Shown here piece by piece: positions 1 through 64,000 of a stretch of 64,000 bases of DNA. Below the pieces are notes generated by a model that was given only the letters and a program-made list of their open reading frames with translations, had not been told where the DNA came from and ran no database searches. Position 1 is the first letter of the stretch. Each line of letters starts with the position of its first letter. Both the position numbers and the translations under genes were made by a program. The DNA comes from Geomicrobium halophilum (GTDB lineage: Bacteria > Bacillota > Bacilli > Bacillales > Marinococcaceae), in assembly GCF_014207655.1 (NCBI RefSeq), contig NZ_JACHHJ010000001.1, forward strand, positions 1,240,001-1,304,000. The letters are read 5' to 3'.

Positions 1-976
1 CAAATTTCTGCTCGATTTCACGGGGCGTTGCTTCTTTGACATGTAAAGTGTCAAAGAAGTTCCCGACTTTCACGTCACTAATTTCGTGATCACCACGGGT
101 AAGTATAAGAACGGGAGCTTCCTCAATGTAAAATAGACGTGCATGAATCACTGTGGGAACGTCCTGATCCATTCGTAATGCTACCTCATCAGCTGAAGCC
201 GCTCCATTTTCTGTATTAAGAGCTTTCAAAGTTCCTTCCTGTTTTTCAGATGGTTGAGGGGTAGGAGCGATCTCAACATTCGCTGCGAACTCCGATTGGT
301 CCGAGTACGCAATCGTATCTTCACCAATGTCAGCAAGTGCCATAAATTCATGGGTTCCCCCTGTGCCCCCAATAGCACCAGCATCAGCTTCTACTGCGCG
401 AAAATCAAGTCCACAACGTTTAAAAATATTTGTATACGCTTCATACATAACATTATACGTTCGATCAAGCGCTTCTTCTGATGGTTCGAAGGAATAGGCG
501 TCTTTCATAATAAATTCCCGGCCGCGCAGGAGTCCAAAGCGCGGGCGACGCTCATCTCGATATTTTGTTTGAATTTGATACACATATAAAGGTAGTCGTT
601 TGTATGAATGGACCCCATCACGAATTAAAGATGTGATTACTTCTTCATGGGTCGGACCTAGCACAAAGCGGCGCTCATGCCGATCATTGAGTCTCATTAA
701 TTCCGGGCCGTAGTCATCGAGACGTCCGGACTCTTCCCAAAGTTCAGCAGGTTGGATGGCAGGCATAAGTAATTCTTGTGCGCCGGTACGATCCATTTCT
801 TCTCTTACAATGGCTTCAATCTTTCTTAACACCCGAGTTCCAATCGGCAAATATGAATAGATACCGGCAGCTGTTTGACGCATCAATCCCGCGCGGATCA
901 TGAGCTGATGGCTTTTTGACTCAGCATCCGCAGGAATGTCCCGCATTGTTGGACTAAAAAATGTTTGTTGTCTCAT
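1..976 (-). CDS. proS: Prolyl-tRNA synthetase, N-terminal part (runs off window)
   Basis: Class II aminoacyl-tRNA synthetase that charges tRNA-Pro in the cytoplasm. Only about 325 N-terminal residues lie inside the window; the family is usually near 570, so the rest of the editing insert and the C-terminal anticodon domain lie beyond position 1. Seen here: GPTHEE near residues 108-112, the motif-2 stretch RFGLLRGREFIMKD near 146-159, and AGAIGGTGGTHEF near 199-211, followed by the start of the insertion (editing) domain. The ATG at 976 follows a GAGG element. It is the last gene of the rpsB-to-proS cluster and is separated from rseP by an intergenic repeat. It has no track entry because it has no stop in the window. 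Confidence 0.96.
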   Translation of the reverse strand, partial: MRQQTFFSPTMRDIPADAESKSHQLMIRAGLMRQTAAGIYSYLPIGTRVLRKIEAIVREEMDRTGAQELLMPAIQPAELWEESGRLDDYGPELMRLNDRHERRFVLGPTHEEVITSLIRDGVHSYKRLPLYVYQIQTKYRDERRPRFGLLRGREFIMKDAYSFEPSEEALDRTYNVMYEAYTNIFKRCGLDFRAVEADAGAIGGTGGTHEFMALADIGEDTIAYSDQSEFAANVEIAPTPQPSEKQEGTLKALNTENGAASADEVALRMDQDVPTVIHARLFYIEEAPVLILTRGDHEISDVKVGNFFDTLHVKEATPREIEQKF

Positions 977-1042
977 TACTATAAAGCCTCACTTTATAAA
1001 GGAGTTCTTGATCATTATTTTTACGTATTCCCCTATTAATGC

Positions 1043-1248
1043 GTGTTCAAAAAAGAGGACAAAAAGAGCCGAGTAGGTCGAGAAAACATAGCTTCGAGCA
1101 TCCTGCTTGCACCACGAAAACGTTCACTTCTCACAACGAAAAAGTGCGCTTCTTTTTCGAGGATATGATTTTCATACGTGAGGAGCGTAGAAGTAAGACG
1201 ACGATGAGATACGAAAGCTATGTTTCCCGGACTTTTTGAACAACCTCT
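1043..1248 (-). repeat. Intergenic repeat, full-length copy A
   Basis: About 206 bp, bounded by GTGTTCAAAAA on the left and CTTTTTGAACAAC on the right, giving terminal inverted repeats of 9-10 bp. A subterminal inverted repeat (AACATAGCTT near 1085 and AAGCTATGTT near 1216) and an inner hairpin (CGAAAAAG with CTTTTTCG near 1137-1160) suggest a long folded structure. The block GAGGATATGATTTTCATACG near 1161 recurs exactly in the copy at 9212. The right end lies directly against the rseP stop codon. The short open frames on both strands here carry no recognisable protein and are not called. Confidence 0.85.
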
Positions 1249-1249
1249 A

Positions 1250-2506
1250 TTACATGAATAGCCGATTAAGGTCATTCCACGTTACCATGAGGACAAGCAA
1301 CATGAGCAGGGCAAAACCAATAAAATGCGCGATCCCTTCTTTGTTTGGATCCAAAGGCTTGCGCCGTATAGCTTCAAGTCCTATAAAAATCAGTCTTCCG
1401 CCATCAAGGGCTGGTAATGGCAGTAAATTAACAATTCCAATGTTGACACTCAAAAGCGCTGCCCATTGAAACAAATTAAGCATTCCCATTTGCACTACAT
1501 CACCTGTGTAATCATAAATCCCAACAGGCCCCGCTAAATAATCCAGCGAAAACTCTCCAGTGAAAATAAGTTGCAACGTCTCAAAAATTAAGACCACTAC
1601 ATCTTGAATTTGAGAAAAGCTTTGCTGTATGGACTCCAGGAATGAATGGGACATGACGGGCTCAACGCCGATAAAGCCAATCTCTTGATCAACCGTTTCC
1701 TGATAGACGCCTTCAACGACCATTGAAATCGATTCAGTACCGTTTTCACGATTCACAAGCATAGTGATTTCTTCATTCGGGCTTTGTTGAATCGTCTGTA
1801 GCATATCCGTCCAGCTGTCGATGGACTGACCATCGATCGATAAAACTTCATCCCCCTCGGTTAACCCTACTTCTTCGGCTACACTATCTTCCTGGACATT
1901 TGAAACCATCGGTTGAGGTACACCCTGAATTGAAAAAAAGACGGCAAAGAGGATAAGAGCAAGCACAAAATTCATTGCCGGGCCTGCTACAATGGCCACA
2001 GCTTTCTGCCATGGCTTTTTTGATCCATACTGTCGATCCCATGGGGCGATTTGATTTCGTTCCTCATCAACAATCATATCGGCCTGTCGATGAACATCGT
2101 AGCGGACAAGCCCCTCTGCATCATCACTGTATCCTTCAATAAAGAGACCATGCTCAAGGTCTGCACGCTCAACGGAAATGATTTTTGCATCTGTATGTTT
2201 AGCCTTGTTATTTACGATAATCTCTTTTACAGTGTCGTCTTCATTAAATGTTAAACCTACTTCGTACCCCGGTTTGATTTGCACGGTCTCCGGGTCTTCA
2301 CCGGCCATTCGAACAAATCCCCCCAGGGGCAGGAGACGTACAGTATAGACGGTCTCGTTCTTTTTCTTTGAAAACAGTTTCGGACCAAATCCAATAGCAA
2401 ACTCACGGCAAAGGATCCCCACTTTTTTGGCAAAATAGAGATGCCCCCATTCGTGTATGGCGATGATTAATCCAAATATGACAATGATGGCTATGAGCGT
2501 TTGCAC
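1250..2506 (-). CDS. rseP: RseP/RasP site-2 intramembrane zinc metalloprotease
   Basis: Membrane-embedded metalloprotease that cleaves transmembrane segments of anti-sigma factors and remnant signal peptides (RasP in B. subtilis). The zinc motif HEWGH is at residues 18-22 inside the first membrane segment. A second hydrophobic segment near 175-195 is followed by a PDZ domain at about 200-280. The conserved LPALDGGRL near 362-370 supplies the third zinc ligand, and a final membrane helix closes the protein. At 418 residues it has normal length. It lies 19 bp downstream of dxr, as in B. subtilis, and its stop codon touches the repeat element at 1043-1248. Confidence 0.96.
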
Positions 2507-2525
2507 ATGCTTCCCACCTTCGCTT

Positions 2526-3668
2526 TTATCCTGTCATCATGCGTGTTCGGGTTTCTTCATCAATCTCCAACACCTTCTCAATTGAAGGGTGATCGATCAC
2601 TGTATGTTCGGAAAGTGCTTTTTCTACAACGGTTGCAATTCCAGTAAATGTTAGTTTCCCTTCGAGAAACATTTGAACCGCCACCTCATTGGCTGCGTTT
2701 AATACAGTAGGTGCGGATCCTCCAGTTTTCCCTGCCTGATAAGCCATCATCAAGCATTGGTGCTTTAAGGGATCGATTTTCTCAAAATGAAGGGTCCCGA
2801 CTTCCCATAAGTTTAACCTTTCCGGACCATTAAGTTCAAGCCTGTCCGGATAAGCCAGTGCATACTGAATCGCAACCTTCATATCTGGGGTTCCTAGTTG
2901 CGCGATCATACTTTTATCTTGATATTCAACTAGGGAGTGAATAATGCTTTCACGATGAATTAAAACATCAATGCTTTCATAGGGCATATTAAACAACCAA
3001 TGAGCCTCTATGACCTCTAATCCTTTATTCATCATTGTAGCAGAATCAATCGTTACCTTTTGGCCCATAGACCAATTCGGATGTTTTAATGCATCTTCCG
3101 GGCGCGCATGTTGCAATTCTTCAGCGCTCCAATCGCGAAAGCTCCCACCGGATGCGGTAACAATCAACCGGCTGATTTCTTCTCGTTTACTTCCTTCCAG
3201 ACTTTGTAAGATAGCAGAATGTTCACTATCGACAGCAATCAATTGCGCTCCATAGTGATTACATGCTTCTGTCACAAGGTGACCGGCAGTCACAAGTGTT
3301 TCTTTATTGGCAATTCCAATGGTTTTCCCAGCCTTAATCGCTGCCATTGTCGGCTTAAGGCCCTGGCTGCCAACTATTGCATTCATAACGAACGATGCAT
3401 TTGTCTTAGCGATCTCTTCCAATAATGCTGTTTCACCTGCTACAGCTTTCGTTCCCGTTGGTAAATGGGCCTCCAACTTAATAAGATCCTTCTCGTCACG
3501 AATCACGACAACTTCCGGGTGAAATTCAGCAATCTGTTGCTTCAATCGCTCAATGTTTGTACCACAAGCCAGTAAACGAACTCGAAACCGATCCTGATGT
3601 TGGCGGATAACATCGAGAGTTTGGGTTCCGATAGAACCTGTTGAACCGATCAGCGCGATCTCTTTCAT
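2526..3668 (-). CDS. dxr: 1-deoxy-D-xylulose 5-phosphate reductoisomerase
   Basis: Second enzyme of the MEP isoprenoid pathway; converts DXP to 2-C-methyl-D-erythritol 4-phosphate with NADPH. The NADPH-binding [12 protein letters not shown] sits at the N-terminus, and the metal/substrate region contains SEHSAI near 150. The ATG at 3668 (protein starting [11 protein letters not shown]) follows AAGGTGA at good spacing and matches the family N-terminus, so the eight extra codons upstream are rejected. The protein has about 380 residues, the usual length. Its neighbour uppS supplies the polyprenyl step of the same route. Confidence 0.96.
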
Positions 3669-3702
3669 TCTATTCACCTTCCTTCCATCCAAACCCTTTT
3701 AC

Positions 3703-3908
3703 GTGCACATCAAAAAGGAGAAAAAAGACCCGAATCGTATTAAAAGACAAAGCTTCAAGCACCTATATTGTCACTTCGTTAACATAAACTCTTCATACTG
3801 GAAAAGTGTTTTCTTATCCAAAGAGCGAAGCGTCATCACGTAAGCCACCCTTCGCAAAAAGTATTCTTCTTTTTGAGGTCGTTTTCCCGGAACTTTCTAG
3901 ACATCCTC
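3703..3908 (-). repeat. Intergenic repeat, diverged copy D
   Basis: Same size, position and orientation as copy A but strongly diverged. The left end reads GTGCACATCAAAAAGGAG, and the right end TTTTCCCGGAACTTTCTAG then ACATCCTCT, against CCCGGACTTTTTGAACAACCTCT in A. It ends beside the cdsA stop codon. Fragments such as AAAGCTTCAAGCACC and CTTCTTTTTGAGG resemble the matching parts of A. Membership is inferred from these landmarks, not from continuous identity. Confidence 0.6.
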
Positions 3909-3909
3909 T

Positions 3910-4704
3910 TTAAGAGGTGAAAAAAACCGTTACCACATAAAGAAGTGGAAATACGAATATCAAACTATCAAAACGATCGAGCACCCCTCCATGTCCGGGA
4001 AGGAGTCGACCTGAGTCTTTTACGTTGTAGTAGCGTTTAAATGCAGACTCGATGAGATCCCCGCATTGACCAGCAAGGGAAATCATGATGATAAGTGCGA
4101 TTGTCACCCCTAAATAGTCAAAAGGGGACCAAATTAAAGCATAGATCGTGCCTGCTACGAGCGCTAGGATGATTCCACCCAGAGCACCCTCTATCGTTTT
4201 TTTTGGTGAGATGGCTGACCACAGTTTATGCTTACCGAATTTACGTCCGAATACATATGCTCCGGTATCTGTTGCCCATACAGTAATAAGTACGAAAAAA
4301 ACATATTCGAGCCCGTTATGTAATCGAGCTGCAAGGAAAAAATGAAAACCGATACCTACGTATATAGCCGCAAACGCAATAAAAGCTATCGCGCCAAAGT
4401 GATAACGGTTATTGGAAAAAACCATCGTTAAAAGAAGAAGCCACACTACCATTACCAATATAGCAAAGGTTACCTCATTTGATAACATACCTGCGGCTGG
4501 GCCTGCGTATAAGAGCAAGAGGGAAACAATGCCCCCTAAAAATGCCGGAAATGATACAATCGATATTTTATTCATTCTTAATAGTTCTATCAAACCAGCG
4601 ATCGTCATGAGTGTCACCAATGCACCGAAAATTGGACCGCCGAGGATAAGCGGAATAAGTAAAACGATAAGCCCAATCAAGGCTGTAAAGATTCTTAATT
4701 TCAT
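3910..4704 (-). CDS. cdsA: Phosphatidate cytidylyltransferase (CDP-diglyceride synthase)
   Basis: Integral membrane enzyme that makes CDP-diacylglycerol from phosphatidic acid and CTP for phospholipid synthesis. The 264-residue sequence is almost entirely hydrophobic, with about eight membrane segments. It has the family signature near the C-terminus, GHGGVLDRFDSLIF (about residues 236-249), plus TDTGAYVFGRKFGKHK near 144-159 and SPKKTIEG near 165-172. It follows uppS by 12 bp in the standard frr-uppS-cdsA-dxr order. The downstream gap to dxr holds a diverged repeat element. Confidence 0.96.
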   Translation of the reverse strand: MKLRIFTALIGLIVLLIPLILGGPIFGALVTLMTIAGLIELLRMNKISIVSFPAFLGGIVSLLLLYAGPAAGMLSNEVTFAILVMVVWLLLLTMVFSNNRYHFGAIAFIAFAAIYVGIGFHFFLAARLHNGLEYVFFVLITVWATDTGAYVFGRKFGKHKLWSAISPKKTIEGALGGIILALVAGTIYALIWSPFDYLGVTIALIIMISLAGQCGDLIESAFKRYYNVKDSGRLLPGHGGVLDRFDSLIFVFPLLYVVTVFFTS

Positions 4705-4716
4705 TCGATCGACCCC

Positions 4717-5469
4717 TTACACGCCTCCATATCGGCGTTTCCGCTTCTGATAGACTTGGATCGCTTCCACAAAATCTTCGGTACTAAAATCCGGCCACAA
4801 TACATCCGTGAACCAAAATTCACTATAAGCCATCTGCCAAAGCATGAAATTGCTTAATCGCAGTTCCCCGCTTGTGCGAATCAACAGGTCGGGATCAGGT
4901 AGCTCTTTTGTGAACAAATGCTCAGAAATCATTTCTTCATTGATATCTCCGGGGCGAAAGTTCCCTTGTTGGACCTGCTCACATACTTTTTTCGCAGCGC
5001 GAACAATATCTGATCTGCCGCCGTAATTAAGGGCAAGATTCAACATTATGCCGTCGTTCCCTGCGGTTTCCTCAGCCACACGATCGACAGCTTTTTTCGT
5101 GTGAGCGGGTAATTCATCAACTGCTCCCATCAATCGCACCTGTACGTTATTGGCCTGGAGTTTTGGCAGCTCACTCGTCAGAAATCGCTCTGGCAAGCGC
5201 AGAATAAAATCGACTTCCGTTTTTGGACGCACCCAGTTTTCTGTTGAAAAAGCGAACAACGTGAGCACTTTCACACCCATCTCATTTGCAGACTCAGTAA
5301 TTCTATGAATCGTTTTCATTCCCTCACGATGTCCTACATTCCGTGGCATCCCTCTTTTTCGCGCCCATCTTCCATTGCCATCCAGTATAATGGCAACATG
5401 TTCAGGGACTTCAGTATGGACATCAACTGGCTGTGTTCCATTCTGCTTATCTAAAAAACGATCCAACAT
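4717..5469 (-). CDS. uppS: Undecaprenyl pyrophosphate synthase
   Basis: Cis-prenyltransferase that adds eight isopentenyl units to farnesyl diphosphate to make the C55 carrier for cell-wall synthesis. The catalytic stretch AIILDGNGRWARKRGMPR with its Asp is near residues 25-42, followed by GHREG. TLFAFSTENW and the C-terminal RTSGELRLSNF plus DVLWPDF are also seen. The ATG at 5469 (MLDRFLDKQNG) is chosen over an in-frame TTG 24 bases upstream because GAGGTTGG precedes it. The protein has 250 residues. Confidence 0.96.
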   Translation of the reverse strand: MLDRFLDKQNGTQPVDVHTEVPEHVAIILDGNGRWARKRGMPRNVGHREGMKTIHRITESANEMGVKVLTLFAFSTENWVRPKTEVDFILRLPERFLTSELPKLQANNVQVRLMGAVDELPAHTKKAVDRVAEETAGNDGIMLNLALNYGGRSDIVRAAKKVCEQVQQGNFRPGDINEEMISEHLFTKELPDPDLLIRTSGELRLSNFMLWQMAYSEFWFTDVLWPDFSTEDFVEAIQVYQKRKRRYGGV

Positions 5470-5644
5470 GGTTAAGCACCAACCTCTTGTCAAAAAATCC
5501 GGATGGTATCGCTACTTTCATTGGCGTATACCTCTTTCTGATCGTATAAAAAACACTGCTTTAGAGGATCTCACTTACCGTTGGCAATGAAACACCCCTC
5601 AATGTTTAGAAGGAAGAAGTTTCACATCCAGTTCATGGAAAGAG

Positions 5645-5676
5645 ATAAAACCCCCTTATTTAGCAGAGGGTTTTAT
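5645..5676 (-). terminator. Intrinsic terminator after frr
   Basis: Read on the minus strand, AAAACCCTCT pairs with AGGGGGTTTT (one G-U) around a 7-8 nt loop, with A/T flanks on both sides. It separates frr from uppS and could work in either direction. Confidence 0.7.
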
Positions 5677-5706
5677 CCTAATGTCCATATTTTACACATA
5701 TTGACG

Positions 5707-6264
5707 TTAAACTTCCATAATGTCCTGTTCTTTTTCATCGGCAGTTTTGTCGATGGTTTGAATATGTTCATCCGTTATTTTTTGAATCTCATCCTGTTCT
5801 CGCCGTGAGTCATCTTCTGCGATGTCCCCGCTCTTCTCCTGCTTCTTAATTTGATCATTAGCATCACGGCGAATGTTGCGAACAGCAACGCGGGCCTCTT
5901 CTGCGTATTTATTAACAAGTTTAGCCAATTCTTTGCGCCGTTCTTCAGTGAGTGCTGGGATCGTAATTCGAATGACTTGTCCGTCATTATTAGGAGTGAG
6001 GCCGAGATCAGCTTTTTGGATACCCTTTTCAATATCAGCAATCGTTGATTTATCAAAAGGAGCCACAACGAGAAGGCGGCCCTCCGGAACTGAAATAGAT
6101 GCTAGCTGATTCAGAGGCGTGTCCATACCATAGTAATTAACAACAACTTTGTCTAAAATCGAGGGGTTCGCACGACCCGTACGAAGAGTGGCAAGTTCTC
6201 GATTTAATGACTCCACAGCTTTTTGCATTCGGGTTTTTGCGTCTTTTTTAATCGATTCCGTCAT
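5707..6264 (-). CDS. frr: Ribosome recycling factor
   Basis: Splits the post-termination ribosome together with EF-G. The 185-residue protein shows the family landmarks [11 protein letters not shown] near residues 27-37, [12 protein letters not shown] near 44-55 and, in the three-helix bundle, [12 protein letters not shown] near 108-119 and [13 protein letters not shown] near 131-143. The start overlaps the pyrH stop by one base (TAATG), which indicates coupled translation. A terminator lies 30 bp downstream. Confidence 0.97.
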
Positions 6265-6983
6265 TATGAGTTCCCCCTTACAACGGTGCCAATGTCATTG
6301 CCTTGGACCGCTCGTTTAATGTTTCCTTCTTCTGTAATTGAAAAGACAAGTAACGGGATATTATTATCCATACACAAAGAGGAAGCAGTAGAATCCATAA
6401 CCGCTAACCCATCTTTTAAAACATCAAGGTAGGAAAGCTCCCGATATTTCATCGCATTTTCATTGACAAAAGGATCCGAATCGTAAACGCCATCCACTTT
6501 ATTTTTCGCCATTAATATTACGTCTGCTTCAATTTCCGCTGCCCGAAGAGCCGCGGTTGTATCCGTGGTAAAATAAGGATTACCCGTTCCAGCCGTGAAT
6601 ATAACCACACGCTTTTTTTCAAGGTGACGGATGGCTTTTCGGCGTATGTATGGTTCAGCAACTTGACGCATTTCAATGCTCGTTTGCACGCGGCTTTCAA
6701 CACCGATGTCTTCAAGACTATCTTGTAAAGCCAGCCCATTCATAACGGTCGCGAGCATCCCCATATAATCAGCGGTCGCACGATCCATCCCTTGTGAACT
6801 TCCAGCCATTCCACGCCAAATGTTACCTGCACCGACAACAATCGCAATTTCTGTGCCCAGCTCTGTAACTTCCTTGAGTTGCGAAGCAATGGATTGAATC
6901 ACATTCGGGTCAATGCCATACCCCTGTTCTCCAGCGAGTGCTTCACCACTTAGTTTTAGAATCACACGTTTGTAATTGTGCAT
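6264..6983 (-). CDS. pyrH: UMP kinase
   Basis: Bacterial hexameric UMP kinase (amino-acid kinase fold) that makes UDP for pyrimidine nucleotides. Seen: [17 protein letters not shown] at the N-terminus, [10 protein letters not shown] near 53-62, [20 protein letters not shown] near 125-144 and [10 protein letters not shown] near 164-173. The ATG at 6983 ([13 protein letters not shown]) follows GGAGG and matches the family, so the upstream in-frame start at 7049 is rejected. The protein has 239 residues. It is translationally coupled to frr. Confidence 0.97.
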
Positions 6984-7032
6984 CTTGCGCCTCCAGTTTC
7001 CTGTGCTACACTCATCCTTCTTCATGTTTTTG

Positions 7033-7058
7033 AAAAAGAGGGAACACATCGTGTCCCC
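7033..7058 (-). terminator. Terminator-like hairpin between tsf and pyrH
   Basis: On the minus strand GGGGACAC pairs with GTGTTCCC around a GAT loop, followed by TCTTTTTC. The stem is 8 bp with one G-U, so it may terminate partially. Confidence 0.55.
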
Positions 7059-7066
7059 TTACCTGT

Positions 7067-7948
7067 CTACTCTTTGACTTGAGACATCACTTCATCTGCA
7101 AAGTTGTCCTCTCGTTTTTCAAGTCCTTCTCCAACTTCAAAGCGGATGAATGAAGAAACGCTTGCATTCTGACTGTTCACATATTGCTCCACCGTTTGGT
7201 CACTGTCTTTGACAAATTCTTGATCAAGCAAGCACACTTGCTCGAAGAATTTCTTCATACGACCTTCGACCATTTTCTCCACAATTTTTTCCGGTTTGCC
7301 TTCATTAAGCGCTTGTTGTTTAAGAATTTCACGTTCGTTGTTTGCTTCTTCTTCCGGTACTTCATCACGAGAAACATAGTTCGGTTTGATGGCGGCCACA
7401 TGCATGGCAATATCTTTTGCTAGCGTTTCGTCCGTTGTTCCGTCAAGCACAGAAAGAACACCAATCTGTCCGCCCATATGAAGATAAGCACCAAATGCCT
7501 GATTATCTGTTTTATGAACAACAGCGAATCGGCGCAAGGAAATTTTTTCACCAATGGTAGCAATTTGCTCGTTGATGTAATGTTCGAGTGTATTTCCACC
7601 TTCAACGGTTTGAGAAAAAGCGGTGTCTAAATCAGCAGGTTCATTGGTGAGTAAATGATGAGAAACTGTATCCACCATTTTTTGGAAATTCTCGTTCTTC
7701 GCCACGAAATCCGTCTCCGCATTAATTTCGACGATGACAGCTTTGTTGCCTTCAGTTTTTACGTTGGTGAGTCCCTCAGCTGCAACGCGATCTGCCTTCT
7801 TCGCCGCTTTCGAGATCCCTTTTTCACGGAGAAAAGCAACGGCTTCTTCCATATCTCCGTCCGTTTCTGCAAGTGCTTTCTTACAATCCATCATGCCGGC
7901 ACCGGTTTTTTCACGCAATTCTTTTACCATTTTTGCACTAATCGCCAT
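7067..7948 (-). CDS. tsf: Translation elongation factor Ts
   Basis: Guanine nucleotide exchange factor for EF-Tu. The N-terminal UBA-like domain has [18 protein letters not shown] at residues 9-26, then the [13 protein letters not shown] signature near 75-87 and [16 protein letters not shown] near 183-198 in the core. The length, 293 residues, is normal. It is preceded by the rpsB terminator and followed by another hairpin, so its transcript level may be set separately from rpsB and pyrH. Confidence 0.97.
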
Positions 7949-7999
7949 TTGAAAATGCCTCCTTGTTAGTTTCTTGATCTAATACACTTGTAAACTTGT

Positions 8000-8031
8000 A
8001 AAAAGGTGACAAGGGTCTTGCCCTTGTCACC
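8000..8031 (-). terminator. Strong intrinsic hairpin between rpsB and tsf
   Basis: A perfect 11-bp stem (GGTGACAAGGG with CCCTTGTCACC) around a 5-nt loop, followed on the minus strand by TTTTT. It lies between two genes that are usually cotranscribed and so probably attenuates transcription. Confidence 0.85.
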
Positions 8032-8049
8032 CCTGTTTCATCATACATA

Positions 8050-8793
8050 TTATTCTTCAGCGCTTGTCGCTACTGCTTCTTCTTGTTGGTCTTCTGCGAT
8101 TTCCTCTTCTTCTCCTTGGCTTGCTTCAACAACAGCATCTGCCATCTTCGATGTAAGCAAGCGAACCGCACGAATCGCATCATCGTTGCCTGGAATCACG
8201 TAATCAACTTCATCAGGATCACAATTTGTATCTACAATGGAGATAATTGGAATGTTTAATTTACGTGCCTCCGCCACGGCAATACGTTCTTTACGAGGGT
8301 CAATGATAAACACCGCATCAGGTAAAGTGTTCATATCTTTAATGCCGCCGAGAAACTTCTCAAGACGGGTCTTTTCTTTTTGCAAGAGAATAACTTCTTT
8401 TTTCGGAAGAACATCGAATGTACCGTCTTCCTCCATTTTTTCTAGATCTTTTAAGCGAGCGATCCGTTTTCTAATCGTTTGGAAGTTAGTTAATGTACCA
8501 CCTAACCACCGCTGGTTAATATAGTACATGCCGCACCGTACGGCCTCATCACGGACCGACTCCTGTGCTTGTTTTTTCGTTCCAACAAATAAGATCTTAC
8601 CGCCATCAGCGGCCAAGTTGCGAACGTACTTATACGTCTCATCTACCTTTTTCACCGTTTTTTGCAAATCGATGATGTAGATACCATTCCGTTCTGTGAA
8701 AATGTAACGATCCATCTTCGGGTTCCAACGCCTTGTTTGATGCCCGAAATGAACACCTGCTTCAAGTAACTGTTTCATTGAGATTACAGCCAT
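8050..8793 (-). CDS. rpsB: 30S ribosomal protein S2
   Basis: Small-subunit protein S2. The start [19 protein letters not shown] at 8793 follows GAAGGAGGAAG and matches the family; the 43 extra residues possible upstream are rejected. Motifs: [11 protein letters not shown] near residues 16-26, [12 protein letters not shown] near 65-76, [10 protein letters not shown] near 90-99 and PDAVFIIDP near 151-159. The tail is glutamate-rich ([13 protein letters not shown]), as in many bacilli. The protein has 247 residues. The sigD gene lies upstream. Confidence 0.97.
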
Positions 8794-9211
8794 CGTTTTT
8801 CTTCCTCCTTCGGTTATTTTCCTCCGCTTCACCTCATTTTCGAACAAAACCGCATCAAACCAGTCGGCACCGTTGCTCGAATCAGGAAGCGTGTGTGTTA
8901 ACACCGTCAATAAATATACCATAGGAAGCAGGGGGTGGGCAAGATATTTCGTTTACTGCAGCTGAATTTTAGTTCGTCATTCCTTTTAGACGATTTCAGC
9001 TTGGCTTGTTGTTCATATTATCGTTTAGATTTGATTTTTGTAGCAAGCTGCTCATTTCTTCATTTGACTGAAATACATCGAAGCATAATACTGACAAAAA
9101 AGCTGAAAAAGAATTCATAAGATTTCGGTCGTTCCTTTATATTTTGTACGTTTAAATCTTCCGAAATACCATTTAAGCACACTTCCTTTCCCGGATGAGT
9201 CCTTGAAGTAC
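8794..9211 (-). other. Spacer between sigD repeat and rpsB; no recognisable gene
   Basis: In B. subtilis swrB follows sigD here. No swrB is visible. The longest minus-strand frame, about 40 codons at 8996-9118, has no recognised motif, and the plus-strand frame at 8935-9120 looks like chance. A possible rpsB promoter (TTGCCC, 18 bp, TATATT near 8912-8941) is weak. Confidence 0.5.
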
Positions 9212-9414
9212 GTGTTCAAAAAGGAAGACAAAAAGGAAAAGTAGTTCCTTTTCCAAAAGCGGAGCGCAAGCTCGTCTCTACGTAAGCGATACCTCGCACG
9301 AAAAAAGTGAGTTTCTTTTTGGAGGATATGATTTTCATACGTGAGGAGCTTTAGAAAGCAAGACGACGAAGAGATACGAACGTTATTTTTCCCGGACTTT
9401 TTAAAACAACCTCT
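9212..9414 (-). repeat. Intergenic repeat, full-length copy B
   Basis: About 203 bp from GTGTTCAAAAAGG to CCCGGACTTTTTAAAACAACCTCT. It shares with copy A the run GAGGATATGATTTTCATACG followed by TGAGGAGC (near 9323-9350), the following AAGACGACGA and AGATACGAA, and both ends. The left-central part (about 9240-9290) is diverged. It sits 16 bp downstream of the sigD stop, in the same orientation as A. Confidence 0.85.
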
Positions 9415-9430
9415 TTAACATGTCTCAGGG

Positions 9431-10195
9431 TTATCTGGTCATTTCTTTTTGAAACGCCTGCTTCAATCGAAATAATGCCTTTGAATGGATCTGCGAAATT
9501 CTTGACGTCGACAACCGTAACGCAGCTCCAATCTCTGTAAGGGTAAGTTCTTCATAATAGAAAAGGGAGAGGACGAGCCTTTCCTGCTCTGAAAGTTTGG
9601 TTATGAGTGTTTGCAATTGTTTATGTACTGCTTTTTTTTCAGCTTCTTCATGCGGGAGAGGCGCTTGGCGGTCTTGAACTGCTGATAGAAAAGAATCTTC
9701 GTTGTCTTCGTCGTGTGGCCCTCCATCAATGGATAACAAGTGCGACATATAGCTTTCTGCAGTCGTTTTTAACACTTCTTCTACAGAGATATTGAGCTCT
9801 ATGGCCACTTCCTTCTCTGTAACATGTCTTCCTTTTTTTTGTTGGAGAACCTCGGTGGTTTCCTCAATTTTCTTTGCTTTTTCTCGTATAGAACGGGGAA
9901 GCCAATCTTCCTTACGAAGCCCATCGATGATCGCCCCGCGAACACGAAAAGAAGCGTACGTATCAAATTTGAGTTCACGTTTATGTTCAAACTTGTGCAG
10001 TGCATCGAATAAGCCTATCATGCCATGAGATCGAAGTTCATCACGATCAACGGTGCGGGGCAGTGCCGTACTGATCCGCTGAACATGATAGTCAACGAGC
10101 GGCGAATAGGCAGCCATTAACTCTTCTTCTGCATATCGATCCCTATGATTGATCCAACGTGCCCAAATTTCCCCCAAGCTTGCTGTTGTCCGCAT
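9431..10195 (-). CDS. sigD: Flagellar/motility RNA polymerase sigma factor SigD
   Basis: Sigma-28 (FliA/WhiG) type sigma factor that directs late flagellar and autolysin genes. Region 2 spans about residues 30-110, with DELRSHGMIGLFDALHKFEH and TYASFRVRGAIIDGLRKEDW; region 3 follows with LPRSIREKAKKIEE; region 4 near 200-250 carries the helix-turn-helix LTLTEIGAALRLSTSRISQI. The start has AAAGGAGGAGACG. At 254 residues it is full length. Position is unusual: it follows flhA after only about 210 bp, whereas B. subtilis has seven flh and che genes between them; swrB is absent downstream. Confidence 0.97.
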   Translation of the reverse strand: MRTTASLGEIWARWINHRDRYAEEELMAAYSPLVDYHVQRISTALPRTVDRDELRSHGMIGLFDALHKFEHKRELKFDTYASFRVRGAIIDGLRKEDWLPRSIREKAKKIEETTEVLQQKKGRHVTEKEVAIELNISVEEVLKTTAESYMSHLLSIDGGPHDEDNEDSFLSAVQDRQAPLPHEEAEKKAVHKQLQTLITKLSEQERLVLSLFYYEELTLTEIGAALRLSTSRISQIHSKALFRLKQAFQKEMTR

Positions 10196-10220
10196 ATCGT
10201 CTCCTCCTTTACATGCCCCA

Positions 10221-10433
10221 TTAATAAAATTTGTACCTTTTTAAATGGTACAGACAATTAACGACTAAACCTCTCAAACATTGAATCGTCCGTCCTTTGT
10301 TTCCTCTGTTTTGGCTTTTATTAGGATGTTTGCTCCTATCAAGAAAAGTGAAAGCTTCCTTCTTAGGTGTAATTTTTAGTGCTTGTTTCATCGTTTTGCT
10401 CGGGCTCTCAAGGTAAGTCCACCACACCAACAC
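10221..10433 (-). pseudogene. Scar at the flhA-sigD junction, possible flhF and cheD remnant
   Basis: An open frame continues out of the flhA 3' end in another frame. It reads through YLESPSKTMKQALKI near its start, which resembles the FlhF N-terminus (V-K-x-Y-x-A-x-T-M-x-x-A-L), then KKEAFTFLDRS where FlhF has a D-A-V-I-L-N-S type stretch. It ends in NRGNKGRTIQ, resembling the GGN-x-GR motif near the CheD C-terminus. An ATG at 10391 would give 56 residues but has no good ribosome binding site. The FlhF-CheD reading is my inference from short matches; the missing genes are not inferred but seen. Confidence 0.35.
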
Positions 10434-12444
10434 TTTGAACTTCAACGTTTGGTTCCAGCTCATTGTAAGATAACACCGGAACTTGTGGAAAATAGCGTTC
10501 AATGAGCTGACGGATATGCATACGAACCGCGGGTGAACAAAGAATCACCGGCGTTTGCCCCATATCTGACAATTTTTCGGCTTCTTTGCTGATGGTTTCA
10601 ACCATTTTCTCGGCTTCATCGGGCGCAAGCGATAAGAACGTACCGTGCTCTGATTGGTGTAAGGCATCCGCAATTTTTTTCTCAGCAGCCCCTCCGAGTG
10701 TTACAACATACAACGGTCCGCTTGGCGGAACGACCGCTTTTGTAATCTGCCTTGATAGATTTTGTCTTGCGTATTCAGCGATTAACCTCGGATCTTTGAA
10801 CATCGGTCCATAATCGGCTAACGTTTCAAAGATAGCTGGCAAATTACGAATGGACACTTTTTCTTTCAAGAGCGTTGCTAAAACTTTTTGAATATCCCCA
10901 AGGGTGAGCGGGTTCGGAGTCACCTCTTCCACTAGTGTCGGGTGAGTTTCTTTCAAATGATCGACAAGCTGTTTGGTTTCTTCTCGACCTAATAGTTCAT
11001 GGGCATACCGTTTCATCGTTTCCGTTAAATGTGTAGAGACGACCGAAGGCGGATCAACAACGGTATAGCCCGAAATTTCCGCGCGGTCTTTTTGATCTTC
11101 ATCCACCCACAATGCTGGCAGGCCGAACGCGGGTTCAACTGTCTCAATGCCAGTAATGGTTTCATCATCGACCCCCGGGCTCATCGCCATATAGTGATCA
11201 AGAAGTAACTCCCCTCGGCTTACTTCATTCCCGCGCAATTTAATTACATACTCATTTGGCTGCAGCTGGATGTTATCACGGATACGAACCACGGGTACGA
11301 TGACCCCGAATTCCAGTGCCAATTGTCTACGAATCATGACGACCCGGTCGAGCAAGTCCCCTCCCTGATTCGTATCAGCAATCGGAATTAATCCGTAGCC
11401 AAATTCGAATTCGATTGGATCAATCGTTAGTAACTGCGTGACATTTTCCGGGGTTGTAACGTCTTCATTGGCTGCTTCCTCCTCTTGTAAAGATTCCTTT
11501 GGTACAGAAGAATCTTTTTGACGAGTGAGTACCCAGCCGGAAGTCCCTAGAACTGCTGAAATCGGAAATGTGACTAGATTTGATATTGGCGTAAACACCC
11601 CGAGTAAAATAAGCGCACCAGCAGCAATATAGAGCAACTTTGGATAGGCAAACACCTGCTCACTAATATCATAACCGAGCGACCCATTCGAGGCGGCACG
11701 CGTCACAACGATCCCCGTTGCCGTCGCAATCAAGAGGGCAGGAATCTGTGTCACAAGCCCATCTCCGACGGTTAGTAATGTGTACGTACCCGCTGCTTCT
11801 GTAAAACTAAGATCGTGTAGAAGCATCCCAATTATGAAACCGAAAATGATATTCACGAGGACGATGATAATCCCGGCGATCGCATCCCCCTTCACAAATT
11901 TGCTGGCCCCGTCCATTGAGCCGTAAAAATCCGCTTCCTGTTCAATTTTTTCTCGGCGTGTTTTTGCTTCCTGTTCAGTAATTAACCCAGCATTTAAGTC
12001 AGCATCGATGCTCATCTGCTTTCCTGGCATTGCATCGAGGGTAAAGCGCGCACCTACTTCGGATACACGTTCAGCCCCCTTGACGATCACGATAAACTGG
12101 ATCACAACAAGGATAAGAAAAATCACAAAACCAACAAGTGCATTCGATCCAACGACAAATGAACCAAACGTATCAATGACACTCCCTGCCTCTGCCCGAC
12201 TTAAAATGGCACGGGTCGTTGATACGCTTAAGCCGACGCGGAACAATGTCGCTAGCAAAAGGACAGTAGGAAAAATTGAAAAATCAAGCGGTTCTCTCAT
12301 GTTCATAGCGACAAGAATAATGAGCAAAGAAAGAGAGATATTCACCATGATCAGGACATCAATCATGGGTGATGGCAACGGGAAAATGAGCATGGCCACT
12401 ATTAAAATGACGCCTATTAAAATGACTAAATCACGTGCTCGCAT
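10408..12444 (-). CDS. flhA: Flagellar type III export apparatus protein FlhA
   Basis: Large membrane subunit of the flagellar export gate; its cytoplasmic ring docks chaperone-substrate complexes. The N-terminal third has about eight membrane segments, with the conserved loop near residues 150-200 (FTLDAMPGKQMSIDADLNAG). The soluble C-terminal domain spans about 330-677. The ATG at 12444 (MRARDLVILIGV) follows AGAGGAGATG and matches B. subtilis better than the upstream start at 12465. The protein has 677 residues. Its 3' end overlaps the junction scar, and flhF and flhG, normally next, are absent. Confidence 0.96.
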   Translation of the reverse strand: MRARDLVILIGVILIVAMLIFPLPSPMIDVLIMVNISLSLLIILVAMNMREPLDFSIFPTVLLLATLFRVGLSVSTTRAILSRAEAGSVIDTFGSFVVGSNALVGFVIFLILVVIQFIVIVKGAERVSEVGARFTLDAMPGKQMSIDADLNAGLITEQEAKTRREKIEQEADFYGSMDGASKFVKGDAIAGIIIVLVNIIFGFIIGMLLHDLSFTEAAGTYTLLTVGDGLVTQIPALLIATATGIVVTRAASNGSLGYDISEQVFAYPKLLYIAAGALILLGVFTPISNLVTFPISAVLGTSGWVLTRQKDSSVPKESLQEEEAANEDVTTPENVTQLLTIDPIEFEFGYGLIPIADTNQGGDLLDRVVMIRRQLALEFGVIVPVVRIRDNIQLQPNEYVIKLRGNEVSRGELLLDHYMAMSPGVDDETITGIETVEPAFGLPALWVDEDQKDRAEISGYTVVDPPSVVSTHLTETMKRYAHELLGREETKQLVDHLKETHPTLVEEVTPNPLTLGDIQKVLATLLKEKVSIRNLPAIFETLADYGPMFKDPRLIAEYARQNLSRQITKAVVPPSGPLYVVTLGGAAEKKIADALHQSEHGTFLSLAPDEAEKMVETISKEAEKLSDMGQTPVILCSPAVRMHIRQLIERYFPQVPVLSYNELEPNVEVQSVGVVDLP

Positions 12445-12465
12445 TTTACATCTCCTCTTCTTCAA

Positions 12466-13551
12466 TCATGTCGCTTGTGTCCGCTGAAGCCGGTAAACAT
12501 AAGCGAGAACTTCAGCTACAGCTCTAAATAAATCTTCAGGCACTTCTTGTCCAATCTCCGCACCATCATAAAGACCTTGTGCGAGTGGTTTATTTTCTAC
12601 CAATGTAATCTTGTTTAACTCGGCTACTTGTCTCATACGAAGTGCTGTGTAATCGGTGCCTTTTGCAATAATGGTTGGTGCTTGCATCACTTGGTCATCA
12701 TAACGAAGCGCAATGGCATAGTGTGTAGGGTTAGTAATCACGACATCCGCTTTCGGAACTTCCTGCATCATTCGTTGAGTGGCCATTTCCTGGGCGCGCT
12801 GCCTGCGCTTTGATTTAATACGCGGGTCGCCTTCCATCTTTTTAAATTCATCTTTAACATCTTGTTTAGACATTCTGATTTGCTTTTCATGATCGTACCG
12901 TTGATAGATGTAGTCTGGAACGGACAGGATGAGAAGTAAAAGCGAACAGGAAATGCCGATGATCCCCGTTAACCATGAAACCATGTAAAAGCCAGTTCGA
13001 AAATTAAGGAGAGCTAGATGAAGAAGGTCATCAACATAGATCCAAATAATCCCAAATGCGGCGAACCCCACGAGAATGATTTTCAAAAATGCCTTTATAA
13101 GTTCTACCAAGGCACGCGCTGAAAAAATCCGTTTGACTCCTTTTATCGGATTGATTTTCGACATTTTTGGCTTAATGGCTTGTGGTGCGAATAGAATGGA
13201 TACTTGCAACATGCTTGCGATCACACCGGCAAGCAAAGCCACAAGCATAATGGGCAATAACACTATCGCGATCTCAGAAAGAAGAGAGGCAAACATTGAC
13301 ATAACATTTTCGACGTTCATCTCCATCGTCGTATTATGCAAATACATTTTGATGAATAGATGATGCATGAATTCGCCTGGAACCTCTGCGTAGACAAAAA
13401 GAAAGATAAAGACGAGCAATAAAATCACAGCAGTATTGATGTCACTGCTCTTTGCTACTTGGCCTTTCTTCCGCGTTTCCTGGCGCTTTTTTGGCGTCGC
13501 TTTCTCTGTCTTTTCCTGGGCAAAATATTGTAAATCCATTCGCACGCCCAT
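12466..13551 (-). CDS. flhB: Flagellar export switch protein FlhB
   Basis: Membrane protein that switches export from rod/hook to filament substrates. It has four membrane segments at about residues 30-215 and a cytoplasmic domain with the self-cleavage motif NPTH (VVITNPTHYAIAL near residue 270). The N-terminus MGVRMDLQYFAQEKTEKATP parallels B. subtilis FlhB, so the ATG at 13551 is used; it overlaps the fliR stop as ATGA and follows GGAGG. The protein has 361 residues. Confidence 0.96.
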   Translation of the reverse strand: MGVRMDLQYFAQEKTEKATPKKRQETRKKGQVAKSSDINTAVILLLVFIFLFVYAEVPGEFMHHLFIKMYLHNTTMEMNVENVMSMFASLLSEIAIVLLPIMLVALLAGVIASMLQVSILFAPQAIKPKMSKINPIKGVKRIFSARALVELIKAFLKIILVGFAAFGIIWIYVDDLLHLALLNFRTGFYMVSWLTGIIGISCSLLLLILSVPDYIYQRYDHEKQIRMSKQDVKDEFKKMEGDPRIKSKRRQRAQEMATQRMMQEVPKADVVITNPTHYAIALRYDDQVMQAPTIIAKGTDYTALRMRQVAELNKITLVENKPLAQGLYDGAEIGQEVPEDLFRAVAEVLAYVYRLQRTQAT

Positions 13552-14333
13552 CATTCTCCTCCAAATAATTGCAATAGCGTTCGCATCGTGACCACAATCT
13601 CGTCAACGAGATTGGATACAAGCCAAAAGAACCCCGGTAACGTCAGCATTATTACCGGTAACCCCAGAAAAATTTTTAGTGGTAAACCAACAACAAACAC
13701 ATTCATTTGCGGGACCGCTCGTGACATCACCCCGAGTGCCACATCCACGAGAAAAAGCGTACCTACAATCGGAAATGACATTTGAAACGCAATAATAAAC
13801 ATTGTTGAAAACGCTTCGACAGCAGTTTTCATTACCGATTCACTTCCAAAGTTTACTCCCATTTCATTAACGGGTATATATGTATAGCTGTAGAAAATCC
13901 CATCTAACAACAGGTGGTGTCCGTCGGTTACAAACAGTATCAGGACAGCAAACGCATAGAGAAATCCTCCTGTTAAAGGGCTTTGTGCTCCGGTTTGGGG
14001 ATCAATCACGTTTGCCACGAGAAAACCAATTTTCACATCAATAAAGGCTCCAGCAACCTGAATCGCATAAAATAAGATCGCCGCAACCAGCCCGATCAAA
14101 AGACCCATCAACATTTCCTTAATGATCAGTAAAAAGAAAGTCGCATCAATGTCAAGTTCTGGTACATCCAACGTAAAAAAAATGATAGAGGCAAAGAAAA
14201 TTGCAAAAGAAACTTTAAATATATTCGGTACATTGCGATACGAGAATACAGGGAGCGTGGCAAGAAAAGCCAGAATACGCACGAAAACTAACAAAAACAC
14301 CGGCAGTTGATTGATCCATTCCAACATATGCAT
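13551..14333 (-). CDS. fliR: Flagellar export protein FliR
   Basis: Membrane subunit of the FliP-FliQ-FliR export gate. About 260 residues with six hydrophobic segments. Typical features are an N-terminal WINQLPVFLLVFVRILAF stretch, GLLIGLVAAILFYAIQVAGAFID near 80-102 and SRAVPQMNVFVVGLPLKI near 200-217. The start is uncertain: no strong ribosome binding site is seen and TTG 14348, ATG 14333 and ATG 14327 are all possible. It overlaps flhB downstream. Confidence 0.93.
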   Translation of the reverse strand: MHMLEWINQLPVFLLVFVRILAFLATLPVFSYRNVPNIFKVSFAIFFASIIFFTLDVPELDIDATFFLLIIKEMLMGLLIGLVAAILFYAIQVAGAFIDVKIGFLVANVIDPQTGAQSPLTGGFLYAFAVLILFVTDGHHLLLDGIFYSYTYIPVNEMGVNFGSESVMKTAVEAFSTMFIIAFQMSFPIVGTLFLVDVALGVMSRAVPQMNVFVVGLPLKIFLGLPVIMLTLPGFFWLVSNLVDEIVVTMRTLLQLFGGE

Positions 14334-14344
14334 CGATCCCAATA

Positions 14345-14614
14345 TCAACCAATAAAGTTATGCAAATTCGTATAGATTTCTTCTGTAAATGTGATGAGTT
14401 GCCCAAGCATCCACGCACCAAAAACCACTAAACCGGCGAGAACGCCGAGGATTTTCGGAATGAACGCGAGCGTCTGTTCCTGAATTTGTGTCGTCGCTTG
14501 AAAAATCGCAACCGTTAATCCTAGCACGAGTGCCAATACTAGCAGAGGGCCAGCGACGAGAAAAATTACCGTAACGCTGTGCTCAGCCATGCTTAAGACC
14601 GTTTCCTGACTCAT
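14345..14614 (-). CDS. fliQ: Flagellar export protein FliQ
   Basis: Small export-gate subunit with two membrane helices (about residues 14-41 and 50-73). At 89 residues it has the family length. The N-terminal MSQETVLSMAEHSV and the central ATTQIQEQTLAFIPKI are typical. It lies between fliP and fliR as in all Bacillus fla operons. Confidence 0.95.
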   Translation of the reverse strand: MSQETVLSMAEHSVTVIFLVAGPLLVLALVLGLTVAIFQATTQIQEQTLAFIPKILGVLAGLVVFGAWMLGQLITFTEEIYTNLHNFIG

Positions 14615-14638
14615 ATCATCCTTCCTTTACAACGTAAG

Positions 14639-15325
14639 CTAAAAGCTAATAAGAAGTGACTCAACCACGAGATGCCAGCCATCTACGAGTACAAATAGTA
14701 ACACCTTAAAAGGAAGAGAAATCATTACAGGCGGTAACATCATCATCCCCATCGACATAAGGACACTGGCAACAATCATATCGATAACGAGAAACGGAAT
14801 GAATATAAGAAAGCCGATTTGAAATGCGGTTTGTAATTCACTAATCGCAAATGCAGGAACTAACGCTGTCAGTGAGATATCATCTACGGTCTCGGGTGCA
14901 TCCAACTCAGCGTAGTTTAGGAACAGCGCAAGATCCTTTTCTCGAGTATGATTCGCCATAAATTCCTTCATGGGAGAGACTGCAATCTCAAAGGCTTCTT
15001 CCTGGTCCAACTCCCCTTCCAGAAACGGGGTAACCGCTTCTTCATTCACCTCTACCATAACTGGTGACATAATGAAAAACGTAATAAAAAGTGCCAAACC
15101 GATGAGCACCTGATTAGGCGGCATTTGTTGAGTTGCAAGTCCCATACGCACGAAAGCGAGCACAACGACAATTCTCGTGAAACTAGTCATCAGCACGAGA
15201 ATGCTCGGAGCAAGCATCAATATTGTTATGAGGAGAATAAGACGCAACGTCGTGGCTACAGCATCTGGGTCATCGTTGAAAAAGTCACCAATCGGAACAC
15301 CTGGTATGATGGCTGAAGTCATCAA
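14639..15325 (-). CDS. fliP: Flagellar export protein FliP
   Basis: Core subunit of the export gate. The 228-residue protein has four membrane segments and family blocks: LAPSILVLMTSFTRIVVVLA near residues 38-57, RMGLATQQMPPNQVLIGLAL near 59-78, FLIFIPFLVIDMIVASVLMS near 171-190 and MGMMMLPPVMISLPFKVLLF near 191-210. The N-terminus is short and lacks a clear cleavable signal peptide. The start overlaps the fliO stop by a few bases; ATG 15325 and ATG 15322 are both possible. Confidence 0.96.
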   Translation of the reverse strand: MMTSAIIPGVPIGDFFNDDPDAVATTLRLILLITILMLAPSILVLMTSFTRIVVVLAFVRMGLATQQMPPNQVLIGLALFITFFIMSPVMVEVNEEAVTPFLEGELDQEEAFEIAVSPMKEFMANHTREKDLALFLNYAELDAPETVDDISLTALVPAFAISELQTAFQIGFLIFIPFLVIDMIVASVLMSMGMMMLPPVMISLPFKVLLFVLVDGWHLVVESLLISF

Positions 15326-15957
15326 TTCCTCCCTTCTGAACGGTCAAATCCAATCTCTCCTTCATTCTTTGTATCTCGTAAATATACGTCCAGCTGCTCA
15401 TGAAATGAACCATAGGTTTGATCGTGATGATCTCTCTTTGTCTTTTCTCTTTTTATTAACGCAAAAGCTTTATCTGTAAAATCTGTAGTCGTGCTGCTTT
15501 CTGCCAATGCCATTAATGAGCGGGCTTCCTTCTCATCGCTGATCTCCTGCAGTAACTGAATCGATTGGCCGACGCCAACGACAAGCAGGCGGTCCCCAAC
15601 ACGAATGAGCTGCACAGACTTTTGCTGACCGAGTCCAATCCCTCCAAGGTTCTGCATCGTTTTCGTGGATTGAAAGCGATTCGTCCGTTTTGCTAAAAGC
15701 TTCAGTAAAAAGAACATAACGAAAATAACAGCCCCAAGAGCGAGACCCAATTGGAACAAGACATTCCACATGCTCTGACCGTCACTTGCAGAAGCTTCTA
15801 TGTTACTACTTTCTTCATCTATATGTACGCCTTCGATTTTTTCCTCATGGTTTTCTATCGAATCCAATACAGATGTCTCAGCATGCATGACAGCTGAAGT
15901 CGAAGATACCCATAGGATAAACGTAATGATTGCAATCCGCACTTTACATATTTTCAT
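15322..15957 (-). CDS. fliO: Flagellar biosynthesis protein FliO (FliZ)
   Basis: Membrane accessory factor for export-gate assembly (called FliZ in B. subtilis). The 211-residue protein has a signal-like N-terminus (residues 1-27, ending SSTSAVMHAE), an acidic extracellular stretch, one membrane helix near 68-90 and a cytoplasmic domain containing GQQKSVQLIRVGDRLLVVGV near 108-127, the FliO family core. It lies between cheY and fliP, as expected. Confidence 0.92.
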   Translation of the reverse strand: MKICKVRIAIITFILWVSSTSAVMHAETSVLDSIENHEEKIEGVHIDEESSNIEASASDGQSMWNVLFQLGLALGAVIFVMFFLLKLLAKRTNRFQSTKTMQNLGGIGLGQQKSVQLIRVGDRLLVVGVGQSIQLLQEISDEKEARSLMALAESSTTTDFTDKAFALIKREKTKRDHHDQTYGSFHEQLDVYLRDTKNEGEIGFDRSEGRN

Positions 15958-15972
15958 AAAAAGACTCCTAGA

Positions 15973-16335
15973 TTAACATAGTACTTTATTTACAGCATCT
16001 AGCACCCGATCAGCCTGAAAGGGCTTTACGACAAAGTCTTTTGCTCCTGCCTGGATCGCTTCGATGACCATCGCTTGCTGTCCCATCGCTGAACACATAA
16101 TTACTTTCGCCCGGGCGTCGTAAGCCTGAATTTCCTTTAACGCCTGGATGCCGTCCATTTCCGGCATTGTAATGTCCATCGTCACAAATGCCGGCTTTAA
16201 TTCTTTGTATTTTTCAACCGCCTCTTTTCCATTTTCTGCTTCACCCACGATTACAAAATCATTTTTATCGAGGATATCTTTAATCATCATACGCATAAAA
16301 GACGCATCATCTACGATTAGTACACTACTTGCCAT
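15973..16335 (-). CDS. cheY: Chemotaxis response regulator CheY
   Basis: Single receiver-domain protein whose phosphorylated form acts on the flagellar switch (FliM/FliY). Receiver residues seen: acidic pair DD in VLIVDDASFMR near 9-10, phospho-acceptor Asp in FVTMDITMPEMDG near 54, Thr/Ser in IMCSAMGQQ near 83 and Lys in FVVKPF near 105. The ATG at 16335 gives 120 residues, the same as B. subtilis CheY; an ATG at 16347 is too close to the ribosome binding site. No kinase gene cheA lies in the operon, so phosphorylation would need one elsewhere. Confidence 0.96.
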   Translation of the reverse strand: MASSVLIVDDASFMRMMIKDILDKNDFVIVGEAENGKEAVEKYKELKPAFVTMDITMPEMDGIQALKEIQAYDARAKVIMCSAMGQQAMVIEAIQAGAKDFVVKPFQADRVLDAVNKVLC

Positions 16336-16359
16336 TACGGTTTTCATCCTTTACCCATG

Positions 16360-17547
16360 TTATAAATGTTGCAATCGTTGTTCACGACTTATTATATCGG
16401 TCACCCTTACCCCGAAGTTTTCATCAATAACCACAACCTCTCCTTTAGCGACAAGACGCTGGTTCACGAGAATATCCACCGGGTCCCCAGCCAATTTATC
16501 CAGTTCGATAATCGAGCCTTGTGTGAATTGAAGAATATCCTTAATGGAACGTCTTGTCCGTCCCAACTCCACTGTTACTTCAAGTGGAATATCCATCAGC
16601 ATACTTAAGTTACGGGATTGATTTACACTAAGGGGAACATCGTCAAAATCATTAAAAGTGACCGGCTGGATATCACGGTCTACTACTTGCTCATTGGTCC
16701 TTGAATTTTTCACACCCTCCTCTAGCGGCGCATTTGACGATGGTTGAGGATTTGGGGAAGGTTCAGGGGGTTCTGTGTTCCCCAATTCCTCAGCTAAATT
16801 TTCTTCACCTTTTGGATTCGGGGCCATTAATTGGGCGACCATCTCTTTTGCGAACCCTAAACTTGCTAACTGCATAATGGAGGAGTCGATTTGATCTCCG
16901 ATTTGTAAACGAAAGGATGTTTTTACGAGTGTATCCTCTTGCGGTATATACTCCGTTCCTGAACCTTCATCTATATTGAGCATATCGACAGCAGGTGGTG
17001 AAATATCGACACGTCGATTAAAAATAGTTGACAAAGATGTCGAGGAGCTCCCCATCATTTGGTTCATCGCTTCCTGAACCGCACTAATGTACATATCGGT
17101 AAGTTCAGAAGGGGGTGAAGTCCCATCTCCACCGAGCATGAAATCTGCAATGACTCGTGCATCTTCTTCTTTAATGACAAGCAGGTTCGTACCCTTGAAT
17201 CCGCTCATGTATTTTACATGAACCGCCACATGTTGTTTCGGGAGCTCCTCATACAACAGATCGGATTGAATGGCCTGTACCACGGGTGTTGTGATTGACA
17301 CCTTTTGATTTAATAGCTTTGATAGCACCGTCGCTGCGCTTCCAAACGAAATATTTCCAATTTCACCAATCGTATCCTGTTCAATCGTCGTTAAGTACTG
17401 GCTGACATCTAACCCAGCTTTCGTTGTGGGAGGCGGATAGCCATCTTCTTCTACGTTATTGCTCGTTACTTTTTGCTCATCATTTCCATCTTCTAAACCT
17501 TCAAGCAATCCGTTTATTTCCTCCTGGGAGAGAGAATCGTCATTCAT
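16360..17547 (-). CDS. fliY: Flagellar motor switch phosphatase FliY (FliN domain)
   Basis: Switch component with an N-terminal peptide for CheY-P (SLSQEEINGLLEGL near residues 5-18), a CheC-like phosphatase middle domain (about 50-240, with IGEIGNISFGSAATVLSKLL and VQEAMNQMMGSSSTSLS, both carrying the E-x-x-N pair), a variable Pro-rich linker and a C-terminal FliN/SpoA domain (about 310-390, VELGRTRRSIKDILQFTQGS). The length, 395 residues, is normal. As cheC is missing from the operon, FliY is the only CheY-P phosphatase coded here. Confidence 0.96.
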   Translation of the reverse strand: MNDDSLSQEEINGLLEGLEDGNDEQKVTSNNVEEDGYPPPTTKAGLDVSQYLTTIEQDTIGEIGNISFGSAATVLSKLLNQKVSITTPVVQAIQSDLLYEELPKQHVAVHVKYMSGFKGTNLLVIKEEDARVIADFMLGGDGTSPPSELTDMYISAVQEAMNQMMGSSSTSLSTIFNRRVDISPPAVDMLNIDEGSGTEYIPQEDTLVKTSFRLQIGDQIDSSIMQLASLGFAKEMVAQLMAPNPKGEENLAEELGNTEPPEPSPNPQPSSNAPLEEGVKNSRTNEQVVDRDIQPVTFNDFDDVPLSVNQSRNLSMLMDIPLEVTVELGRTRRSIKDILQFTQGSIIELDKLAGDPVDILVNQRLVAKGEVVVIDENFGVRVTDIISREQRLQHL

Positions 17548-18536
17548 CTGTCTTCTTCTGCCTCCTTTATTTTCTCAATGACTTGTACAGCCAACCGCTT
17601 CTTTTTCTTTCCGGCTTGAACAAAGTACTTCGGTTCCCCGCCGACATAAGCCACAAACGGATCATTGACTGGCTGGGAAAGCTCGATAACATCATCCTGA
17701 CGCAAATGGAGAAGTTCCTCTACGCTGATTTGTGAATGACCAAGCAATGCCTGGAACGTCAAATTTGCCTGACGAACAGAACTTTCCAATCGCTGTTCTT
17801 CACCTTCATGGCGAGATTTATTCGTCTTCTCCATCCAGTAATGCCTAGATAGTTTTGGCAAAATCTCTTCAAATACAACATAAGGTAAGCAAACGTTAAT
17901 CATCCCTGTCGTTTCACCGATCGTTGCGGAAAGGGAGATAACCACAACTGTTTCATTTGGTGCTACCATTTGCATAAATTGTGGATTGATTTCCAAATGT
18001 TCCAAGACTGGCTCAATTTCAATCACTGAGCTCCATGCCTGTTCAAAACAATCAAGTATGTATTGGGTCATTTGTGAGAGTATTCTCGTTTCAATTTCAG
18101 TCAAATTTTCAATCTTGTTATAGCTTAAACCCTCTCCCCCTAAGATACGGTCAAGCATGGAGTAGCCGATTTGAGGATTTATTTCAATCAATAATCGTCC
18201 CGTAAGCGGCTTAGCGTCAAACACATTCAGCAACGTCATTTTGGGAATTGAACGGATAAATTCTTCATAAGACAATTGTTCAACAGAAGCTACTGATATT
18301 TGTACGAACGTACGTAATCGGGCAGCGAGTGCTGTCGTCAACAGACGTGCAAAGTTCTCATGGATACGTGTCAAGGAACGTATTTGATCTTTAGAGAAAC
18401 GAACGGCCCGCCTAAAGTCATAAGTCATAATTTTATTTTCATCGATTTCTTTGCGTAATTCGTTTGCATCCATTTCACCCGTCGATATCGCTGACAGCAG
18501 GGAGTCAATTTCTCCTTGTGAAAGTACATCAGTCAT
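17544..18536 (-). CDS. fliM: Flagellar motor switch protein FliM
   Basis: C-ring protein that binds CheY-P and sets rotation direction. It has the N-terminal LSQGEIDSLLSAI CheY-binding peptide at residues 5-17, the middle CheC-like domain (about 45-230) and the C-terminal SpoA domain (about 250-325, ISVEELLHLRQDDVIELSQP). At 330 residues it is the usual length. Its start overlaps nothing upstream: fliL, normally next to it, is absent, and a broken frame fills the space to flgG. Confidence 0.97.
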   Translation of the reverse strand: MTDVLSQGEIDSLLSAISTGEMDANELRKEIDENKIMTYDFRRAVRFSKDQIRSLTRIHENFARLLTTALAARLRTFVQISVASVEQLSYEEFIRSIPKMTLLNVFDAKPLTGRLLIEINPQIGYSMLDRILGGEGLSYNKIENLTEIETRILSQMTQYILDCFEQAWSSVIEIEPVLEHLEINPQFMQMVAPNETVVVISLSATIGETTGMINVCLPYVVFEEILPKLSRHYWMEKTNKSRHEGEEQRLESSVRQANLTFQALLGHSQISVEELLHLRQDDVIELSQPVNDPFVAYVGGEPKYFVQAGKKKKRLAVQVIEKIKEAEEDR

Positions 18537-18608
18537 GATTTCACCTCAAAGCTCAACCTCATCAGCATGCAAGCAAGAGGTTATGAATATCCAGGAACAA
18601 GTCTTGTT

Positions 18609-18876
18609 CTAATGTGAGCAACCCTCCGGACCTTCTAAATCCTTAGCAACATCTCTTACAAGCGATGAATAACCACATTTTTGATACGTCGTCAGCATCC
18701 TTTAGATACATCATTAATTCTTCAGTGTCCCACGAACGTATAATGACTTCACCAATACTTAGAACTTCTAAGGACTTCGGATGCAGCTCAACTAATTAAA
18801 AGTTTTCGGTTTCTATCAGTCGGCTACCATCGTTGGCAGCTACAAGGGGATGACCTGACTGTCCTTTATAGAGTGT
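18609..18876 (-). pseudogene. Broken open frame between flgG and fliM (possible swrD relic)
   Basis: On the minus strand from 18876 a frame runs about 78 codons with a single in-frame TAA at 18796. A shift of frame near GACGAC (about 18688) gives a further open stretch ending at 18609. Segments PKSLEVLSIGEVIIRSW and TEELMMYLKDADD resemble the second half of SwrD/FlbD (P-D-T..I-x-L-x-N-G-x..V-x-E-S-x-E-E-V), which sits exactly here in B. subtilis. The match is weak and the first half does not align well, so another origin is possible. No FliL-like membrane helix is seen. Confidence 0.35.
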
Positions 18877-18983
18877 GTTCAAAAAGAAGGACGACAAGAG
18901 CCGAGTAGGTCGAGAAGACGTAGCTTCGAGCACCCTGCTCGCACCACGAAAGCTATTTTCCCGGACTTTTTGAACAACTTCTT
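18875..18983 (-). repeat. Intergenic repeat, deletion derivative C (109 bp)
   Basis: Both ends match copy A: GTGTTCAAAAAG on the left and TTTCCCGGACTTTTTGAACA on the right. The left 80 bp (GAGCCGAGTAGGTCGAGAA, TAGCTTCGAGCA, CTGCT, GCACCACGAAA) are nearly identical to A, then the sequence jumps from CACCACGAAA straight to GCTAT and the right end. The missing middle in A is flanked by ACGAAA direct repeats. It lies 14 bp after the flgG stop codon, in the same orientation as A. Confidence 0.88.
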
Positions 18984-18996
18984 ATAAGAGACAAGA

Positions 18997-19785
18997 TTAC
19001 TTCATATTCATAATTTCTTGTAATACCTCATCGGACGTTGTAATAATTCGAGTATTCGCCTGTAACCCCCGCTGCCCGGAAATCATCTCCACAAATTCTT
19101 CAGAAAGATCGACGTTGGACATTTCAAGTGTACCCACGGCAATTTCACCGGAACCATTTTCCCCTGGAACTAGATGATTTGGTTCTCCGGAATTGACCGT
19201 TTGTCCATACAAACTCCCACCTTGCTTTTCTAGCCCTTCAGGGTTAGAGAATGTTGTTAATCCTATCGTTTGTCCTACTTGAGCATCCCCATCGATGATT
19301 TGAGCGACGCTGCCGTCCCTTCCAATATTATAACTGGACGCATCTTCATCGATTTGGATTTGTGCGCCATCATTTCCTAGTACGAAATAACCGTCTTCAT
19401 TGACGATGTTTCCATTATTGTCTAACGAAAAGTGGCCAGCGCGGGTATAGAATTCCCCGCCTTCGGGATTTTGAATTCTGAAGAATCCTTCTCCGGCAAT
19501 ACCGAGATCAAGCTCCCGGTTCGTCGGCTGCAAGGCCCCTTGGGTATGATTGGTATTGATTGAGCCGGATCGGGTTCCGAGCCCCACCTGCATAGGGTTT
19601 GTCCCACCCTGATTCGCTCCACCTTCGGTCGCTCCCCGCATCTGTTGACTCATCATATCCTGAAAAGAGAACTGTTCTTTTTTAAAGCCTGTTGTATTTA
19701 CGTTTGCAATATTATTACCGATGACTTCAAGTTTCGTTTGGTGGTTTTGAAGCCCGGATATACCGGAATACATGGATTGCAGCAT
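18997..19785 (-). CDS. flgG: Flagellar hook protein (FlgE/FlgG family)
   Basis: Hook or distal-rod protein; the B. subtilis gene at this position was first named flgG and is now called flgE. Seen: the N-terminal rod-type motif SGLQNHQTKLEVIGNNIANVNTTGFK near residues 8-33, the GFF-R core near 100, and a C-terminal helix with the conserved SNVDLSEEFVEMISGQRGLQANTRIITTSDEVL (about 226-258). The ATG at 19785 follows AAGGAGGATATTG; the TTG at 19791 is less likely. The protein has 262 residues. The flanking intergenic spaces on both sides contain broken frames. Confidence 0.94.
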   Translation of the reverse strand: MLQSMYSGISGLQNHQTKLEVIGNNIANVNTTGFKKEQFSFQDMMSQQMRGATEGGANQGGTNPMQVGLGTRSGSINTNHTQGALQPTNRELDLGIAGEGFFRIQNPEGGEFYTRAGHFSLDNNGNIVNEDGYFVLGNDGAQIQIDEDASSYNIGRDGSVAQIIDGDAQVGQTIGLTTFSNPEGLEKQGGSLYGQTVNSGEPNHLVPGENGSGEIAVGTLEMSNVDLSEEFVEMISGQRGLQANTRIITTSDEVLQEIMNMK

Positions 19786-19839
19786 GATCAATATCCTCCT
19801 TATAAGCCTTCGCTTTTATAATAGGTTTCATTCCTATAC

Positions 19840-20088
19840 TCACGGGGCGTACCTGTATGTTTGGCGACAAATCTTAACCTTTGGCCAATCTTCAGTAGAC
19901 ACTTGCGTCTGCATGGGTTCGTCAGCATATATTTTGCATTTCTGATCAGAGTCCCCAAAACAACAATGGATCTATTTAAACTTTGCGTAAATGGTCATTT
20001 TTCGATCAAAGAATGGATGATAGCAGCTGGCGATAAAATGAGCAGTTCCTCGATCCTTACACCGATCAGCCGTCTTCTTCCGACTCAT
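19840..20088 (-). pseudogene. Broken open frame between flgD and flgG (possible TIGR02530 relic)
   Basis: An ATG overlapping the flgD stop (TGATG at 20088) opens a frame of 38 codons beginning MSRKKTADRCKDRG. It stops at TAG (19972) and then continues in frame for 43 codons with IHCCFGDSDQK and DEPMQTQVSTEDWP before TGA at 19840. Many Bacillaceae carry a small flagellar operon protein (TIGR02530) exactly here, with an R-L-x-x-R-x-I helix and a C-terminal V-F-T-N-I-D-x-A-V-I motif. The resemblance is loose, and decay is inferred from position and coupling. Confidence 0.3.
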
Positions 20089-20567
20089 CAGTTTTCGAAA
20101 GCCGGATCGAGGCCGATTTTCACGAGCTGACTGCTATCAATCCAACGCTCATTATCAAGAAGCAGCTTAATGGTTCCTTCAGAGGTCTTCCGCACAGATA
20201 AGACTTCATTCTCTTGGAATTGCCCTTCTTCTCCATCACTAGCTTCCACTTGAATTTCCCATTTCACCGGTGTTCCGATCAATTCACTAAACTGGACAAG
20301 AGAAAGACGTTCTTGAGTGCTCAAAAACCGTTCCATGGCATTATTTATGTTCGTCATTTGTTCCAGTGAAGAGAACTGCGCCATCTGGGCGATAAATTCC
20401 CGGTCATCCATCGGATCGAGGGGGTCTTGATTTTGCAATTGCGCAATCAATATTTTTAGAAAATCATCTTTAGCAAGCATAGAATTCTCCGGAGTTGTTA
20501 CATCTACTTCATTCACTACCTTTTCTCCAGGAGAAGATGAAGCTTGTGAATGCATACCTATATTCAT
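20088..20567 (-). CDS. flgD: Flagellar hook-capping (scaffold) protein FlgD
   Basis: Scaffold that caps the growing hook during assembly. It has the family block LAKDDFLKILIAQLQNQDPLDPMDDREFIAQMAQFSSLEQMTN near residues 31-73, which is exported and highly conserved. The ATG at 20567 follows AAGGAGGTGATC, an excellent site, so the longer frame to 20594 is rejected. The protein has 159 residues. The 3' end is a TGATG overlap with a broken small frame, a sign that a coupled gene once followed. Confidence 0.95.
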   Translation of the reverse strand: MNIGMHSQASSSPGEKVVNEVDVTTPENSMLAKDDFLKILIAQLQNQDPLDPMDDREFIAQMAQFSSLEQMTNINNAMERFLSTQERLSLVQFSELIGTPVKWEIQVEASDGEEGQFQENEVLSVRKTSEGTIKLLLDNERWIDSSQLVKIGLDPAFEN

Positions 20568-20580
20568 CGTGATCACCTCC

Positions 20581-21840
20581 TTATATTTCTTCATCCATCG
20601 TTAACCGTAGCCATTCTTCAAATGTATGGATCTGTAAATGATCTTGTTCATTACCTGTCTCATCGTCATGCTGACTCTCATCTTCACGAGCAGGTGGTTG
20701 GTCCCCCTTGCCTTCTCCAGGGGGAAAGGTACCTGCTTGTTCAACGATAATTCGATCTACTGCTAGTTGCTGTTGAAGGAAAGCGTTGCGAAGCTGTGGT
20801 AACTGTGCCTCCACTAATTCACGGGTGGTATTTGTTGTCGTCAGCATCCTCGCTTGCATTAGGCCATTTTCCCGAGTAATCTGGACATCCACACGACCAA
20901 GGGTCTCTGGATGAAGTTTTACTGTCAATCGCTGAACTCCATCCCCATTCATCCGTAAATGGCCTTTACGAATTGCCTGCTGGAACTGTTTTACAAATTC
21001 AATGGCTCGAGCATGGTTAGTCTTATGCCCGCCAAGATGGATGAACAGCTGTTGCCCTTGATTTAATGGTTGTGCCGCTACTGTTTCAGTAAAGAAATGA
21101 GCAGGCGCCAAATTTTGGACAGGGATCAACCTTGGTAGAGCTGCCCCTTCCCATGCTCCGTTTCGGTTTATCTCTGTTCGATGTAAGTTCGCAAGCACTC
21201 CCCGGCTCTGTATTGAATCCAGGTACGAATACCCCGAAAACAGCCTGAGGGGGTGCTCTTGTAATTTATCCCTAAAGATTTGTACGTTTTCCGACCCATG
21301 TACTTGCAAATAATGAGACAGCCGGTGGCGCAGTGGTTCTATACGCTCGCTTTCTCCATTGCGAACTGCAAAAGCAAGAATAGCAGCTAGTGTAGGAATC
21401 ACTTCCATTTCGGTTTGTTGAGCTATCTCTTGATCTACATGTTGTGCCTCCTGCTTTATATTGGTCATGATCTGTTCTAATAGAGCATCAATTGAAGGAT
21501 TTTCTGTGCTTAACGTTTTAATGGAATTCAGTAAATCCTGCTCATTCCCATTTAAGCTCTTGAATTCTCGCACAGTCTCTTCAATGATTTTAGCCGCCAG
21601 CCCCCAATCCTCTTCTGATAAAAATTCTTTAATAGATGGAAAGAATAATTTCCAGTCACTTAACGCCTTCGTATGATCCAATAACGACCCATATGACCCA
21701 TTCTCCTGCTGAAATAACCCTCCGGTACGGTCTTGTATATGGGTTAACAAATGGTTGAACAAACTGTTCCCATTACCGAAAGATTCTTCCCCCACCATCT
21801 GGAATGAACCATTACTTCCTTTGTTAGCTGAGTGTGTCAT
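20581..21840 (-). CDS. fliK: Flagellar hook-length control protein FliK
   Basis: Exported molecular ruler that triggers FlhB switching when the hook is complete. The first 280 residues are poorly conserved, Gln- and Glu-rich. The C-terminal domain holds RLTVKLHPETLGRVDVQITR (about 305-324), the flg_hook motif, and a variable tail. The length, 419 residues, is within the range of Bacillus FliK. The ribosome binding site is weak (GGATTATTTGCCA region). It lies between ylxF and flgD as usual. Confidence 0.9.
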   Translation of the reverse strand: MTHSANKGSNGSFQMVGEESFGNGNSLFNHLLTHIQDRTGGLFQQENGSYGSLLDHTKALSDWKLFFPSIKEFLSEEDWGLAAKIIEETVREFKSLNGNEQDLLNSIKTLSTENPSIDALLEQIMTNIKQEAQHVDQEIAQQTEMEVIPTLAAILAFAVRNGESERIEPLRHRLSHYLQVHGSENVQIFRDKLQEHPLRLFSGYSYLDSIQSRGVLANLHRTEINRNGAWEGAALPRLIPVQNLAPAHFFTETVAAQPLNQGQQLFIHLGGHKTNHARAIEFVKQFQQAIRKGHLRMNGDGVQRLTVKLHPETLGRVDVQITRENGLMQARMLTTTNTTRELVEAQLPQLRNAFLQQQLAVDRIIVEQAGTFPPGEGKGDQPPAREDESQHDDETGNEQDHLQIHTFEEWLRLTMDEEI

Positions 21841-21898
21841 AACATTGGCAAATAATCCTGGGGCAATGATCCTGCCTCACCTCCTTTGATCCAAAAGC

Positions 21899-22459
21899 TT
21901 AATTTGCAAGCAACGTTGTGATTTCTGCTGCCCGATTTGGATCCATGTTTTGTAATATATCGGAACGGCTATCATCATTCATTTCCGACATGTGCATTAA
22001 AATTTCCTCATTTGGAAGTTCTCCCATAATCTCTGCTGCTCTTCGTGGATTCATATTTTCATAAACGTTTGCGATACGACTTAATTCTTCCTGGGTATCT
22101 ATATCCCCCGCATCTTGATTTTCATTGCTCAACGCCTCTAATTCTTCGTATTGGGCCAGTTCGATTTGTAAATCTTCAATCGTGGACTCCGCTTGCTGAA
22201 GTTCATATTCCAGGTGAGCAATCTGCTCGTCTTTTTCTGCCAACCTTGGTTCACTTTCTTCTTCCTTTTCATCTTCATGGACCCAATCCGATACAACTGG
22301 AATACTGCTCACCGTCGACTTTATTTGATCAATAGGATTCACTACTCCGAATATGGTTAATACCACCCCTACCAGCACAATGATGAGCGTACCAGGTATA
22401 ACAATGAGGAATAAAAGCTTTTGAAACCAGTGGGGGTTATCATTTTTGTTTTTTGCCAT
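21899..22459 (-). CDS. ylxF: YlxF-type MgtE-N domain flagellar operon protein
   Basis: The function of this family is not settled; it is encoded between fliJ and fliK in bacilli. One membrane helix near residues 14-36 is followed by a coiled coil (about 60-110, EKDEQIAHLEYELQQAESTI) and a C-terminal MgtE N-domain-like helical repeat: NVYENMNPRRAAEIMGELP and LQNMDPNRAAEITTLL. It resembles MotE, a stator chaperone in other bacteria, so a role in stator or export handling is possible. The length is 186 residues. Confidence 0.85.
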   Translation of the reverse strand: MAKNKNDNPHWFQKLLFLIVIPGTLIIVLVGVVLTIFGVVNPIDQIKSTVSSIPVVSDWVHEDEKEEESEPRLAEKDEQIAHLEYELQQAESTIEDLQIELAQYEELEALSNENQDAGDIDTQEELSRIANVYENMNPRRAAEIMGELPNEEILMHMSEMNDDSRSDILQNMDPNRAAEITTLLAN

Positions 22460-22467
22460 TCCTCCAC

Positions 22468-22908
22468 CTACTTACGCAGTAGAACTTGTCGAGACGCAAG
22501 CTCATCCATGAGTGTTTGTTCTTGTTTATTCATATCTTGTATGTACTCTTCCCATTTGCGTTCTTTCATTCTCTCTATTTTTTTTATTTCAATCTCAGCT
22601 GATTGCCATTCTTTTTTTCGAGCTGCCATCACATTGCGAGCCGTATTTGCTTTCTTTTGAGAATGTTTAATTCTGTTTTCAATATTTTCTCTTGCCAGTT
22701 GTTTTGTTTGAATCAAGGCCACAGTCGTTCCCTGTATACACGCGTGTTTATGCTTTTCATCCAGATTTTCCCGCGCCTTTAACCATTGGTATAATTCATA
22801 CCCCGCAGCTTCAAAATGACGGGCTGCATCTTCATAACTATTTCTGTGCTCGACAACTTCACGTTCTTTCACTTCTAGTAATTTTTCAAATGGAAACGTA
22901 AAAGTCAT
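22468..22908 (-). CDS. fliJ: Flagellar export chaperone/ATPase stalk FliJ
   Basis: Cytosolic coiled-coil protein that sits in the FliI ATPase ring like the F1 gamma stalk. The 146 residues are nearly all charged helix with heptads (KLLEVKEREVVEHRNSYEDA near 9-28; RKKEWQSAEIEIKKIERMKE near 98-117). There are no membrane segments. The start at 22908 overlaps the end of fliI (22905) by four bases, implying coupled translation. Confidence 0.9.
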   Translation of the reverse strand: MTFTFPFEKLLEVKEREVVEHRNSYEDAARHFEAAGYELYQWLKARENLDEKHKHACIQGTTVALIQTKQLARENIENRIKHSQKKANTARNVMAARKKEWQSAEIEIKKIERMKERKWEEYIQDMNKQEQTLMDELASRQVLLRK

Positions 22909-24230
22909 CGCGCATTACTTCCTTTCTTCGCTAACGTTTGTAAATGTTCAATAGTCGTCATAAAATTTGTACGTTCTTCTGTTCCTTGCCTGAGAAATGC
23001 TTGGATCTCTGGATGGATGTTAACGGCTGCATCCACTTTTTCCGAGCTTCCTCGTTTGTATGCCCCAACCTGAATCAGATCTTCAGTGTCTTCGTAAGTG
23101 GCTAAATATTGCCGAACTATTGCAGCTGCTTGCATATGTTCTTCTGATACAATCTGATTCATCAACCGGCTGGAACTTTTTAAAATGTTTAAGGCTGGAT
23201 AGTGCCCTTTATTCGCAACGCTTCGGTCAAGGATAAAATGCCCGTCCAGAATCCCCCGAACCGCATCCGCGATCGGCTCGTTCATATCGTCACCATCTAC
23301 AAGGACTGTATAAAAGGCGGTTATCGTCCCCTGTTCACTTGTCCCTGAGCGTTCCAACAACTGAGGCAAGAGGGCAAACACCGAAGGAGGATAGCCTTTC
23401 GTTGTTGGCGGTTCACCAGTGGCAAGTCCAACTTCTCGTTGTGCCATAGCAAAACGGGTAACAGAGTCCATCATTAAATTCACCGTTTTCCCTTGATCGC
23501 GAAAATATTCCGCAATCGCCGTGGCTGTCTGAGCACCTTTAATGCGAACGAGGGCTGATTGATCGGAAGTGGCGACGACAACGATGGTCTTTTTCAAGCC
23601 ATCTGGACCAAGATCTTTTTCTATAAATTCCTTAACCTCACGCCCCCGCTCCCCGATCAGTGCTATGACATTCATATCGGCTTTTGAGTATTTCGTAAAC
23701 ATCGCCATTAATGTGCTTTTTCCGACGCCGCTACCGGCAAACAATCCGACTCTTTGGCCTTCTCCCACACTCAACATACTATCAACCGCACGGACACCAA
23801 GAGGAAGGGGCTTTGTAATTCGAGGTCTGCTAAGAGGGTTGGGTGCCTTTCGCTCGACCGGGACCTTGTATAACCCTTTAGGCAATTCGCTTCCATCAAG
23901 CGGACGTCCTAACCCATCTATAACCTTTCCAATCAACCCGGTACCCACTTCGATTTCCAATGGCTTACGTGTACTCTCTACAAGAGATCCAGGGTAAATT
24001 TGCTCCGTTTGAGAAAAAGGCATCAATACAATCACAGATTCCTTGAATCCAACGACTTCTGCTAGTACAGGAGCTCGTTCATGCGCCGGATAGATCCGAC
24101 AAATTTCCCCTACAGCTGCTTGTGGGCCCTGTGCTTCGATCGTCAAGCCAACAACGCGAGTGATTTTCCCTAACCATTTCAACGGGTTTAAATATTCGAT
24201 TTCATTGACAATCTCCGCTGCCCTCATCAC
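22905..24230 (-). CDS. fliI: Flagellum-specific ATPase FliI
   Basis: ATPase that energises unfolding and delivery of export substrates; related to F1 beta. Walker A GLFAGSGVGKST is near residues 164-175, Walker B LMMDSVTRFAMAQREVGLA near 251-269, and the GER motif ALIGERGREVKEFI near 189-202. GEPPTTKGYPPSVFALLPQLLERSG near 271-295 is a FliI/SctN signature. It is full length at 441 residues. It overlaps fliH upstream and fliJ downstream by four bases each. Confidence 0.97.
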   Translation of the reverse strand: MMRAAEIVNEIEYLNPLKWLGKITRVVGLTIEAQGPQAAVGEICRIYPAHERAPVLAEVVGFKESVIVLMPFSQTEQIYPGSLVESTRKPLEIEVGTGLIGKVIDGLGRPLDGSELPKGLYKVPVERKAPNPLSRPRITKPLPLGVRAVDSMLSVGEGQRVGLFAGSGVGKSTLMAMFTKYSKADMNVIALIGERGREVKEFIEKDLGPDGLKKTIVVVATSDQSALVRIKGAQTATAIAEYFRDQGKTVNLMMDSVTRFAMAQREVGLATGEPPTTKGYPPSVFALLPQLLERSGTSEQGTITAFYTVLVDGDDMNEPIADAVRGILDGHFILDRSVANKGHYPALNILKSSSRLMNQIVSEEHMQAAAIVRQYLATYEDTEDLIQVGAYKRGSSEKVDAAVNIHPEIQAFLRQGTEERTNFMTTIEHLQTLAKKGSNAR

Positions 24231-24991
24231 GACCTCCCCGAGGCAAGCAAATCATGAAGCTCCGTATGTAAGGTACCTAGTTGATCCTCCAGAGATACAG
24301 CTAAACGTCCAACAGGGGTTTCGAACACGCAGCCATTATTGTCCAGGTTTGTGTCGGGAATAAAGCGAAGGTGCTCGGCATGCGTAAGTAACGCTTGCCA
24401 TTCTTCACGCTGCTGAACCGTTTCTTTGTAACGATCAGGGTGAATATAAACAACAACTTCTGTATGATTTTTGACTTCTTGAAGCGCCTCTTTTATGAAT
24501 TGCAGCCAGTGATCTTCCATTTCAAGTTTTTCTCCTAATATTTTTTTCGTAAGCATGATAGCAAGGTCAATGATCACTGGCTCAGCAGCGTTTAAATATT
24601 GCTGATAATCTTCTTTTGCTGCTTCCACCACATGAGTAGCTTCAGCGATGGTCTTCTGATAGGTCTCGTACCCTTTTCGTTTCCCTGTAAGGTATCCCTC
24701 ACGTTCCCCCTTGGTCCATGCTTCTTTGTATTGTTCTTCTATTTTGTTTTCAAATTCAGCTCGGGAAGTCTCCATCTCTCTATAGATCTTTTCACTTTCT
24801 GCCCGAGCCTCTGTGATCATCGCATCTGCCTGCTCCCTGGCACTTACGAGTAATTGTTGTTTCGCTGATTCTTTAGTTTTAGTTTCTTCTTTGTCATCTT
24901 TACTACGCTCTGTTCCTACAGGCTGCACAAGAATAGAATGAGGATGGTTTGTTGGTGATTTTGATTTTTCTGCTTTAATAACCCTAGACAA
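24227..24991 (-). CDS. fliH: Flagellar assembly protein FliH
   Basis: Peripheral stalk-like regulator that binds FliI. An extended charged coiled coil (about residues 45-130) precedes a C-terminal domain (about 130-254) similar to the delta/E-type stalk subunits, with VIDLAIMLTKKILGEKLEME and CVFETPVGRLAVSLEDQL. The start is set at TTG 24991 (protein starting LSRVIKAEKSK), preceded by GGAGGGGACG and overlapping the fliG stop. The frame extends nine codons further upstream, but no site supports that. About 254 residues. Confidence 0.9.
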   Translation of the reverse strand: MSRVIKAEKSKSPTNHPHSILVQPVGTERSKDDKEETKTKESAKQQLLVSAREQADAMITEARAESEKIYREMETSRAEFENKIEEQYKEAWTKGEREGYLTGKRKGYETYQKTIAEATHVVEAAKEDYQQYLNAAEPVIIDLAIMLTKKILGEKLEMEDHWLQFIKEALQEVKNHTEVVVYIHPDRYKETVQQREEWQALLTHAEHLRFIPDTNLDNNGCVFETPVGRLAVSLEDQLGTLHTELHDLLASGRS

Positions 24992-25997
24992 TAATATCGT
25001 CCCCTCCACCACGGGCAATCACAATCTCCCCCGTATCTTCCAGTGTGCGAACAACCCCAACGATTCTCATTTGAGCTTCTTCAACATCTTTCAATCGAAC
25101 GGGGCCCATATATTCCATTTCCTCTTTGAACGTATCTCCCATGCGTGTTGACATATTGCTGAAAATAATCGTTTTCACTTCTTCACTAGCCACTTTTAAG
25201 GACAGCTGTAAATCTTCATGATCTACATCACGGATAATACGTTGAATCGATCGATTATCAAGCGTAACGATATCTTCAAAAACAAACATTCGTTTTTTAA
25301 TTTCATCAGCAAGTTCCGGATCCTGACTCTCCAATGAATCAAGGATAGTGCGCTCAGTACTACGATCGACGCTGTTTAATACTTCCACAACCGATTCGAT
25401 GCCGCCCGCTTCTTTATAACCTTGGGGAACGGCTGAAGAGAGGCGCTGCTCAAGAATCGATTCCACCTCATGTACGACTTCAGGAGAGGTACTATCCATT
25501 ACTGCGATTCGTTTGGCGATATCGGCTTGCAGCTCAACCGGCAAATCTGAGAGAATTTGTCCCGATTGCTCAGAATCAAGATAAGACAAGACGAGCGCAA
25601 TCGTCTGCGGGTGTTCATTTTGAATAAAATTCAAGATTTGCATGGGATCAGCTTTCCTCGCAAAGTCAAATGGGCGTACTTGCAAAGTTGACGTAAGTCT
25701 AGTAACGATCGACATGGCTTCTTCTTTACCGACTGCTTTTTCTAATACATTTTTCGCATAGCCAATACCACCTTGTGTCATGTAATCTTGAGCAACTGCA
25801 AGCTGATGAAATTCATCAATAATCTTGTCCTTCGTCGAACTCTCCACTTTGCGTACGTTCGCAATTTCAAGCGTTAGCTGCTCAATCTCTTCTGGTTGCA
25901 GATGCTTATATATGTTTGCTGAAACATCAGGACCCATAGAAATGAGAAGAACGGCGGCTTTTTGCTTTCCCGGGATTCTTTTTTGAACTCTTGCCAT
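24984..25997 (-). CDS. fliG: Flagellar motor switch protein FliG
   Basis: C-ring protein that couples the MS ring to the stator for torque. N-terminal FliF-binding domain KAAVLLISMGPDVSANIYKHL near residues 13-33; the middle domain contains the EHPQ motif (NEHPQTIALVLSYL near 128-141); the C-terminal domain has the charged torque helix with DIVTLDNRSIQRIIRDVDHEDL near 244-265. It has 337 residues, the normal length. AAGGGGGAG precedes the ATG. Confidence 0.97.
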   Translation of the reverse strand: MARVQKRIPGKQKAAVLLISMGPDVSANIYKHLQPEEIEQLTLEIANVRKVESSTKDKIIDEFHQLAVAQDYMTQGGIGYAKNVLEKAVGKEEAMSIVTRLTSTLQVRPFDFARKADPMQILNFIQNEHPQTIALVLSYLDSEQSGQILSDLPVELQADIAKRIAVMDSTSPEVVHEVESILEQRLSSAVPQGYKEAGGIESVVEVLNSVDRSTERTILDSLESQDPELADEIKKRMFVFEDIVTLDNRSIQRIIRDVDHEDLQLSLKVASEEVKTIIFSNMSTRMGDTFKEEMEYMGPVRLKDVEEAQMRIVGVVRTLEDTGEIVIARGGGDDIIV

Positions 25998-26007
25998 ACG
26001 CTCCCCC

Positions 26008-27603
26008 TTAATCTTCCGATAACCAGGTGCGAAGAAGTTTGGAAAACTCTTCTGGTTTTTCTTTGGCTAATATTTCCAATCGCTTGAGCTGTTCCCCTTC
26101 CATCGAGTGGTTATTATCTGGAATATCCTCAACTGAAAGGTTCTCTTCCTCAAATTCCTGTTCTTCGTCTTCATAAAAATGACGTCGAAGGAGTAAAACA
26201 GCAGCTACAATCGCAGCAATGCCCACAATCGCTGATAAAACATACACCCACAGAGGAAGACCTGTAGTTTCAGGCTCTTCCTCAAACTGGTTGCCGATGA
26301 AAGGCTGTGCAGAGACGAAGATTTTATCGGCAACATCCCCGTCGTCCATTTCTTCAAGATATGTTTCGTCAATACTGGTGGAAACGACGGTTTCCAAAAT
26401 GGATTCAATATCGTCAATGGTTTCAGCAGGTAGGGATAGGATATCTTCGTGGTCTGGAGGTTCAACAGCAACCTGAATACCCAAATCTCGTAATTTATAA
26501 GGGCTTTCCTGGATATGACGATGAATACGGTTCACCTCGTTGTTCACACGCTCTTCCATTCGTTCATAATCTCCATCTCCGGCTGCGCCGACTCCAGGAT
26601 AGTTGGCAACATCATTGTCACCTGTCCCAGCGACTCCTTCTTCTGGAATCTCTTCGCCTTCATACGTTTCTGTGATCGACTCGGCGCTAACCTCAATGCC
26701 TTCCATATTCTCTTCATCCACTGGCTCTACCAGTTCTTCTTCACGGGTCTCTTGTGTAAAATCAATATCACTAGTAACTGTTACCATCACTTTATCCTGA
26801 CCCATCATGATTCCTAGCATTTGCTGAAGTTGCTCTTGAATATCATTTTCGATATTCCGTCTGATTTCACGGTGTTGGTCATAAGCTTGCATCGCCCCAT
26901 CAACGGCATCTTTATTTTCATAATGATATTGATTCGCTTGGTTATCCGTAAGCGTAATGTTGTCAATCGGGAGATCCGGAATACTTCTGGATGCCAAATG
27001 GTACAACGCTTGTACATTCGCTTGCTCCATTTGATAACCAGTAGATAGCGTGAGGACGATTGAAGCATTGGATTCTTCCTGATCATCACTGACCCATACG
27101 GTTTCCTCCGGAAGGGTAATCATGACATCTGCCTGACTAACACCATCCATAGTTTCCATGAGATTACTTAATTCTGTTTCCAATGTTGCTTTTTCCATGA
27201 GAGAAAACTCATTATCTGTCATCCCGAATCCAAGCTGATCTTGAAAATCTTCATAACCAATCGAACCACTTCGTGGAATTCCCTCAGCTGCTAATTCTAC
27301 TTTGAGTTGATCAACGCTTTCTTGAGGCACTAGAATGGTAGTTCCACCGTCTGTAACCTCCGATGGGACTCCTCTGTTATCAAGATTCTCCTTGATGCTT
27401 CCCGTTTCTTCTACAGACAGATCATTATATAGAGGTGCATAATTCATTCTTGTATTGAAAAAGAGGAGGAGTAAAATCAACACGATAGGTAACAGCAATG
27501 CTCCTAGCAGAAAATATTGCTGTTTTTTGGATTTTGCGCTCCAGAATTGCCGGACTCGATCCTTATATATATGTATTTTTTCGTTCATTTGTTGCTTGCC
27601 CAC
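26008..27603 (-). CDS. fliF: Flagellar MS-ring protein FliF
   Basis: Membrane ring at the base of the flagellum and the assembly platform for FliG and the export gate. It has membrane segments near residues 26-46 and near 440-462. The ring-building motifs between them include DGVSQADVMITLPEETVW and GYQMEQANVQALYHLASRSIPDLP, and the C-terminal tail LAKEKPEEFSKLLRTWLSED binds FliG. The start is unclear: GTG 27603 and ATG 27588 are both possible and neither has ideal spacing from GAGGAA. The length is about 531 residues. Confidence 0.95.
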   Translation of the reverse strand: MGKQQMNEKIHIYKDRVRQFWSAKSKKQQYFLLGALLLPIVLILLLLFFNTRMNYAPLYNDLSVEETGSIKENLDNRGVPSEVTDGGTTILVPQESVDQLKVELAAEGIPRSGSIGYEDFQDQLGFGMTDNEFSLMEKATLETELSNLMETMDGVSQADVMITLPEETVWVSDDQEESNASIVLTLSTGYQMEQANVQALYHLASRSIPDLPIDNITLTDNQANQYHYENKDAVDGAMQAYDQHREIRRNIENDIQEQLQQMLGIMMGQDKVMVTVTSDIDFTQETREEELVEPVDEENMEGIEVSAESITETYEGEEIPEEGVAGTGDNDVANYPGVGAAGDGDYERMEERVNNEVNRIHRHIQESPYKLRDLGIQVAVEPPDHEDILSLPAETIDDIESILETVVSTSIDETYLEEMDDGDVADKIFVSAQPFIGNQFEEEPETTGLPLWVYVLSAIVGIAAIVAAVLLLRRHFYEDEEQEFEEENLSVEDIPDNNHSMEGEQLKRLEILAKEKPEEFSKLLRTWLSED

Positions 27604-27629
27604 TTCCTCATGGAATTACCTAGATGTAC

Positions 27630-27860
27630 ATGTTCAAAAAGAACTTCCGTACGCTAAGACTTACACCTACGTTCCAGAGCGGAGAACTTGTCACTAAGAA
27701 AGTTAACCTTCACACGAGAAATAGTGTTTTATGCGAAAATATAGTTTTCACGCGTGTGTAGCGCAGGAAAATCGAAAACTAGAGCAGGGGTGTCACAGGA
27801 CGTGACGGAATTTAGTCTAAGGTCTTAGAATCCACTCCCGAAGGCTTCCCTTCGGATTTG
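27630..27860 (-). repeat. Intergenic repeat, diverged copy E between fliE and fliF
   Basis: The left end ATGTTCAAAAAGAAC matches the family. Further in, GAGCGGAGAACTTGTC, AGAAATAGTGTTTTATGCG and ATATAGTTTTCACGCGTGTG are recognisable counterparts of parts of copies A, B and D. The right end is not conserved; instead a small hairpin, CCGAAGG-CTTC-CCTTCGG (27838-27855), lies 9 bp before the fliE stop. It occupies the same 3'-of-gene site as the other copies. Membership is likely but the right boundary is uncertain. Confidence 0.5.
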
Positions 27861-27864
27861 ATTA

Positions 27865-28194
27865 TCACAACGTCATCCTCATCACTTTGTCATAAGCTTC
27901 CATCACTTTATCACGAACTTCGACAGTTGCCTGAAGGCCGATTCCCGCTTTTTCAGAAGAAATAATCACGTCATGGAGATTATCCACTTCCCCCGTTAGT
28001 AACTTTTGGGTCATCTCTTGAGATTCTTTTTGATACATATTTACGTTATCGAGTGCACTCTTAAAAATTTGACCGAAAGAGTGTTGAGCTTCTGCCCCAC
28101 TTACTGGATGTTTTTTATCGTCTGCCGCTCCAGATGAATGACTTGCCGCTGCTGTCGGTGGAATAGGCACTTGCATGTTTGTTGTGATTTCCAT
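27865..28194 (-). CDS. fliE: Flagellar hook-basal body protein FliE
   Basis: Links the MS ring to the rod and is the first exported substrate. The conserved C-terminal half, FGQIFKSALDNVNMYQKESQ (about residues 40-59) and LHDVIISSEKAGIGLQATVEVRDKVMEAYDKVMRM (about 73-107), identifies it. The start is one of four tandem codons (GTG ATG ATG ATG) just after GGAAGGAG; ATG 28194 gives the best spacing and a 109-residue protein. It is followed by a 260-bp gap with a repeat element before fliF, where most bacilli have tight spacing. Confidence 0.94.
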   Translation of the reverse strand: MEITTNMQVPIPPTAAASHSSGAADDKKHPVSGAEAQHSFGQIFKSALDNVNMYQKESQEMTQKLLTGEVDNLHDVIISSEKAGIGLQATVEVRDKVMEAYDKVMRMTL

Positions 28195-28212
28195 CATCAT
28201 CACTCCTTCCCT

Positions 28213-28674
28213 CTATGATCGCCCGATTTCCATTGTTTTCATCATCATCCCTTTATGGGCATCGAACACAGTAGCATTTGCTTCGTACGATCTCGTTGCC
28301 CCCATCACATCAACCATTTCTTTCAACGGATCGACATTTGGTAATTCGAGATAACCTTCTTCATCGGCATCAGGGTGTTCAGGTTGGTATGTGGTTTGAA
28401 AAGGCGTCCCGTCTTCAACAATACCGCTCACCTTGACACCAGCGGCTCCTTGTGAATCTTCCTGTTCCGCGCGTCGTAACTGGGAGGCAAAAGAATGTTG
28501 GTTTTCTTGAGGCGCCATTGTAACGATTCTCCGTCGATACGGTTCCCATTCTCCGTCCACCATTCGACCTCTCGTTGTTTCGACATTTGCCATATTGCTG
28601 GAAGCTGCATCCATTCGAAGACGCTGAGCGGTTAATGCAGAAGCTGTTGCGTTCATACCCTCAAATAACGACAT
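28213..28674 (-). CDS. flgC: Flagellar proximal rod protein FlgC
   Basis: Rod component of the basal body. N-terminal motif ASALTAQRLRMDAASSNMANVETTR near residues 11-35 and C-terminal helix NVDPLKEMVDVMGATRSYEANATVFDAHKGMMM near 117-149. The ATG at 28674 (MSLFEGMNA) follows GGAGGAACTG, so the six codons upstream are excluded. The protein has 153 residues. It lies one base from the flgB stop. Confidence 0.96.
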   Translation of the reverse strand: MSLFEGMNATASALTAQRLRMDAASSNMANVETTRGRMVDGEWEPYRRRIVTMAPQENQHSFASQLRRAEQEDSQGAAGVKVSGIVEDGTPFQTTYQPEHPDADEEGYLELPNVDPLKEMVDVMGATRSYEANATVFDAHKGMMMKTMEIGRS

Positions 28675-28675
28675 A

Positions 28676-29068
28676 TCAGTTCCTCCCTCCAAGAGCTGTC
28701 TTCAGACTGCTAAATTGCCCATTCATTCGATCAGTAAGGGCAGAATGATAGATCTGATTGTTTGCCATAGCTGCCATTTCTTTATCTATATCCACACTGT
28801 TTCCGTTGTGCTGATACATTCGTTCTGGGTTGATAGATGTATACGCACCTCGTGCTTTCTCTCCTCTGAATTCAATGTGCCGTCCATCTGTCTTGTGTGA
28901 AAGAAAATTTTGCTTAGCTTCTTCTAACGTATGTTGAAAATTTGTCTGTCGAGCTTTATAGTTCGGAGTATCTATATTGGCAATATTGTCTGCAATCGTT
29001 TTCTGCCGAAATGCGGCACCATCTAAACCATTTTGTAAATTTTGGATGGTTGATGAAAACAAAGTCAT
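28676..29068 (-). CDS. flgB: Flagellar proximal rod protein FlgB
   Basis: First gene of the fla operon; a rod component. N-terminal rod motif LDGAAFRQKTIADNIANIDTPNYKAR near residues 15-40 and C-terminal helix NSVDIDKEMAAMANNQIYHSALTDRM near 88-113. It has 130 residues. A typical sigma-A type promoter and a SigD-like box lie upstream (29151-29227), after the codY terminator. Confidence 0.96.
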   Translation of the reverse strand: MTLFSSTIQNLQNGLDGAAFRQKTIADNIANIDTPNYKARQTNFQHTLEEAKQNFLSHKTDGRHIEFRGEKARGAYTSINPERMYQHNGNSVDIDKEMAAMANNQIYHSALTDRMNGQFSSLKTALGGRN

Positions 29069-29150
29069 ATACTATTATCCTTTCGATTTAAATCTTTAGA
29101 CTTAGATATGACCATTTTATTACTTATGTAGGGTTCTATTGGTCCTCTTG

Positions 29151-29179
29151 ATTGTATAAAAAAGCTTGAATGATGTCTA
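29151..29179 (-). promoter_or_regulatory. Likely sigma-A promoter of the fla operon
   Basis: On the minus strand TAGACA is followed by 17 bp and TACAAT, each 5 of 6 with the sigma-A consensus, about 80 bases before flgB. It lies in the AT-rich gap after the codY terminator. Confidence 0.6.
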
Positions 29180-29199
29180 ATATATAATTAAAAAATTTT

Positions 29200-29227
29200 A
29201 TATCAGTAACATTTACCCATTAATTTA
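29200..29227 (-). promoter_or_regulatory. Possible SigD-type promoter upstream of flgB
   Basis: TAAA, 16 bp and ACTGATAT resemble the SigD consensus (TAAA, about 15 bp, GCCGATAT; 6 of 8 in the -10). If used, it would give the operon positive feedback through its last gene, sigD. Weak on its own, because the region is AT-rich. Confidence 0.3.
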
Positions 29228-29320
29228 ACTGAATCAACAACAAAAACAGTTGTTAATACCTAAATAAGATCAACATTTACTTACAACGTGCATAATATTC
29301 GGTTTATTTATAGTTGCCCC

Positions 29321-29352
29321 AACCAAAAAACCGCACCCGATGATGGGTGCGG
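29321..29352 (-). terminator. Intrinsic terminator of the xerC-hslVU-codY unit
   Basis: CCGCACCC pairs perfectly with GGGTGCGG around a 6-nt loop and is followed on the minus strand by TTTTTTGG. It separates codY from the fla operon. Confidence 0.9.
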
Positions 29353-29377
29353 CAGGAATGCAATCTCTTTATTCACT

Positions 29378-30157
29378 TTATTCGTCACGAAGGCGCTCTA
29401 ATTCGATTAGAAACTTGTTATTAAGCACTTTAATATACGTCCCCTTCATTCCCAGGGAACGAGATTCGATTACGCCTGCACTCTCAAGTTTACGTAGGGC
29501 ATTGACAATGACGGAGCGAGTAATTCCAACACGATCAGCAATTTTGCTAGCGACGAGCAGCCCTTCTTTGCCATCCAGCTCTTCAAAAATATGCTCAACG
29601 GCCTCTAACTCACTGTAAGAGAGAGAACTAATCGCCATTTGTACCACTGCTTTACTCCGTGCTTCTTCTTCGATTTCCTGTGCTTTTTCATGCAGAATTT
29701 CCATTCCCACTACTGTTGCACCATATTCAGCCAGTACGAGGTCATCATCGCTAAAAGATTCATTGAGGCGCGCCAAAATTAATGTACCTAAACGCTGGCC
29801 GCCGCCAATAATCGGCACGATCGTCGTCAAACCGGTACGGAATAGATCACGGTTCTCTACAGGAAATGCTGTGTACTCGCTATCGATATCCAAATTCGGT
29901 GACGTTTCATTCACATTGAATATTCCGGCTGTGTATTCTTCAGGGAATTGTCTCTCCTCGAGAATTCGATCAATTTTATCATGCTCAATTTCCTGTTGGA
30001 TAGAGTAACCGAGCAGTTTACCCCGACGGCTTACGACAAAAATATTTGCCGTTATGACATGGCTCAACGTTTCTGCCATATCCTTAAAATCAACATGCTG
30101 CCCTGTTGTTTTTTGCAACATATCATTAATTTGTCTCGACTTTGCTAATAGTTCCAT
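29378..30157 (-). CDS. codY: GTP-sensing global repressor CodY
   Basis: Represses hundreds of stationary-phase, amino-acid and motility genes when GTP and branched-chain amino acids are plentiful. N-terminal GAF domain (about residues 1-155, [17 protein letters not shown]) and C-terminal winged helix with the DNA-binding stretch [43 protein letters not shown] (about 203-245). It has 259 residues, the standard length. In B. subtilis it also represses the fla promoter that follows it. Confidence 0.98.
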
Positions 30158-30182
30158 TTGTTGAAAATCCTCCTATTCGTAG

Positions 30183-31589
30183 TTACAAAATAAAGTGGCT
30201 GGTATCTTCATTCCCGGCAACGTCTGCGAGTTTTTCTTCCACATATGGAGCAGTGATTGTAATTTTCTCTAATGAAATATCAGAGGCTTCAAATGAAAGC
30301 TCTTCTAACAACCGTTCCAACAGTGTGTGTAAACGGCGCGCGCCAATGTTTTCAGTCTCGCGATTTACATGTTCAGCTAAAGCAGCCAACTTTTCAACAG
30401 CATCGTCAGAAAATTCTACGATTATACCTTCCGTTTCCAAAAGAGCTGCATATTGTTTAAGTAAAGCGTTATCTGGCTCCCGAAGAATTCTGATAAAGTC
30501 ATCCTTTGATAAATTCTCAAGTTCGACTCGAGTGGGAAAACGACCTTGAAGTTCAGGAATTAAGTCGGAAGGTCGTGACATATGGAAAGCACCGGCGGCT
30601 ACAAAAAGGATATGATCAGTGTTAACGGCTCCGTACTTGGTCGTTATAGTAGCTCCTTCCACAATGGGGAGAATATCACGTTGAACGCCTTCTCTGGAAA
30701 CATCCGCACTACTGCCCGATTGTTTTCCAGCTACCTTATCGATCTCATCGATAAAAATCATACCGAGTTGTTCAGTCTTATTGATTGCTTGTTGGCTGAC
30801 TTCTTCCATGTCCACCAGTTTTTGGGCTTCGTCTTCAATGAGAACGGCGCGCGCTTCTCTCACGGGCAGCTGACGCTCCTTCTTTTTCTTCGGCATCATA
30901 TTCCCGAGCATTTCCTGCATATTCATACCCATCTGATCCATACCTGAGCCTTGGAACATATCCGAAAAAGATGGGGCTTGCTCTTCGACCTCTACAGTTA
31001 CTAGGTGTTCTTCAAGTTCTCCTAGTTCAAGTTGATGCTTTATCCTTCTTCTTCGTTCTCGGTTACTCTCATGTTCTGCTTCATTGCCTTCATCAGGCTC
31101 AGGCTCTTCGCCTGATTGTGACTGGAAAATCATTTCAAAGGGATTTTTATATTGTTGGTTCTTCTTTTTGGAAGGGGCCAGTAGTTTAACAAGCCGTTCA
31201 TTGGCCTGCTTTTCCGCTTGAGGACGAACCTTTTCCATTTTCTCAGCTTTTACAATTCGCACCGCACTGTCAACAAGGTCACGCACCATCGATTCAACAT
31301 CGCGACCAACATAACCCACTTCTGTGAATTTTGTCGCTTCTACCTTCACAAATGGCGCCCCCATGAGTTTCGCTAAACGACGCGCAATTTCGGTTTTCCC
31401 TACACCTGTTGGGCCAATCATGAGAATATTCTTCGGAGTGATCTCATCTCGCATATTCTCGGGAACTTGACTGCGCCGATAACGATTACGAAGTGCAATT
31501 GCCACCGCACGTTTGGCTTCTGTTTGACCAACAATATATTGATCCAACCGATCAACAATTTGACGTGGTGTAAGATGGGTGTATTCCAA
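30183..31589 (-). CDS. hslU: HslU/ClpY ATPase subunit of the HslVU protease
   Basis: AAA+ unfoldase that feeds HslV. Walker [18 protein letters not shown] near residues 52-68; the I-domain, charged and less conserved, at about 110-235; Walker [14 protein letters not shown] near 270-282; and the C-terminal sensor-2 region [15 protein letters not shown] near 410-424. The protein ends in DTSHFIL, the type of tail that docks in HslV. The start is a TTG at 31589 after AAAGGTGATAAC. It has 468 residues. Confidence 0.97.
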
Positions 31590-31623
31590 CAGTTATCACC
31601 TTTCATATCCCTTTTTAGGAAAG

Positions 31624-32163
31624 TTACATTTCTTCAATCACCCGCTGGCCATTGGTGTATACACAGATTTCACCAGCTGTTTTTAACGCTTCTTCAGCAA
31701 TTTCACGTGCGCCTAAATCAGAATGTCTAACGAGCGCCCGACCAGCTGCCAATGCATAAAAACCTCCTGATCCAATCGCTAGCACCCCGTCATCAGGCTC
31801 AATGACTTCGCCAGTACCTGCGATTAGCAAGAGCTGCTTGTCATCCATAACCAATAACATCGCCTCTAATCTGCGCAGCACTTTGTCACTTCGCCATTCT
31901 TTAGCCAATTCAACAGCTGCTCGCTGCATTTGTCCCCCATATTCTTGCAACTTTCCTTCAAACATTTCAAACAGGGTGAACGCATCGGCAACCGAGCCTG
32001 CAAAACCTGCAACAACTTTACCGTTATAGATTTTACGTATTTTCTTTGCGTTATGTTTCATAACTGCTGCTTGGCCAAAGGTTACCTGACCGTCGCCGGC
32101 CATCGCACCCTTGCCTTTATGACGAATAGCAAAAATCGTTGTTGCGTGAAATGAATTTTCCAA
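31624..32163 (-). CDS. hslV: HslV/ClpQ (CodW) protease subunit
   Basis: Proteasome-like peptidase of the HslVU complex. Family landmarks [24 protein letters not shown] at residues 7-30, then [24 protein letters not shown] near 42-65 and the [14 protein letters not shown] block near 132-145. The start codon is TTG at 32163 after AAAGGAGGAGG, giving an N-terminal MENSFHATT. As in B. subtilis CodW, a serine lies near the N-terminus, upstream of the Thr that is catalytic in other HslV proteins. 179 residues. Confidence 0.95.
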
Positions 32164-32177
32164 AATTCCTCCTCCTT

Positions 32178-33083
32178 TCAGGCACGAGGATGGGCTCCTT
32201 TATAAATCGTTCGCAGACGCTCTGTCGTTACATGTGTATAGCGCTGTGTCGTCGATAAATGCTCATGACCGAGCAGCTCCTGAACTGCACGTAGATCGGC
32301 ACCTTCATTCAACAGATGTGTGGCGAATGTATGCCGTAAGCTGTGAGGAGAAATCTGCAGCGTATGTGAAGCTTCACGTACACGTTTATGTAATACGTGT
32401 CGCAATCCACGGTCGGTTAATCTTCCTCCTCTGAAATTCAAGAAAAGAGCAGAGGTATCATTCCCGCCACGCTTCGCCAGTTTACTTCTCCCGTCTTCCA
32501 AATATCTTTCTAAGGCCGCCAACGCGTATGTGCCAATCGGAACATAGCGTTCTTTTTCACCTTTACCGATAACATGAACCGTCTCTGTACTGAAGTCAAG
32601 ATCATCACAAAGCAAAGCGCAGGACTCAGCAGCACGAATTCCTGTCGCATAAAGCAATTCGAAAAGTGCCAGATCACGCTGCTGAAGCGGATCGTCCCCT
32701 TCACATACATGTAAAAGTGCCTGTAATTCATTCGTATAAAGAAAACGAGGCAATCGGTTAGGCTGAGTCGGAAAATGGGTGAAGGTCATGGGGCTTTCCA
32801 AAACTAAGGATTCCCTCTTTAAGAAGCGATAAAACGTTCGAATAATGGAAAGGTCTCTCGCAATGCTTGTTCTTGCCATTCCTTTTTCATGCAAATGAGT
32901 GATGTATATTCGTATATGCCTATGAGTAGCATCTAAAGGCCCTATCCGTAATTTTTCTTGTAAAAAATGTTTCCAGGCTTCTAATTGACGTTTATAAGCA
33001 ATCATCGTATGTTCAGAAACATTTTTTTCCACTCGTAGGTACTGAAAAAAAGCTAGATAAGAATCTTGCGCAGCAGAAGACAT
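32178..33083 (-). CDS. xerC: Tyrosine site-specific recombinase XerC (CodV)
   Basis: Chromosome-dimer resolution recombinase that acts with XerD at dif. N-terminal SAM-like core-binding domain (about residues 5-90); catalytic domain with the first Arg in ATGIRAAE near 147-154, HSLRH near 245-249, the His in LLGHEH near 269-274 and the nucleophilic Tyr in TQRYTHV near 278-284. It has 301 residues. It is the first gene of the xerC-hslV-hslU-codY unit; trmFO, usually upstream, is missing. Confidence 0.96.
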
Positions 33084-33339
33084 AATTATTCACCTCGATA
33101 AGCGAATAAAGTTTAACACATTTGCAGACCCTGAAGCAACCTTTGTTCATAAAATTCTGAATCGATTTCAAGTCATCTTTCCCTTAGCTTTCTTTCAGTG
33201 GATTCTCTGACCCAAACGACAACCCCTTGAAGATTGTACAAATCCATGGATTTGGTTGCAACTCTTACGCCTTCATTGGTGTGACCGAATTTCAACGATA
33301 TTGTGAAGAGGGGTCAAAATCTCAGCCATTAAGTAACAA
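33084..33339 (-). other. Spacer where trmFO would be expected; no intact gene
   Basis: In B. subtilis trmFO lies between topA and xerC. Here only about 250 bp remain. The best minus-strand frame, 33173-33313, has 46 codons without a stop and no recognisable motif (it includes MDLYNLQGVVVWV); no FAD-binding GGGxAG-type sequence of TrmFO is seen. Confidence 0.5.
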
Positions 33340-33370
33340 AGGATAAGGAAACCCCTTTATGAGGTTTCCT
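33340..33370 (-). terminator. Intrinsic terminator after topA
   Basis: On the minus strand GGAAACC pairs with GGTTTCC around a 9-nt loop, followed by TTATCCTTTG. It lies 16 bases after the topA stop and separates topA from xerC. Confidence 0.7.
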
Positions 33371-33385
33371 ATTCTTTGAAAGGCT

Positions 33386-35458
33386 TTAATTAGGATCTTC
33401 ACGATAATCACAAGTGGAACACTGCACCCGTACTTCCTTCTTGGTCTTTTTCTCTACGAGAAGACTCTGACATTTAGGGCAAGGACGTGCAATTGGTTTA
33501 TCCCAAGAGACAAATTCACATTCCGGGTAGCCATCGCAACCGTAAAACGTACGCTGTTTTTTACTTTTTCTTTCCACAATATTCCCTTCATGACAGCGTG
33601 GGCATTTCACCCCAATCGGCTTTACGATTGCTTTGGTATTACGGCACTCCGGAAAATTGGAACAAGCCATGAATTTTCCGTACCTTCCCATCTTGTACAC
33701 CATTGGATTACCACATTTCTCGCAATCCTCACCAGCGGGTTCGTCTCTAATTTCGACTTCTTCCATTTCCTGCTCCGCAACATGGAGGCGTTTTTCAAAA
33801 TCTTGATAGAAGTTATCGATGATCGCAATCCAATTTTCTTTGCCTTCCTCCACATCATCAAGTTCCGTTTCCATCTGAGCTGTGAACTTCACGTTCAAAA
33901 TTTCCGGAAAGAATTCAACAATTAAGTTTAACACAATCTCCCCGAGTTCTGTCGGTACGAAACGCCGATCTTGAAGTGCTACATAACCCCTGCGCTGGAT
34001 GGTATCGAGCGTGGGGGCGTAAGTAGAAGGACGGCCTATACCGAGTTCTTCCATGGTTCGCACAAGACGCGCTTCGGTGTACCTTGGAGGGGGCTGTGTA
34101 AAGTGTTGTGTTGGTTCCAACTTTTCTTTTTTAGCCGTTTCTCCTTCGACTAGTGCCGGAAGAAGCTTTTGGTCTTCTTTTTTGTTGTCATCATTACCCT
34201 CGACATACACTTTCATAAAACCTTGAAACTTCACCTTAGATCCGGTAGCTCTAAAAATCATTCCCCCATTTTCAAGGTCAACCGACATCGTATCCATGAC
34301 GGCGGGAGCCATGCGGCTCGCCAACATCCGTTCCCAAATCAGACGGTATAAGCGTAATTGATCACGTGATAAATTTTCTTTAATCGACTTAGGCGAGCGG
34401 GGAATGACAGTAGGACGGATCGCCTCATGAGCGTCTTGTGCACTCTCATTTTGACTGTTCGGCTTCTTGTCTTTTCCGACGTAATCTTTGCCATATGTTT
34501 CTTCGATGTAAGTTCTGGCTTCCGCTTTCGCAGTATCTGAAATTCTCGTGGAATCTGTACGCATATACGTAATTAAACCTACAGTGCCTTCTTTGCCAAG
34601 GTCAACACCTTCGTATAATTGCTGGGCAACCATCATCGTTTTTTTGGCACGGAAATTAAGCTTACGTGCCGCTTCCTGCTGAATAGAAGATGTAGTGAAC
34701 GGTTGTACTGGGTTACGGCGGCGTTCTTTTTTGCTGACCGATTGAATATTAAAATCATCACTTTTAATATTCCCGAGAACCTCATCCACGTCTTCTTTCG
34801 TTTTCAGCGAATGTTTTTTATTTCCTTTTCCGTAATACTGGGCTTCAAACGATTCTTTTCCGTACGAAAATTCTGCTTTAATATTCCAATACTCTTCTGG
34901 TTCAAATTGCTGAATTTCTTTCTCCCGATCGTTAATCATTTTTACAGCAATAGATTGGACACGACCAGCACTAAGTCCCTTTTTAACTTTTTTCCAAAGC
35001 AAAGGACTAATGTTGTAGCCTACAAGGCGGTCGAGAATCCGACGTGCCTGTTGGGCATCAACCAAGTCTGTGTTGATCGCACGTGGATGTTTGAATGCTT
35101 CTTTGATCGCGGGCTTCGTAATCTCATTAAATACGACACGACATGGAGAGTCTGCATCAATGTCCAAGCTAAATGCTAAATGCCAGGCAATGGCTTCACC
35201 TTCTCGGTCAGGGTCAGCAGCAAGATAGACTTTCTTTACTTTCTTGGCTGCTTGTTTTAATTCTTTTAAAACTGGACCTTTTCCGCGAATGGTTATATAT
35301 TTTGGATCATAATCCTGATCAACGTTCACACCCATTTGTGATTTTGGCAAATCACGGACATGTCCCATAGATGCTTTCACCATATACTTTTTTCCTAAAT
35401 ATTTTCCTATGGTTTTCGCTTTAGCGGGAGATTCAACGATTACAAGGTAATCTGCCAT
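33386..35458 (-). CDS. topA: DNA topoisomerase I
   Basis: Type IA topoisomerase that relaxes negative supercoils. TOPRIM core [20 protein letters not shown] at residues 3-22 and [16 protein letters not shown] near 78-93; active-site Tyr in [12 protein letters not shown] near 296-307. Three four-cysteine zinc ribbons at about 575-685 (CEKCGNP, CPRCHEG, CPKCQSL and partners). It has 690 residues, the usual length. It lies directly downstream of dprA, separated by a gap with repeat remnants. Confidence 0.97.
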
Positions 35459-35483
35459 CTCTAGAGTTTCCTCCCCCTTGTTA

Positions 35484-35532
35484 AGGTTGTTTCAAAAGTC
35501 CGAAAGAAAGCTTCGGTTCCTTTTGAACTCGT
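35484..35532 (+). repeat. Very short repeat derivative F, reversed orientation
   Basis: About 49 bp: AGGTTGTTTCAAAAGTCCG on the left (the complement of the right end of copy A), then GGTTCCTTTTGAACTCGTAC on the right (the complement of its left end), with 10 bases between. It lies upstream of topA in the orientation opposite to the other copies. It keeps little more than the two ends. Confidence 0.45.
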
Positions 35533-35651
35533 ACGTAATGTAATTTAAAACCTTCCCTATTATTAAACAACATTTTGCAGTTTGTCAAACGACCATGCTT
35601 TTTCAAGGGAAAGTATATGACAGGGCAGGGATATCCATGACCTTGTCAATT

Positions 35652-35834
35652 GTGTACAAAAAGGCCAAGTTGGATTTCGCTTCCTCAGACACTGTAGGGA
35701 CTCGAGTCTAGAAAGGGGGATCCTTCGTGCAGCGGAGTGTAAGACGAGTAGCTCCTTTAGCCACTTCTCATTCGAAGAAAAAAAGTTTTTCTATTGTGTG
35801 GGATTTTTTCGGGATTGTTAAGAATTTTGGGAAG
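35652..35834 (-). repeat. Diverged repeat copy G after dprA
   Basis: It starts GTGTACAAAAAGGCC. GTAAGACGAG, CGAAGAAAAAAAGTTTTTC and GATTTTTTCGGGATTGTTAAG match landmarks of copies A and B (GTAAGACGACG, CGAAAAAG, CCCGGACTTTTTGAAC). It ends against the dprA stop codon, the same site preference as A and D. Identity is low, so the call rests on ordered landmarks and position. Confidence 0.45.
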
Positions 35835-36689
35835 TTATAGATCTGAAGGGCGCAGGACCATTGAAGCGCCTTGTTCGATTAAACGATTGGTCCCTACGGA
35901 TGTTTTGCTATAAATAGGTCCCGGGAGTGCACAAACATCCCGTCCCTGTTCTAATGCCTGATCTACAGTGATGAGCGTTCCAGAACGTTCACCAGCTTCA
36001 ACGACGAACAAACGCTCACCAAGGGCACTAATGATTCGATTACGTTCCGGAAAATGCCATTTTTGGGGACGAGTATAAGGAGGATATTCGGATAGAAGGA
36101 GATGATCTTTAGCAATGTGTGAGGCGAGAGATTGATTTTCACGTGGATAAATATGATGAAATCCACCGGCAATAACGGCGATAGTTTTACCTTTAGCAAT
36201 AATAGCGCGCTTATGAGCGATCGTATCAATTCCTTTTGCTAAACCACTCACGATGACTCGACCTGATTGAACGACAGGGGATAGAAGTTCTTCAACTGCT
36301 CGTATACCATATCTGCTCGGTTCACGCGTTCCGACAACCGCTAATGTGTCTTGATTGCATAAAGCAATGTTCCCTTTACAATAAATGATCCATGGTGGAT
36401 CTAGCATTTGTTTTAAGCGCCTAGGGTACGAAGGGTCATCGATCGTTAAAGGGGTAACCCCTTCTAATTCCATTTTTTGTTCTTCTTCTACAATAGATGA
36501 CGTCTTCCAATAAGAAGACCAACGGTTTGCAGTTTTGGGATGACACCCAGTGACTTGTACTAATTTTTCTGGAGAATAAGTGAGAGTTGAATAGAGACGA
36601 GGTTGATCAGTATGAAGGCGATGAAGAGCCCTCCAAGTCATGCCAGGGGCGAATTGAGCGTGGATTAAACGTTGTCTGTACGTAACCAT
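35835..36689 (-). CDS. dprA: DNA processing protein DprA/Smf
   Basis: Loads RecA on incoming single-stranded DNA during natural transformation. Rossmann-type core: LAVVGTREPSRYGIRAVEEL near residues 115-134, GLAKGIDTIAHKRAI near 147-161, VIAGGFHHIYPRENQSLA near 170-187 and RNRIISALGERLFVVEAGERSGTLIT near 214-239. A short N-terminal helical domain precedes it. 284 residues, the B. subtilis-like short form without a large C-terminal domain. The start has AAGGAAGTAAGC. Confidence 0.95.
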   Translation of the reverse strand: MVTYRQRLIHAQFAPGMTWRALHRLHTDQPRLYSTLTYSPEKLVQVTGCHPKTANRWSSYWKTSSIVEEEQKMELEGVTPLTIDDPSYPRRLKQMLDPPWIIYCKGNIALCNQDTLAVVGTREPSRYGIRAVEELLSPVVQSGRVIVSGLAKGIDTIAHKRAIIAKGKTIAVIAGGFHHIYPRENQSLASHIAKDHLLLSEYPPYTRPQKWHFPERNRIISALGERLFVVEAGERSGTLITVDQALEQGRDVCALPGPIYSKTSVGTNRLIEQGASMVLRPSDL

Positions 36690-36784
36690 GCTTACTTCCT
36701 TTCTATACTGTTGTACGTAATTACCTTAAGTTTGTGTAAAACTGCCTTTAATAAAAATTTTCTGTATTCTATACGATCAATCAT

Positions 36785-36821
36785 ACGACGAACGATCAAC
36801 GCTCAGCGGATCGTTCGTCGT
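36785..36821 (-). terminator. Long hairpin after sucD
   Basis: A perfect 13-bp inverted repeat (ACGACGAACGATC with GATCGTTCGTCGT) around an 11-nt loop, 10 bases after the sucD stop. There is no T-run behind it, so termination is uncertain; it may protect the mRNA 3' end. Confidence 0.45.
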
Positions 36822-36830
36822 GGATAACAG

Positions 36831-37742
36831 TTATTTAGGGTCATGCGTCAAACATGCTTCATAAAGGTTATTTTCTTTTAATGTCTCAATTAATGTTTCC
36901 CCAATTACCGCCGGTGTCTCAGCAACAGAGATGCCACATGATTCCATTGTTTTTTTCTTCTCCTCTGCTGTTCCTTTACCGCCGGAGATAATGGCACCAG
37001 CATGACCCATACGCTTTCCTGGAGGGGCAGTGGCGCCACCAATAAAGCCAACAACAGGTTTATTCATATTGGCTTTCACCCATTCAGCAGCTTCTTCTTC
37101 AGCGGTTCCACCGATTTCACCAATCATAACGACCGCTTTTGTATCTTCATCTTCATTAAACATCTTTAATGAGTCGATGAAATCTGTTCCGTTAACAGGG
37201 TCACCGCCAATTCCTACTGCCGTTGATTGCCCAACACCTGCGTTCGACAATTGATCAACGGCTTCGTACGTAAGCGTTCCAGAACGGGAAACCACGCCAA
37301 CATGCCCTTTTTGATGAATGTATCCAGGCATAATTCCAATTTTACATTCGTCCGGTGTAATGACACCCGGGCAGTTCGGCCCAACGAGGCGAGTTTTTTT
37401 GCCTTCCATATACCGTTTCACTTTCAGCATATCCATTACAGGGATCCCTTCAGTGATGCAGATGACAACATCAAGCTCTGCATCTACGGCCTCAAAAATC
37501 GCATCGGCAGCAAGTCCTGGTGGAACATAGATAACTGAAGCAGTGGCTCCTGTGGAAGCTACAGCTCCTGAGACCGTGTTAAAAATAGGGACACCTTCGA
37601 TTTCAGTTCCACCTTTTTTCGGTGTAACGCCTGCAACGATTTGAGTACCATATTCGATGGCCTGTTTTGTATGAAAAAGACCGGTTGCACCGGTAATCCC
37701 TTGTACAATCACTTTCGTATCTTTATTAATTAAGATACTCAT
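36831..37742 (-). CDS. sucD: Succinyl-CoA ligase (ADP-forming), alpha subunit
   Basis: TCA-cycle enzyme subunit that binds CoA and carries the phosphohistidine. CoA-binding [18 protein letters not shown] near residues 15-32; GPNCPGVI near 120-127; phospho-His in [18 protein letters not shown] near 245-262 (HAGA). It has 303 residues. It follows sucC by 18 bp and is coded as sucC-sucD in the order of transcription. Confidence 0.97.
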
Positions 37743-37760
37743 AGTAGAGTGCCCGCCTTT

Positions 37761-38921
37761 CTATTTTACTAAATCTACAATTTTTTCCGCGCCATCTGCC
37801 ATTGAATCTGCAGCGGTAATATTTAAGCCTGACTCTTCAAGAATCTTCTTGCCTTCAGCCACATTCGTACCCTCTAAACGGACGACAAGCGGCATCGTCA
37901 AGCCGATTTCTTTCGTAGCGGTTACAACACCTTCAGCGATGACGTCGCATTTCATAATTCCCCCGAATATATTTACATAAATGCCTTTCACATTTTCATC
38001 TTCGAGGATAATTTTGAATGCGGCCGTTACTTTTTCTGCGGTTGCACCGCCTCCTACGTCGAGGAAATTGGCCGGTTCGCCGCCATTATGCTTAATAATA
38101 TCCATCGTTGACATCGCCAGGCCAGCGCCGTTGACCATACAACCGATATTTCCATCTAAAGCAATGTAACTTAGGTCGTACTCGGATGCTTCGATTTCTT
38201 TAGGATCTTCTTCATCAAGGTCACGTAATTCTTGAATGTCTTTTTGACGAAATAGGGCGTTAGAATCAAAATTAAGTTTAGCATCAAGAGCGAGAACGTC
38301 GCCTTCTTTTGTTGTTACGAGGGGATTAATTTCTGCAACAGAGCAATCTTTCTCCACAAATACTTTGTAAAGCCCGCTCATAAACGCAACCGCTTTACCG
38401 AGAGAATCCTTCGGAATGTTCATGTTGAACGCGAGGCGGCGCGCCTGGAAACCTTGTAGACCAATGGCAGGGTCAATAAACTCTTTGAAGATTTTTTCGG
38501 GAGTTTCTTCGGCTACCTCTTCGATCTCAGTTCCACCTTCTTCAGAACCCATCAAAACGATGCGAGAAGTACTACGATCAAGGACTAAACCAATATAAAA
38601 CTCCTTGTCAATGTTGCATCCTTCCTCAATTAACAATCGTTTAACCTCTTTACCTTCTGGTCCGGTCTGGTGCGTGACGAGGGTTTTGCCGAGAATCTCA
38701 TCGGCATATGTACGCACCTCATCTTCGTTTTTAGCGACTTTTACACCGCCGGCTTTTCCGCGGCCGCCAGCATGTATTTGCGCCTTAACGACGCCCACAT
38801 CTGTGCTGAGTGAACGAGCTTTTTCAACGGCTTCATTAACAGAAAAAGCTACGTGCCCATTCGGTACAGCTACGCCATACTGTCTGAGTAAATCTTTACT
38901 CTGGTACTCATGAATATTCAT
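37761..38921 (-). CDS. sucC: Succinyl-CoA ligase (ADP-forming), beta subunit
   Basis: ATP-grasp subunit that binds nucleotide and succinate. [20 protein letters not shown] at the start, [18 protein letters not shown] near residues 46-63, [23 protein letters not shown] near 196-218 and [10 protein letters not shown]-type block [15 protein letters not shown] near 260-274. It has 386 residues, the standard length. It follows an accessory region with an ABC exporter rather than rnhB or the ylqGH genes seen in B. subtilis. Confidence 0.97.
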
Positions 38922-39190
38922 GATCTTTCCATCCTCCCTATGAGTACATTCAGTTCCTTAACATACGGAAACATCCGCATGCCATATGATCTTTACACAC
39001 ATTTTTTATGATACCAGTCTTCCAGAAAAGAATAAAGTACAAGATTCGCGAAAGGTCCACACCTTTTTTGAATAACATAACCTACGAAAGCTGTAATGGA
39101 CAGGAAACACGTTGACTGAACTTTCGCGATAAATCGGATCTATTTGCTATCCCGTTTTACTTAATTAATAATAAATTTTTTATGTAAACA
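38922..39190 (-). other. Spacer upstream of sucC
   Basis: About 270 bp, AT-rich, with no open frame of note. It must contain the sucCD promoter, but no -35/-10 pair stands out (TATCAT near 39010 is a possible -10). GGGAGGATGGAAAGATC precedes sucC. Confidence 0.5.
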
Positions 39191-39236
39191 AATGGTGGTT
39201 AGCTATGGCAAGGTACTTCCATAGCTAACCACCATT
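39191..39236 (-). terminator. Very long perfect hairpin at the end of the ABC exporter operon
   Basis: An 18-bp perfect inverted repeat (AATGGTGGTTAGCTATGG with its complement) around a 10-nt loop. On the minus strand it is followed by TGTTTACAT and then A/T-rich sequence. Its 5' arm begins within the stop codon of the exporter gene at 39235. Confidence 0.75.
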
Positions 39237-41049
39237 ACGTCACATCCAGAGCTTGGAACTGGCTGATCACTAATTCGTAATATTTGCCTCGTTCTATCAT
39301 CAGCTCGTTATGGTTTCCTTGTTCTATAATATTTCCTTGTTCAAGGACGATAATATGATCAGCTTCACGAATCGTGGATAAACGGTGGGCAATCATGACT
39401 GATGTTCGATCCTTGAGGAGCGTTGCGAGCGCCTTCTGGATTTTCAGTTCCGTTTCTGTATCAATACTCGCTGTCGCCTCGTCCAGGATAATAATTTTCG
39501 GATCAGCGAGCAATGCACGGGCAAAAGAGAGTAGCTGCCGTTCTCCGACGGATAGAATGTTCCCCCGTTCCTCCACTTCTGTTTCAAACCCATTTTGTAG
39601 ATTTAGAATGAAATCATCAGCACCAATAGCCTCAGCAGCTCTTATTACTTCCTTATCACTTGCATCAGGTCTGCCGAAGCGAATGTTTTCCATAATGGTT
39701 CCCGAAAAGATAAAGGTATCTTGTAGGACCGTACTCACTTGTTCCCGTAATTCGTTCAGCCGATAATCCCGAATGTCTTTCCCATCGATACGCACAATTC
39801 CTCCAGTAGGATCATAATAACGCGCGATAAGATTGGCAACCGTTGATTTCCCAGAACCAGTGTGACCAACGAGGGCAGTCGTTTGCCCTGGTTCCATTCT
39901 TAAGGAGACTTCGTTCAACGCTTTCCGGGAGGTGTCATAGCTAAAAGACACCTCGTCAAACTCAATTTCGCCATTCAAATTTTTAGCGTGGGCTCCGTCC
40001 TTTTTATCGACAACATTTGGTTCTTCGTCTAAAAACTCGAAAATCCGTTCTGAAGAAGCCATAGCCACAAGCAATTGATTATATACTTGCCCAAGCCTGG
40101 AGATTGGCTCCCAAAACATTCCAAGGTAGAATGCGAAGGAGACTAGTACCCCAAATCCGATCGTCCCTTGAGAAATTAGGTATGCACCATACCAAATTAA
40201 AACGGCTGAACCTATAGCATTGGACATTTCAACAAACGGCCGGAAAAAAGCACTTTTCCGGGATGCATCATTCCAGGCATTAAAGTTTTCCTGATTGATT
40301 CCATTAAAATAACCTTTGTTCGCTTCTTCTTGGCTAAAAGACTGGGTCACCCGGATGCCCTGAATACTTTCATTCAAGTGTGAATTGAGTTTTGACTGTC
40401 GAATGCGCACAACCTGCCAGGCACGCCGAATACGTCTCCTCAATTTTGTAGAAATGAAAAACATAAGGGGTAAAACAATAAGGACTGCAAGTGCAAGCGG
40501 TGGACTTAACACAAAAAGAATGATGATAATACTAACGAGCATGACCACGTCCATTAAGAGGTTAATAATCCCATTTGTAAACAACTCTTGTAATGAATTG
40601 ATATCATTAACAACCCTTACTAGGATGGAGCCAGCTGACCTCGTATCAAAGAATCGATTTGAAAGGGTTTGAATATGATTAAACAATCGTTTCCTAAGCG
40701 CGAAAATCGCATTTTGACCAATTTCATTCGTCCATTTAATTCGAAAATGATTCGCAACTAAAGAAAAAATATACAAAAGCAATGCAAAGACGGACAGTTG
40801 AAACATTAAGCCATAATCTTGATTGGCAAGCGCTACATCTAAAGCCCATTGTCCAATGATGAGCGGCACAACGAGTCGTACTCCCGTTGTAATCATCATT
40901 GCGACAATCGCCTTGGGAATTAAGCTTTTGCTTGTTTTCATATAAGCAAACAACCGAATTAATTTTCCCCAATTGAATGGTTTCTCAATGGCCGTATCTT
41001 TACTGTAATGAAACCGCTTCAAGATACGCTCACTAAACTCTTGCCCCAT
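39235..41049 (-). CDS. ABC exporter half-transporter, BmrD/YheH-like
   Basis: Half-size ABC exporter (membrane domain about residues 40-330 with six helices; nucleotide-binding domain about 360-600). Walker A GHTGSGKST near 394-402, signature LSVGERQ near 499-505 rather than LSGGQ, Walker B IIILDEATASID near 520-531 with its catalytic Glu, and switch His in IAHRLS near 552-557. 604 residues. It is paired with the next gene; the altered signature here and the altered Walker B there fit a heterodimer of BmrCD type. The substrate is unknown, probably drugs or lipids. Confidence 0.88.
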   Translation of the reverse strand: MGQEFSERILKRFHYSKDTAIEKPFNWGKLIRLFAYMKTSKSLIPKAIVAMMITTGVRLVVPLIIGQWALDVALANQDYGLMFQLSVFALLLYIFSLVANHFRIKWTNEIGQNAIFALRKRLFNHIQTLSNRFFDTRSAGSILVRVVNDINSLQELFTNGIINLLMDVVMLVSIIIILFVLSPPLALAVLIVLPLMFFISTKLRRRIRRAWQVVRIRQSKLNSHLNESIQGIRVTQSFSQEEANKGYFNGINQENFNAWNDASRKSAFFRPFVEMSNAIGSAVLIWYGAYLISQGTIGFGVLVSFAFYLGMFWEPISRLGQVYNQLLVAMASSERIFEFLDEEPNVVDKKDGAHAKNLNGEIEFDEVSFSYDTSRKALNEVSLRMEPGQTTALVGHTGSGKSTVANLIARYYDPTGGIVRIDGKDIRDYRLNELREQVSTVLQDTFIFSGTIMENIRFGRPDASDKEVIRAAEAIGADDFILNLQNGFETEVEERGNILSVGERQLLSFARALLADPKIIILDEATASIDTETELKIQKALATLLKDRTSVMIAHRLSTIREADHIIVLEQGNIIEQGNHNELMIERGKYYELVISQFQALDVT

Positions 41050-41076
41050 GAATTGATTCTCCTCTCACCTGGTCAA

Positions 41077-42819
41077 TTATGCGTTTATCGCTTCTAAATC
41101 TTGATACTGAATATCATAAATACGGCGATACAATCCATCGTTCGTTAATAATTGCTCGTGTGTGCCCCTTTCAGCAATTTGTCCATTCTCTAACACGAGG
41201 ATGGTATCCGCATGCTGAACGCTTGAAATTCGGTGGGCAATAATGAACGTTGTCCTCCCGCGCATAAGTTCACGGAAAGCTGCTTGAATTTTGAATTCCG
41301 TTTGCATATCTACTGCACTAGTGGCATCATCAAGCACGAGAATGCTTGGGTTAATTAAAAGTGCACGTGCGATCGAAATTCGTTGCTTTTGTCCTCCAGA
41401 TAATCCCATTCCGCGTTCACCAAGCACTGTATTATAACCATGAGGTAAGGCTTCAATGAATTCATGGGCCTGGGCACGTTTTGCAGCATCCATAATATGT
41501 TCCATCGTCACATCCGGTTGTCCGTAAGCGATATTGTCACGTATGGTTGAACTGAATAAGAAAGGCTCCTGCAGTACAAAACCGATTTTTTCCCGCAGGG
41601 AACGGAACCTATAATTTCGGTTATCAACGCCGTCAATGAGCACCTCGCCTTCTGTCGGCTCATAAAAACGGGCGATCAAATGCGTGATGCTCGACTTCCC
41701 TGCTCCTGTCGCCCCCATAAGACCGATCACTTCACCAGCGCGAGCTTGAAAGTTAATGTCTTTAAGTGCCATTTTATTCTCACCGGGATAGAGAAAGTTT
41801 ACCTTTTTAAAAGTTACCTCACCGCTCATATCCTGGGCAGTAATGGAATTTTTACGGTCATAAATATCTTCTTCCTCATTTAATATTTCAAGTAAACGTT
41901 CGCCAGATGCTTTTGACTGACTAAACGTATTAATGATAAACCCTAAATTCGTAAGCGGGCCCATGATATACCAGACCAGACTGAAGAAAGCCACAAGTTC
42001 TCCGGGCATTAACGTCCCGTAGATCGCAAGATATCCACCATACGCAAGTAATAAAACGACTGCCATATTACCGATGAACTCCATCACGGGAAAATAACGA
42101 GCCCAAATGCCAGACGTATATAAATATTTATCACGGTAGTCCATATTTTTTTCCTCAAAGCGGCCCATTTCGAAATTTTCCCTCGATAAAGATTTTACTG
42201 TGTTTATTCCGCTTACATTTTCCTGAACACGAGTATTCAAACTCGCCATTGAAAGGCGAATATCATAAAAAGCCGGATGAACAAATTTATCAAACCGATG
42301 GACAGTGAAAGCTAGAATTGGCATCATCAACATGGTAATAAGCGCGAGCTGCGGTGAATAATAAAACATGACCGACAAACTAAAAGCAACAATCATAACA
42401 AAGTTAAATAACTGGGCGAAACCAAAAGAAAGAAAATGACGAAATCCCTCCACATCCGCAGTCAAACGCGACATCAAGTCACCTGTCCGCGCATTATCAT
42501 AAAATCTAAATGGAATAAATTGCAGTTTGTCATAAAGCACCTGCCGAAGTGAATATACCGTTTGAATGCCGAATAGATCCCCTAAGTATTGGTTAAAATA
42601 GGCTGCAATCCCCTTAAAAAGCATAATAAAAATGAAGCCAATGGAAAGCAAAGGGATAATGGAGAAATTTTGGTTAACGATTCCTTCGTCAATGGCAAGT
42701 TGCAAAAATATTGGGTAAACAACGGTCAGTCCTGTTACAAACAATAAAGACAAAATGGAGCCAAAAAAATAACGCCGATAAGGCCAATAGAATCGGCTTA
42801 ATTGTTTGAATACTTCCAT
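41077..42819 (-). CDS. ABC exporter half-transporter, BmrC/YheI-like
   Basis: Partner of the gene downstream, 27 bp apart. Six membrane helices (about residues 15-310), then the nucleotide-binding domain: Walker A GATGAGKSS near 374-382, canonical signature LSGGQKQ near 478-484, Walker B ILVLDDATSAVD near 499-510 with Asp in place of the catalytic Glu. The ATG at 42819 (MEVFKQLSRFYWPYRRY) follows GGAGGGAAAC; the upstream frame to 42843 is rejected. 580 residues. This pair is not at this place in B. subtilis. Confidence 0.88.
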   Translation of the reverse strand: MEVFKQLSRFYWPYRRYFFGSILSLLFVTGLTVVYPIFLQLAIDEGIVNQNFSIIPLLSIGFIFIMLFKGIAAYFNQYLGDLFGIQTVYSLRQVLYDKLQFIPFRFYDNARTGDLMSRLTADVEGFRHFLSFGFAQLFNFVMIVAFSLSVMFYYSPQLALITMLMMPILAFTVHRFDKFVHPAFYDIRLSMASLNTRVQENVSGINTVKSLSRENFEMGRFEEKNMDYRDKYLYTSGIWARYFPVMEFIGNMAVVLLLAYGGYLAIYGTLMPGELVAFFSLVWYIMGPLTNLGFIINTFSQSKASGERLLEILNEEEDIYDRKNSITAQDMSGEVTFKKVNFLYPGENKMALKDINFQARAGEVIGLMGATGAGKSSITHLIARFYEPTEGEVLIDGVDNRNYRFRSLREKIGFVLQEPFLFSSTIRDNIAYGQPDVTMEHIMDAAKRAQAHEFIEALPHGYNTVLGERGMGLSGGQKQRISIARALLINPSILVLDDATSAVDMQTEFKIQAAFRELMRGRTTFIIAHRISSVQHADTILVLENGQIAERGTHEQLLTNDGLYRRIYDIQYQDLEAINA

Positions 42820-42906
42820 GTAAAGTTTCCCTCCATTCCTCAATTACATAGCAGCTTATAATATATCGTGTTTCGAAATAAATGACTATTGCTTTGTTTG
42901 CTTAAA

Positions 42907-42925
42907 ATTTCGATTTAATCGAAAT
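42907..42925. promoter_or_regulatory. Palindrome upstream of the ABC exporter genes
   Basis: ATTTCGAT-TTA-ATCGAAAT, two 8-bp arms about 85 bases before the exporter start, with a possible promoter (TAGTCA, 17 bp, TATATT) between it and the gene. It looks like an operator for a dimeric repressor. No regulator gene lies beside it. Confidence 0.35.
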
Positions 42926-43003
42926 AAGCTCTTATATAACGTTCGTATTGCCCCATTTCACGTGATTGCTTCGATTTTCTTTTTCTATTTACAGAAATAC
43001 CGT

Positions 43004-43372
43004 TCAGTTTCCTTTATAAGACACCCGCCCAAACCATCGATATCGTCGTATGGAAACAAAACGATAAATGGGCCTTCCAAGAACAATAGCGCCCGGAAGA
43101 TAAAGAAACAAAGCAAAGGGAAGGGTAACAGGGAAAATAGAAAGAAGCTTACGGACCGTATTGTAACCTGTCAAAACTTTTTTGTCTTTCGTCAACATAT
43201 ATATTTCATCGTACATATTTTTATAAGCATTTGCCTTCTCCAGTGTATTTCTACTTACCCTTTGGACAGGGAACCAGGCAACATCGTTTTGCCAGTCCAG
43301 TTTTTGCAAGACAGCTTTAACACTGCGGCATAAAGGGCATTCCGCATCGTAAAAAACAATATGTTGATCCAT
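43004..43372 (-). CDS. DCC-family thiol-disulfide oxidoreductase (DUF393, YuxK-like)
   Basis: Small protein of the DUF393/DCC family, named for its D-x-x-C-x-x-C motif: here VFYDAECPLCRSV near residues 6-18. The rest fits the family (VLTGYNTVRKLLSIFPVTLP near 67-86; a hydrophobic stretch near 80-100 and the terminal RYRWFG). 122 residues. The true reaction of the family is unproven; a thioredoxin-like fold is predicted. It stands alone, upstream of the exporter pair and in the same direction, with GGAGGAG before the ATG. Confidence 0.85.
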   Translation of the reverse strand: MDQHIVFYDAECPLCRSVKAVLQKLDWQNDVAWFPVQRVSRNTLEKANAYKNMYDEIYMLTKDKKVLTGYNTVRKLLSIFPVTLPFALFLYLPGAIVLGRPIYRFVSIRRYRWFGRVSYKGN

Positions 43373-43424
43373 AGGTATCTCCTCCCTTATGTACGATTTC
43401 CTAGTAATAGTACCAGGTAAACAT

Positions 43425-43450
43425 CAAAGCAGGTGCATATACACCTGCCC
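43425..43450 (-). terminator. Hairpin after the small gene at 43457
   Basis: GCAGGTG pairs with CACCTGC around a 6-nt loop (43429-43448) and is followed on the minus strand by TTTGATGTTT, a weak U-tract. Confidence 0.45.
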
Positions 43451-43456
43451 ATCATG

Positions 43457-43645
43457 TTAACAACTCTCATCTTTACTGTCATCTTGATCTTTTTGTTTCC
43501 TTACCTTTTTTGTCATATCCTTAGCCATTGCATCGGTTTGCTGAATCGCGTGAAAGACCCCAAATTCGTTGGCCATTTCTTCTTTATAGGTATCGACAAC
43601 TTCTTGGCTAGCCTCAATGTCTAATAAATTTTTTGGTTTGGACAC
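43457..43645 (-). CDS. Small protein, possible divergent alpha/beta SASP
   Basis: 62 residues from a GTG at 43645 behind AAGGAGGTGTACGT. The order LLDIEASQEVVDTYKEEMANEFGV (residues 7-30) and then AKDMTKKVRKQ resembles the alpha/beta small acid-soluble spore protein pattern (LLVPGAxQAxxxMKxEIAxEFGV, then GEITKRLV), which coats spore DNA. It lacks the glycine-rich central loop, so the match is partial. A charged Lys/Asp tail follows. Between rnhB and the DCC gene it has its own ribosome binding site and terminator-like hairpin, as SASP genes do. The function remains a guess. Confidence 0.5.
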   Translation of the reverse strand: MSKPKNLLDIEASQEVVDTYKEEMANEFGVFHAIQQTDAMAKDMTKKVRKQKDQDDSKDESC

Positions 43646-43838
43646 ACGTACACCTCCTTAAATTTAGGATCATTTTAGTGTGTCCGGTTTTAGAATTTTT
43701 CTTTCATTCGATTCTTGATGGGCGTATCGATTCACGTGCTAGGATCATGCTAATATTAGTGTTTGCGGCCCACCAAATTCTGCTCGGTTGTCATCCAAAG
43801 ATTTCAGTCTTGCAAAACGAGTACGCAGTGCCTTTTCA

Positions 43839-44606
43839 TTACGCATGTCTTTTCGATACAGGCTGAAAAGAACGACGATGCTCTGGACAGGGTCCGTGCT
43901 TATCTAAAATTTGTAAATGCTCCTTCGTCCCATAGCCAACATTTTGATCAAATCTGTAGGCCGGATACTGTTCGTGTAGCGTTTTCATATATGTATCTCT
44001 TGTTACTTTCGCAACAACAGAGGCAGCAGCAATGCACGCGCTTTTCGCATCACCTTTAATTAAGGATGTTTGGCGAATGTCTAGCGGGAGATCCATAGCG
44101 TCAACCAGGAGATGATCCACCCGTGTTGAAAGGTCTTCTACGGCACGAGTCATCGCGAGGCGTGAGGCATAATAAATATTCATATTGTCAATTTCCTGTG
44201 ACGACGACGTGCCGATGCCAACATCCCCGTTGGCCATGATCTCATTATAGAAATACTCCAGTTTTTTGGCATTCAACTTTTTAGAATCTGTAAGCCCTGC
44301 CAACTCAAGCGAAGCAGGTAAAACCACAGCAGCTGCTACCACTGGACCTGCAAGCGGCCCCCGTCCCACTTCATCAACCCCTGCCATTTGCGCGCCCGGA
44401 AAGCTAAACTTCTGCTCAAAGAATCGCATATCCCTAAATTGTTGCAGCTCTTGGGCTTCAAGTTCACGCATCCGGTCATAACGATCCATTAAATCTTGAA
44501 CACCTTTCCGTGTATCTGCGCGCAATTCTTGAAGCCATGTATCCGAGGGTGTAGTTTCAGTAAATAGTTTTTCTTTAATTTTTACAATGGGGGTTTTTTT
44601 GACCAT
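43839..44606 (-). CDS. rnhB: Ribonuclease HII
   Basis: Cuts RNA of RNA-DNA hybrids and misincorporated ribonucleotides. Catalytic DEVGRGPLAG near residues 78-87 (Asp-Glu), SKKLNAKK near 106-113, and the second acidic pair in HLLVDAMDLP near 165-174. It has 255 residues from the ATG at 44606, which follows GAGGTGTGAAG; the GTG at 44612 is rejected. The N-terminal extension of about 70 residues before the catalytic core is typical of Bacillus RNase HII. Confidence 0.95.
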   Translation of the reverse strand: MVKKTPIVKIKEKLFTETTPSDTWLQELRADTRKGVQDLMDRYDRMRELEAQELQQFRDMRFFEQKFSFPGAQMAGVDEVGRGPLAGPVVAAAVVLPASLELAGLTDSKKLNAKKLEYFYNEIMANGDVGIGTSSSQEIDNMNIYYASRLAMTRAVEDLSTRVDHLLVDAMDLPLDIRQTSLIKGDAKSACIAAASVVAKVTRDTYMKTLHEQYPAYRFDQNVGYGTKEHLQILDKHGPCPEHRRSFQPVSKRHA

Positions 44607-44645
44607 CTTCACACCTCTTTATTTATCTCGGGAAGTTTCTCATGT

Positions 44646-45500
44646 TTAATAACTATCCATAGGTGCTTCCAATGAACAGGAACCCAGTTTTTGAGAACGA
44701 AAATCACGTAGAACGATTTCAGCCGCCTTATCAAAATCCACATCGCCACCTGCGATTAGACAGCCGCGTTTACGACCAATCGCTTCGAAAATCTCTACAC
44801 CTTCTTCTGGAAGTTGTGACAACTTATAGCGTGCTTCCAACGCTTCTGGGTAGCGTTTGTGCAGCTGTTGAATTAAATAGAGAACCACGTCTTGAAAAAC
44901 GAGACGCTCGTCTTTAATTGCTCCAGTAATCGCAAGTTTATATCCAACCTCAGGATCTTCAAATTTCGGCCACAAGATACCGGGGGTGTCAAGCACTTCC
45001 ATTTGCTTGCCCACTTTTAGCCAACGATTGCCCTTAGTGACCCCTGGCTTGTCCCCAGTATCTGCTTGGTTTTTGCCAACGAGGCGATTGATCAATGTTG
45101 ATTTCCCCACATTTGGGATTCCCACAATCATTGCCCGTATTGCCCGGTTTTGAATCCCTTTTTTTTGCAATGCTTCCATCCTTGGCTTTGCAAGCCTTTT
45201 GACTTCCTGAACAAGTTTGGATACGCCTTGATTATGCTTGGCATTAACCAGGACGACACTTTCGCCGTTTTGGGAAAAATGTTGTTGCCATTCTTTTGTA
45301 ACAACGTCATCAGCCATATCCTTTTTCATCATTGCAATAACCTTCGGTCGACCCGAAAGTACTTCATTTAAAACGGGGTTACGGGAAGCCTCGGGGATAC
45401 GGGCATCCGCAAGTTCAACAACAACATCTACACGTTTAATATATTCTTCAAGTTCACGCGTTGCTTTTGCCATGTGACCCGGGTACCATTGAATCGTCAT
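44646..45500 (-). CDS. rbgA: Ribosome biogenesis GTPase RbgA (YlqF)
   Basis: Circularly permuted GTPase required for the last steps of 50S subunit assembly. The NKxD-like G4 (VIAMMKKDMAD near residues 54-64) precedes the P-loop GIPNVGKSTLINRL near 127-140 and G3 LDTPGILWPK near 169-178, the permuted G4-G5-G1-G2-G3 order. The C-terminal helical RNA-binding domain follows. 284 residues. It sits between rplS and rnhB as in B. subtilis. Confidence 0.96.
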   Translation of the reverse strand: MTIQWYPGHMAKATRELEEYIKRVDVVVELADARIPEASRNPVLNEVLSGRPKVIAMMKKDMADDVVTKEWQQHFSQNGESVVLVNAKHNQGVSKLVQEVKRLAKPRMEALQKKGIQNRAIRAMIVGIPNVGKSTLINRLVGKNQADTGDKPGVTKGNRWLKVGKQMEVLDTPGILWPKFEDPEVGYKLAITGAIKDERLVFQDVVLYLIQQLHKRYPEALEARYKLSQLPEEGVEIFEAIGRKRGCLIAGGDVDFDKAAEIVLRDFRSQKLGSCSLEAPMDSY

Positions 45501-45539
45501 GATTGTAATGTCACCTCCTTGTTAAACCTTTCAAATCGT

Positions 45540-45580
45540 AGAAAAAGAGCTTGGTAGGATAGAGGGCCCCCAAGCTCTTT
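45540..45580 (-). terminator. Intrinsic terminator after rplS
   Basis: A perfect 11-bp stem (AAAGAGCTTGG with CCAAGCTCTTT) around a 15-nt loop, with TTTTTC on the minus strand, 14 bases after rplS. It separates rplS from rbgA. Confidence 0.85.
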
Positions 45581-45593
45581 ACTAGAATGATCA

Positions 45594-45938
45594 TTAACGA
45601 AGTTCCTTGACACGTGCGGCTTTTCCTTGCAACTTCCGCAAGTAGTAAAGTCTAGATTGACGAACTCGGCCACGACGTCTAACTTCGATTTTGTCAATTT
45701 TAGGTGAATGAACAGGGAATGTCCGTTCAATACCAATTCCTGACGTCGTTTTGCGAACCGTAAACGTTTCGCTTACCGAACTGCCACGACGTTTTAAGAC
45801 AACGCCTTGAAATACCTGGATACGTTCACGTGATCCCTCAACAACTTTTACGTGAACCGCTACTGTATCTCCAGGGCGAAAGTTAGGTACGTCATCTTTC
45901 AGTTGAGATTTCGTTACTTCCTTTAGTAAATGACTCAT
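45594..45938 (-). CDS. rplS: 50S ribosomal protein L19
   Basis: Large-subunit protein at the subunit interface. The blocks [29 protein letters not shown] near residues 21-49 and [46 protein letters not shown] near 67-112 are standard. 114 residues. It has a long structured leader and a possible separate promoter inside the trmD 3' end, and a strong terminator after it, so it can be expressed as a single-gene transcript. Confidence 0.97.
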
Positions 45939-46020
45939 GAGATCTTCCTCCTTTCTTCTCGGATGCTCTTACGGGTTTTCCGAAGCGGAACATCGGATTC
46001 AAAGGCTTCTGCCACAACGT
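45939..46020 (-). promoter_or_regulatory. Candidate L19 leader RNA upstream of rplS
   Basis: The transcript ahead of rplS folds into nested stems: TTCCG-CTT-CGGAA (around 45975-45987), enclosed by GATG with CATC, directly before the GAAAGGAGG ribosome binding site. Bacterial L19 leaders of this kind are known in Bacillota upstream of rplS and are thought to bind L19. My match is to position and overall fold, not to a computed model. Confidence 0.4.
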
Positions 46021-46022
46021 AC

Positions 46023-46051
46023 ATCATAGCATAACAAGCATTTTTCAGCAA
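46023..46051 (-). promoter_or_regulatory. Possible promoter for rplS inside trmD
   Basis: TTGCTG, 17 bp and TATGAT on the minus strand, overlapping the last bases of trmD. The predicted start falls just before the leader structure. Confidence 0.4.
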
Positions 46052-46782
46052 CGTTCATTTTCTTCAAATTCCTGAATCCACTCTTTTTCCTGCTGATTCA
46101 AAATACGTTCTTGGAGTAAATCGGGACGCCGAATCCACGTACGACGCAACGATTCCTTTCTTCTCCATTCCTCAATATGAGCATGATTTCCGGATAACAG
46201 AACCTCGGGCACTTCCATACCCCGGAAGACAGCAGGGCGTGTATAGTGAGGGTGCTCCAGCAAGCCTGTTGTAAACGAATCCTCGTGTGCAGACGTATGA
46301 TTCCCAAGTACATCCGGCAACAAACGGATGACGCTATCCGCAACGATCATCGATGCAAGTTCACCGCCCGTTAGGACATAATCCCCAATGGAGATTTCAT
46401 CAGTGACTGCAGTACGCACCCGTTCATCATAGCCTTCATAGTGCCCGCATACGAAAACCAGATGCTCTTCTTTTGCGAGGGACTCGGCTTTCTGTTGGGT
46501 AAAGGGAGCGCCTTGAGGAGAAAGCATGATGACGCGGGAGTGGCTCCGCTCTTTTCTTTTTACATCTTCAATCGCATCAAACAGCGGTTGTGCGCGTAAA
46601 ACCATTCCAGCACCGCCCCCGTAAGGGTAATCATCCACCTTATAGTGTTTATTGTCGGAATAGCTCCGAAAATCAATCACCTCATAGTTGACAGCACTTT
46701 TATCAGATGCTTGCTTCCAAATCGAGGAAGATATGACTCCGCTGAACATGTCAGGAAATAGAGTTAGAAAATTGATCTTCAT
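46045..46782 (-). CDS. trmD: tRNA (guanine-N1)-methyltransferase TrmD
   Basis: Makes m1G37 in tRNAs and prevents frameshifting. Trefoil-knot SAM-binding motifs: [11 protein letters not shown] at residues 3-13, [11 protein letters not shown] near 53-63, [14 protein letters not shown] near 109-122 and [13 protein letters not shown] near 132-144. 245 residues. It overlaps the rimM stop by four bases, so the two genes are translationally coupled. Confidence 0.97.
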
Positions 46783-47312
46783 TCATCTAACAACCCTTCC
46801 AACAAATGAACCGTTACGAGCTGATTTTCAACGTCTACTGATTGTACTACCTCTGATATATAAGGAAGCAATAGATCCTTTGCATGGCCATGTCTTCGGA
46901 CGACCCATACATCATTTGCTCCCGGTGTTAATATTTCACGAATGGTTCCGAGTGCTTCACCCTCATAGGTATAAACGTCCATACCTATAATTTCACTGTA
47001 GTAAAATTCGTTTTCATGCAATGTTTCACGCATGGATTCATGGACTTCGAGACTTGCCTCTTTTAATTTTTCTGCAACCGTTCGTGATTCATACCCTTTA
47101 AAAATAAGTAAATGAAATTGTTTATGCAATCGATGGCCCCGGATTTCAAGCATTTCCGTTTCACCATTTTTTTTCACGGCTCTTAATTCTGAACCGAGCG
47201 CAAAACGCTCATCCGGAAAATCTGTTGTAGCCATTACACGAACTTCTCCATTAACGCCATGTGTATTTACAATTTTTCCAACATGATAATAATTAGTGTT
47301 GGAGGCTGTCAT
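46779..47312 (-). CDS. rimM: Ribosome maturation factor RimM
   Basis: Assists 16S rRNA 3'-domain and S19/S13 assembly. N-terminal RimM domain [21 protein letters not shown] near residues 8-28 and C-terminal PRC barrel [23 protein letters not shown] near 101-123, [18 protein letters not shown] near 133-150. The ATG at 47312 (MTASNTNYY) follows AAGGAGAAG; the longer frame to 47372 lies inside ylqD and is rejected. 177 residues. Confidence 0.95.
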
Positions 47313-47721
47313 CCTCGTCTTCTCCTTTAGAACGAATTTCGCGAACAACGCCATCTTCGATAATAATTTCATCTTCTAAACGGTGAGAAGCCCAACGGTC
47401 TCCCACTTGAACATCTGCGAATCTTTTGACGGTTTCAGCCGTGACTAGTGACCCCGACGGCAGTGATTTTACTTTACTTTCCCTAAAGTTTAAGCTTTCC
47501 AATCGTTGTTTACGCTTGTTGATTTCACCAGTATATTTACTCTCTACAAGGTTTTTATTCCGAGAGTCTGATTGCTCTTTCAGCTGTTTTTGATACTGGA
47601 AGCGCAATTGTTCCGTTTCCGTTTGCAATCGTTCTTTTTCCGAGGCCATTTTGTTTAACAGTTTCTCACGATAATCTTCGGTAAGGACGTGGCGGACAAG
47701 TACTTTTTTTTCAATTCTCAT
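47293..47721 (-). CDS. ylqD: YlqD family protein
   Basis: Member of the YlqD family, of unknown function, always between khpA and rimM in bacilli. 142 residues. A strongly charged coiled coil runs from about 15 to 85 (MASEKERLQTETEQLRFQYQ). The C-terminal part, VQVGDRWASHRLEDEIIIEDGVVREI (about 105-130), looks like a small beta domain. No membrane or metal motif. The 3' end overlaps the rimM start by 20 bp. Confidence 0.85.
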   Translation of the reverse strand: MRIEKKVLVRHVLTEDYREKLLNKMASEKERLQTETEQLRFQYQKQLKEQSDSRNKNLVESKYTGEINKRKQRLESLNFRESKVKSLPSGSLVTAETVKRFADVQVGDRWASHRLEDEIIIEDGVVREIRSKGEDEDDSLQH

Positions 47722-47757
47722 TTATTCACCTCATTTTTGAGTACAAAAGGAGAAGTA

Positions 47758-47787
47758 TCAAAAAAGGAAGGGAAAGTCTCCCTTCCC
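47758..47787 (-). terminator. Intrinsic terminator after khpA
   Basis: GGAAGGG pairs with CCCTTCC around a 7-nt loop, followed on the minus strand by TTTTTTGATA, just after the khpA stop. Confidence 0.8.
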
Positions 47788-47796
47788 GCATATGAA

Positions 47797-48027
47797 TTAA
47801 TCAGCAATATTGAGCCGGATTTTTCCCCGATCTTTACTCGCAGCTGTTAGTACGGCCCGGATGGCGCTCGCGATCTTTCCATTCTTACCGATGACTTTTC
47901 CCACATCATCCTTATGAGCCGACAAAGTAATAACGGTGACACCGTCGACTTCTTCCTCAGTCACATTTATCTCCTCAGGATAGTCTACTAGCGCTCGGGC
48001 AATGGTTAAAACGAGTTCTTTTTGCAT
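47797..48027 (-). CDS. khpA: KH-domain RNA-binding protein KhpA (YlqC)
   Basis: Small KH protein that, with KhpB, binds RNA and affects cell division and elongation in Gram-positives. 76 residues, essentially one KH domain, with the GxxG loop in VGKVIGKNGKIASAIR near residues 42-57. It lies between rpsP and ylqD as in B. subtilis and overlaps no gene. A terminator follows it. Confidence 0.94.
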   Translation of the reverse strand: MQKELVLTIARALVDYPEEINVTEEEVDGVTVITLSAHKDDVGKVIGKNGKIASAIRAVLTAASKDRGKIRLNIAD

Positions 48028-48035
48028 CGCTGCCC

Positions 48036-48308
48036 CTACTTGCCGTTTTTAGCTTCATGGACTTTAGTCATAATTCCCCGGTTCGAGAATAGACTGCGTA
48101 CCGTATCAGATGGCTTCGCGCCTTCAAGCATCCATTTGACCGCTTGCTCTTCATCTACACTAAATTCCGTTGGTTCAGCAATTGGGTTATACGTTCCAAT
48201 TTCTTCAATGAAACGTCCGTCTCTTGGTGCACCCGTTTCTGCGACAACAACACGATAGAAAGGCTTTTTCTTGGAGCCCATTCTTTTTAAGCGAATTTTT
48301 GTAGCCAT
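48036..48308 (-). CDS. rpsP: 30S ribosomal protein S16
   Basis: Small-subunit assembly protein. N-terminal [24 protein letters not shown] at residues 1-24, then [13 protein letters not shown] near 30-42 and [19 protein letters not shown] near 59-77. 90 residues from the ATG at 48308; the five-codon extension upstream lies in the ribosome binding site region. It is followed at 8 bp by khpA. Confidence 0.97.
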
Positions 48309-48436
48309 TTTCCATTCCTCCATATTGTTTTATATTCAGGATTTGTACAGTTTTGTTTTGCACATTAGCCTATTATAAAGAAGTTGCTTTTACGTGTAAA
48401 GGGTTTTTCCTTTAAACCATAATCATGAATCTTACT

Positions 48437-49792
48437 TTAGCGCATGAATGGCAGCTGCATGCCGCCTTTTCCTTTCCCTTTCTTTTTCCCGTTCATCGAA
48501 GACATCTGCTTCATCATTTTTTTCATGTCTTCAAATTGCTTGAGCAGTTTGTTTACATCTTGCACAGTAGTACCGCTTCCTTTTGCAATTCGCCGCTTGC
48601 GGCTTGCATTCATCAATTTCGGATCCTGTTTTTCAGCTTTCGTCATCGAACGAACGATGGCTTCCACGCGACCGATCTGACTTTCATCGACTTGCATGTT
48701 TTTTAAGCCTTTCATCTTTCCGGCACCTGGAATCATGCCAAGAATGTCTTCAAGGGGACCCATACTTTTGACTTGCTCTAGTTGCTCCAGAAAATCATCA
48801 AAGGAAATATCGGCATTACGCATTTTCTTTTCTAATTCCTTAGCCCGCTCTTCATCAACATTGGTCTGTGCTTTCTCAATGAGGGAAAGAACGTCTCCCA
48901 TTCCGAGAATACGAGAGGCCATTCGTTCAGGGTGAAACGTCTCGAGCTGGTCAATTTTCTCACCCATTCCTGCAAACTTAATCGGTTTCTCGGTCACAGC
49001 ACGAATCGAGAGTGCCGCCCCACCGCGAGTATCACCGTCCAACTTCGTCAGCACGACGCCAGAAATCGATAATTGCTCGTTAAAATGTTCAGCTACATTC
49101 ACCGCATCCTGACCGGTCATCGCGTCGACGACAAGAAGGACTTCATCCGGCTGAACTGCATCTTTCATTCCCTGTAATTCTTCCATCAGCGTCTCATCTA
49201 CATGAAGACGTCCTGCCGTATCCAAAAGCACATAGTCATGATTTTCTGCTTTTGCCTGCTCAACCCCTTCGCGCACAATATCGACGGGGTTTGCTTCTGT
49301 ACCCTGGGAATACACCGGCATATTCAACTGTTTGCCGAGCGTATTCAATTGGTCAATGGCCGCCGGCCGATATACGTCGGCAGCGACAAGCATCGGGTTG
49401 CGGTTTTTTTCCTTACGTAGATAATTGGCAAGCTTCGCAGCGGTGGTTGTTTTCCCAGAGCCTTGCAAGCCAACCATCATAATAACAGTGGGGGGTTTTT
49501 CAGCTTGTTCAAGCTTACTTTCTTCTCTACCCATTAAGTCCGTCAGTTCTTCATTGACGACTTTGATGACTTGCTGGCCAGGGGTTAAGCTTTTCATGAC
49601 CTCTTGACCTACTGCCCGTTCTTTTACACGGTTGACAAATTGTTTAACGACCTTAAAGTTCACATCGGCCTCTAATAACGCTAAGCGGACTTCCCGGGCC
49701 ATCGTTTTTACATCCGCTTCACTAACCTTTCCCTTGCCTTTGATCTTTGACATTGTCTCTTGCAATCGTTCTGCTAAACCTTCAAAGGCCAT
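48437..49792 (-). CDS. ffh: Signal recognition particle GTPase Ffh
   Basis: Protein subunit of SRP; delivers nascent membrane proteins to FtsY. N domain (about residues 1-85), G domain with P-loop VGLQGSGKTTTAAKLA near 107-122, DVYRPAAIDQL near 139-149, DTAGR near 190-194 and TKLDGDTRGGAALSI near 248-262. The M domain is at about 295-451, Met-rich, with a tail of charged G-K-K repeats ending QLPFMR. Full length at 451 residues. Confidence 0.97.
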   Translation of the reverse strand: MAFEGLAERLQETMSKIKGKGKVSEADVKTMAREVRLALLEADVNFKVVKQFVNRVKERAVGQEVMKSLTPGQQVIKVVNEELTDLMGREESKLEQAEKPPTVIMMVGLQGSGKTTTAAKLANYLRKEKNRNPMLVAADVYRPAAIDQLNTLGKQLNMPVYSQGTEANPVDIVREGVEQAKAENHDYVLLDTAGRLHVDETLMEELQGMKDAVQPDEVLLVVDAMTGQDAVNVAEHFNEQLSISGVVLTKLDGDTRGGAALSIRAVTEKPIKFAGMGEKIDQLETFHPERMASRILGMGDVLSLIEKAQTNVDEERAKELEKKMRNADISFDDFLEQLEQVKSMGPLEDILGMIPGAGKMKGLKNMQVDESQIGRVEAIVRSMTKAEKQDPKLMNASRKRRIAKGSGTTVQDVNKLLKQFEDMKKMMKQMSSMNGKKKGKGKGGMQLPFMR

Positions 49793-49803
49793 TTGTCTGC
49801 CCC

Positions 49804-50124
49804 CTATTCTTCGGATTGTTCCAATTCCTCAATGATGGAAAGGAGTGGTTCTGACCCAGCTTCTTGACGCAGTTCTTTATACAGCCGCTGACGCCAGCGA
49901 TAGCGGTGATACAACAACAACTTTTCTTCATACTCCTCCAGCATTAACTCGCTTCGGCGGATGTTATCATATACCGCCTGGCGACTGACAGCAAAGCTCT
50001 CGGAGATTTCCCCGAGAGAGTAGTCATCAGAATAGTAAAGCTGTAAATAGTTTCGTTGTTTATCGGTTAAAAGAGGGTGATAAAAATCAAAGAGCGCATT
50101 CATCCGCATCGTTTTCTCTAGCAA
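49804..50124 (-). CDS. ylxM: SRP-associated HTH protein YlxM
   Basis: Small helix-turn-helix protein that stabilises SRP in Gram-positives. [21 protein letters not shown] near residues 3-23, then the [25 protein letters not shown] near 35-56 and a C-terminal coiled coil. A TTG at 50124 after GGGTGG gives a 106-residue protein beginning as in B. subtilis (LLEKT); the upstream frame to 50175 has no site. The start is an inference. Confidence 0.85.
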
Positions 50125-50217
50125 TGGTTCCACCCTAACTGTTAAGTCTATTACCTTTACAAGACAAGCATACAAGGAAGCTCTAGAGGTGTCAAGGCGC
50201 CCGACGGTTAAAGCCTC

Positions 50218-51213
50218 TTACTCAGCTTTATGATCACCAGCTTCCACCAGTTCTTGGAATAACCCATAAGTAAACTGCTCAGCGTCAAACGGTTGAAGGT
50301 CATCGAGTCCTTCTCCCAATCCAACAAATTTAACCGGGATATTAAGCTCATTACGAATCGCGAGCACAATCCCGCCTTTTGCCGTTCCATCAAGTTTTGT
50401 TAGTGCGATACCGGAAACATCCGTGAGCTCTTTAAAGGTCTTTGCCTGTGTCATTGCATTTTGGCCGGTTGTCGCATCGAGAACGAGCAACACTTCATGG
50501 GGTGCTGACGGCACTTCCCGGCTGATCACCCTCTTTACCTTTTCTAATTCCTTCATTAAATTCACTTTATTTTGCAAGCGTCCAGCTGTATCACAAAGCA
50601 GTACATCGGCCTTTTTAGATCGCGCAGACTGGATAGCATCATACATTACCGCGGCCGGATCCGACCCCTCTGCTTGTTTAATGACATTGACACCGACACG
50701 CTCTCCCCAAACGGCCAGTTGTTCAATAGCTCCTGCTCGGAAAGTGTCACCAGCTGCCAACACGACATTTTTGTTCTCAGATTTAAATTGATGGGCCAAC
50801 TTTCCGATCGTCGTTGTTTTCCCAACGCCATTCACCCCAACGAATAGAATGACCGTCATTCCCTCATCGTTCATATTCAGTTCATAATCTTCACCGCTAT
50901 AATCGAGCTTAGCAACCAATTTTTCACTAATGACGGGGAGCACATCTTTAGGCGCTTTCACATTTTGACGCTTCACTTCTGTACGGAGTTCCTCCGTCAA
51001 TTCCATAACGGTATGGACCCCTACATCAGCAGAAATCAATAGTTCTTCTAATTCCTCGAAAAAATCTTCATCCACGGTTCGATACCTTGCCGCCAAGTCA
51101 TTCATTTTCTCCGCAAACGAGCTACGTGTTTTTTCTAAGCCATCTTTAAACTTGGACGTAACTGTATCGGTTTGAGCTGTTACCCGATCTTTTAATTTCT
51201 TGAAAAAGTTCAT
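50218..51213 (-). CDS. ftsY: SRP receptor GTPase FtsY
   Basis: Membrane-associated receptor for the SRP. Short basic N-terminus (MNFFKKLKDRVTAQTD) in place of the long acidic A domain of enterics, N domain about 20-95, then the G domain: P-loop FVGVNGVGKTTTIGKLA near residues 119-135, DTFRAGAIEQL near 151-161, DTAGR near 203-207 and TKLDGTAKGG near 266-275. 331 residues. It lies 33 bp after smc. Confidence 0.97.
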   Translation of the reverse strand: MNFFKKLKDRVTAQTDTVTSKFKDGLEKTRSSFAEKMNDLAARYRTVDEDFFEELEELLISADVGVHTVMELTEELRTEVKRQNVKAPKDVLPVISEKLVAKLDYSGEDYELNMNDEGMTVILFVGVNGVGKTTTIGKLAHQFKSENKNVVLAAGDTFRAGAIEQLAVWGERVGVNVIKQAEGSDPAAVMYDAIQSARSKKADVLLCDTAGRLQNKVNLMKELEKVKRVISREVPSAPHEVLLVLDATTGQNAMTQAKTFKELTDVSGIALTKLDGTAKGGIVLAIRNELNIPVKFVGLGEGLDDLQPFDAEQFTYGLFQELVEAGDHKAE

Positions 51214-51246
51214 TCAGTATCGTCCCCTCTAATGTATACATATAGA

Positions 51247-54200
51247 CTACCCACCGGTTTCCAGTGCCTCAGTTTCTGGATTATGGGTATAGTGGGCATA
51301 TTCTTCTAGCTTCACAGACACAAGACGGGATACTCCCGATTCCTCCATTGTCACTCCGTATAAAATATCGCTTGCCGTCATCGTCCCTTTCCGATGTGTA
51401 ATTACAATGAACTGCGTGCTATGGCTAAACGTTTGTAAATAATTTGCAAAGCGTGCCACATTCGCTTCATCCAGGGAAGCTTCTACTTCATCAAGAACGC
51501 AAAACGGTACCGGACGCACATTCAGGATCGCGAATAAGAGAGCAATCGCGGTGAGCGACTTTTCCCCGCCTGAAAGAAGCGTGAGGGATTGTCGTTTCTT
51601 GCCGGGAGGGCGGGCATAAATCTCAATCCCCGATTCCAATAGATCATCAGGATCATCCAAAAGCAGGTCCGCGTCTCCCCCGCCAAACATGGCCGTAAAC
51701 GTTTCTTTAAAATGTGTGCGGATCAACGCAAATGTTTCCCGAAACTTACGGGTCATTTCTTCATCCATTTCTTGTATCGCTTCTACGAGTGTATCTTTGC
51801 CTGCATGAAGGTCTTCTTGCTGTTCTGTTAAAAATTGGTATCGTTCGGATATCCGCTCGTAATCATCAATGGCACCAAGGTTTACACTTCCGAGTTCATC
51901 TATACTTTTTTGCACCAGCTTAAGGCGCTTACGCGCTTCTTCCACGGTTCCTTCGAGTGAGGATCGCTCTTTTGCAGCTTCAAAACTAATCGAATACTCC
52001 GATTGCAGGCGCTCAAGCAATTGATCTAACTCCATATCCAGGCGATTTTGTAATAGTTGAGCGTTATAACGCTTTTCCTCTGTATCGGCCATACGCTTTT
52101 CGAGGATAGAAAGCCGGTGTTCTTTCGTTTCAATCACTTTTTGTTGTTTTTCACGTTCATCTTTTAAGGAAGATACCTGCTTTTCAAGGTTTATTTTACG
52201 ATTCTGCAACTGTTCAATTTTTTCATCCAGCGTGTGAGAACCTCCTGCCACTTCTTGCAGTCGCTCTTGTAAACTTTCTCGTTCTTTCCGCGCCGATTCC
52301 AAATCTTTTTGCTGTTGGGCAACCTCGTTTTGTAGACGCTCAACGGTTTGCTTCTGACTGTCGAGTTGTTCTTTCTTCGTAGCCCTTTGAATCCGCAACT
52401 GGGTGAACTTTTCCTGAAGGGCTTGTTCAGATTCAACTTGTTCTTCTTTTTCCTTTTCCTTGGTATTTATTTTTGACTGTACATGATCAATTTCTTCTGC
52501 CTCGCTGGCTGCTTTTTGCTCAAGTTCGTGGTACTGATCCTCCCACTGTTGTTGCTCCGTTTCAAGCGCTTGCTTCTCTTTCATGTATAGGGAGAGTTCT
52601 GAGTCAATTTTACTCGCCTGGGCATTGCTTTGAACGAGCGTTTGTTTGGCATCTGTTAACCGGGCCCGAACATCCTCCACAGCTTGCCGGTGATCTTTAA
52701 CTTCTTGTTCGGTTTGATCTACCTTCTGCTTTACTGCCGCCACTTCTTGCTCGAGCCAAGTATTCTCGTTTTCGAGTTGCTTTTGTTTATTTTCCAGTTC
52801 CTCTTGTTCCCGTTGGCGGCTTAATAGTTCAAGCCCTTTTCGTTTATCACTGCCACCTGTCATTGATCCTCCAGGATTGATAATTTCGCCATCAAGCGTA
52901 ACGATCCGGTTCCGGTATTGAGTGATCTTAGCTAATTGATTCCCGTACTTTAGATTCTCAGCAATAATCACGTGACCAAGCAGATTAGCTATGACATTAG
53001 AAAAACGTTCATCAACAGTAACAACCGTAGAGGCGGGACCGCAATAGCCCTCCTCGCCACGCAAACGTTCTTGGACAGATGGATTTAAAAAGCGAGGTTT
53101 CATGACGGTACGAGGTAAAAATGTGGCGCGTCCCTGCTTGTTCATTTTCAAAAATTGAATGGCTTGGCGCCCATCATGTTCAGCTTCCACAATTACATGC
53201 TGCATCGCTGCCCCGAGCGCTGTTTCCACTGCTTTTTCATATTGTTTTTCCGTTGAAATCAGTGAAGCTACAGCACCATGAATACCTGATAATTTACTTG
53301 CTTTAGCAGCTTGCAGTACAGCTTTTACACCTTGATAAAAACCGGCATGTTCATTTTCCATCCGATTTAACAACTGTAAACGAGCGCGTGTATCTTCAAA
53401 GTTACGATAACCGTTATACAATTTCTGCTCAACTTGTTGTTTTTCGGCTTGCACTTCAGAAAAACGTGTTTTGGATCTTTCGTAAGCCTCATTTTCTGAT
53501 TGCAATTGGCTTTTTAGATCTTCATATTCTTGCTTCGCTTTTTCTTCTTTTTTGACTTGATCGTTCAGCCGGTTTTGATTGCCTTCATTCTCAGCAATCA
53601 AACGTTCCAACCTTCCTTTGATCCTTTGCGATTGCTCTTTCGTATAACGCATTTCATTATTACTCGCTGCCTGAGCATTCAAAAGATCAATGTATGTCCC
53701 CTTCAGTGTTTCTAGCTCTTCTTCTACATCCGTTTTCGTTTTACTCATATTTTTTTCTAGATCCTGAAGTTGCTCTTTAATTCGCTTTTCAGCATCTGAA
53801 GTAGACTGCAAGGTTTCTGCTTCATGATCCAGCTGTCTGCTTTTTTCTTCCCACGTATGCTGGAGGTCGCGAATCCTTCTTTCCAATTCGTCTAACCGCT
53901 CATGGGCATTGCTTCCTCGCTCAGCCATGAGGTTTCGGTGTCCTTCCTGCTGTTGCAGGGTTTCACTTGTTTCGAGTAACTGAGCTTGCATGGATTCTAG
54001 CCTTGTTTCCAAACGGGCCAAGGCTTCTTTTTCCTGGCCAAGGTCTTGTTGTTCATCGTCCAACTCTTTTTTTTTGCCTTTCAGATCCTGCTCAATTTCA
54101 ACAAGCGACTGGTTCCCCTCTTCCCATGCAGCATGTTTTTCTCCAATATCATGACTGAGGATCGCTATATCTAAACGTTCAAATTCCTCCTGATGTTGTA

Positions 54201-54846
54201 AATATTCTTTAGCGGTGGAAGCTTGCCGCTCTAACGGTGCCAATTGTTCCCCCAGCTCGTGTAATATGTCTTGAACCCGGTTGAGATTGTCCATCGTCTC
54301 ATGTAGTTTCTTTTCCGATTCTTGTTTCCGTGATTTATATTTCAGCACGCCTGCAGCGTCTTCAAACATCGCTCTTCGATCTTCAGGTTTCGATGACAAA
54401 ACCTGCTCAACTTCCCCTTGCCCGATCATGGAATACGCTTCTTTTCCTAAACCGGAGTCAATAAGCAGATCAACGATGTCTTTTCTTCTGCATGCTTTTC
54501 GATTTATAAAATATTCACTTTCACCTGTGCGATATAAACGACGGGTCAAGCTGATTTCACTATACTCACTTGCCATATAACCGTCTTCGTTATCAAGAAT
54601 GAGCGATACTTCAGCAATGTTCACTTTCTTTCTTGAATCGCTCCCAGCAAAAATGACATCTTCCATTTTTGCTCCCCGTAGTTTTTTTGCAGACTGTTCT
54701 CCTAGAACCCATCGAATACCATCCGAAACGTTGCTTTTTCCACTTCCGTTTGGGCCTACAATCGAAGTAACCCCTTTATGAAAGTCAACTTCCAAAGGAG
54801 CTGCAAATGATTTGAATCCAGTCACTTCCAGGCGTTTTAAATACAT
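51247..54846 (-). CDS. smc: Chromosome segregation ATPase Smc
   Basis: Coiled-coil ATPase that, with ScpA and ScpB, organises and segregates the chromosome. P-loop GPNGSGKSN near residues 32-40; two long coiled coils (about 165-500 and 670-1030); hinge at about 510-665, including FYQGVKAVLQAAKAS and FLPRTVMKPRF; C-terminal head with LLSGGEKSLTAIALLFA near 1105-1121 and Walker B FCVLDEVEASLDE near 1130-1142. Full length at 1199 residues. The ATG follows GGGGGCGC. Confidence 0.98.
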   Translation of the reverse strand: MYLKRLEVTGFKSFAAPLEVDFHKGVTSIVGPNGSGKSNVSDGIRWVLGEQSAKKLRGAKMEDVIFAGSDSRKKVNIAEVSLILDNEDGYMASEYSEISLTRRLYRTGESEYFINRKACRRKDIVDLLIDSGLGKEAYSMIGQGEVEQVLSSKPEDRRAMFEDAAGVLKYKSRKQESEKKLHETMDNLNRVQDILHELGEQLAPLERQASTAKEYLQHQEEFERLDIAILSHDIGEKHAAWEEGNQSLVEIEQDLKGKKKELDDEQQDLGQEKEALARLETRLESMQAQLLETSETLQQQEGHRNLMAERGSNAHERLDELERRIRDLQHTWEEKSRQLDHEAETLQSTSDAEKRIKEQLQDLEKNMSKTKTDVEEELETLKGTYIDLLNAQAASNNEMRYTKEQSQRIKGRLERLIAENEGNQNRLNDQVKKEEKAKQEYEDLKSQLQSENEAYERSKTRFSEVQAEKQQVEQKLYNGYRNFEDTRARLQLLNRMENEHAGFYQGVKAVLQAAKASKLSGIHGAVASLISTEKQYEKAVETALGAAMQHVIVEAEHDGRQAIQFLKMNKQGRATFLPRTVMKPRFLNPSVQERLRGEEGYCGPASTVVTVDERFSNVIANLLGHVIIAENLKYGNQLAKITQYRNRIVTLDGEIINPGGSMTGGSDKRKGLELLSRQREQEELENKQKQLENENTWLEQEVAAVKQKVDQTEQEVKDHRQAVEDVRARLTDAKQTLVQSNAQASKIDSELSLYMKEKQALETEQQQWEDQYHELEQKAASEAEEIDHVQSKINTKEKEKEEQVESEQALQEKFTQLRIQRATKKEQLDSQKQTVERLQNEVAQQQKDLESARKERESLQERLQEVAGGSHTLDEKIEQLQNRKINLEKQVSSLKDEREKQQKVIETKEHRLSILEKRMADTEEKRYNAQLLQNRLDMELDQLLERLQSEYSISFEAAKERSSLEGTVEEARKRLKLVQKSIDELGSVNLGAIDDYERISERYQFLTEQQEDLHAGKDTLVEAIQEMDEEMTRKFRETFALIRTHFKETFTAMFGGGDADLLLDDPDDLLESGIEIYARPPGKKRQSLTLLSGGEKSLTAIALLFAILNVRPVPFCVLDEVEASLDEANVARFANYLQTFSHSTQFIVITHRKGTMTASDILYGVTMEESGVSRLVSVKLEEYAHYTHNPETEALETGG

Positions 54847-54964
54847 AGGCGCCCCCTAACTACAAATGCTACAATCACTTTTCATCTTTTTCACCAGGTC
54901 ACAACCCACGATGCCCTCAACCGGGCATTTCTCCCGAATAATTTAAACAACTTTATACAATACC

Positions 54965-54993
54965 TTTTCAAACATGCTAAACCCTTTTACAAT
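54965..54993 (+). promoter_or_regulatory. Possible promoter of the yfkK-like gene
   Basis: TTTTCA, 17 bp and TACAAT, 25 bases before the start codon. The -35 is a weak match. Confidence 0.45.
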
Positions 54994-55017
54994 AGAGGGT
55001 AGAAAAGGAGGTCCCCA

Positions 55018-55248
55018 ATGAACCTTAACGAAGCAACAGGAGAAAATCTAAATTACATTTTTAGTAAACTGCAGGAACGATTACAAGTCGTCAACACAGC
55101 CATTCTCGATCCGGACAATTACAACATCCAACAATATGATGATATCAAGGAAATCTATGATTACGTCGAAGGAAATGACAATATCAGTGTAAAAGAAATG
55201 GATGCACTCGTCTCAGAATTAGGACGGATTAAAACCCAAAGTTCATAA
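55018..55248 (+). CDS. YfkK-like DUF1128 (UPF0435) protein
   Basis: The only plus-strand gene in the window. 76 residues; NYIFSKLQERLQVVNTAILDPDNYNIQQYDDIKEIYDYV (about residues 12-50) and ISVKEMDALVSELGRIK (about 56-72) match the DUF1128/UPF0435 family (B. subtilis YfkK), of unknown function. It is acidic and helical. AAAGGAGGTCCCCA precedes the ATG and a convergent terminator follows. It lies between smc and rnc, which are adjacent in B. subtilis, where yfkK is elsewhere. Confidence 0.85.
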   Translation: MNLNEATGENLNYIFSKLQERLQVVNTAILDPDNYNIQQYDDIKEIYDYVEGNDNISVKEMDALVSELGRIKTQSS

Positions 55249-55290
55249 TCTGTATGAAATATCGTCTATGTTTTATATTCCTCAAACAAA

Positions 55291-55319
55291 CCCCTGTGTC
55301 CCATGACACGGGGGTTTTT
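55291..55319. terminator. Bidirectional terminator between yfkK-like gene and rnc
   Basis: CCCCTGTGTC pairs with GACACGGGGG (one G-U) around a CCAT loop. TTTTT follows on the plus strand and TTTGTTTG on the minus strand, so it can end both the plus-strand gene and rnc. Confidence 0.85.
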
Positions 55320-55324
55320 CATCA

Positions 55325-56089
55325 TTATTCCCTGACCTCTTCAGCACTTAAGCGCATAAGCGCATTTTGTGCCGCATGTTGTTCCGCTGCTTTTTTCGTC
55401 TTTCCTGATCCTTCCCCTTGATGATCTCCTCCCACAAAGACACGGGCAATAAATTCCCGGCTATGAGCTGGCCCTTGTTCAGATGCAATCTCGTACGTAA
55501 TTGCTCCTGAAAAGAATCGTTGTACAAACTCTTGTAACTGGCTTTTAAAATCCATCACATCCGTATAACTGCCGTTTTCAATTTTACGATAGACGGTATC
55601 TTCGAGAAATGAATGCACAGCATCCATCCCTTGATCAAGGTAAAGCGCACCCACGAAAGCTTCAAACACATCCGCAAGCATACTCGGTCGTTTTCGACCA
55701 CCTGTCTTATCTTCCCCTTTCCCAAGAAAGATTAAGGGGCCGAAATCGTATTGATGAGCAAGATCAGCTAATGAAGGTTCACATACGACCGCTGCGCGCA
55801 ATTTCGTCATTTGCCCTTCTTGCATCGCCTGAAAGCGTCTGAAAAGATATTGAGAAACCGATAATTCCAAAACAGCGTCTCCTAAAAATTCAAGACGCTC
55901 ATTATCCTTGTAATCACGGTGCCTCTTTTCATTGACATATGATGAGTGGGTAAAAGCCTGATACAACAGTTGATCATCAGTAAAATGTAATTGAAATCTA
56001 TTTAATAACGTTCTAAACTTCTGTACATGATCTTTATCTACGTGTAATCTCTTATTACGTCCTTGACGATATTCTTGAGATGGTTTCAT
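55325..56089 (-). CDS. rnc: Ribonuclease III
   Basis: Double-strand RNA endonuclease for rRNA and mRNA processing. Signature [15 protein letters not shown] near residues 63-77, with the acidic active site there and in [21 protein letters not shown] near 133-153; C-terminal double-stranded RNA-binding domain (about 180-250) ending [18 protein letters not shown]. 254 residues. It lies between acpP and, across the inserted yfkK-like gene, smc. Confidence 0.97.
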
Positions 56090-56169
56090 TATTTACACCC
56101 CATAGTACTGACCCTTTTTTCTGTAATGAGCAAAGCAAGCTTCACGAGGGAAGCTTGCTGCAACTTTCT

Positions 56170-56400
56170 TCACTGACTATCTATGTAGTTTACAACGTCA
56201 GCGACCGTCGAAATTTTCTCCGCTTCCTCATCAGAGATTTCCAGATCGAACTCATCTTCAAGTTCCATCACTAATTCAACAACATCTAATGAATCCGCTC
56301 CAAGATCGTCTTTAAACGTTGCTTCCATTTTCACCTCTGATTCATCGACACCTAAACGATCTACCACGATTTTTTGTACACGTTCTAATGTTTCTGCCAT
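56170..56400 (-). CDS. acpP: Acyl carrier protein
   Basis: Carries growing acyl chains on phosphopantetheine. 76 acidic residues; attachment Ser in [13 protein letters not shown] near residues 33-45, with the DSL motif. It lies between fabG and rnc, as expected, with GAGGAGGAAAAAATC before the ATG. Confidence 0.98.
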
Positions 56401-56489
56401 GATTTTTTCCTCCTCAATCGATCCTTTTTTGAACTTATAAATCCTCTTGCTTATTATAGAATATTCATAGGAAAATGACCAGTACTGAC

Positions 56490-57236
56490 TTATGGCATAT
56501 ACATACCGCCGTCAACATGGAGCGTCTGCCCAGTCATATAACGACTTTGATCACTAGCAAGGAAAGTGACCGCTTCTGCCACATCTTCTGGACGTCCCAG
56601 TTCCCCAAGGGGAATTTGTGATAGCAAGTCTTCCCTTTTGTCATCTTGGAGCACATCGGTCATTTCTGTATCAATAAACCCCGGGGCCACAGTATTCACA
56701 CGAATGTGACGTGTAGCAAATTCACGTGCAAGTGATTTCGTTAAGCCAATAACTCCTGATTTGGCAGCTACATAATTCGCTTGCCCAGGATTGCCTAGAA
56801 CCCCAACAACAGAAGCAATATTCACAATGGCACCAGATCTCTGTTTCATCATAGGACGTGCTGCTGCTTTTGAACATAAGAATACACCTTTTAAATTTGT
56901 ATCCACGACACTGTCCCATTCATCTGCTTTCATACGCATAACCAAATTATCCTTCGTAATCCCGGCGTTGTTAATGAGTAAATCGATGCGTCCAAAGTGA
57001 TCAGTTACCGTTTTAAATAGTGTTTTCACTTCTTCTTCTTCCGATACATTTGCCTGAATAGAGAAAGCGTCCACACCATAAGCCTGGCAATCCTTCACAG
57101 TTTCAGCAGCCTTCGCTTCATTGCCGGCATAATTAATGGCAACATCAGCACCGTTCTGCGCAAGATGAAGAGCGATTGCCCGCCCAATCCCGCGAGAAGC
57201 TCCGGTGACGATAGCCTTTTTTCCTTTTAATAACAT
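56490..57236 (-). CDS. fabG: 3-oxoacyl-[acyl-carrier-protein] reductase FabG
   Basis: NADPH-dependent reductase of the fatty-acid elongation cycle. SDR fold: [12 protein letters not shown] near residues 11-22, NNAG near 89-92, catalytic Ser near 141 (NIASVVG) and YxxxK in YVAAKSG near 154-160. 248 residues. It starts directly after the fabD stop codon, which suggests translational coupling. Confidence 0.97.
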
Positions 57237-58181
57237 TCAAATGCCTCCTTTTATGCCTTCAATGCATGCCGCAACATCTTCCTGGTTTTCAACAGAAAAC
57301 ACTTGTATATTTCGGCGCTGAATTTTTTTAACGAGCCCTGAAAGGACTTGTCCACTTCCGACTTCAATAAATGTATCAACGCCGGCATCAAGGAGATAAC
57401 GTACAGTATCTTCCCAAAGGACAGGGGCCGTTACTTGTGTAATGACCGAGTCTTTCAATATTGTAGCACTCGTTGTCGGCTTTGCGGATACATTCGGGAT
57501 GACGGGAAATTTGCTGTCTTGAAAAGGGATACGTTTTAGTACTTCTTGCAGCTGTTTACGGGCAGGTTCCATCAGTTGAGAATGAAAAGGACCGCTTACA
57601 TTTAGCGGAACGACACGGCGTGCTCCATGCTTTTTTGCCCGTTCGCTTGCCTTGTCCACTCCGCTGGTGGAACCGGAGATAACGATTTGCGGCCCATTTA
57701 AATTCGCCAATTGAACCGGTGAACCTTCCTCCGTTACTTCTGATACGACCTTTTCTAGAATGGTTCTTTCCACTCCCATTACAGCCGCCATAGCTCCTTC
57801 TCCAGAAGGAACCGCTTGTTCCATAAACTCTCCTCTTTTACGGACAGAAGCCACTGCATCCTTAAAACTCATCGCTTCCGCTGCCACAAGTGCACTATAT
57901 TCGCCTAAGCTATGACCTGCCGTAAAATCCGGACGGATATCTTCTGCTTGTAACAATTGCAGTGCTGCTATGCTCGCCGTTAATAGTGCAGGCTGCGCAT
58001 TCTCCGTTTGTTTTAAATTCTCATCAGGACCGTTTTCCATCAGCGCAGAAAGGTTAAAGCCCAAAGTCTCATTCGCTTGGTCGATGATCGTTTGCGCTTT
58101 CTGACTGTCCCGAGCTGCTGCCATGCCCATTCCAATCGCTTGCGATCCTTGTCCTGGAAATAAAAAGGCGATCTTCCCCAT
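57237..58181 (-). CDS. fabD: Malonyl-CoA-ACP transacylase FabD
   Basis: Loads malonate on ACP. FLFPGQGSQAIGMG near residues 6-19, nucleophile Ser in GHSLGEYSAL near 90-99, catalytic His near 201 (GPFHSQLM) and C-terminal EVGSGQVLSGL near 277-287. 314 residues. It is coded between plsX and fabG in the FapR regulon operon. Confidence 0.97.
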   Translation of the reverse strand: MGKIAFLFPGQGSQAIGMGMAAARDSQKAQTIIDQANETLGFNLSALMENGPDENLKQTENAQPALLTASIAALQLLQAEDIRPDFTAGHSLGEYSALVAAEAMSFKDAVASVRKRGEFMEQAVPSGEGAMAAVMGVERTILEKVVSEVTEEGSPVQLANLNGPQIVISGSTSGVDKASERAKKHGARRVVPLNVSGPFHSQLMEPARKQLQEVLKRIPFQDSKFPVIPNVSAKPTTSATILKDSVITQVTAPVLWEDTVRYLLDAGVDTFIEVGSGQVLSGLVKKIQRRNIQVFSVENQEDVAACIEGIKGGI

Positions 58182-58184
58182 CCA

Positions 58185-59177
58185 TTATTCACTCCTTTGC
58201 CTTTGTAAATCGGTGGCAATCACATCTGCTACCCCTTCACTCACCATTTGCCTGGCTTGGCGTATGGCATGAAAGACAGCCGTATGATCGGATGAACCAT
58301 GGGCTTTTACGACAGGAGCTTTCAAACCAAATAACCCGGCGCCCCCATAATGGGAATAGCTTAGTTTTTCCTTAATATTTTTGAACGACGGCTTTAAAAT
58401 GCCAGCTGCCATTTTATTCATCATCGTGGAAGTCAGCTCACTTTTTATAATCGAAAACAGTGATTCTGCCGTCCCTTCAATCGATTTTAATAAAATATTT
58501 CCAGAGAAACCGTCACAAACGACAACGTCACAGCCCCCGTTCATAACATCCCGCGCCTCTATGTTTCCAATGAACTCAAAGTCTGCCGATTTCATTCGCT
58601 CATACGCTTGTTTCGATAAATCATTGCCTTTCCCTTCCTCGGAACCGACATTAAGCAATCCTACTTTCGGTTGCTTACGATTTTTCACCTGCCGCATGTA
58701 GACGTCGCCCATCACACCATATTGAAATAAGTGTTCCGCACGGGTATCTACATTCGCTCCGACGTCCAAAAGGAGGAAGCCCTCCCCGTCAAGGGTGGGT
58801 AACATCGGGGCAAGTGCAGGACGCTCAAGACCATTGATGCGTCCGATTTGCATTAAACCTGCCGCCATCAACGCACCCGTATTCCCTGCTGAAATACAAG
58901 CATCTGCTCGTTTTTCACGAACGGCCTTTACAGCAAGCATCATTGATGAATCTTTTTTCTTACGTATCGCCTGTGTTGGCGTTTCATCATTTGTTATCAC
59001 ACTAGGGGTATGCACAACATCAATACGGTCATGCGCCGACAAGTGCGGGGCAATCTTTAATTCATCTCCGAGGAGCGTAATCGTCACATCCTCAAATGAA
59101 CGTACAGCCGCCAGTGCACCGGCTACCTGAGCTTTCGGGGCATGATCTCCCCCCATCGCATCGATGGCAATTTTCAT
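58185..59177 (-). CDS. plsX: Phosphate acyltransferase PlsX
   Basis: Makes acyl-phosphate from acyl-ACP, the first committed acyl donor step for PlsY in phosphatidic acid synthesis. IAIDAMGGDHAPKA near residues 3-16, SAGNTGALMAAGL near 96-108, GMDRxxLA-type ERPALAPMLP near 120-129 and GFSGNILLKSIEG near 218-230. The ATG at 59177 (MKIAIDAMGG) follows AAAGGAGAAAG; the longer frame is rejected. 330 residues. Confidence 0.97.
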   Translation of the reverse strand: MKIAIDAMGGDHAPKAQVAGALAAVRSFEDVTITLLGDELKIAPHLSAHDRIDVVHTPSVITNDETPTQAIRKKKDSSMMLAVKAVREKRADACISAGNTGALMAAGLMQIGRINGLERPALAPMLPTLDGEGFLLLDVGANVDTRAEHLFQYGVMGDVYMRQVKNRKQPKVGLLNVGSEEGKGNDLSKQAYERMKSADFEFIGNIEARDVMNGGCDVVVCDGFSGNILLKSIEGTAESLFSIIKSELTSTMMNKMAAGILKPSFKNIKEKLSYSHYGGAGLFGLKAPVVKAHGSSDHTAVFHAIRQARQMVSEGVADVIATDLQRQRSE

Positions 59178-59206
59178 GTTGTTTCTTTCTCCTTTATCAC
59201 GTAATT

Positions 59207-59755
59207 TCATCCTCGAGACATTACAAATTCGCCCTTAAAGACCAAAGCTTGATCGACATAACTGTTTACAGTGATTACTGGCCAATCATCACTTTTTTTT
59301 GTGACGCTGGCTTTAGCTACGACCCGTTCACCAGCCTGTACTTGACGCATGAATCGTACATTCGCACGTCCTGTAACCGCGAATTCATCGTTGATAATAG
59401 CGACTGCAAGCGAATTCGCTTGCGCAAAGAGATGGTGCCCTCTGGCGATTCCGCTTCTCGTAAACACTTGGTCTTCATGAATGTCGAGGATCGATATTGC
59501 GGTTTCATCCAACTGCAAATCAATGATCTCCCCGATAATTTCCTCGTTCGTCAATGCTTTTACATCATCATGATTTGTTTCTGCGACCTGTTTAATTCGT
59601 GTACGTAACTCCGGAATTCCCAACTCCGAACGATCCAAGCGAATCGTCTGCACACTCACGCTAAATCTCTTCGCAAGCGCTTCATCCGTAATAAAAGGGT
59701 TATTTTCTATCGTCTCTACCAGGTCTTGTTTCCGTTTCTGTTTTGATTGTTTCAT
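59207..59755 (-). CDS. fapR: Fatty-acid/phospholipid repressor FapR
   Basis: Malonyl-CoA-sensing repressor of the fap regulon. N-terminal helix-turn-helix: NPFITDEALAKRFSVSVQTIRLDRSELGIPELR near residues 19-51; hot-dog effector domain about 70-182, with GIARGHHLFAQANSLAVAI near 117-135 and ARVRFMRQV-type NVRFMRQVQAGERVVAKA near 144-161. 182 residues. First gene of its operon, with a possible own operator upstream (autoregulation). Confidence 0.96.
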   Translation of the reverse strand: MKQSKQKRKQDLVETIENNPFITDEALAKRFSVSVQTIRLDRSELGIPELRTRIKQVAETNHDDVKALTNEEIIGEIIDLQLDETAISILDIHEDQVFTRSGIARGHHLFAQANSLAVAIINDEFAVTGRANVRFMRQVQAGERVVAKASVTKKSDDWPVITVNSYVDQALVFKGEFVMSRG

Positions 59756-59769
59756 TCTTGCACCGCTTT

Positions 59770-59789
59770 TCTTATGACTAGCTGCTAAT
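59770..59789 (-). promoter_or_regulatory. Likely FapR operator upstream of fapR
   Basis: On the minus strand ATTAGCAGCTAGTCATAAGA matches the B. subtilis FapR box (core TTAGTACCTAGTCTTAA) at about 15 of 20 positions, 15 bases before the fapR start. It would autoregulate fapR-plsX-fabD-fabG. Confidence 0.6.
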
Positions 59790-59836
59790 CGTAGTGTGAA
59801 TGACTATCCCTTGAAAATCAAGTCAAGAATCATCTG

Positions 59837-61879
59837 TTAATCCAGTTTTTTCCCTGACATTGCCCCTTGCTCTTTTATGTGATCTCGAAGCGGTTGATAA
59901 TCAGCGTCTTGCCAAAATGTATCTGATTGAAGCAGCGCGTGAGCGTCATGCCGTGCCGTTTCTAATGCGCGGTAGTCATGGATAGGGTCAGCTAAATGAA
60001 AATCAGGCATGCCGCTTTGTTTTTGACCGAGTAAGTCCCCAGGACCACGCAGCTTTAAATCTTCTTCAGCTAAAATAAATCCATCGGACGTTTCCGTCAT
60101 AATCCGCATGCGCTCTTTTGCCGTTTCTGATGAAGGGTCGCTAAGTAAAATGCAATACGATTGCAGTGCGCCTCGCCCTACACGCCCTCGAAGCTGATGA
60201 AGCTGGGAAAGACCAAACCGATCAGCATCGTAAATAATCATCACCGTTGCATTGGAGACGTTCACACCTACTTCAACGACCGTCGTAGCTACAAGAACAT
60301 CAATGTCTCCCCGTGTAAAGGCCTCCATAGCCTCTTCTTTCTCTTCATTTTGCAGACGACCATGCAATAAACCGACCCGAGTTTCGATTAAAATAGATTG
60401 CAACTGATCATAGATGTCAATCGCATTTTGAACATCCAATTGTTCAGACTCTTCGATAAGGGGACAAATCACATATGCCTGTCGGCCTGCAGCGGTTTCT
60501 TTTTTAACGAAATCAAGCACACGATCGAGCATATCGGGCTTGCTCCAATACGTTTTGACTGTTTTTCGGCCACGGGGTTGTTCATCGATTCGAGAGACGT
60601 CCATGTCTCCATAAGCTGTAATCGCGAGCGTCCGAGGGATGGGGGTTGCCGTCATAAAGAGCGAATCAGGATTCCCTTTTTGCCTTAAAGCCCTTCGTTG
60701 ACTAACGCCAAAGCGATGCTGTTCGTCAATAATGGCAAGACCGAGCTCCTGAAAAGGAACTGTCCCTTGTATCAACGCATGGGTACCCACAACTACAGAA
60801 ATACTGCCCTGTTCCAGGCCTTCATGAACTTTTCTTCTGTCCGAAGCTTTTGTAGAACCGGTGAGCAGAGCAACATTTATACCATACGGTTGAAAAAGTT
60901 CCGAAAGACTTTCTGCATGCTGACTGGCAAGAATTTCGGTTGGAACCATGAGAGCGGCCTGTTTCCCTGCACTTACAACTGCAAACATGGTGCAGGCAGC
61001 CACCACTGTTTTCCCCGATCCAACATCCCCTTGTAAGAGCCGGTTCATTTTATAACCTGCTCGTAAATCCTCATATATTTCTTCCAACGAGCGATGTTGG
61101 GCATTGGTTAACGAAAAAGGAAGCCCGTCCACGAAACGTAAAGTTTCTTGTTCATTAAACTTCGTTGGCTCCGTCCGTTCGTTTTTTCTTAACGTTTGTT
61201 TATACGCCTGCATTCGTAATTGAAAGCGTAAAAATTCTTCATAAACGATACGGCGCCGAGCGTGCTTCAGTGCATTCGCCGTTTGTGGCTGATGGAGTGT
61301 GGTAAGAGCTTCAACAATCGTCGGCAGCTTATATTGCTGTCTGAAAGACAAAGGAAGCATTTCCTGGGGAAATACTTCTTGTTGGATCACCTGTTTGACC
61401 CATTGCTCGATTTGACGAACCGTTAGCTTTCCAGAAATAGTGTATACGGGAGAATACGGGCGCATCTCTTCCGGTTTTCCAATATCAAGACGCTGAGCGG
61501 TGAGGACAGCACGGTGACGGTTCCATTTTCCCGTCACCGTTACCGTCATATCCGGTTGAAGTTTCTTTTGCAAAAACGCTCGATTAAAAGCCACGACTTG
61601 AAGGAGATGACCGTCCACAAATAAACGAAAAGAAAGACGGTTTTTTTTACGTCCGTAATAATTCACATTTGGTGAACCCTGAACGCTGCCTACAATCGTT
61701 GCCTGAGCATCATGCTCAAGTTCTTCCACAGGACGAATGGCAACATTCTCATAACGGTGCGGCAAATGCCATAGTAAATCCTCACATGTAAATATACCCA
61801 TACGGGCAAGATCCTGTTTTGTCTCAGGGCCAACACCTTTTAATGCCTCTACACTCGCTTCTGGTTGTAAGCTACTCAT
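59837..61879 (-). CDS. recG: ATP-dependent DNA helicase RecG
   Basis: Rescues stalled forks by branch migration. N-terminal wedge (OB) domain about residues 60-150; helicase motifs I QGDVGSGKTVVAA near 286-298, II IIDEQHRFG near 383-391, III MTATPIPRT near 411-419, V and VI VVEVGVNVSNATVMII and LHQLRGRVGRG near 545-590. 680 residues, full length. Its start overlaps the sdaAA stop by four bases (ATGA). Confidence 0.97.
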   Translation of the reverse strand: MSSLQPEASVEALKGVGPETKQDLARMGIFTCEDLLWHLPHRYENVAIRPVEELEHDAQATIVGSVQGSPNVNYYGRKKNRLSFRLFVDGHLLQVVAFNRAFLQKKLQPDMTVTVTGKWNRHRAVLTAQRLDIGKPEEMRPYSPVYTISGKLTVRQIEQWVKQVIQQEVFPQEMLPLSFRQQYKLPTIVEALTTLHQPQTANALKHARRRIVYEEFLRFQLRMQAYKQTLRKNERTEPTKFNEQETLRFVDGLPFSLTNAQHRSLEEIYEDLRAGYKMNRLLQGDVGSGKTVVAACTMFAVVSAGKQAALMVPTEILASQHAESLSELFQPYGINVALLTGSTKASDRRKVHEGLEQGSISVVVGTHALIQGTVPFQELGLAIIDEQHRFGVSQRRALRQKGNPDSLFMTATPIPRTLAITAYGDMDVSRIDEQPRGRKTVKTYWSKPDMLDRVLDFVKKETAAGRQAYVICPLIEESEQLDVQNAIDIYDQLQSILIETRVGLLHGRLQNEEKEEAMEAFTRGDIDVLVATTVVEVGVNVSNATVMIIYDADRFGLSQLHQLRGRVGRGALQSYCILLSDPSSETAKERMRIMTETSDGFILAEEDLKLRGPGDLLGQKQSGMPDFHLADPIHDYRALETARHDAHALLQSDTFWQDADYQPLRDHIKEQGAMSGKKLD

Positions 61880-62763
61880 GACCGCTCTAAGGGGATATTA
61901 AAGATTTTCGTTTCCAGTTCTCTCCCCGTTGGAGTTGCTGCTAAACCACCTTGGGCCGTTTCTTTTAAGGCCGTTGGCATCGTTTCTCCAATCCTGTACA
62001 TAGCATCAATGACTTCATCACAAGGAATACGGCTTTCTATCCCCGCAAGAGCCATGTCAGCGGAAACCATTGCAGTAGACGCACCAGCGGCATTCCTTTT
62101 CACGCAAGGGACCTCCACAAGGCCAGCAACTGGGTCGCAGACAAGTCCCAGCATATTTTTCAGCGTAATCGCCATCGCCTGGGCTGATTGGGCAGGGGTA
62201 CCACCAGCCATTTCAACCGTTGCAGCCGCTGCCATACCAGCAGCCGAACCAACTTCAGCCTGGCAGCCGCCCGCTGCTCCAGAGATCGAAGCATTGTTCG
62301 CCACGACAAGCCCAAAAGCGCCGGAAGTAAGTAAATAACGCACCATATCCTCTCGGGACGGATCTAAGCGATCCCGCAAACTAAAAAGTACCCCTGGGAC
62401 AACCCCAGCCGAACCGGCCGTTGGCGTGGCACAAATCGTCCCCATGGCAGCATTCACTTCATTTGTCGCCATTGCGCGGCTTACGGCGTGAAGCATCGTA
62501 TCTCCACTTAATCCTTTTCCTTCAGCGATATACTGTTCAAGTTTCAGTGAATCTCCACCGGTAAGTCCAGAAACAGAACGAATATCTTCTTTTGAACCAC
62601 GCTCTACCGCTTCTTCCATGATCGCTAACTTCTCGTCCATATCACCGTATACAGCTTGCCTTTTACGACCTGTCTCTTCAACCTCCTGTAAAAGCATAAT
62701 TTCGGAGATCGAGAGTTGCTTACTCTCGGCAAGGTCTACCAATTCAGCAGCATTTCGAAACAT
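61876..62763 (-). CDS. sdaAA: L-serine dehydratase, alpha (Fe-S) subunit
   Basis: Two-subunit, iron-sulfur L-serine deaminase that makes pyruvate and ammonia. The Cys ligands and glycine-rich loops are in GTICATPTAGSAGVVPGVLF near residues 107-126 and LVCDPVAGLVEVPCVKRNAAGAS near 207-229. 295 residues. It follows sdaAB and overlaps recG by four bases, as in B. subtilis. Confidence 0.95.
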   Translation of the reverse strand: MFRNAAELVDLAESKQLSISEIMLLQEVEETGRKRQAVYGDMDEKLAIMEEAVERGSKEDIRSVSGLTGGDSLKLEQYIAEGKGLSGDTMLHAVSRAMATNEVNAAMGTICATPTAGSAGVVPGVLFSLRDRLDPSREDMVRYLLTSGAFGLVVANNASISGAAGGCQAEVGSAAGMAAAATVEMAGGTPAQSAQAMAITLKNMLGLVCDPVAGLVEVPCVKRNAAGASTAMVSADMALAGIESRIPCDEVIDAMYRIGETMPTALKETAQGGLAATPTGRELETKIFNIPLERS

Positions 62764-62773
62764 GCTCTCACCT

Positions 62774-63436
62774 CTAATCGTTAATTTTCGCCACTTGTAT
62801 TACATGTTCAAGCCCATTCAAGGCCTCTAAAATCCCTTGAGATACAGGCTGATCCACTTCAATGACCATTAGGGCTTCCCGACCCTTATCTTTACGTGAA
62901 ACTTCCATATGGCCAATATTTAACTCGTGTGAAGCAAGGAGATTCGATACGTTCGCGATCACTCCATAACGGTCGGTGTGTACGACGAGAATCGCTGGAT
63001 GGTGTCCAGATAGATTTAGGGGAAAACCGTTCAGTTCAATAATTTCTATTTTTCCGCCCCCTACCGAAATCGCTACCATTTCCATCGTTTGTGATGCACT
63101 CTCGAGACGAAGCTTCACCGTATTAGGGTGGTCGGTTAATGCTTCCTCTTCGTGAAAGCGAACACGCATCTTCATGTCTTTGGCATGCTCCATTGCTTCA
63201 CGAATTCGTTCATCGAATGTATCAAAGTCCAGTAATCCCCCGACAAGTGCCACATCCGTTCCATGCCCCTTGTATGTTTTCGCAAATGAGCCATATAAGT
63301 GAATATTGACTTTTTTTGGCTGCTCAGAAAACAACAACCGTGCTAGTCTTCCAATACGAGCGGCCCCAGCGGTATGGGAACTGGATGGTCCTATCATCAC
63401 TGGACCAATAATTTCTGAAACACTTCTAAACTTCAT
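62774..63436 (-). CDS. sdaAB: L-serine dehydratase, beta subunit
   Basis: Second subunit of the iron-sulfur L-serine deaminase. N-terminal SDH_beta region EIIGPVMIGPSSSHTAGAARIG near residues 8-29; C-terminal ACT domain about 145-220 with AILVVHTDRYGVIANVSNLLASHELNIGHMEVSRK, probably the serine sensor. 220 residues. It follows the DegV-type gene by 15 bp. Confidence 0.95.
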   Translation of the reverse strand: MKFRSVSEIIGPVMIGPSSSHTAGAARIGRLARLLFSEQPKKVNIHLYGSFAKTYKGHGTDVALVGGLLDFDTFDERIREAMEHAKDMKMRVRFHEEEALTDHPNTVKLRLESASQTMEMVAISVGGGKIEIIELNGFPLNLSGHHPAILVVHTDRYGVIANVSNLLASHELNIGHMEVSRKDKGREALMVIEVDQPVSQGILEALNGLEHVIQVAKIND

Positions 63437-63451
63437 ACATTCAACCCTCTC

Positions 63452-64000
63452 TCATTCACTTTCCTGTGCCGGAGCAGCGATCACTGCAATCGTTCCAGGA
63501 CCTACATGCGAACCGATAACAGCCCCTATTTCTGTTGTCACCTCAGAAGTCACGTTAAGTTTGCTGCGAATATCCGTAAAAATCGTTTCAACAGCTTTCG
63601 GTGCAACAGCATGAGCAACCCCGACGTGGACCGGTTGTTTTCCGTAGGTTTCTTCGAGTTGAGAGACAATCCGTTCAAATGCTTTTTTACGTCCACGTAT
63701 TTTCTCGTAGGGATAAACTTCTCCCTTTTTATTAAGAGAAAGAATAGGCTTCATTTTTAAAAGAGAACCAACCAACGCTGAGGCTTTTCCAATCCGTCCG
63801 TTTTTTTGTAAATATTCTAGCGTATCCACTATAAAATAGACGCTTGATGCCTGTATTAATTGTTCGAGCCTCTCCCTGCATTCATCCCTGTTTGCCCCAC
63901 GTTTAGCGAGGCGTGCGATATCAGTCACAATGATGCCAAAGGAATAACTGGCTCCTTTCGAATCAATCACTTCTACGTTTGCTTTTGATGAAACTTCTTC
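63452..64000 (-). CDS. DegV/FakB family fatty-acid-binding protein (5' end off window)
   Basis: Only the C-terminal 182 residues or so are inside. They belong to the DegV family, which presents fatty acids to the kinase FakA (YloV) for acyl-phosphate formation: YFIVDTLEYLQKNGRIGKASALVGSLLKMKPIL (about 52-84 of the visible part), the EDD-type core, and a C-terminal AVIGSHVGPGTIAVIA. The frame is open to position 64000 and the usual N-terminal D-S-T-A-D block is beyond it. In B. subtilis fakA lies just beyond sdaAB, so a FakA-FakB pairing is plausible. Confidence 0.9.
   Translation of the reverse strand, partial: EEVSSKANVEVIDSKGASYSFGIIVTDIARLAKRGANRDECRERLEQLIQASSVYFIVDTLEYLQKNGRIGKASALVGSLLKMKPILSLNKKGEVYPYEKIRGRKKAFERIVSQLEETYGKQPVHVGVAHAVAPKAVETIFTDIRSKLNVTSEVTTEIGAVIGSHVGPGTIAVIAAPAQESE

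Follow-up and report, generated by a model that had tools for sequence, protein, structure and literature searches.

A 212-bp scar, a truncated CheA and the probable stepwise loss of chemotaxis sensing in Geomicrobium halophilum

In Bacillus, the seven genes flhF, flhG, cheB, cheA, cheW, cheC and cheD normally lie between flhA and sigD, as in Bacillus sp. PS06, which carries all of them there in 6.9 kb. In Geomicrobium halophilum all seven are gone from this site and the two flanking genes are separated by 212 bp that hold no gene, both points having been correctly stated in the initial annotation. That annotation attributed the gap to one deletion running from the start of flhF to the end of cheD, raising the question of how these genes were lost and what remains of chemotaxis in this organism. 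The window analyzed is a stretch of 64,000 nucleotides (G000:C1:1240001-1304000) of a genome assembled in 11 contigs with a completeness of 100%. Its relevant features, together with one gene located outside it, are collected in Table 1.

Table 1. Coordinates of the features discussed, given as positions in the window unless a contig is named
Feature	Position	Strand	Evidence and remarks
sigD (motility sigma factor), intact	9431..10195	-	NCBIfam FliA/WhiG 362 bits, above cut-off; Pfam sigma regions 2-4
212-bp scar, gene-free	10196..10407	-	gene order compared across 20 genomes of the family and named outgroups
degenerate cheD 3' end, roughly the final 40 codons with the stop	10216..10330	-	Smith-Waterman and background windows
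flhA, intact	10408..12465	-	PF00771 915 bits; 0/267 invariant sites changed
cheY, intact, conserved	15973..16347	-	PF00072; 0/62 invariant sites changed; active-site residues kept
fliY (motor switch and CheY-P phosphatase)	16360..17547	-	both phosphatase motifs kept (EIGNISFG, EAMNQMMG)
fliM	17544..18536	-	CheY-binding peptide at the N-terminus (LSQGEIDSLL) retained
fliL pseudogene, interrupted by stops and spread over more than one frame	18537..18996	-	tblastn and DNA score
cheA, truncated, relocated	G000:C1:319149-320741 = L009:15149-16741		530 codons; downstream of the rplU-rpmA region

Relics in the flhA-sigD interval and gene order in relatives

The position of the scar is occupied by cheC-cheD in sister genera and by flhF-flhG-cheB-(cheA-cheW)-cheC-cheD in outgroups. 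Of the two relics proposed to lie in it, that of the CheD C-terminus proved real: the segment aligned to cheD of a sister genus (G003) with a Smith-Waterman score of 67, compared to a maximum of 41 in 300 dinucleotide shuffles, and ranked first among 3,850 real background windows. The resemblance to the FlhF N-terminus did not rise above chance (p=0.69 in shuffles; positions 157 and 1303 in the ranking of the 3,850 windows), and the 93-aa frame at 10221-10502 matched no Pfam or NCBIfam family in a profile search. For the 77 bp that separate the cheD relic from the stop of flhA (10331-10407), the starts of flhF and cheC were considered as possible origins and both were rejected on chance-level scores.

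Gene order in relatives indicated that the interval was emptied in steps. Genera g3, g5 and g6 carry flhF-flhG-cheB-cheC-cheD between flhA and sigD, an arrangement that the interval lengths of g8, g9 and g12 also fit, and g11 shows the same order with a short CheB (L121:4286-4915, flhA oriented +), which at 209 aa seems to lack the receiver domain. In g7 the interval holds flhF, a piece of flhG, cheB and cheD, with FlhG cut to a 144-aa frame (L108:4075-4509, flhA oriented +) and no cheC in the cluster. Only cheB-cheC-cheD is found in g2, and the sister genera g4 and g10 show flhA-cheC-cheD-sigD, flhF and cheB being missing genome-wide and flhG from the site. In the FlhA tree the genus of G. 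halophilum (g1), represented by one genome, is sister to g4 plus g10, with g7 outside (support 100/98 for the three genera together and 94/92 for g4 plus g10). The simplest history is that flhF, flhG and cheB were lost before these three genera split, and that the G. halophilum branch then lost cheC-cheD, cheR, cheW together with the P5 domain of CheA, all chemoreceptors and fliL. Because the sister genera retain cheC-cheD and already lack flhF, flhG and cheB, the last event at flhA-sigD removed only cheC-cheD, and a single seven-gene deletion is excluded by the gene order of the relatives.

Remnants were also observed at other sites. The distance between ndk and aroC, where cheR resides in G009, is 249 bp in G. 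halophilum and 1,022 bp in that relative. Alignment scores of 74 and 88, versus shuffle maxima of 47 and 43, revealed a cheR relic there, although the alignment covers not only the 3' end of cheR but also the sequence preceding aroC, whose conservation explains part of the score. Fragments of fliL, a gene whose frame is present in g4, g7 and g10, were recognized by tblastn with E-values down to 6.7e-6 and by a DNA score of 64 against a shuffle maximum of 41.

The chemotaxis inventory and a relocated cheA

A genome-wide search returned no match to the chemoreceptor signalling domain (MCPsignal, PF00015), which was found in 28/28 family relatives and in the expected controls. There was likewise no match anywhere in the genome to CheW/CheV (PF01584), or to CheB, CheR or CheD. 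FlhF gave nothing above its cut-off, FlhG only MinD-like matches and CheC only a 30% match inside FliY, Ndk and AroC being recovered as positive controls in the joint search for these two. The adaptation enzymes CheR, CheB, CheD and CheC are thus all missing, against a near-universal presence of MCP, CheR, CheD and CheW across the family. By contrast, flagellum genes were kept: flagellin, FlgK, FlgL, FliD and MotA are present and intact, as are frames that resemble FlgM and FlgN by eye. A gene for a LuxR-type regulator separates flgL from fliD (L126:6197-6946), a region in which neither FliW nor CsrA was seen among frames of at least 70 aa. Elsewhere in the family, G012 and G023 show no FlhA match, yet have matches to CheA, CheW, CheR and receptors, chemotaxis genes there outliving the flagellar export gate.

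An intact cluster moved to another site was considered and rejected, the only member found elsewhere in the genome being a truncated cheA about 930 kb away. The expectation that the loss would hit both flagellar positioning and signalling genes accordingly holds genome-wide, apart from this persisting cheA. Nor did cheA leave flhA-sigD in this species, as had been assumed: cheA-cheW lie outside that interval in 12/12 family genomes examined at the cheA locus (in ten of them near rplU-rpmA, and elsewhere in genus g6), and in the remaining family genomes with FlhF above cut-off cheA and flhF are far apart or on separate contigs. Since cheA-cheW sit outside flhA-sigD across the family, the move predates the species. 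Directly upstream of the G. halophilum cheA are two tandem, similar small frames, lipoprotein-like and by eye superoxide-dismutase-like (L009:13430-15035).

The frame of cheA is open throughout and encodes the Hpt, P2, dimerisation and ATPase domains (P1-P4). The Hpt domain (PF01627, E=1.3e-17) retains its phosphorylatable-histidine motif SAHTLKG, and the dimerisation (PF02895, 1.9e-12) and ATPase domains (HATPase_c, PF02518, 4.8e-20) are both recognized, with the N, G1, F and G2 boxes intact in the alignment. No match was found in this protein to the CheW-like P5 domain (PF01584), and it ends at 'FTIQLPWTL', precisely where P4 gives way to P5, the domain that couples CheA to receptors. Downstream lies a 27-aa remnant of the CheW C-terminus, in one still-open frame and 44% identical to the sister CheW (E=6e-5). 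Its position 3' of the cut CheA suggests that one deletion took out P5 and most of cheW. A CheA-CheW fusion through a frameshift was considered unlikely, only this short remnant following CheA.

The substitution rate of CheA P1-P4 on the G. halophilum branch, relative to the sister branch, was 1.55, within the range of 1.17-2.26 spanned by ten further proteins of the flagellum or of motility, so that CheA shows no extra acceleration relative to flagellar genes. Substitutions were found at 9/124 family-invariant CheA sites, versus 0-4 in intact relatives, and at 4/102 sites that are invariant in a broader panel of 28 full-length CheAs; the family count is equalled only by a frame-broken copy in G025 (L018, G025:C56), where flhA is also frame-broken, these being pseudogenes or assembly errors. 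On the motor side, all features of a CheY-controlled switch, namely CheY, the CheY-binding peptide of FliM and the phosphatase motifs of FliY, are present.

P5-less CheA and its partners in other lineages

Truncation of CheA at this boundary was not restricted to G. halophilum. In G051, from another family of the same order, the cluster reads flhA-flhF-flhG-cheA-sigD and the 529-aa CheA ends at the same P4/P5 boundary; this genome contains no MCP and no CheW-domain match. In Thalassobacillus devorans (NZ_FXEH01000006.1), flhF-flhG-cheA are followed by a ylxL-like frame and sigD, and the 432-aa CheA, lacking P2 and P5, is cut at the same boundary. This species was read at the flagellar cluster, the whole-genome absence of receptors and CheW being shown for G051. 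Both keep CheY. A FlhA tree uniting G. halophilum, G051 and Thalassobacillus in one clade was rejected (p-AU 6.5e-40), so the three P5 losses belong to unrelated lineages. Alignment sites M121 and N496 are changed in all three P5-less CheAs, which would suggest sites that couple the kinase to receptors, but the overlap of changed sites between G051 and Thalassobacillus (5 sites against about 3 expected) was not significant.

Two further genomes lack CheA and have no receptors. G048 has no CheY in the operon, and both its FliY motif (ELFSVSLG) and its FliM peptide (LSPATVDALL) are altered, while G053 encodes a CheY-like protein that is 30% identical and a FliY of 183 aa from which the phosphatase part is missing. 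Across the five lineages, the partners are thus kept where CheA is kept and decay where CheA is gone, a correlation that provides the main support for a function of the truncated kinase.

Function or decay of the remnant, and known systems

Loss of the chemotaxis sensory system is itself well shown; that the CheA remnant functions is what we infer from comparing sequences. Sensing was probably lost stepwise with the flagellum genes kept, leaving a sensor-less CheA-CheY-motor circuit, and the 212-bp gap would be one of several scars from the loss of the whole system. The remaining circuit would comprise CheA P1-P4, CheY, FliM and FliY, the truncated CheA autophosphorylating without receptors and feeding CheY at a fixed rate, and FliY stripping the phosphate from CheY-P. 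CheA without P5 would be expected, from the general biochemistry of CheA, to retain basal activity; a search of the open-access literature found no paper on the basal activity of P5-less CheA. In B. subtilis, CheY-P raises runs and deletion of CheY results in tumbling only (PMC340952). Because CheY-P is needed for runs under this polarity, loss of CheA or CheY would yield a tumble-only cell, and a sensor-less kinase would keep the cell swimming, if undirected. A broader proposal, for and against which the chances seem evenly balanced, is that a receptor-independent CheA core (P1-P4) with CheY, FliM and FliY might be a functional end point that the loss of chemotaxis has reached repeatedly in bacilli, kept for CheY-P-dependent runs.

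A tenable but rather doubtful alternative is plain decay, according to which chemotaxis was abandoned, cheA is a young pseudogene, and CheY, FliY and FliM linger owing to the short time elapsed or to a structural role in motor and operon. The deletion that cut cheA may be recent, given the still-readable cheW remnant that it left, and hence the open frame of cheA is not necessarily a sign of selection. The number of altered invariant sites, matched only by the frame-broken G025 copy, points the same way, as does the decay of fliL, whose loss together with that of flhF could mean that the flagellum itself is on its way out. However, 530 codons of cheA have stayed open while cheD, cheR and fliL are in shreds, CheA has not accelerated beyond the flagellar genes, two other lineages hold a CheA with the same boundary cut inside the flagellar operon, and partner motifs degrade where CheA is absent. 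A single large deletion fusing the start of flhF to the end of cheD could draw on the cheD relic and on 9 bases (GCAAAACGA) that match the start of an flhF gene, but is highly improbable in view of that match being at chance level, of the sister genera that lack flhF, flhG and cheB and retain cheC-cheD, and of cheA-cheW lying elsewhere in the family. That the missing genes sit in unassembled sequence is scarcely credible despite the 11 contigs, given the full completeness, the joint absence of many independent gene families and the degraded relics found at four sites.

What makes the wider picture interesting is the stepwise loss of sensing together with the recurrence of a P5-less CheA. CheA and its control by chemoreceptors are treated as inseparable, and P5 as a universal feature: among 13,673 CheA sequences surveyed, 100% were reported to carry the CheW domain, which the survey recommends, together with the ATPase domain, for recognising CheA (PMC10782961). 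If true, a P5-less CheA core would break this rule, and such proteins would tend to escape surveys that find CheA by its CheW domain. Independent losses of P5, CheW and receptors that spare CheY and its phosphatase would amount to natural experiments on a receptor-free kinase and on why flagella persist without chemotaxis, and the contrast with CheA-less lineages, where FliY and FliM motifs decay, would lead to testable predictions set by motor polarity. A search of the open-access literature for flagellated bacilli lacking chemotaxis returned nothing relevant, which is no proof of novelty.

Compared with the surveyed family (PMC10782961), the G. halophilum CheA shares the Hpt, P2, dimerisation and ATPase domains and lacks P5. 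With chemotaxis and the fla/che operon of the B. subtilis type, G. halophilum has in common the flhB-flhA ... sigD order, CheY, FliM, FliY, SigD and a CheA homologous throughout P1-P4; it differs by lacking flhF, flhG, cheB, cheW, cheC, cheD, cheR, CheV and receptors, and by a CheA that is devoid of P5 and located outside the operon. G051 and Thalassobacillus devorans resemble it in the CheA cut at P4/P5, in the absence of cheB, cheW, cheC and cheD from the cluster and in the retention of CheY; unlike G. halophilum, they retain flhF-flhG and carry cheA inside the flagellar operon, and the Thalassobacillus CheA also lacks P2. Aquifex aeolicus, a flagellated bacterium in which chemotaxis genes are not known, similarly has flagellum genes and no known receptors, whereas G. 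halophilum retains CheY and the core of CheA. Within the same order, G048 and G053 represent more fully stripped cases than G. halophilum.
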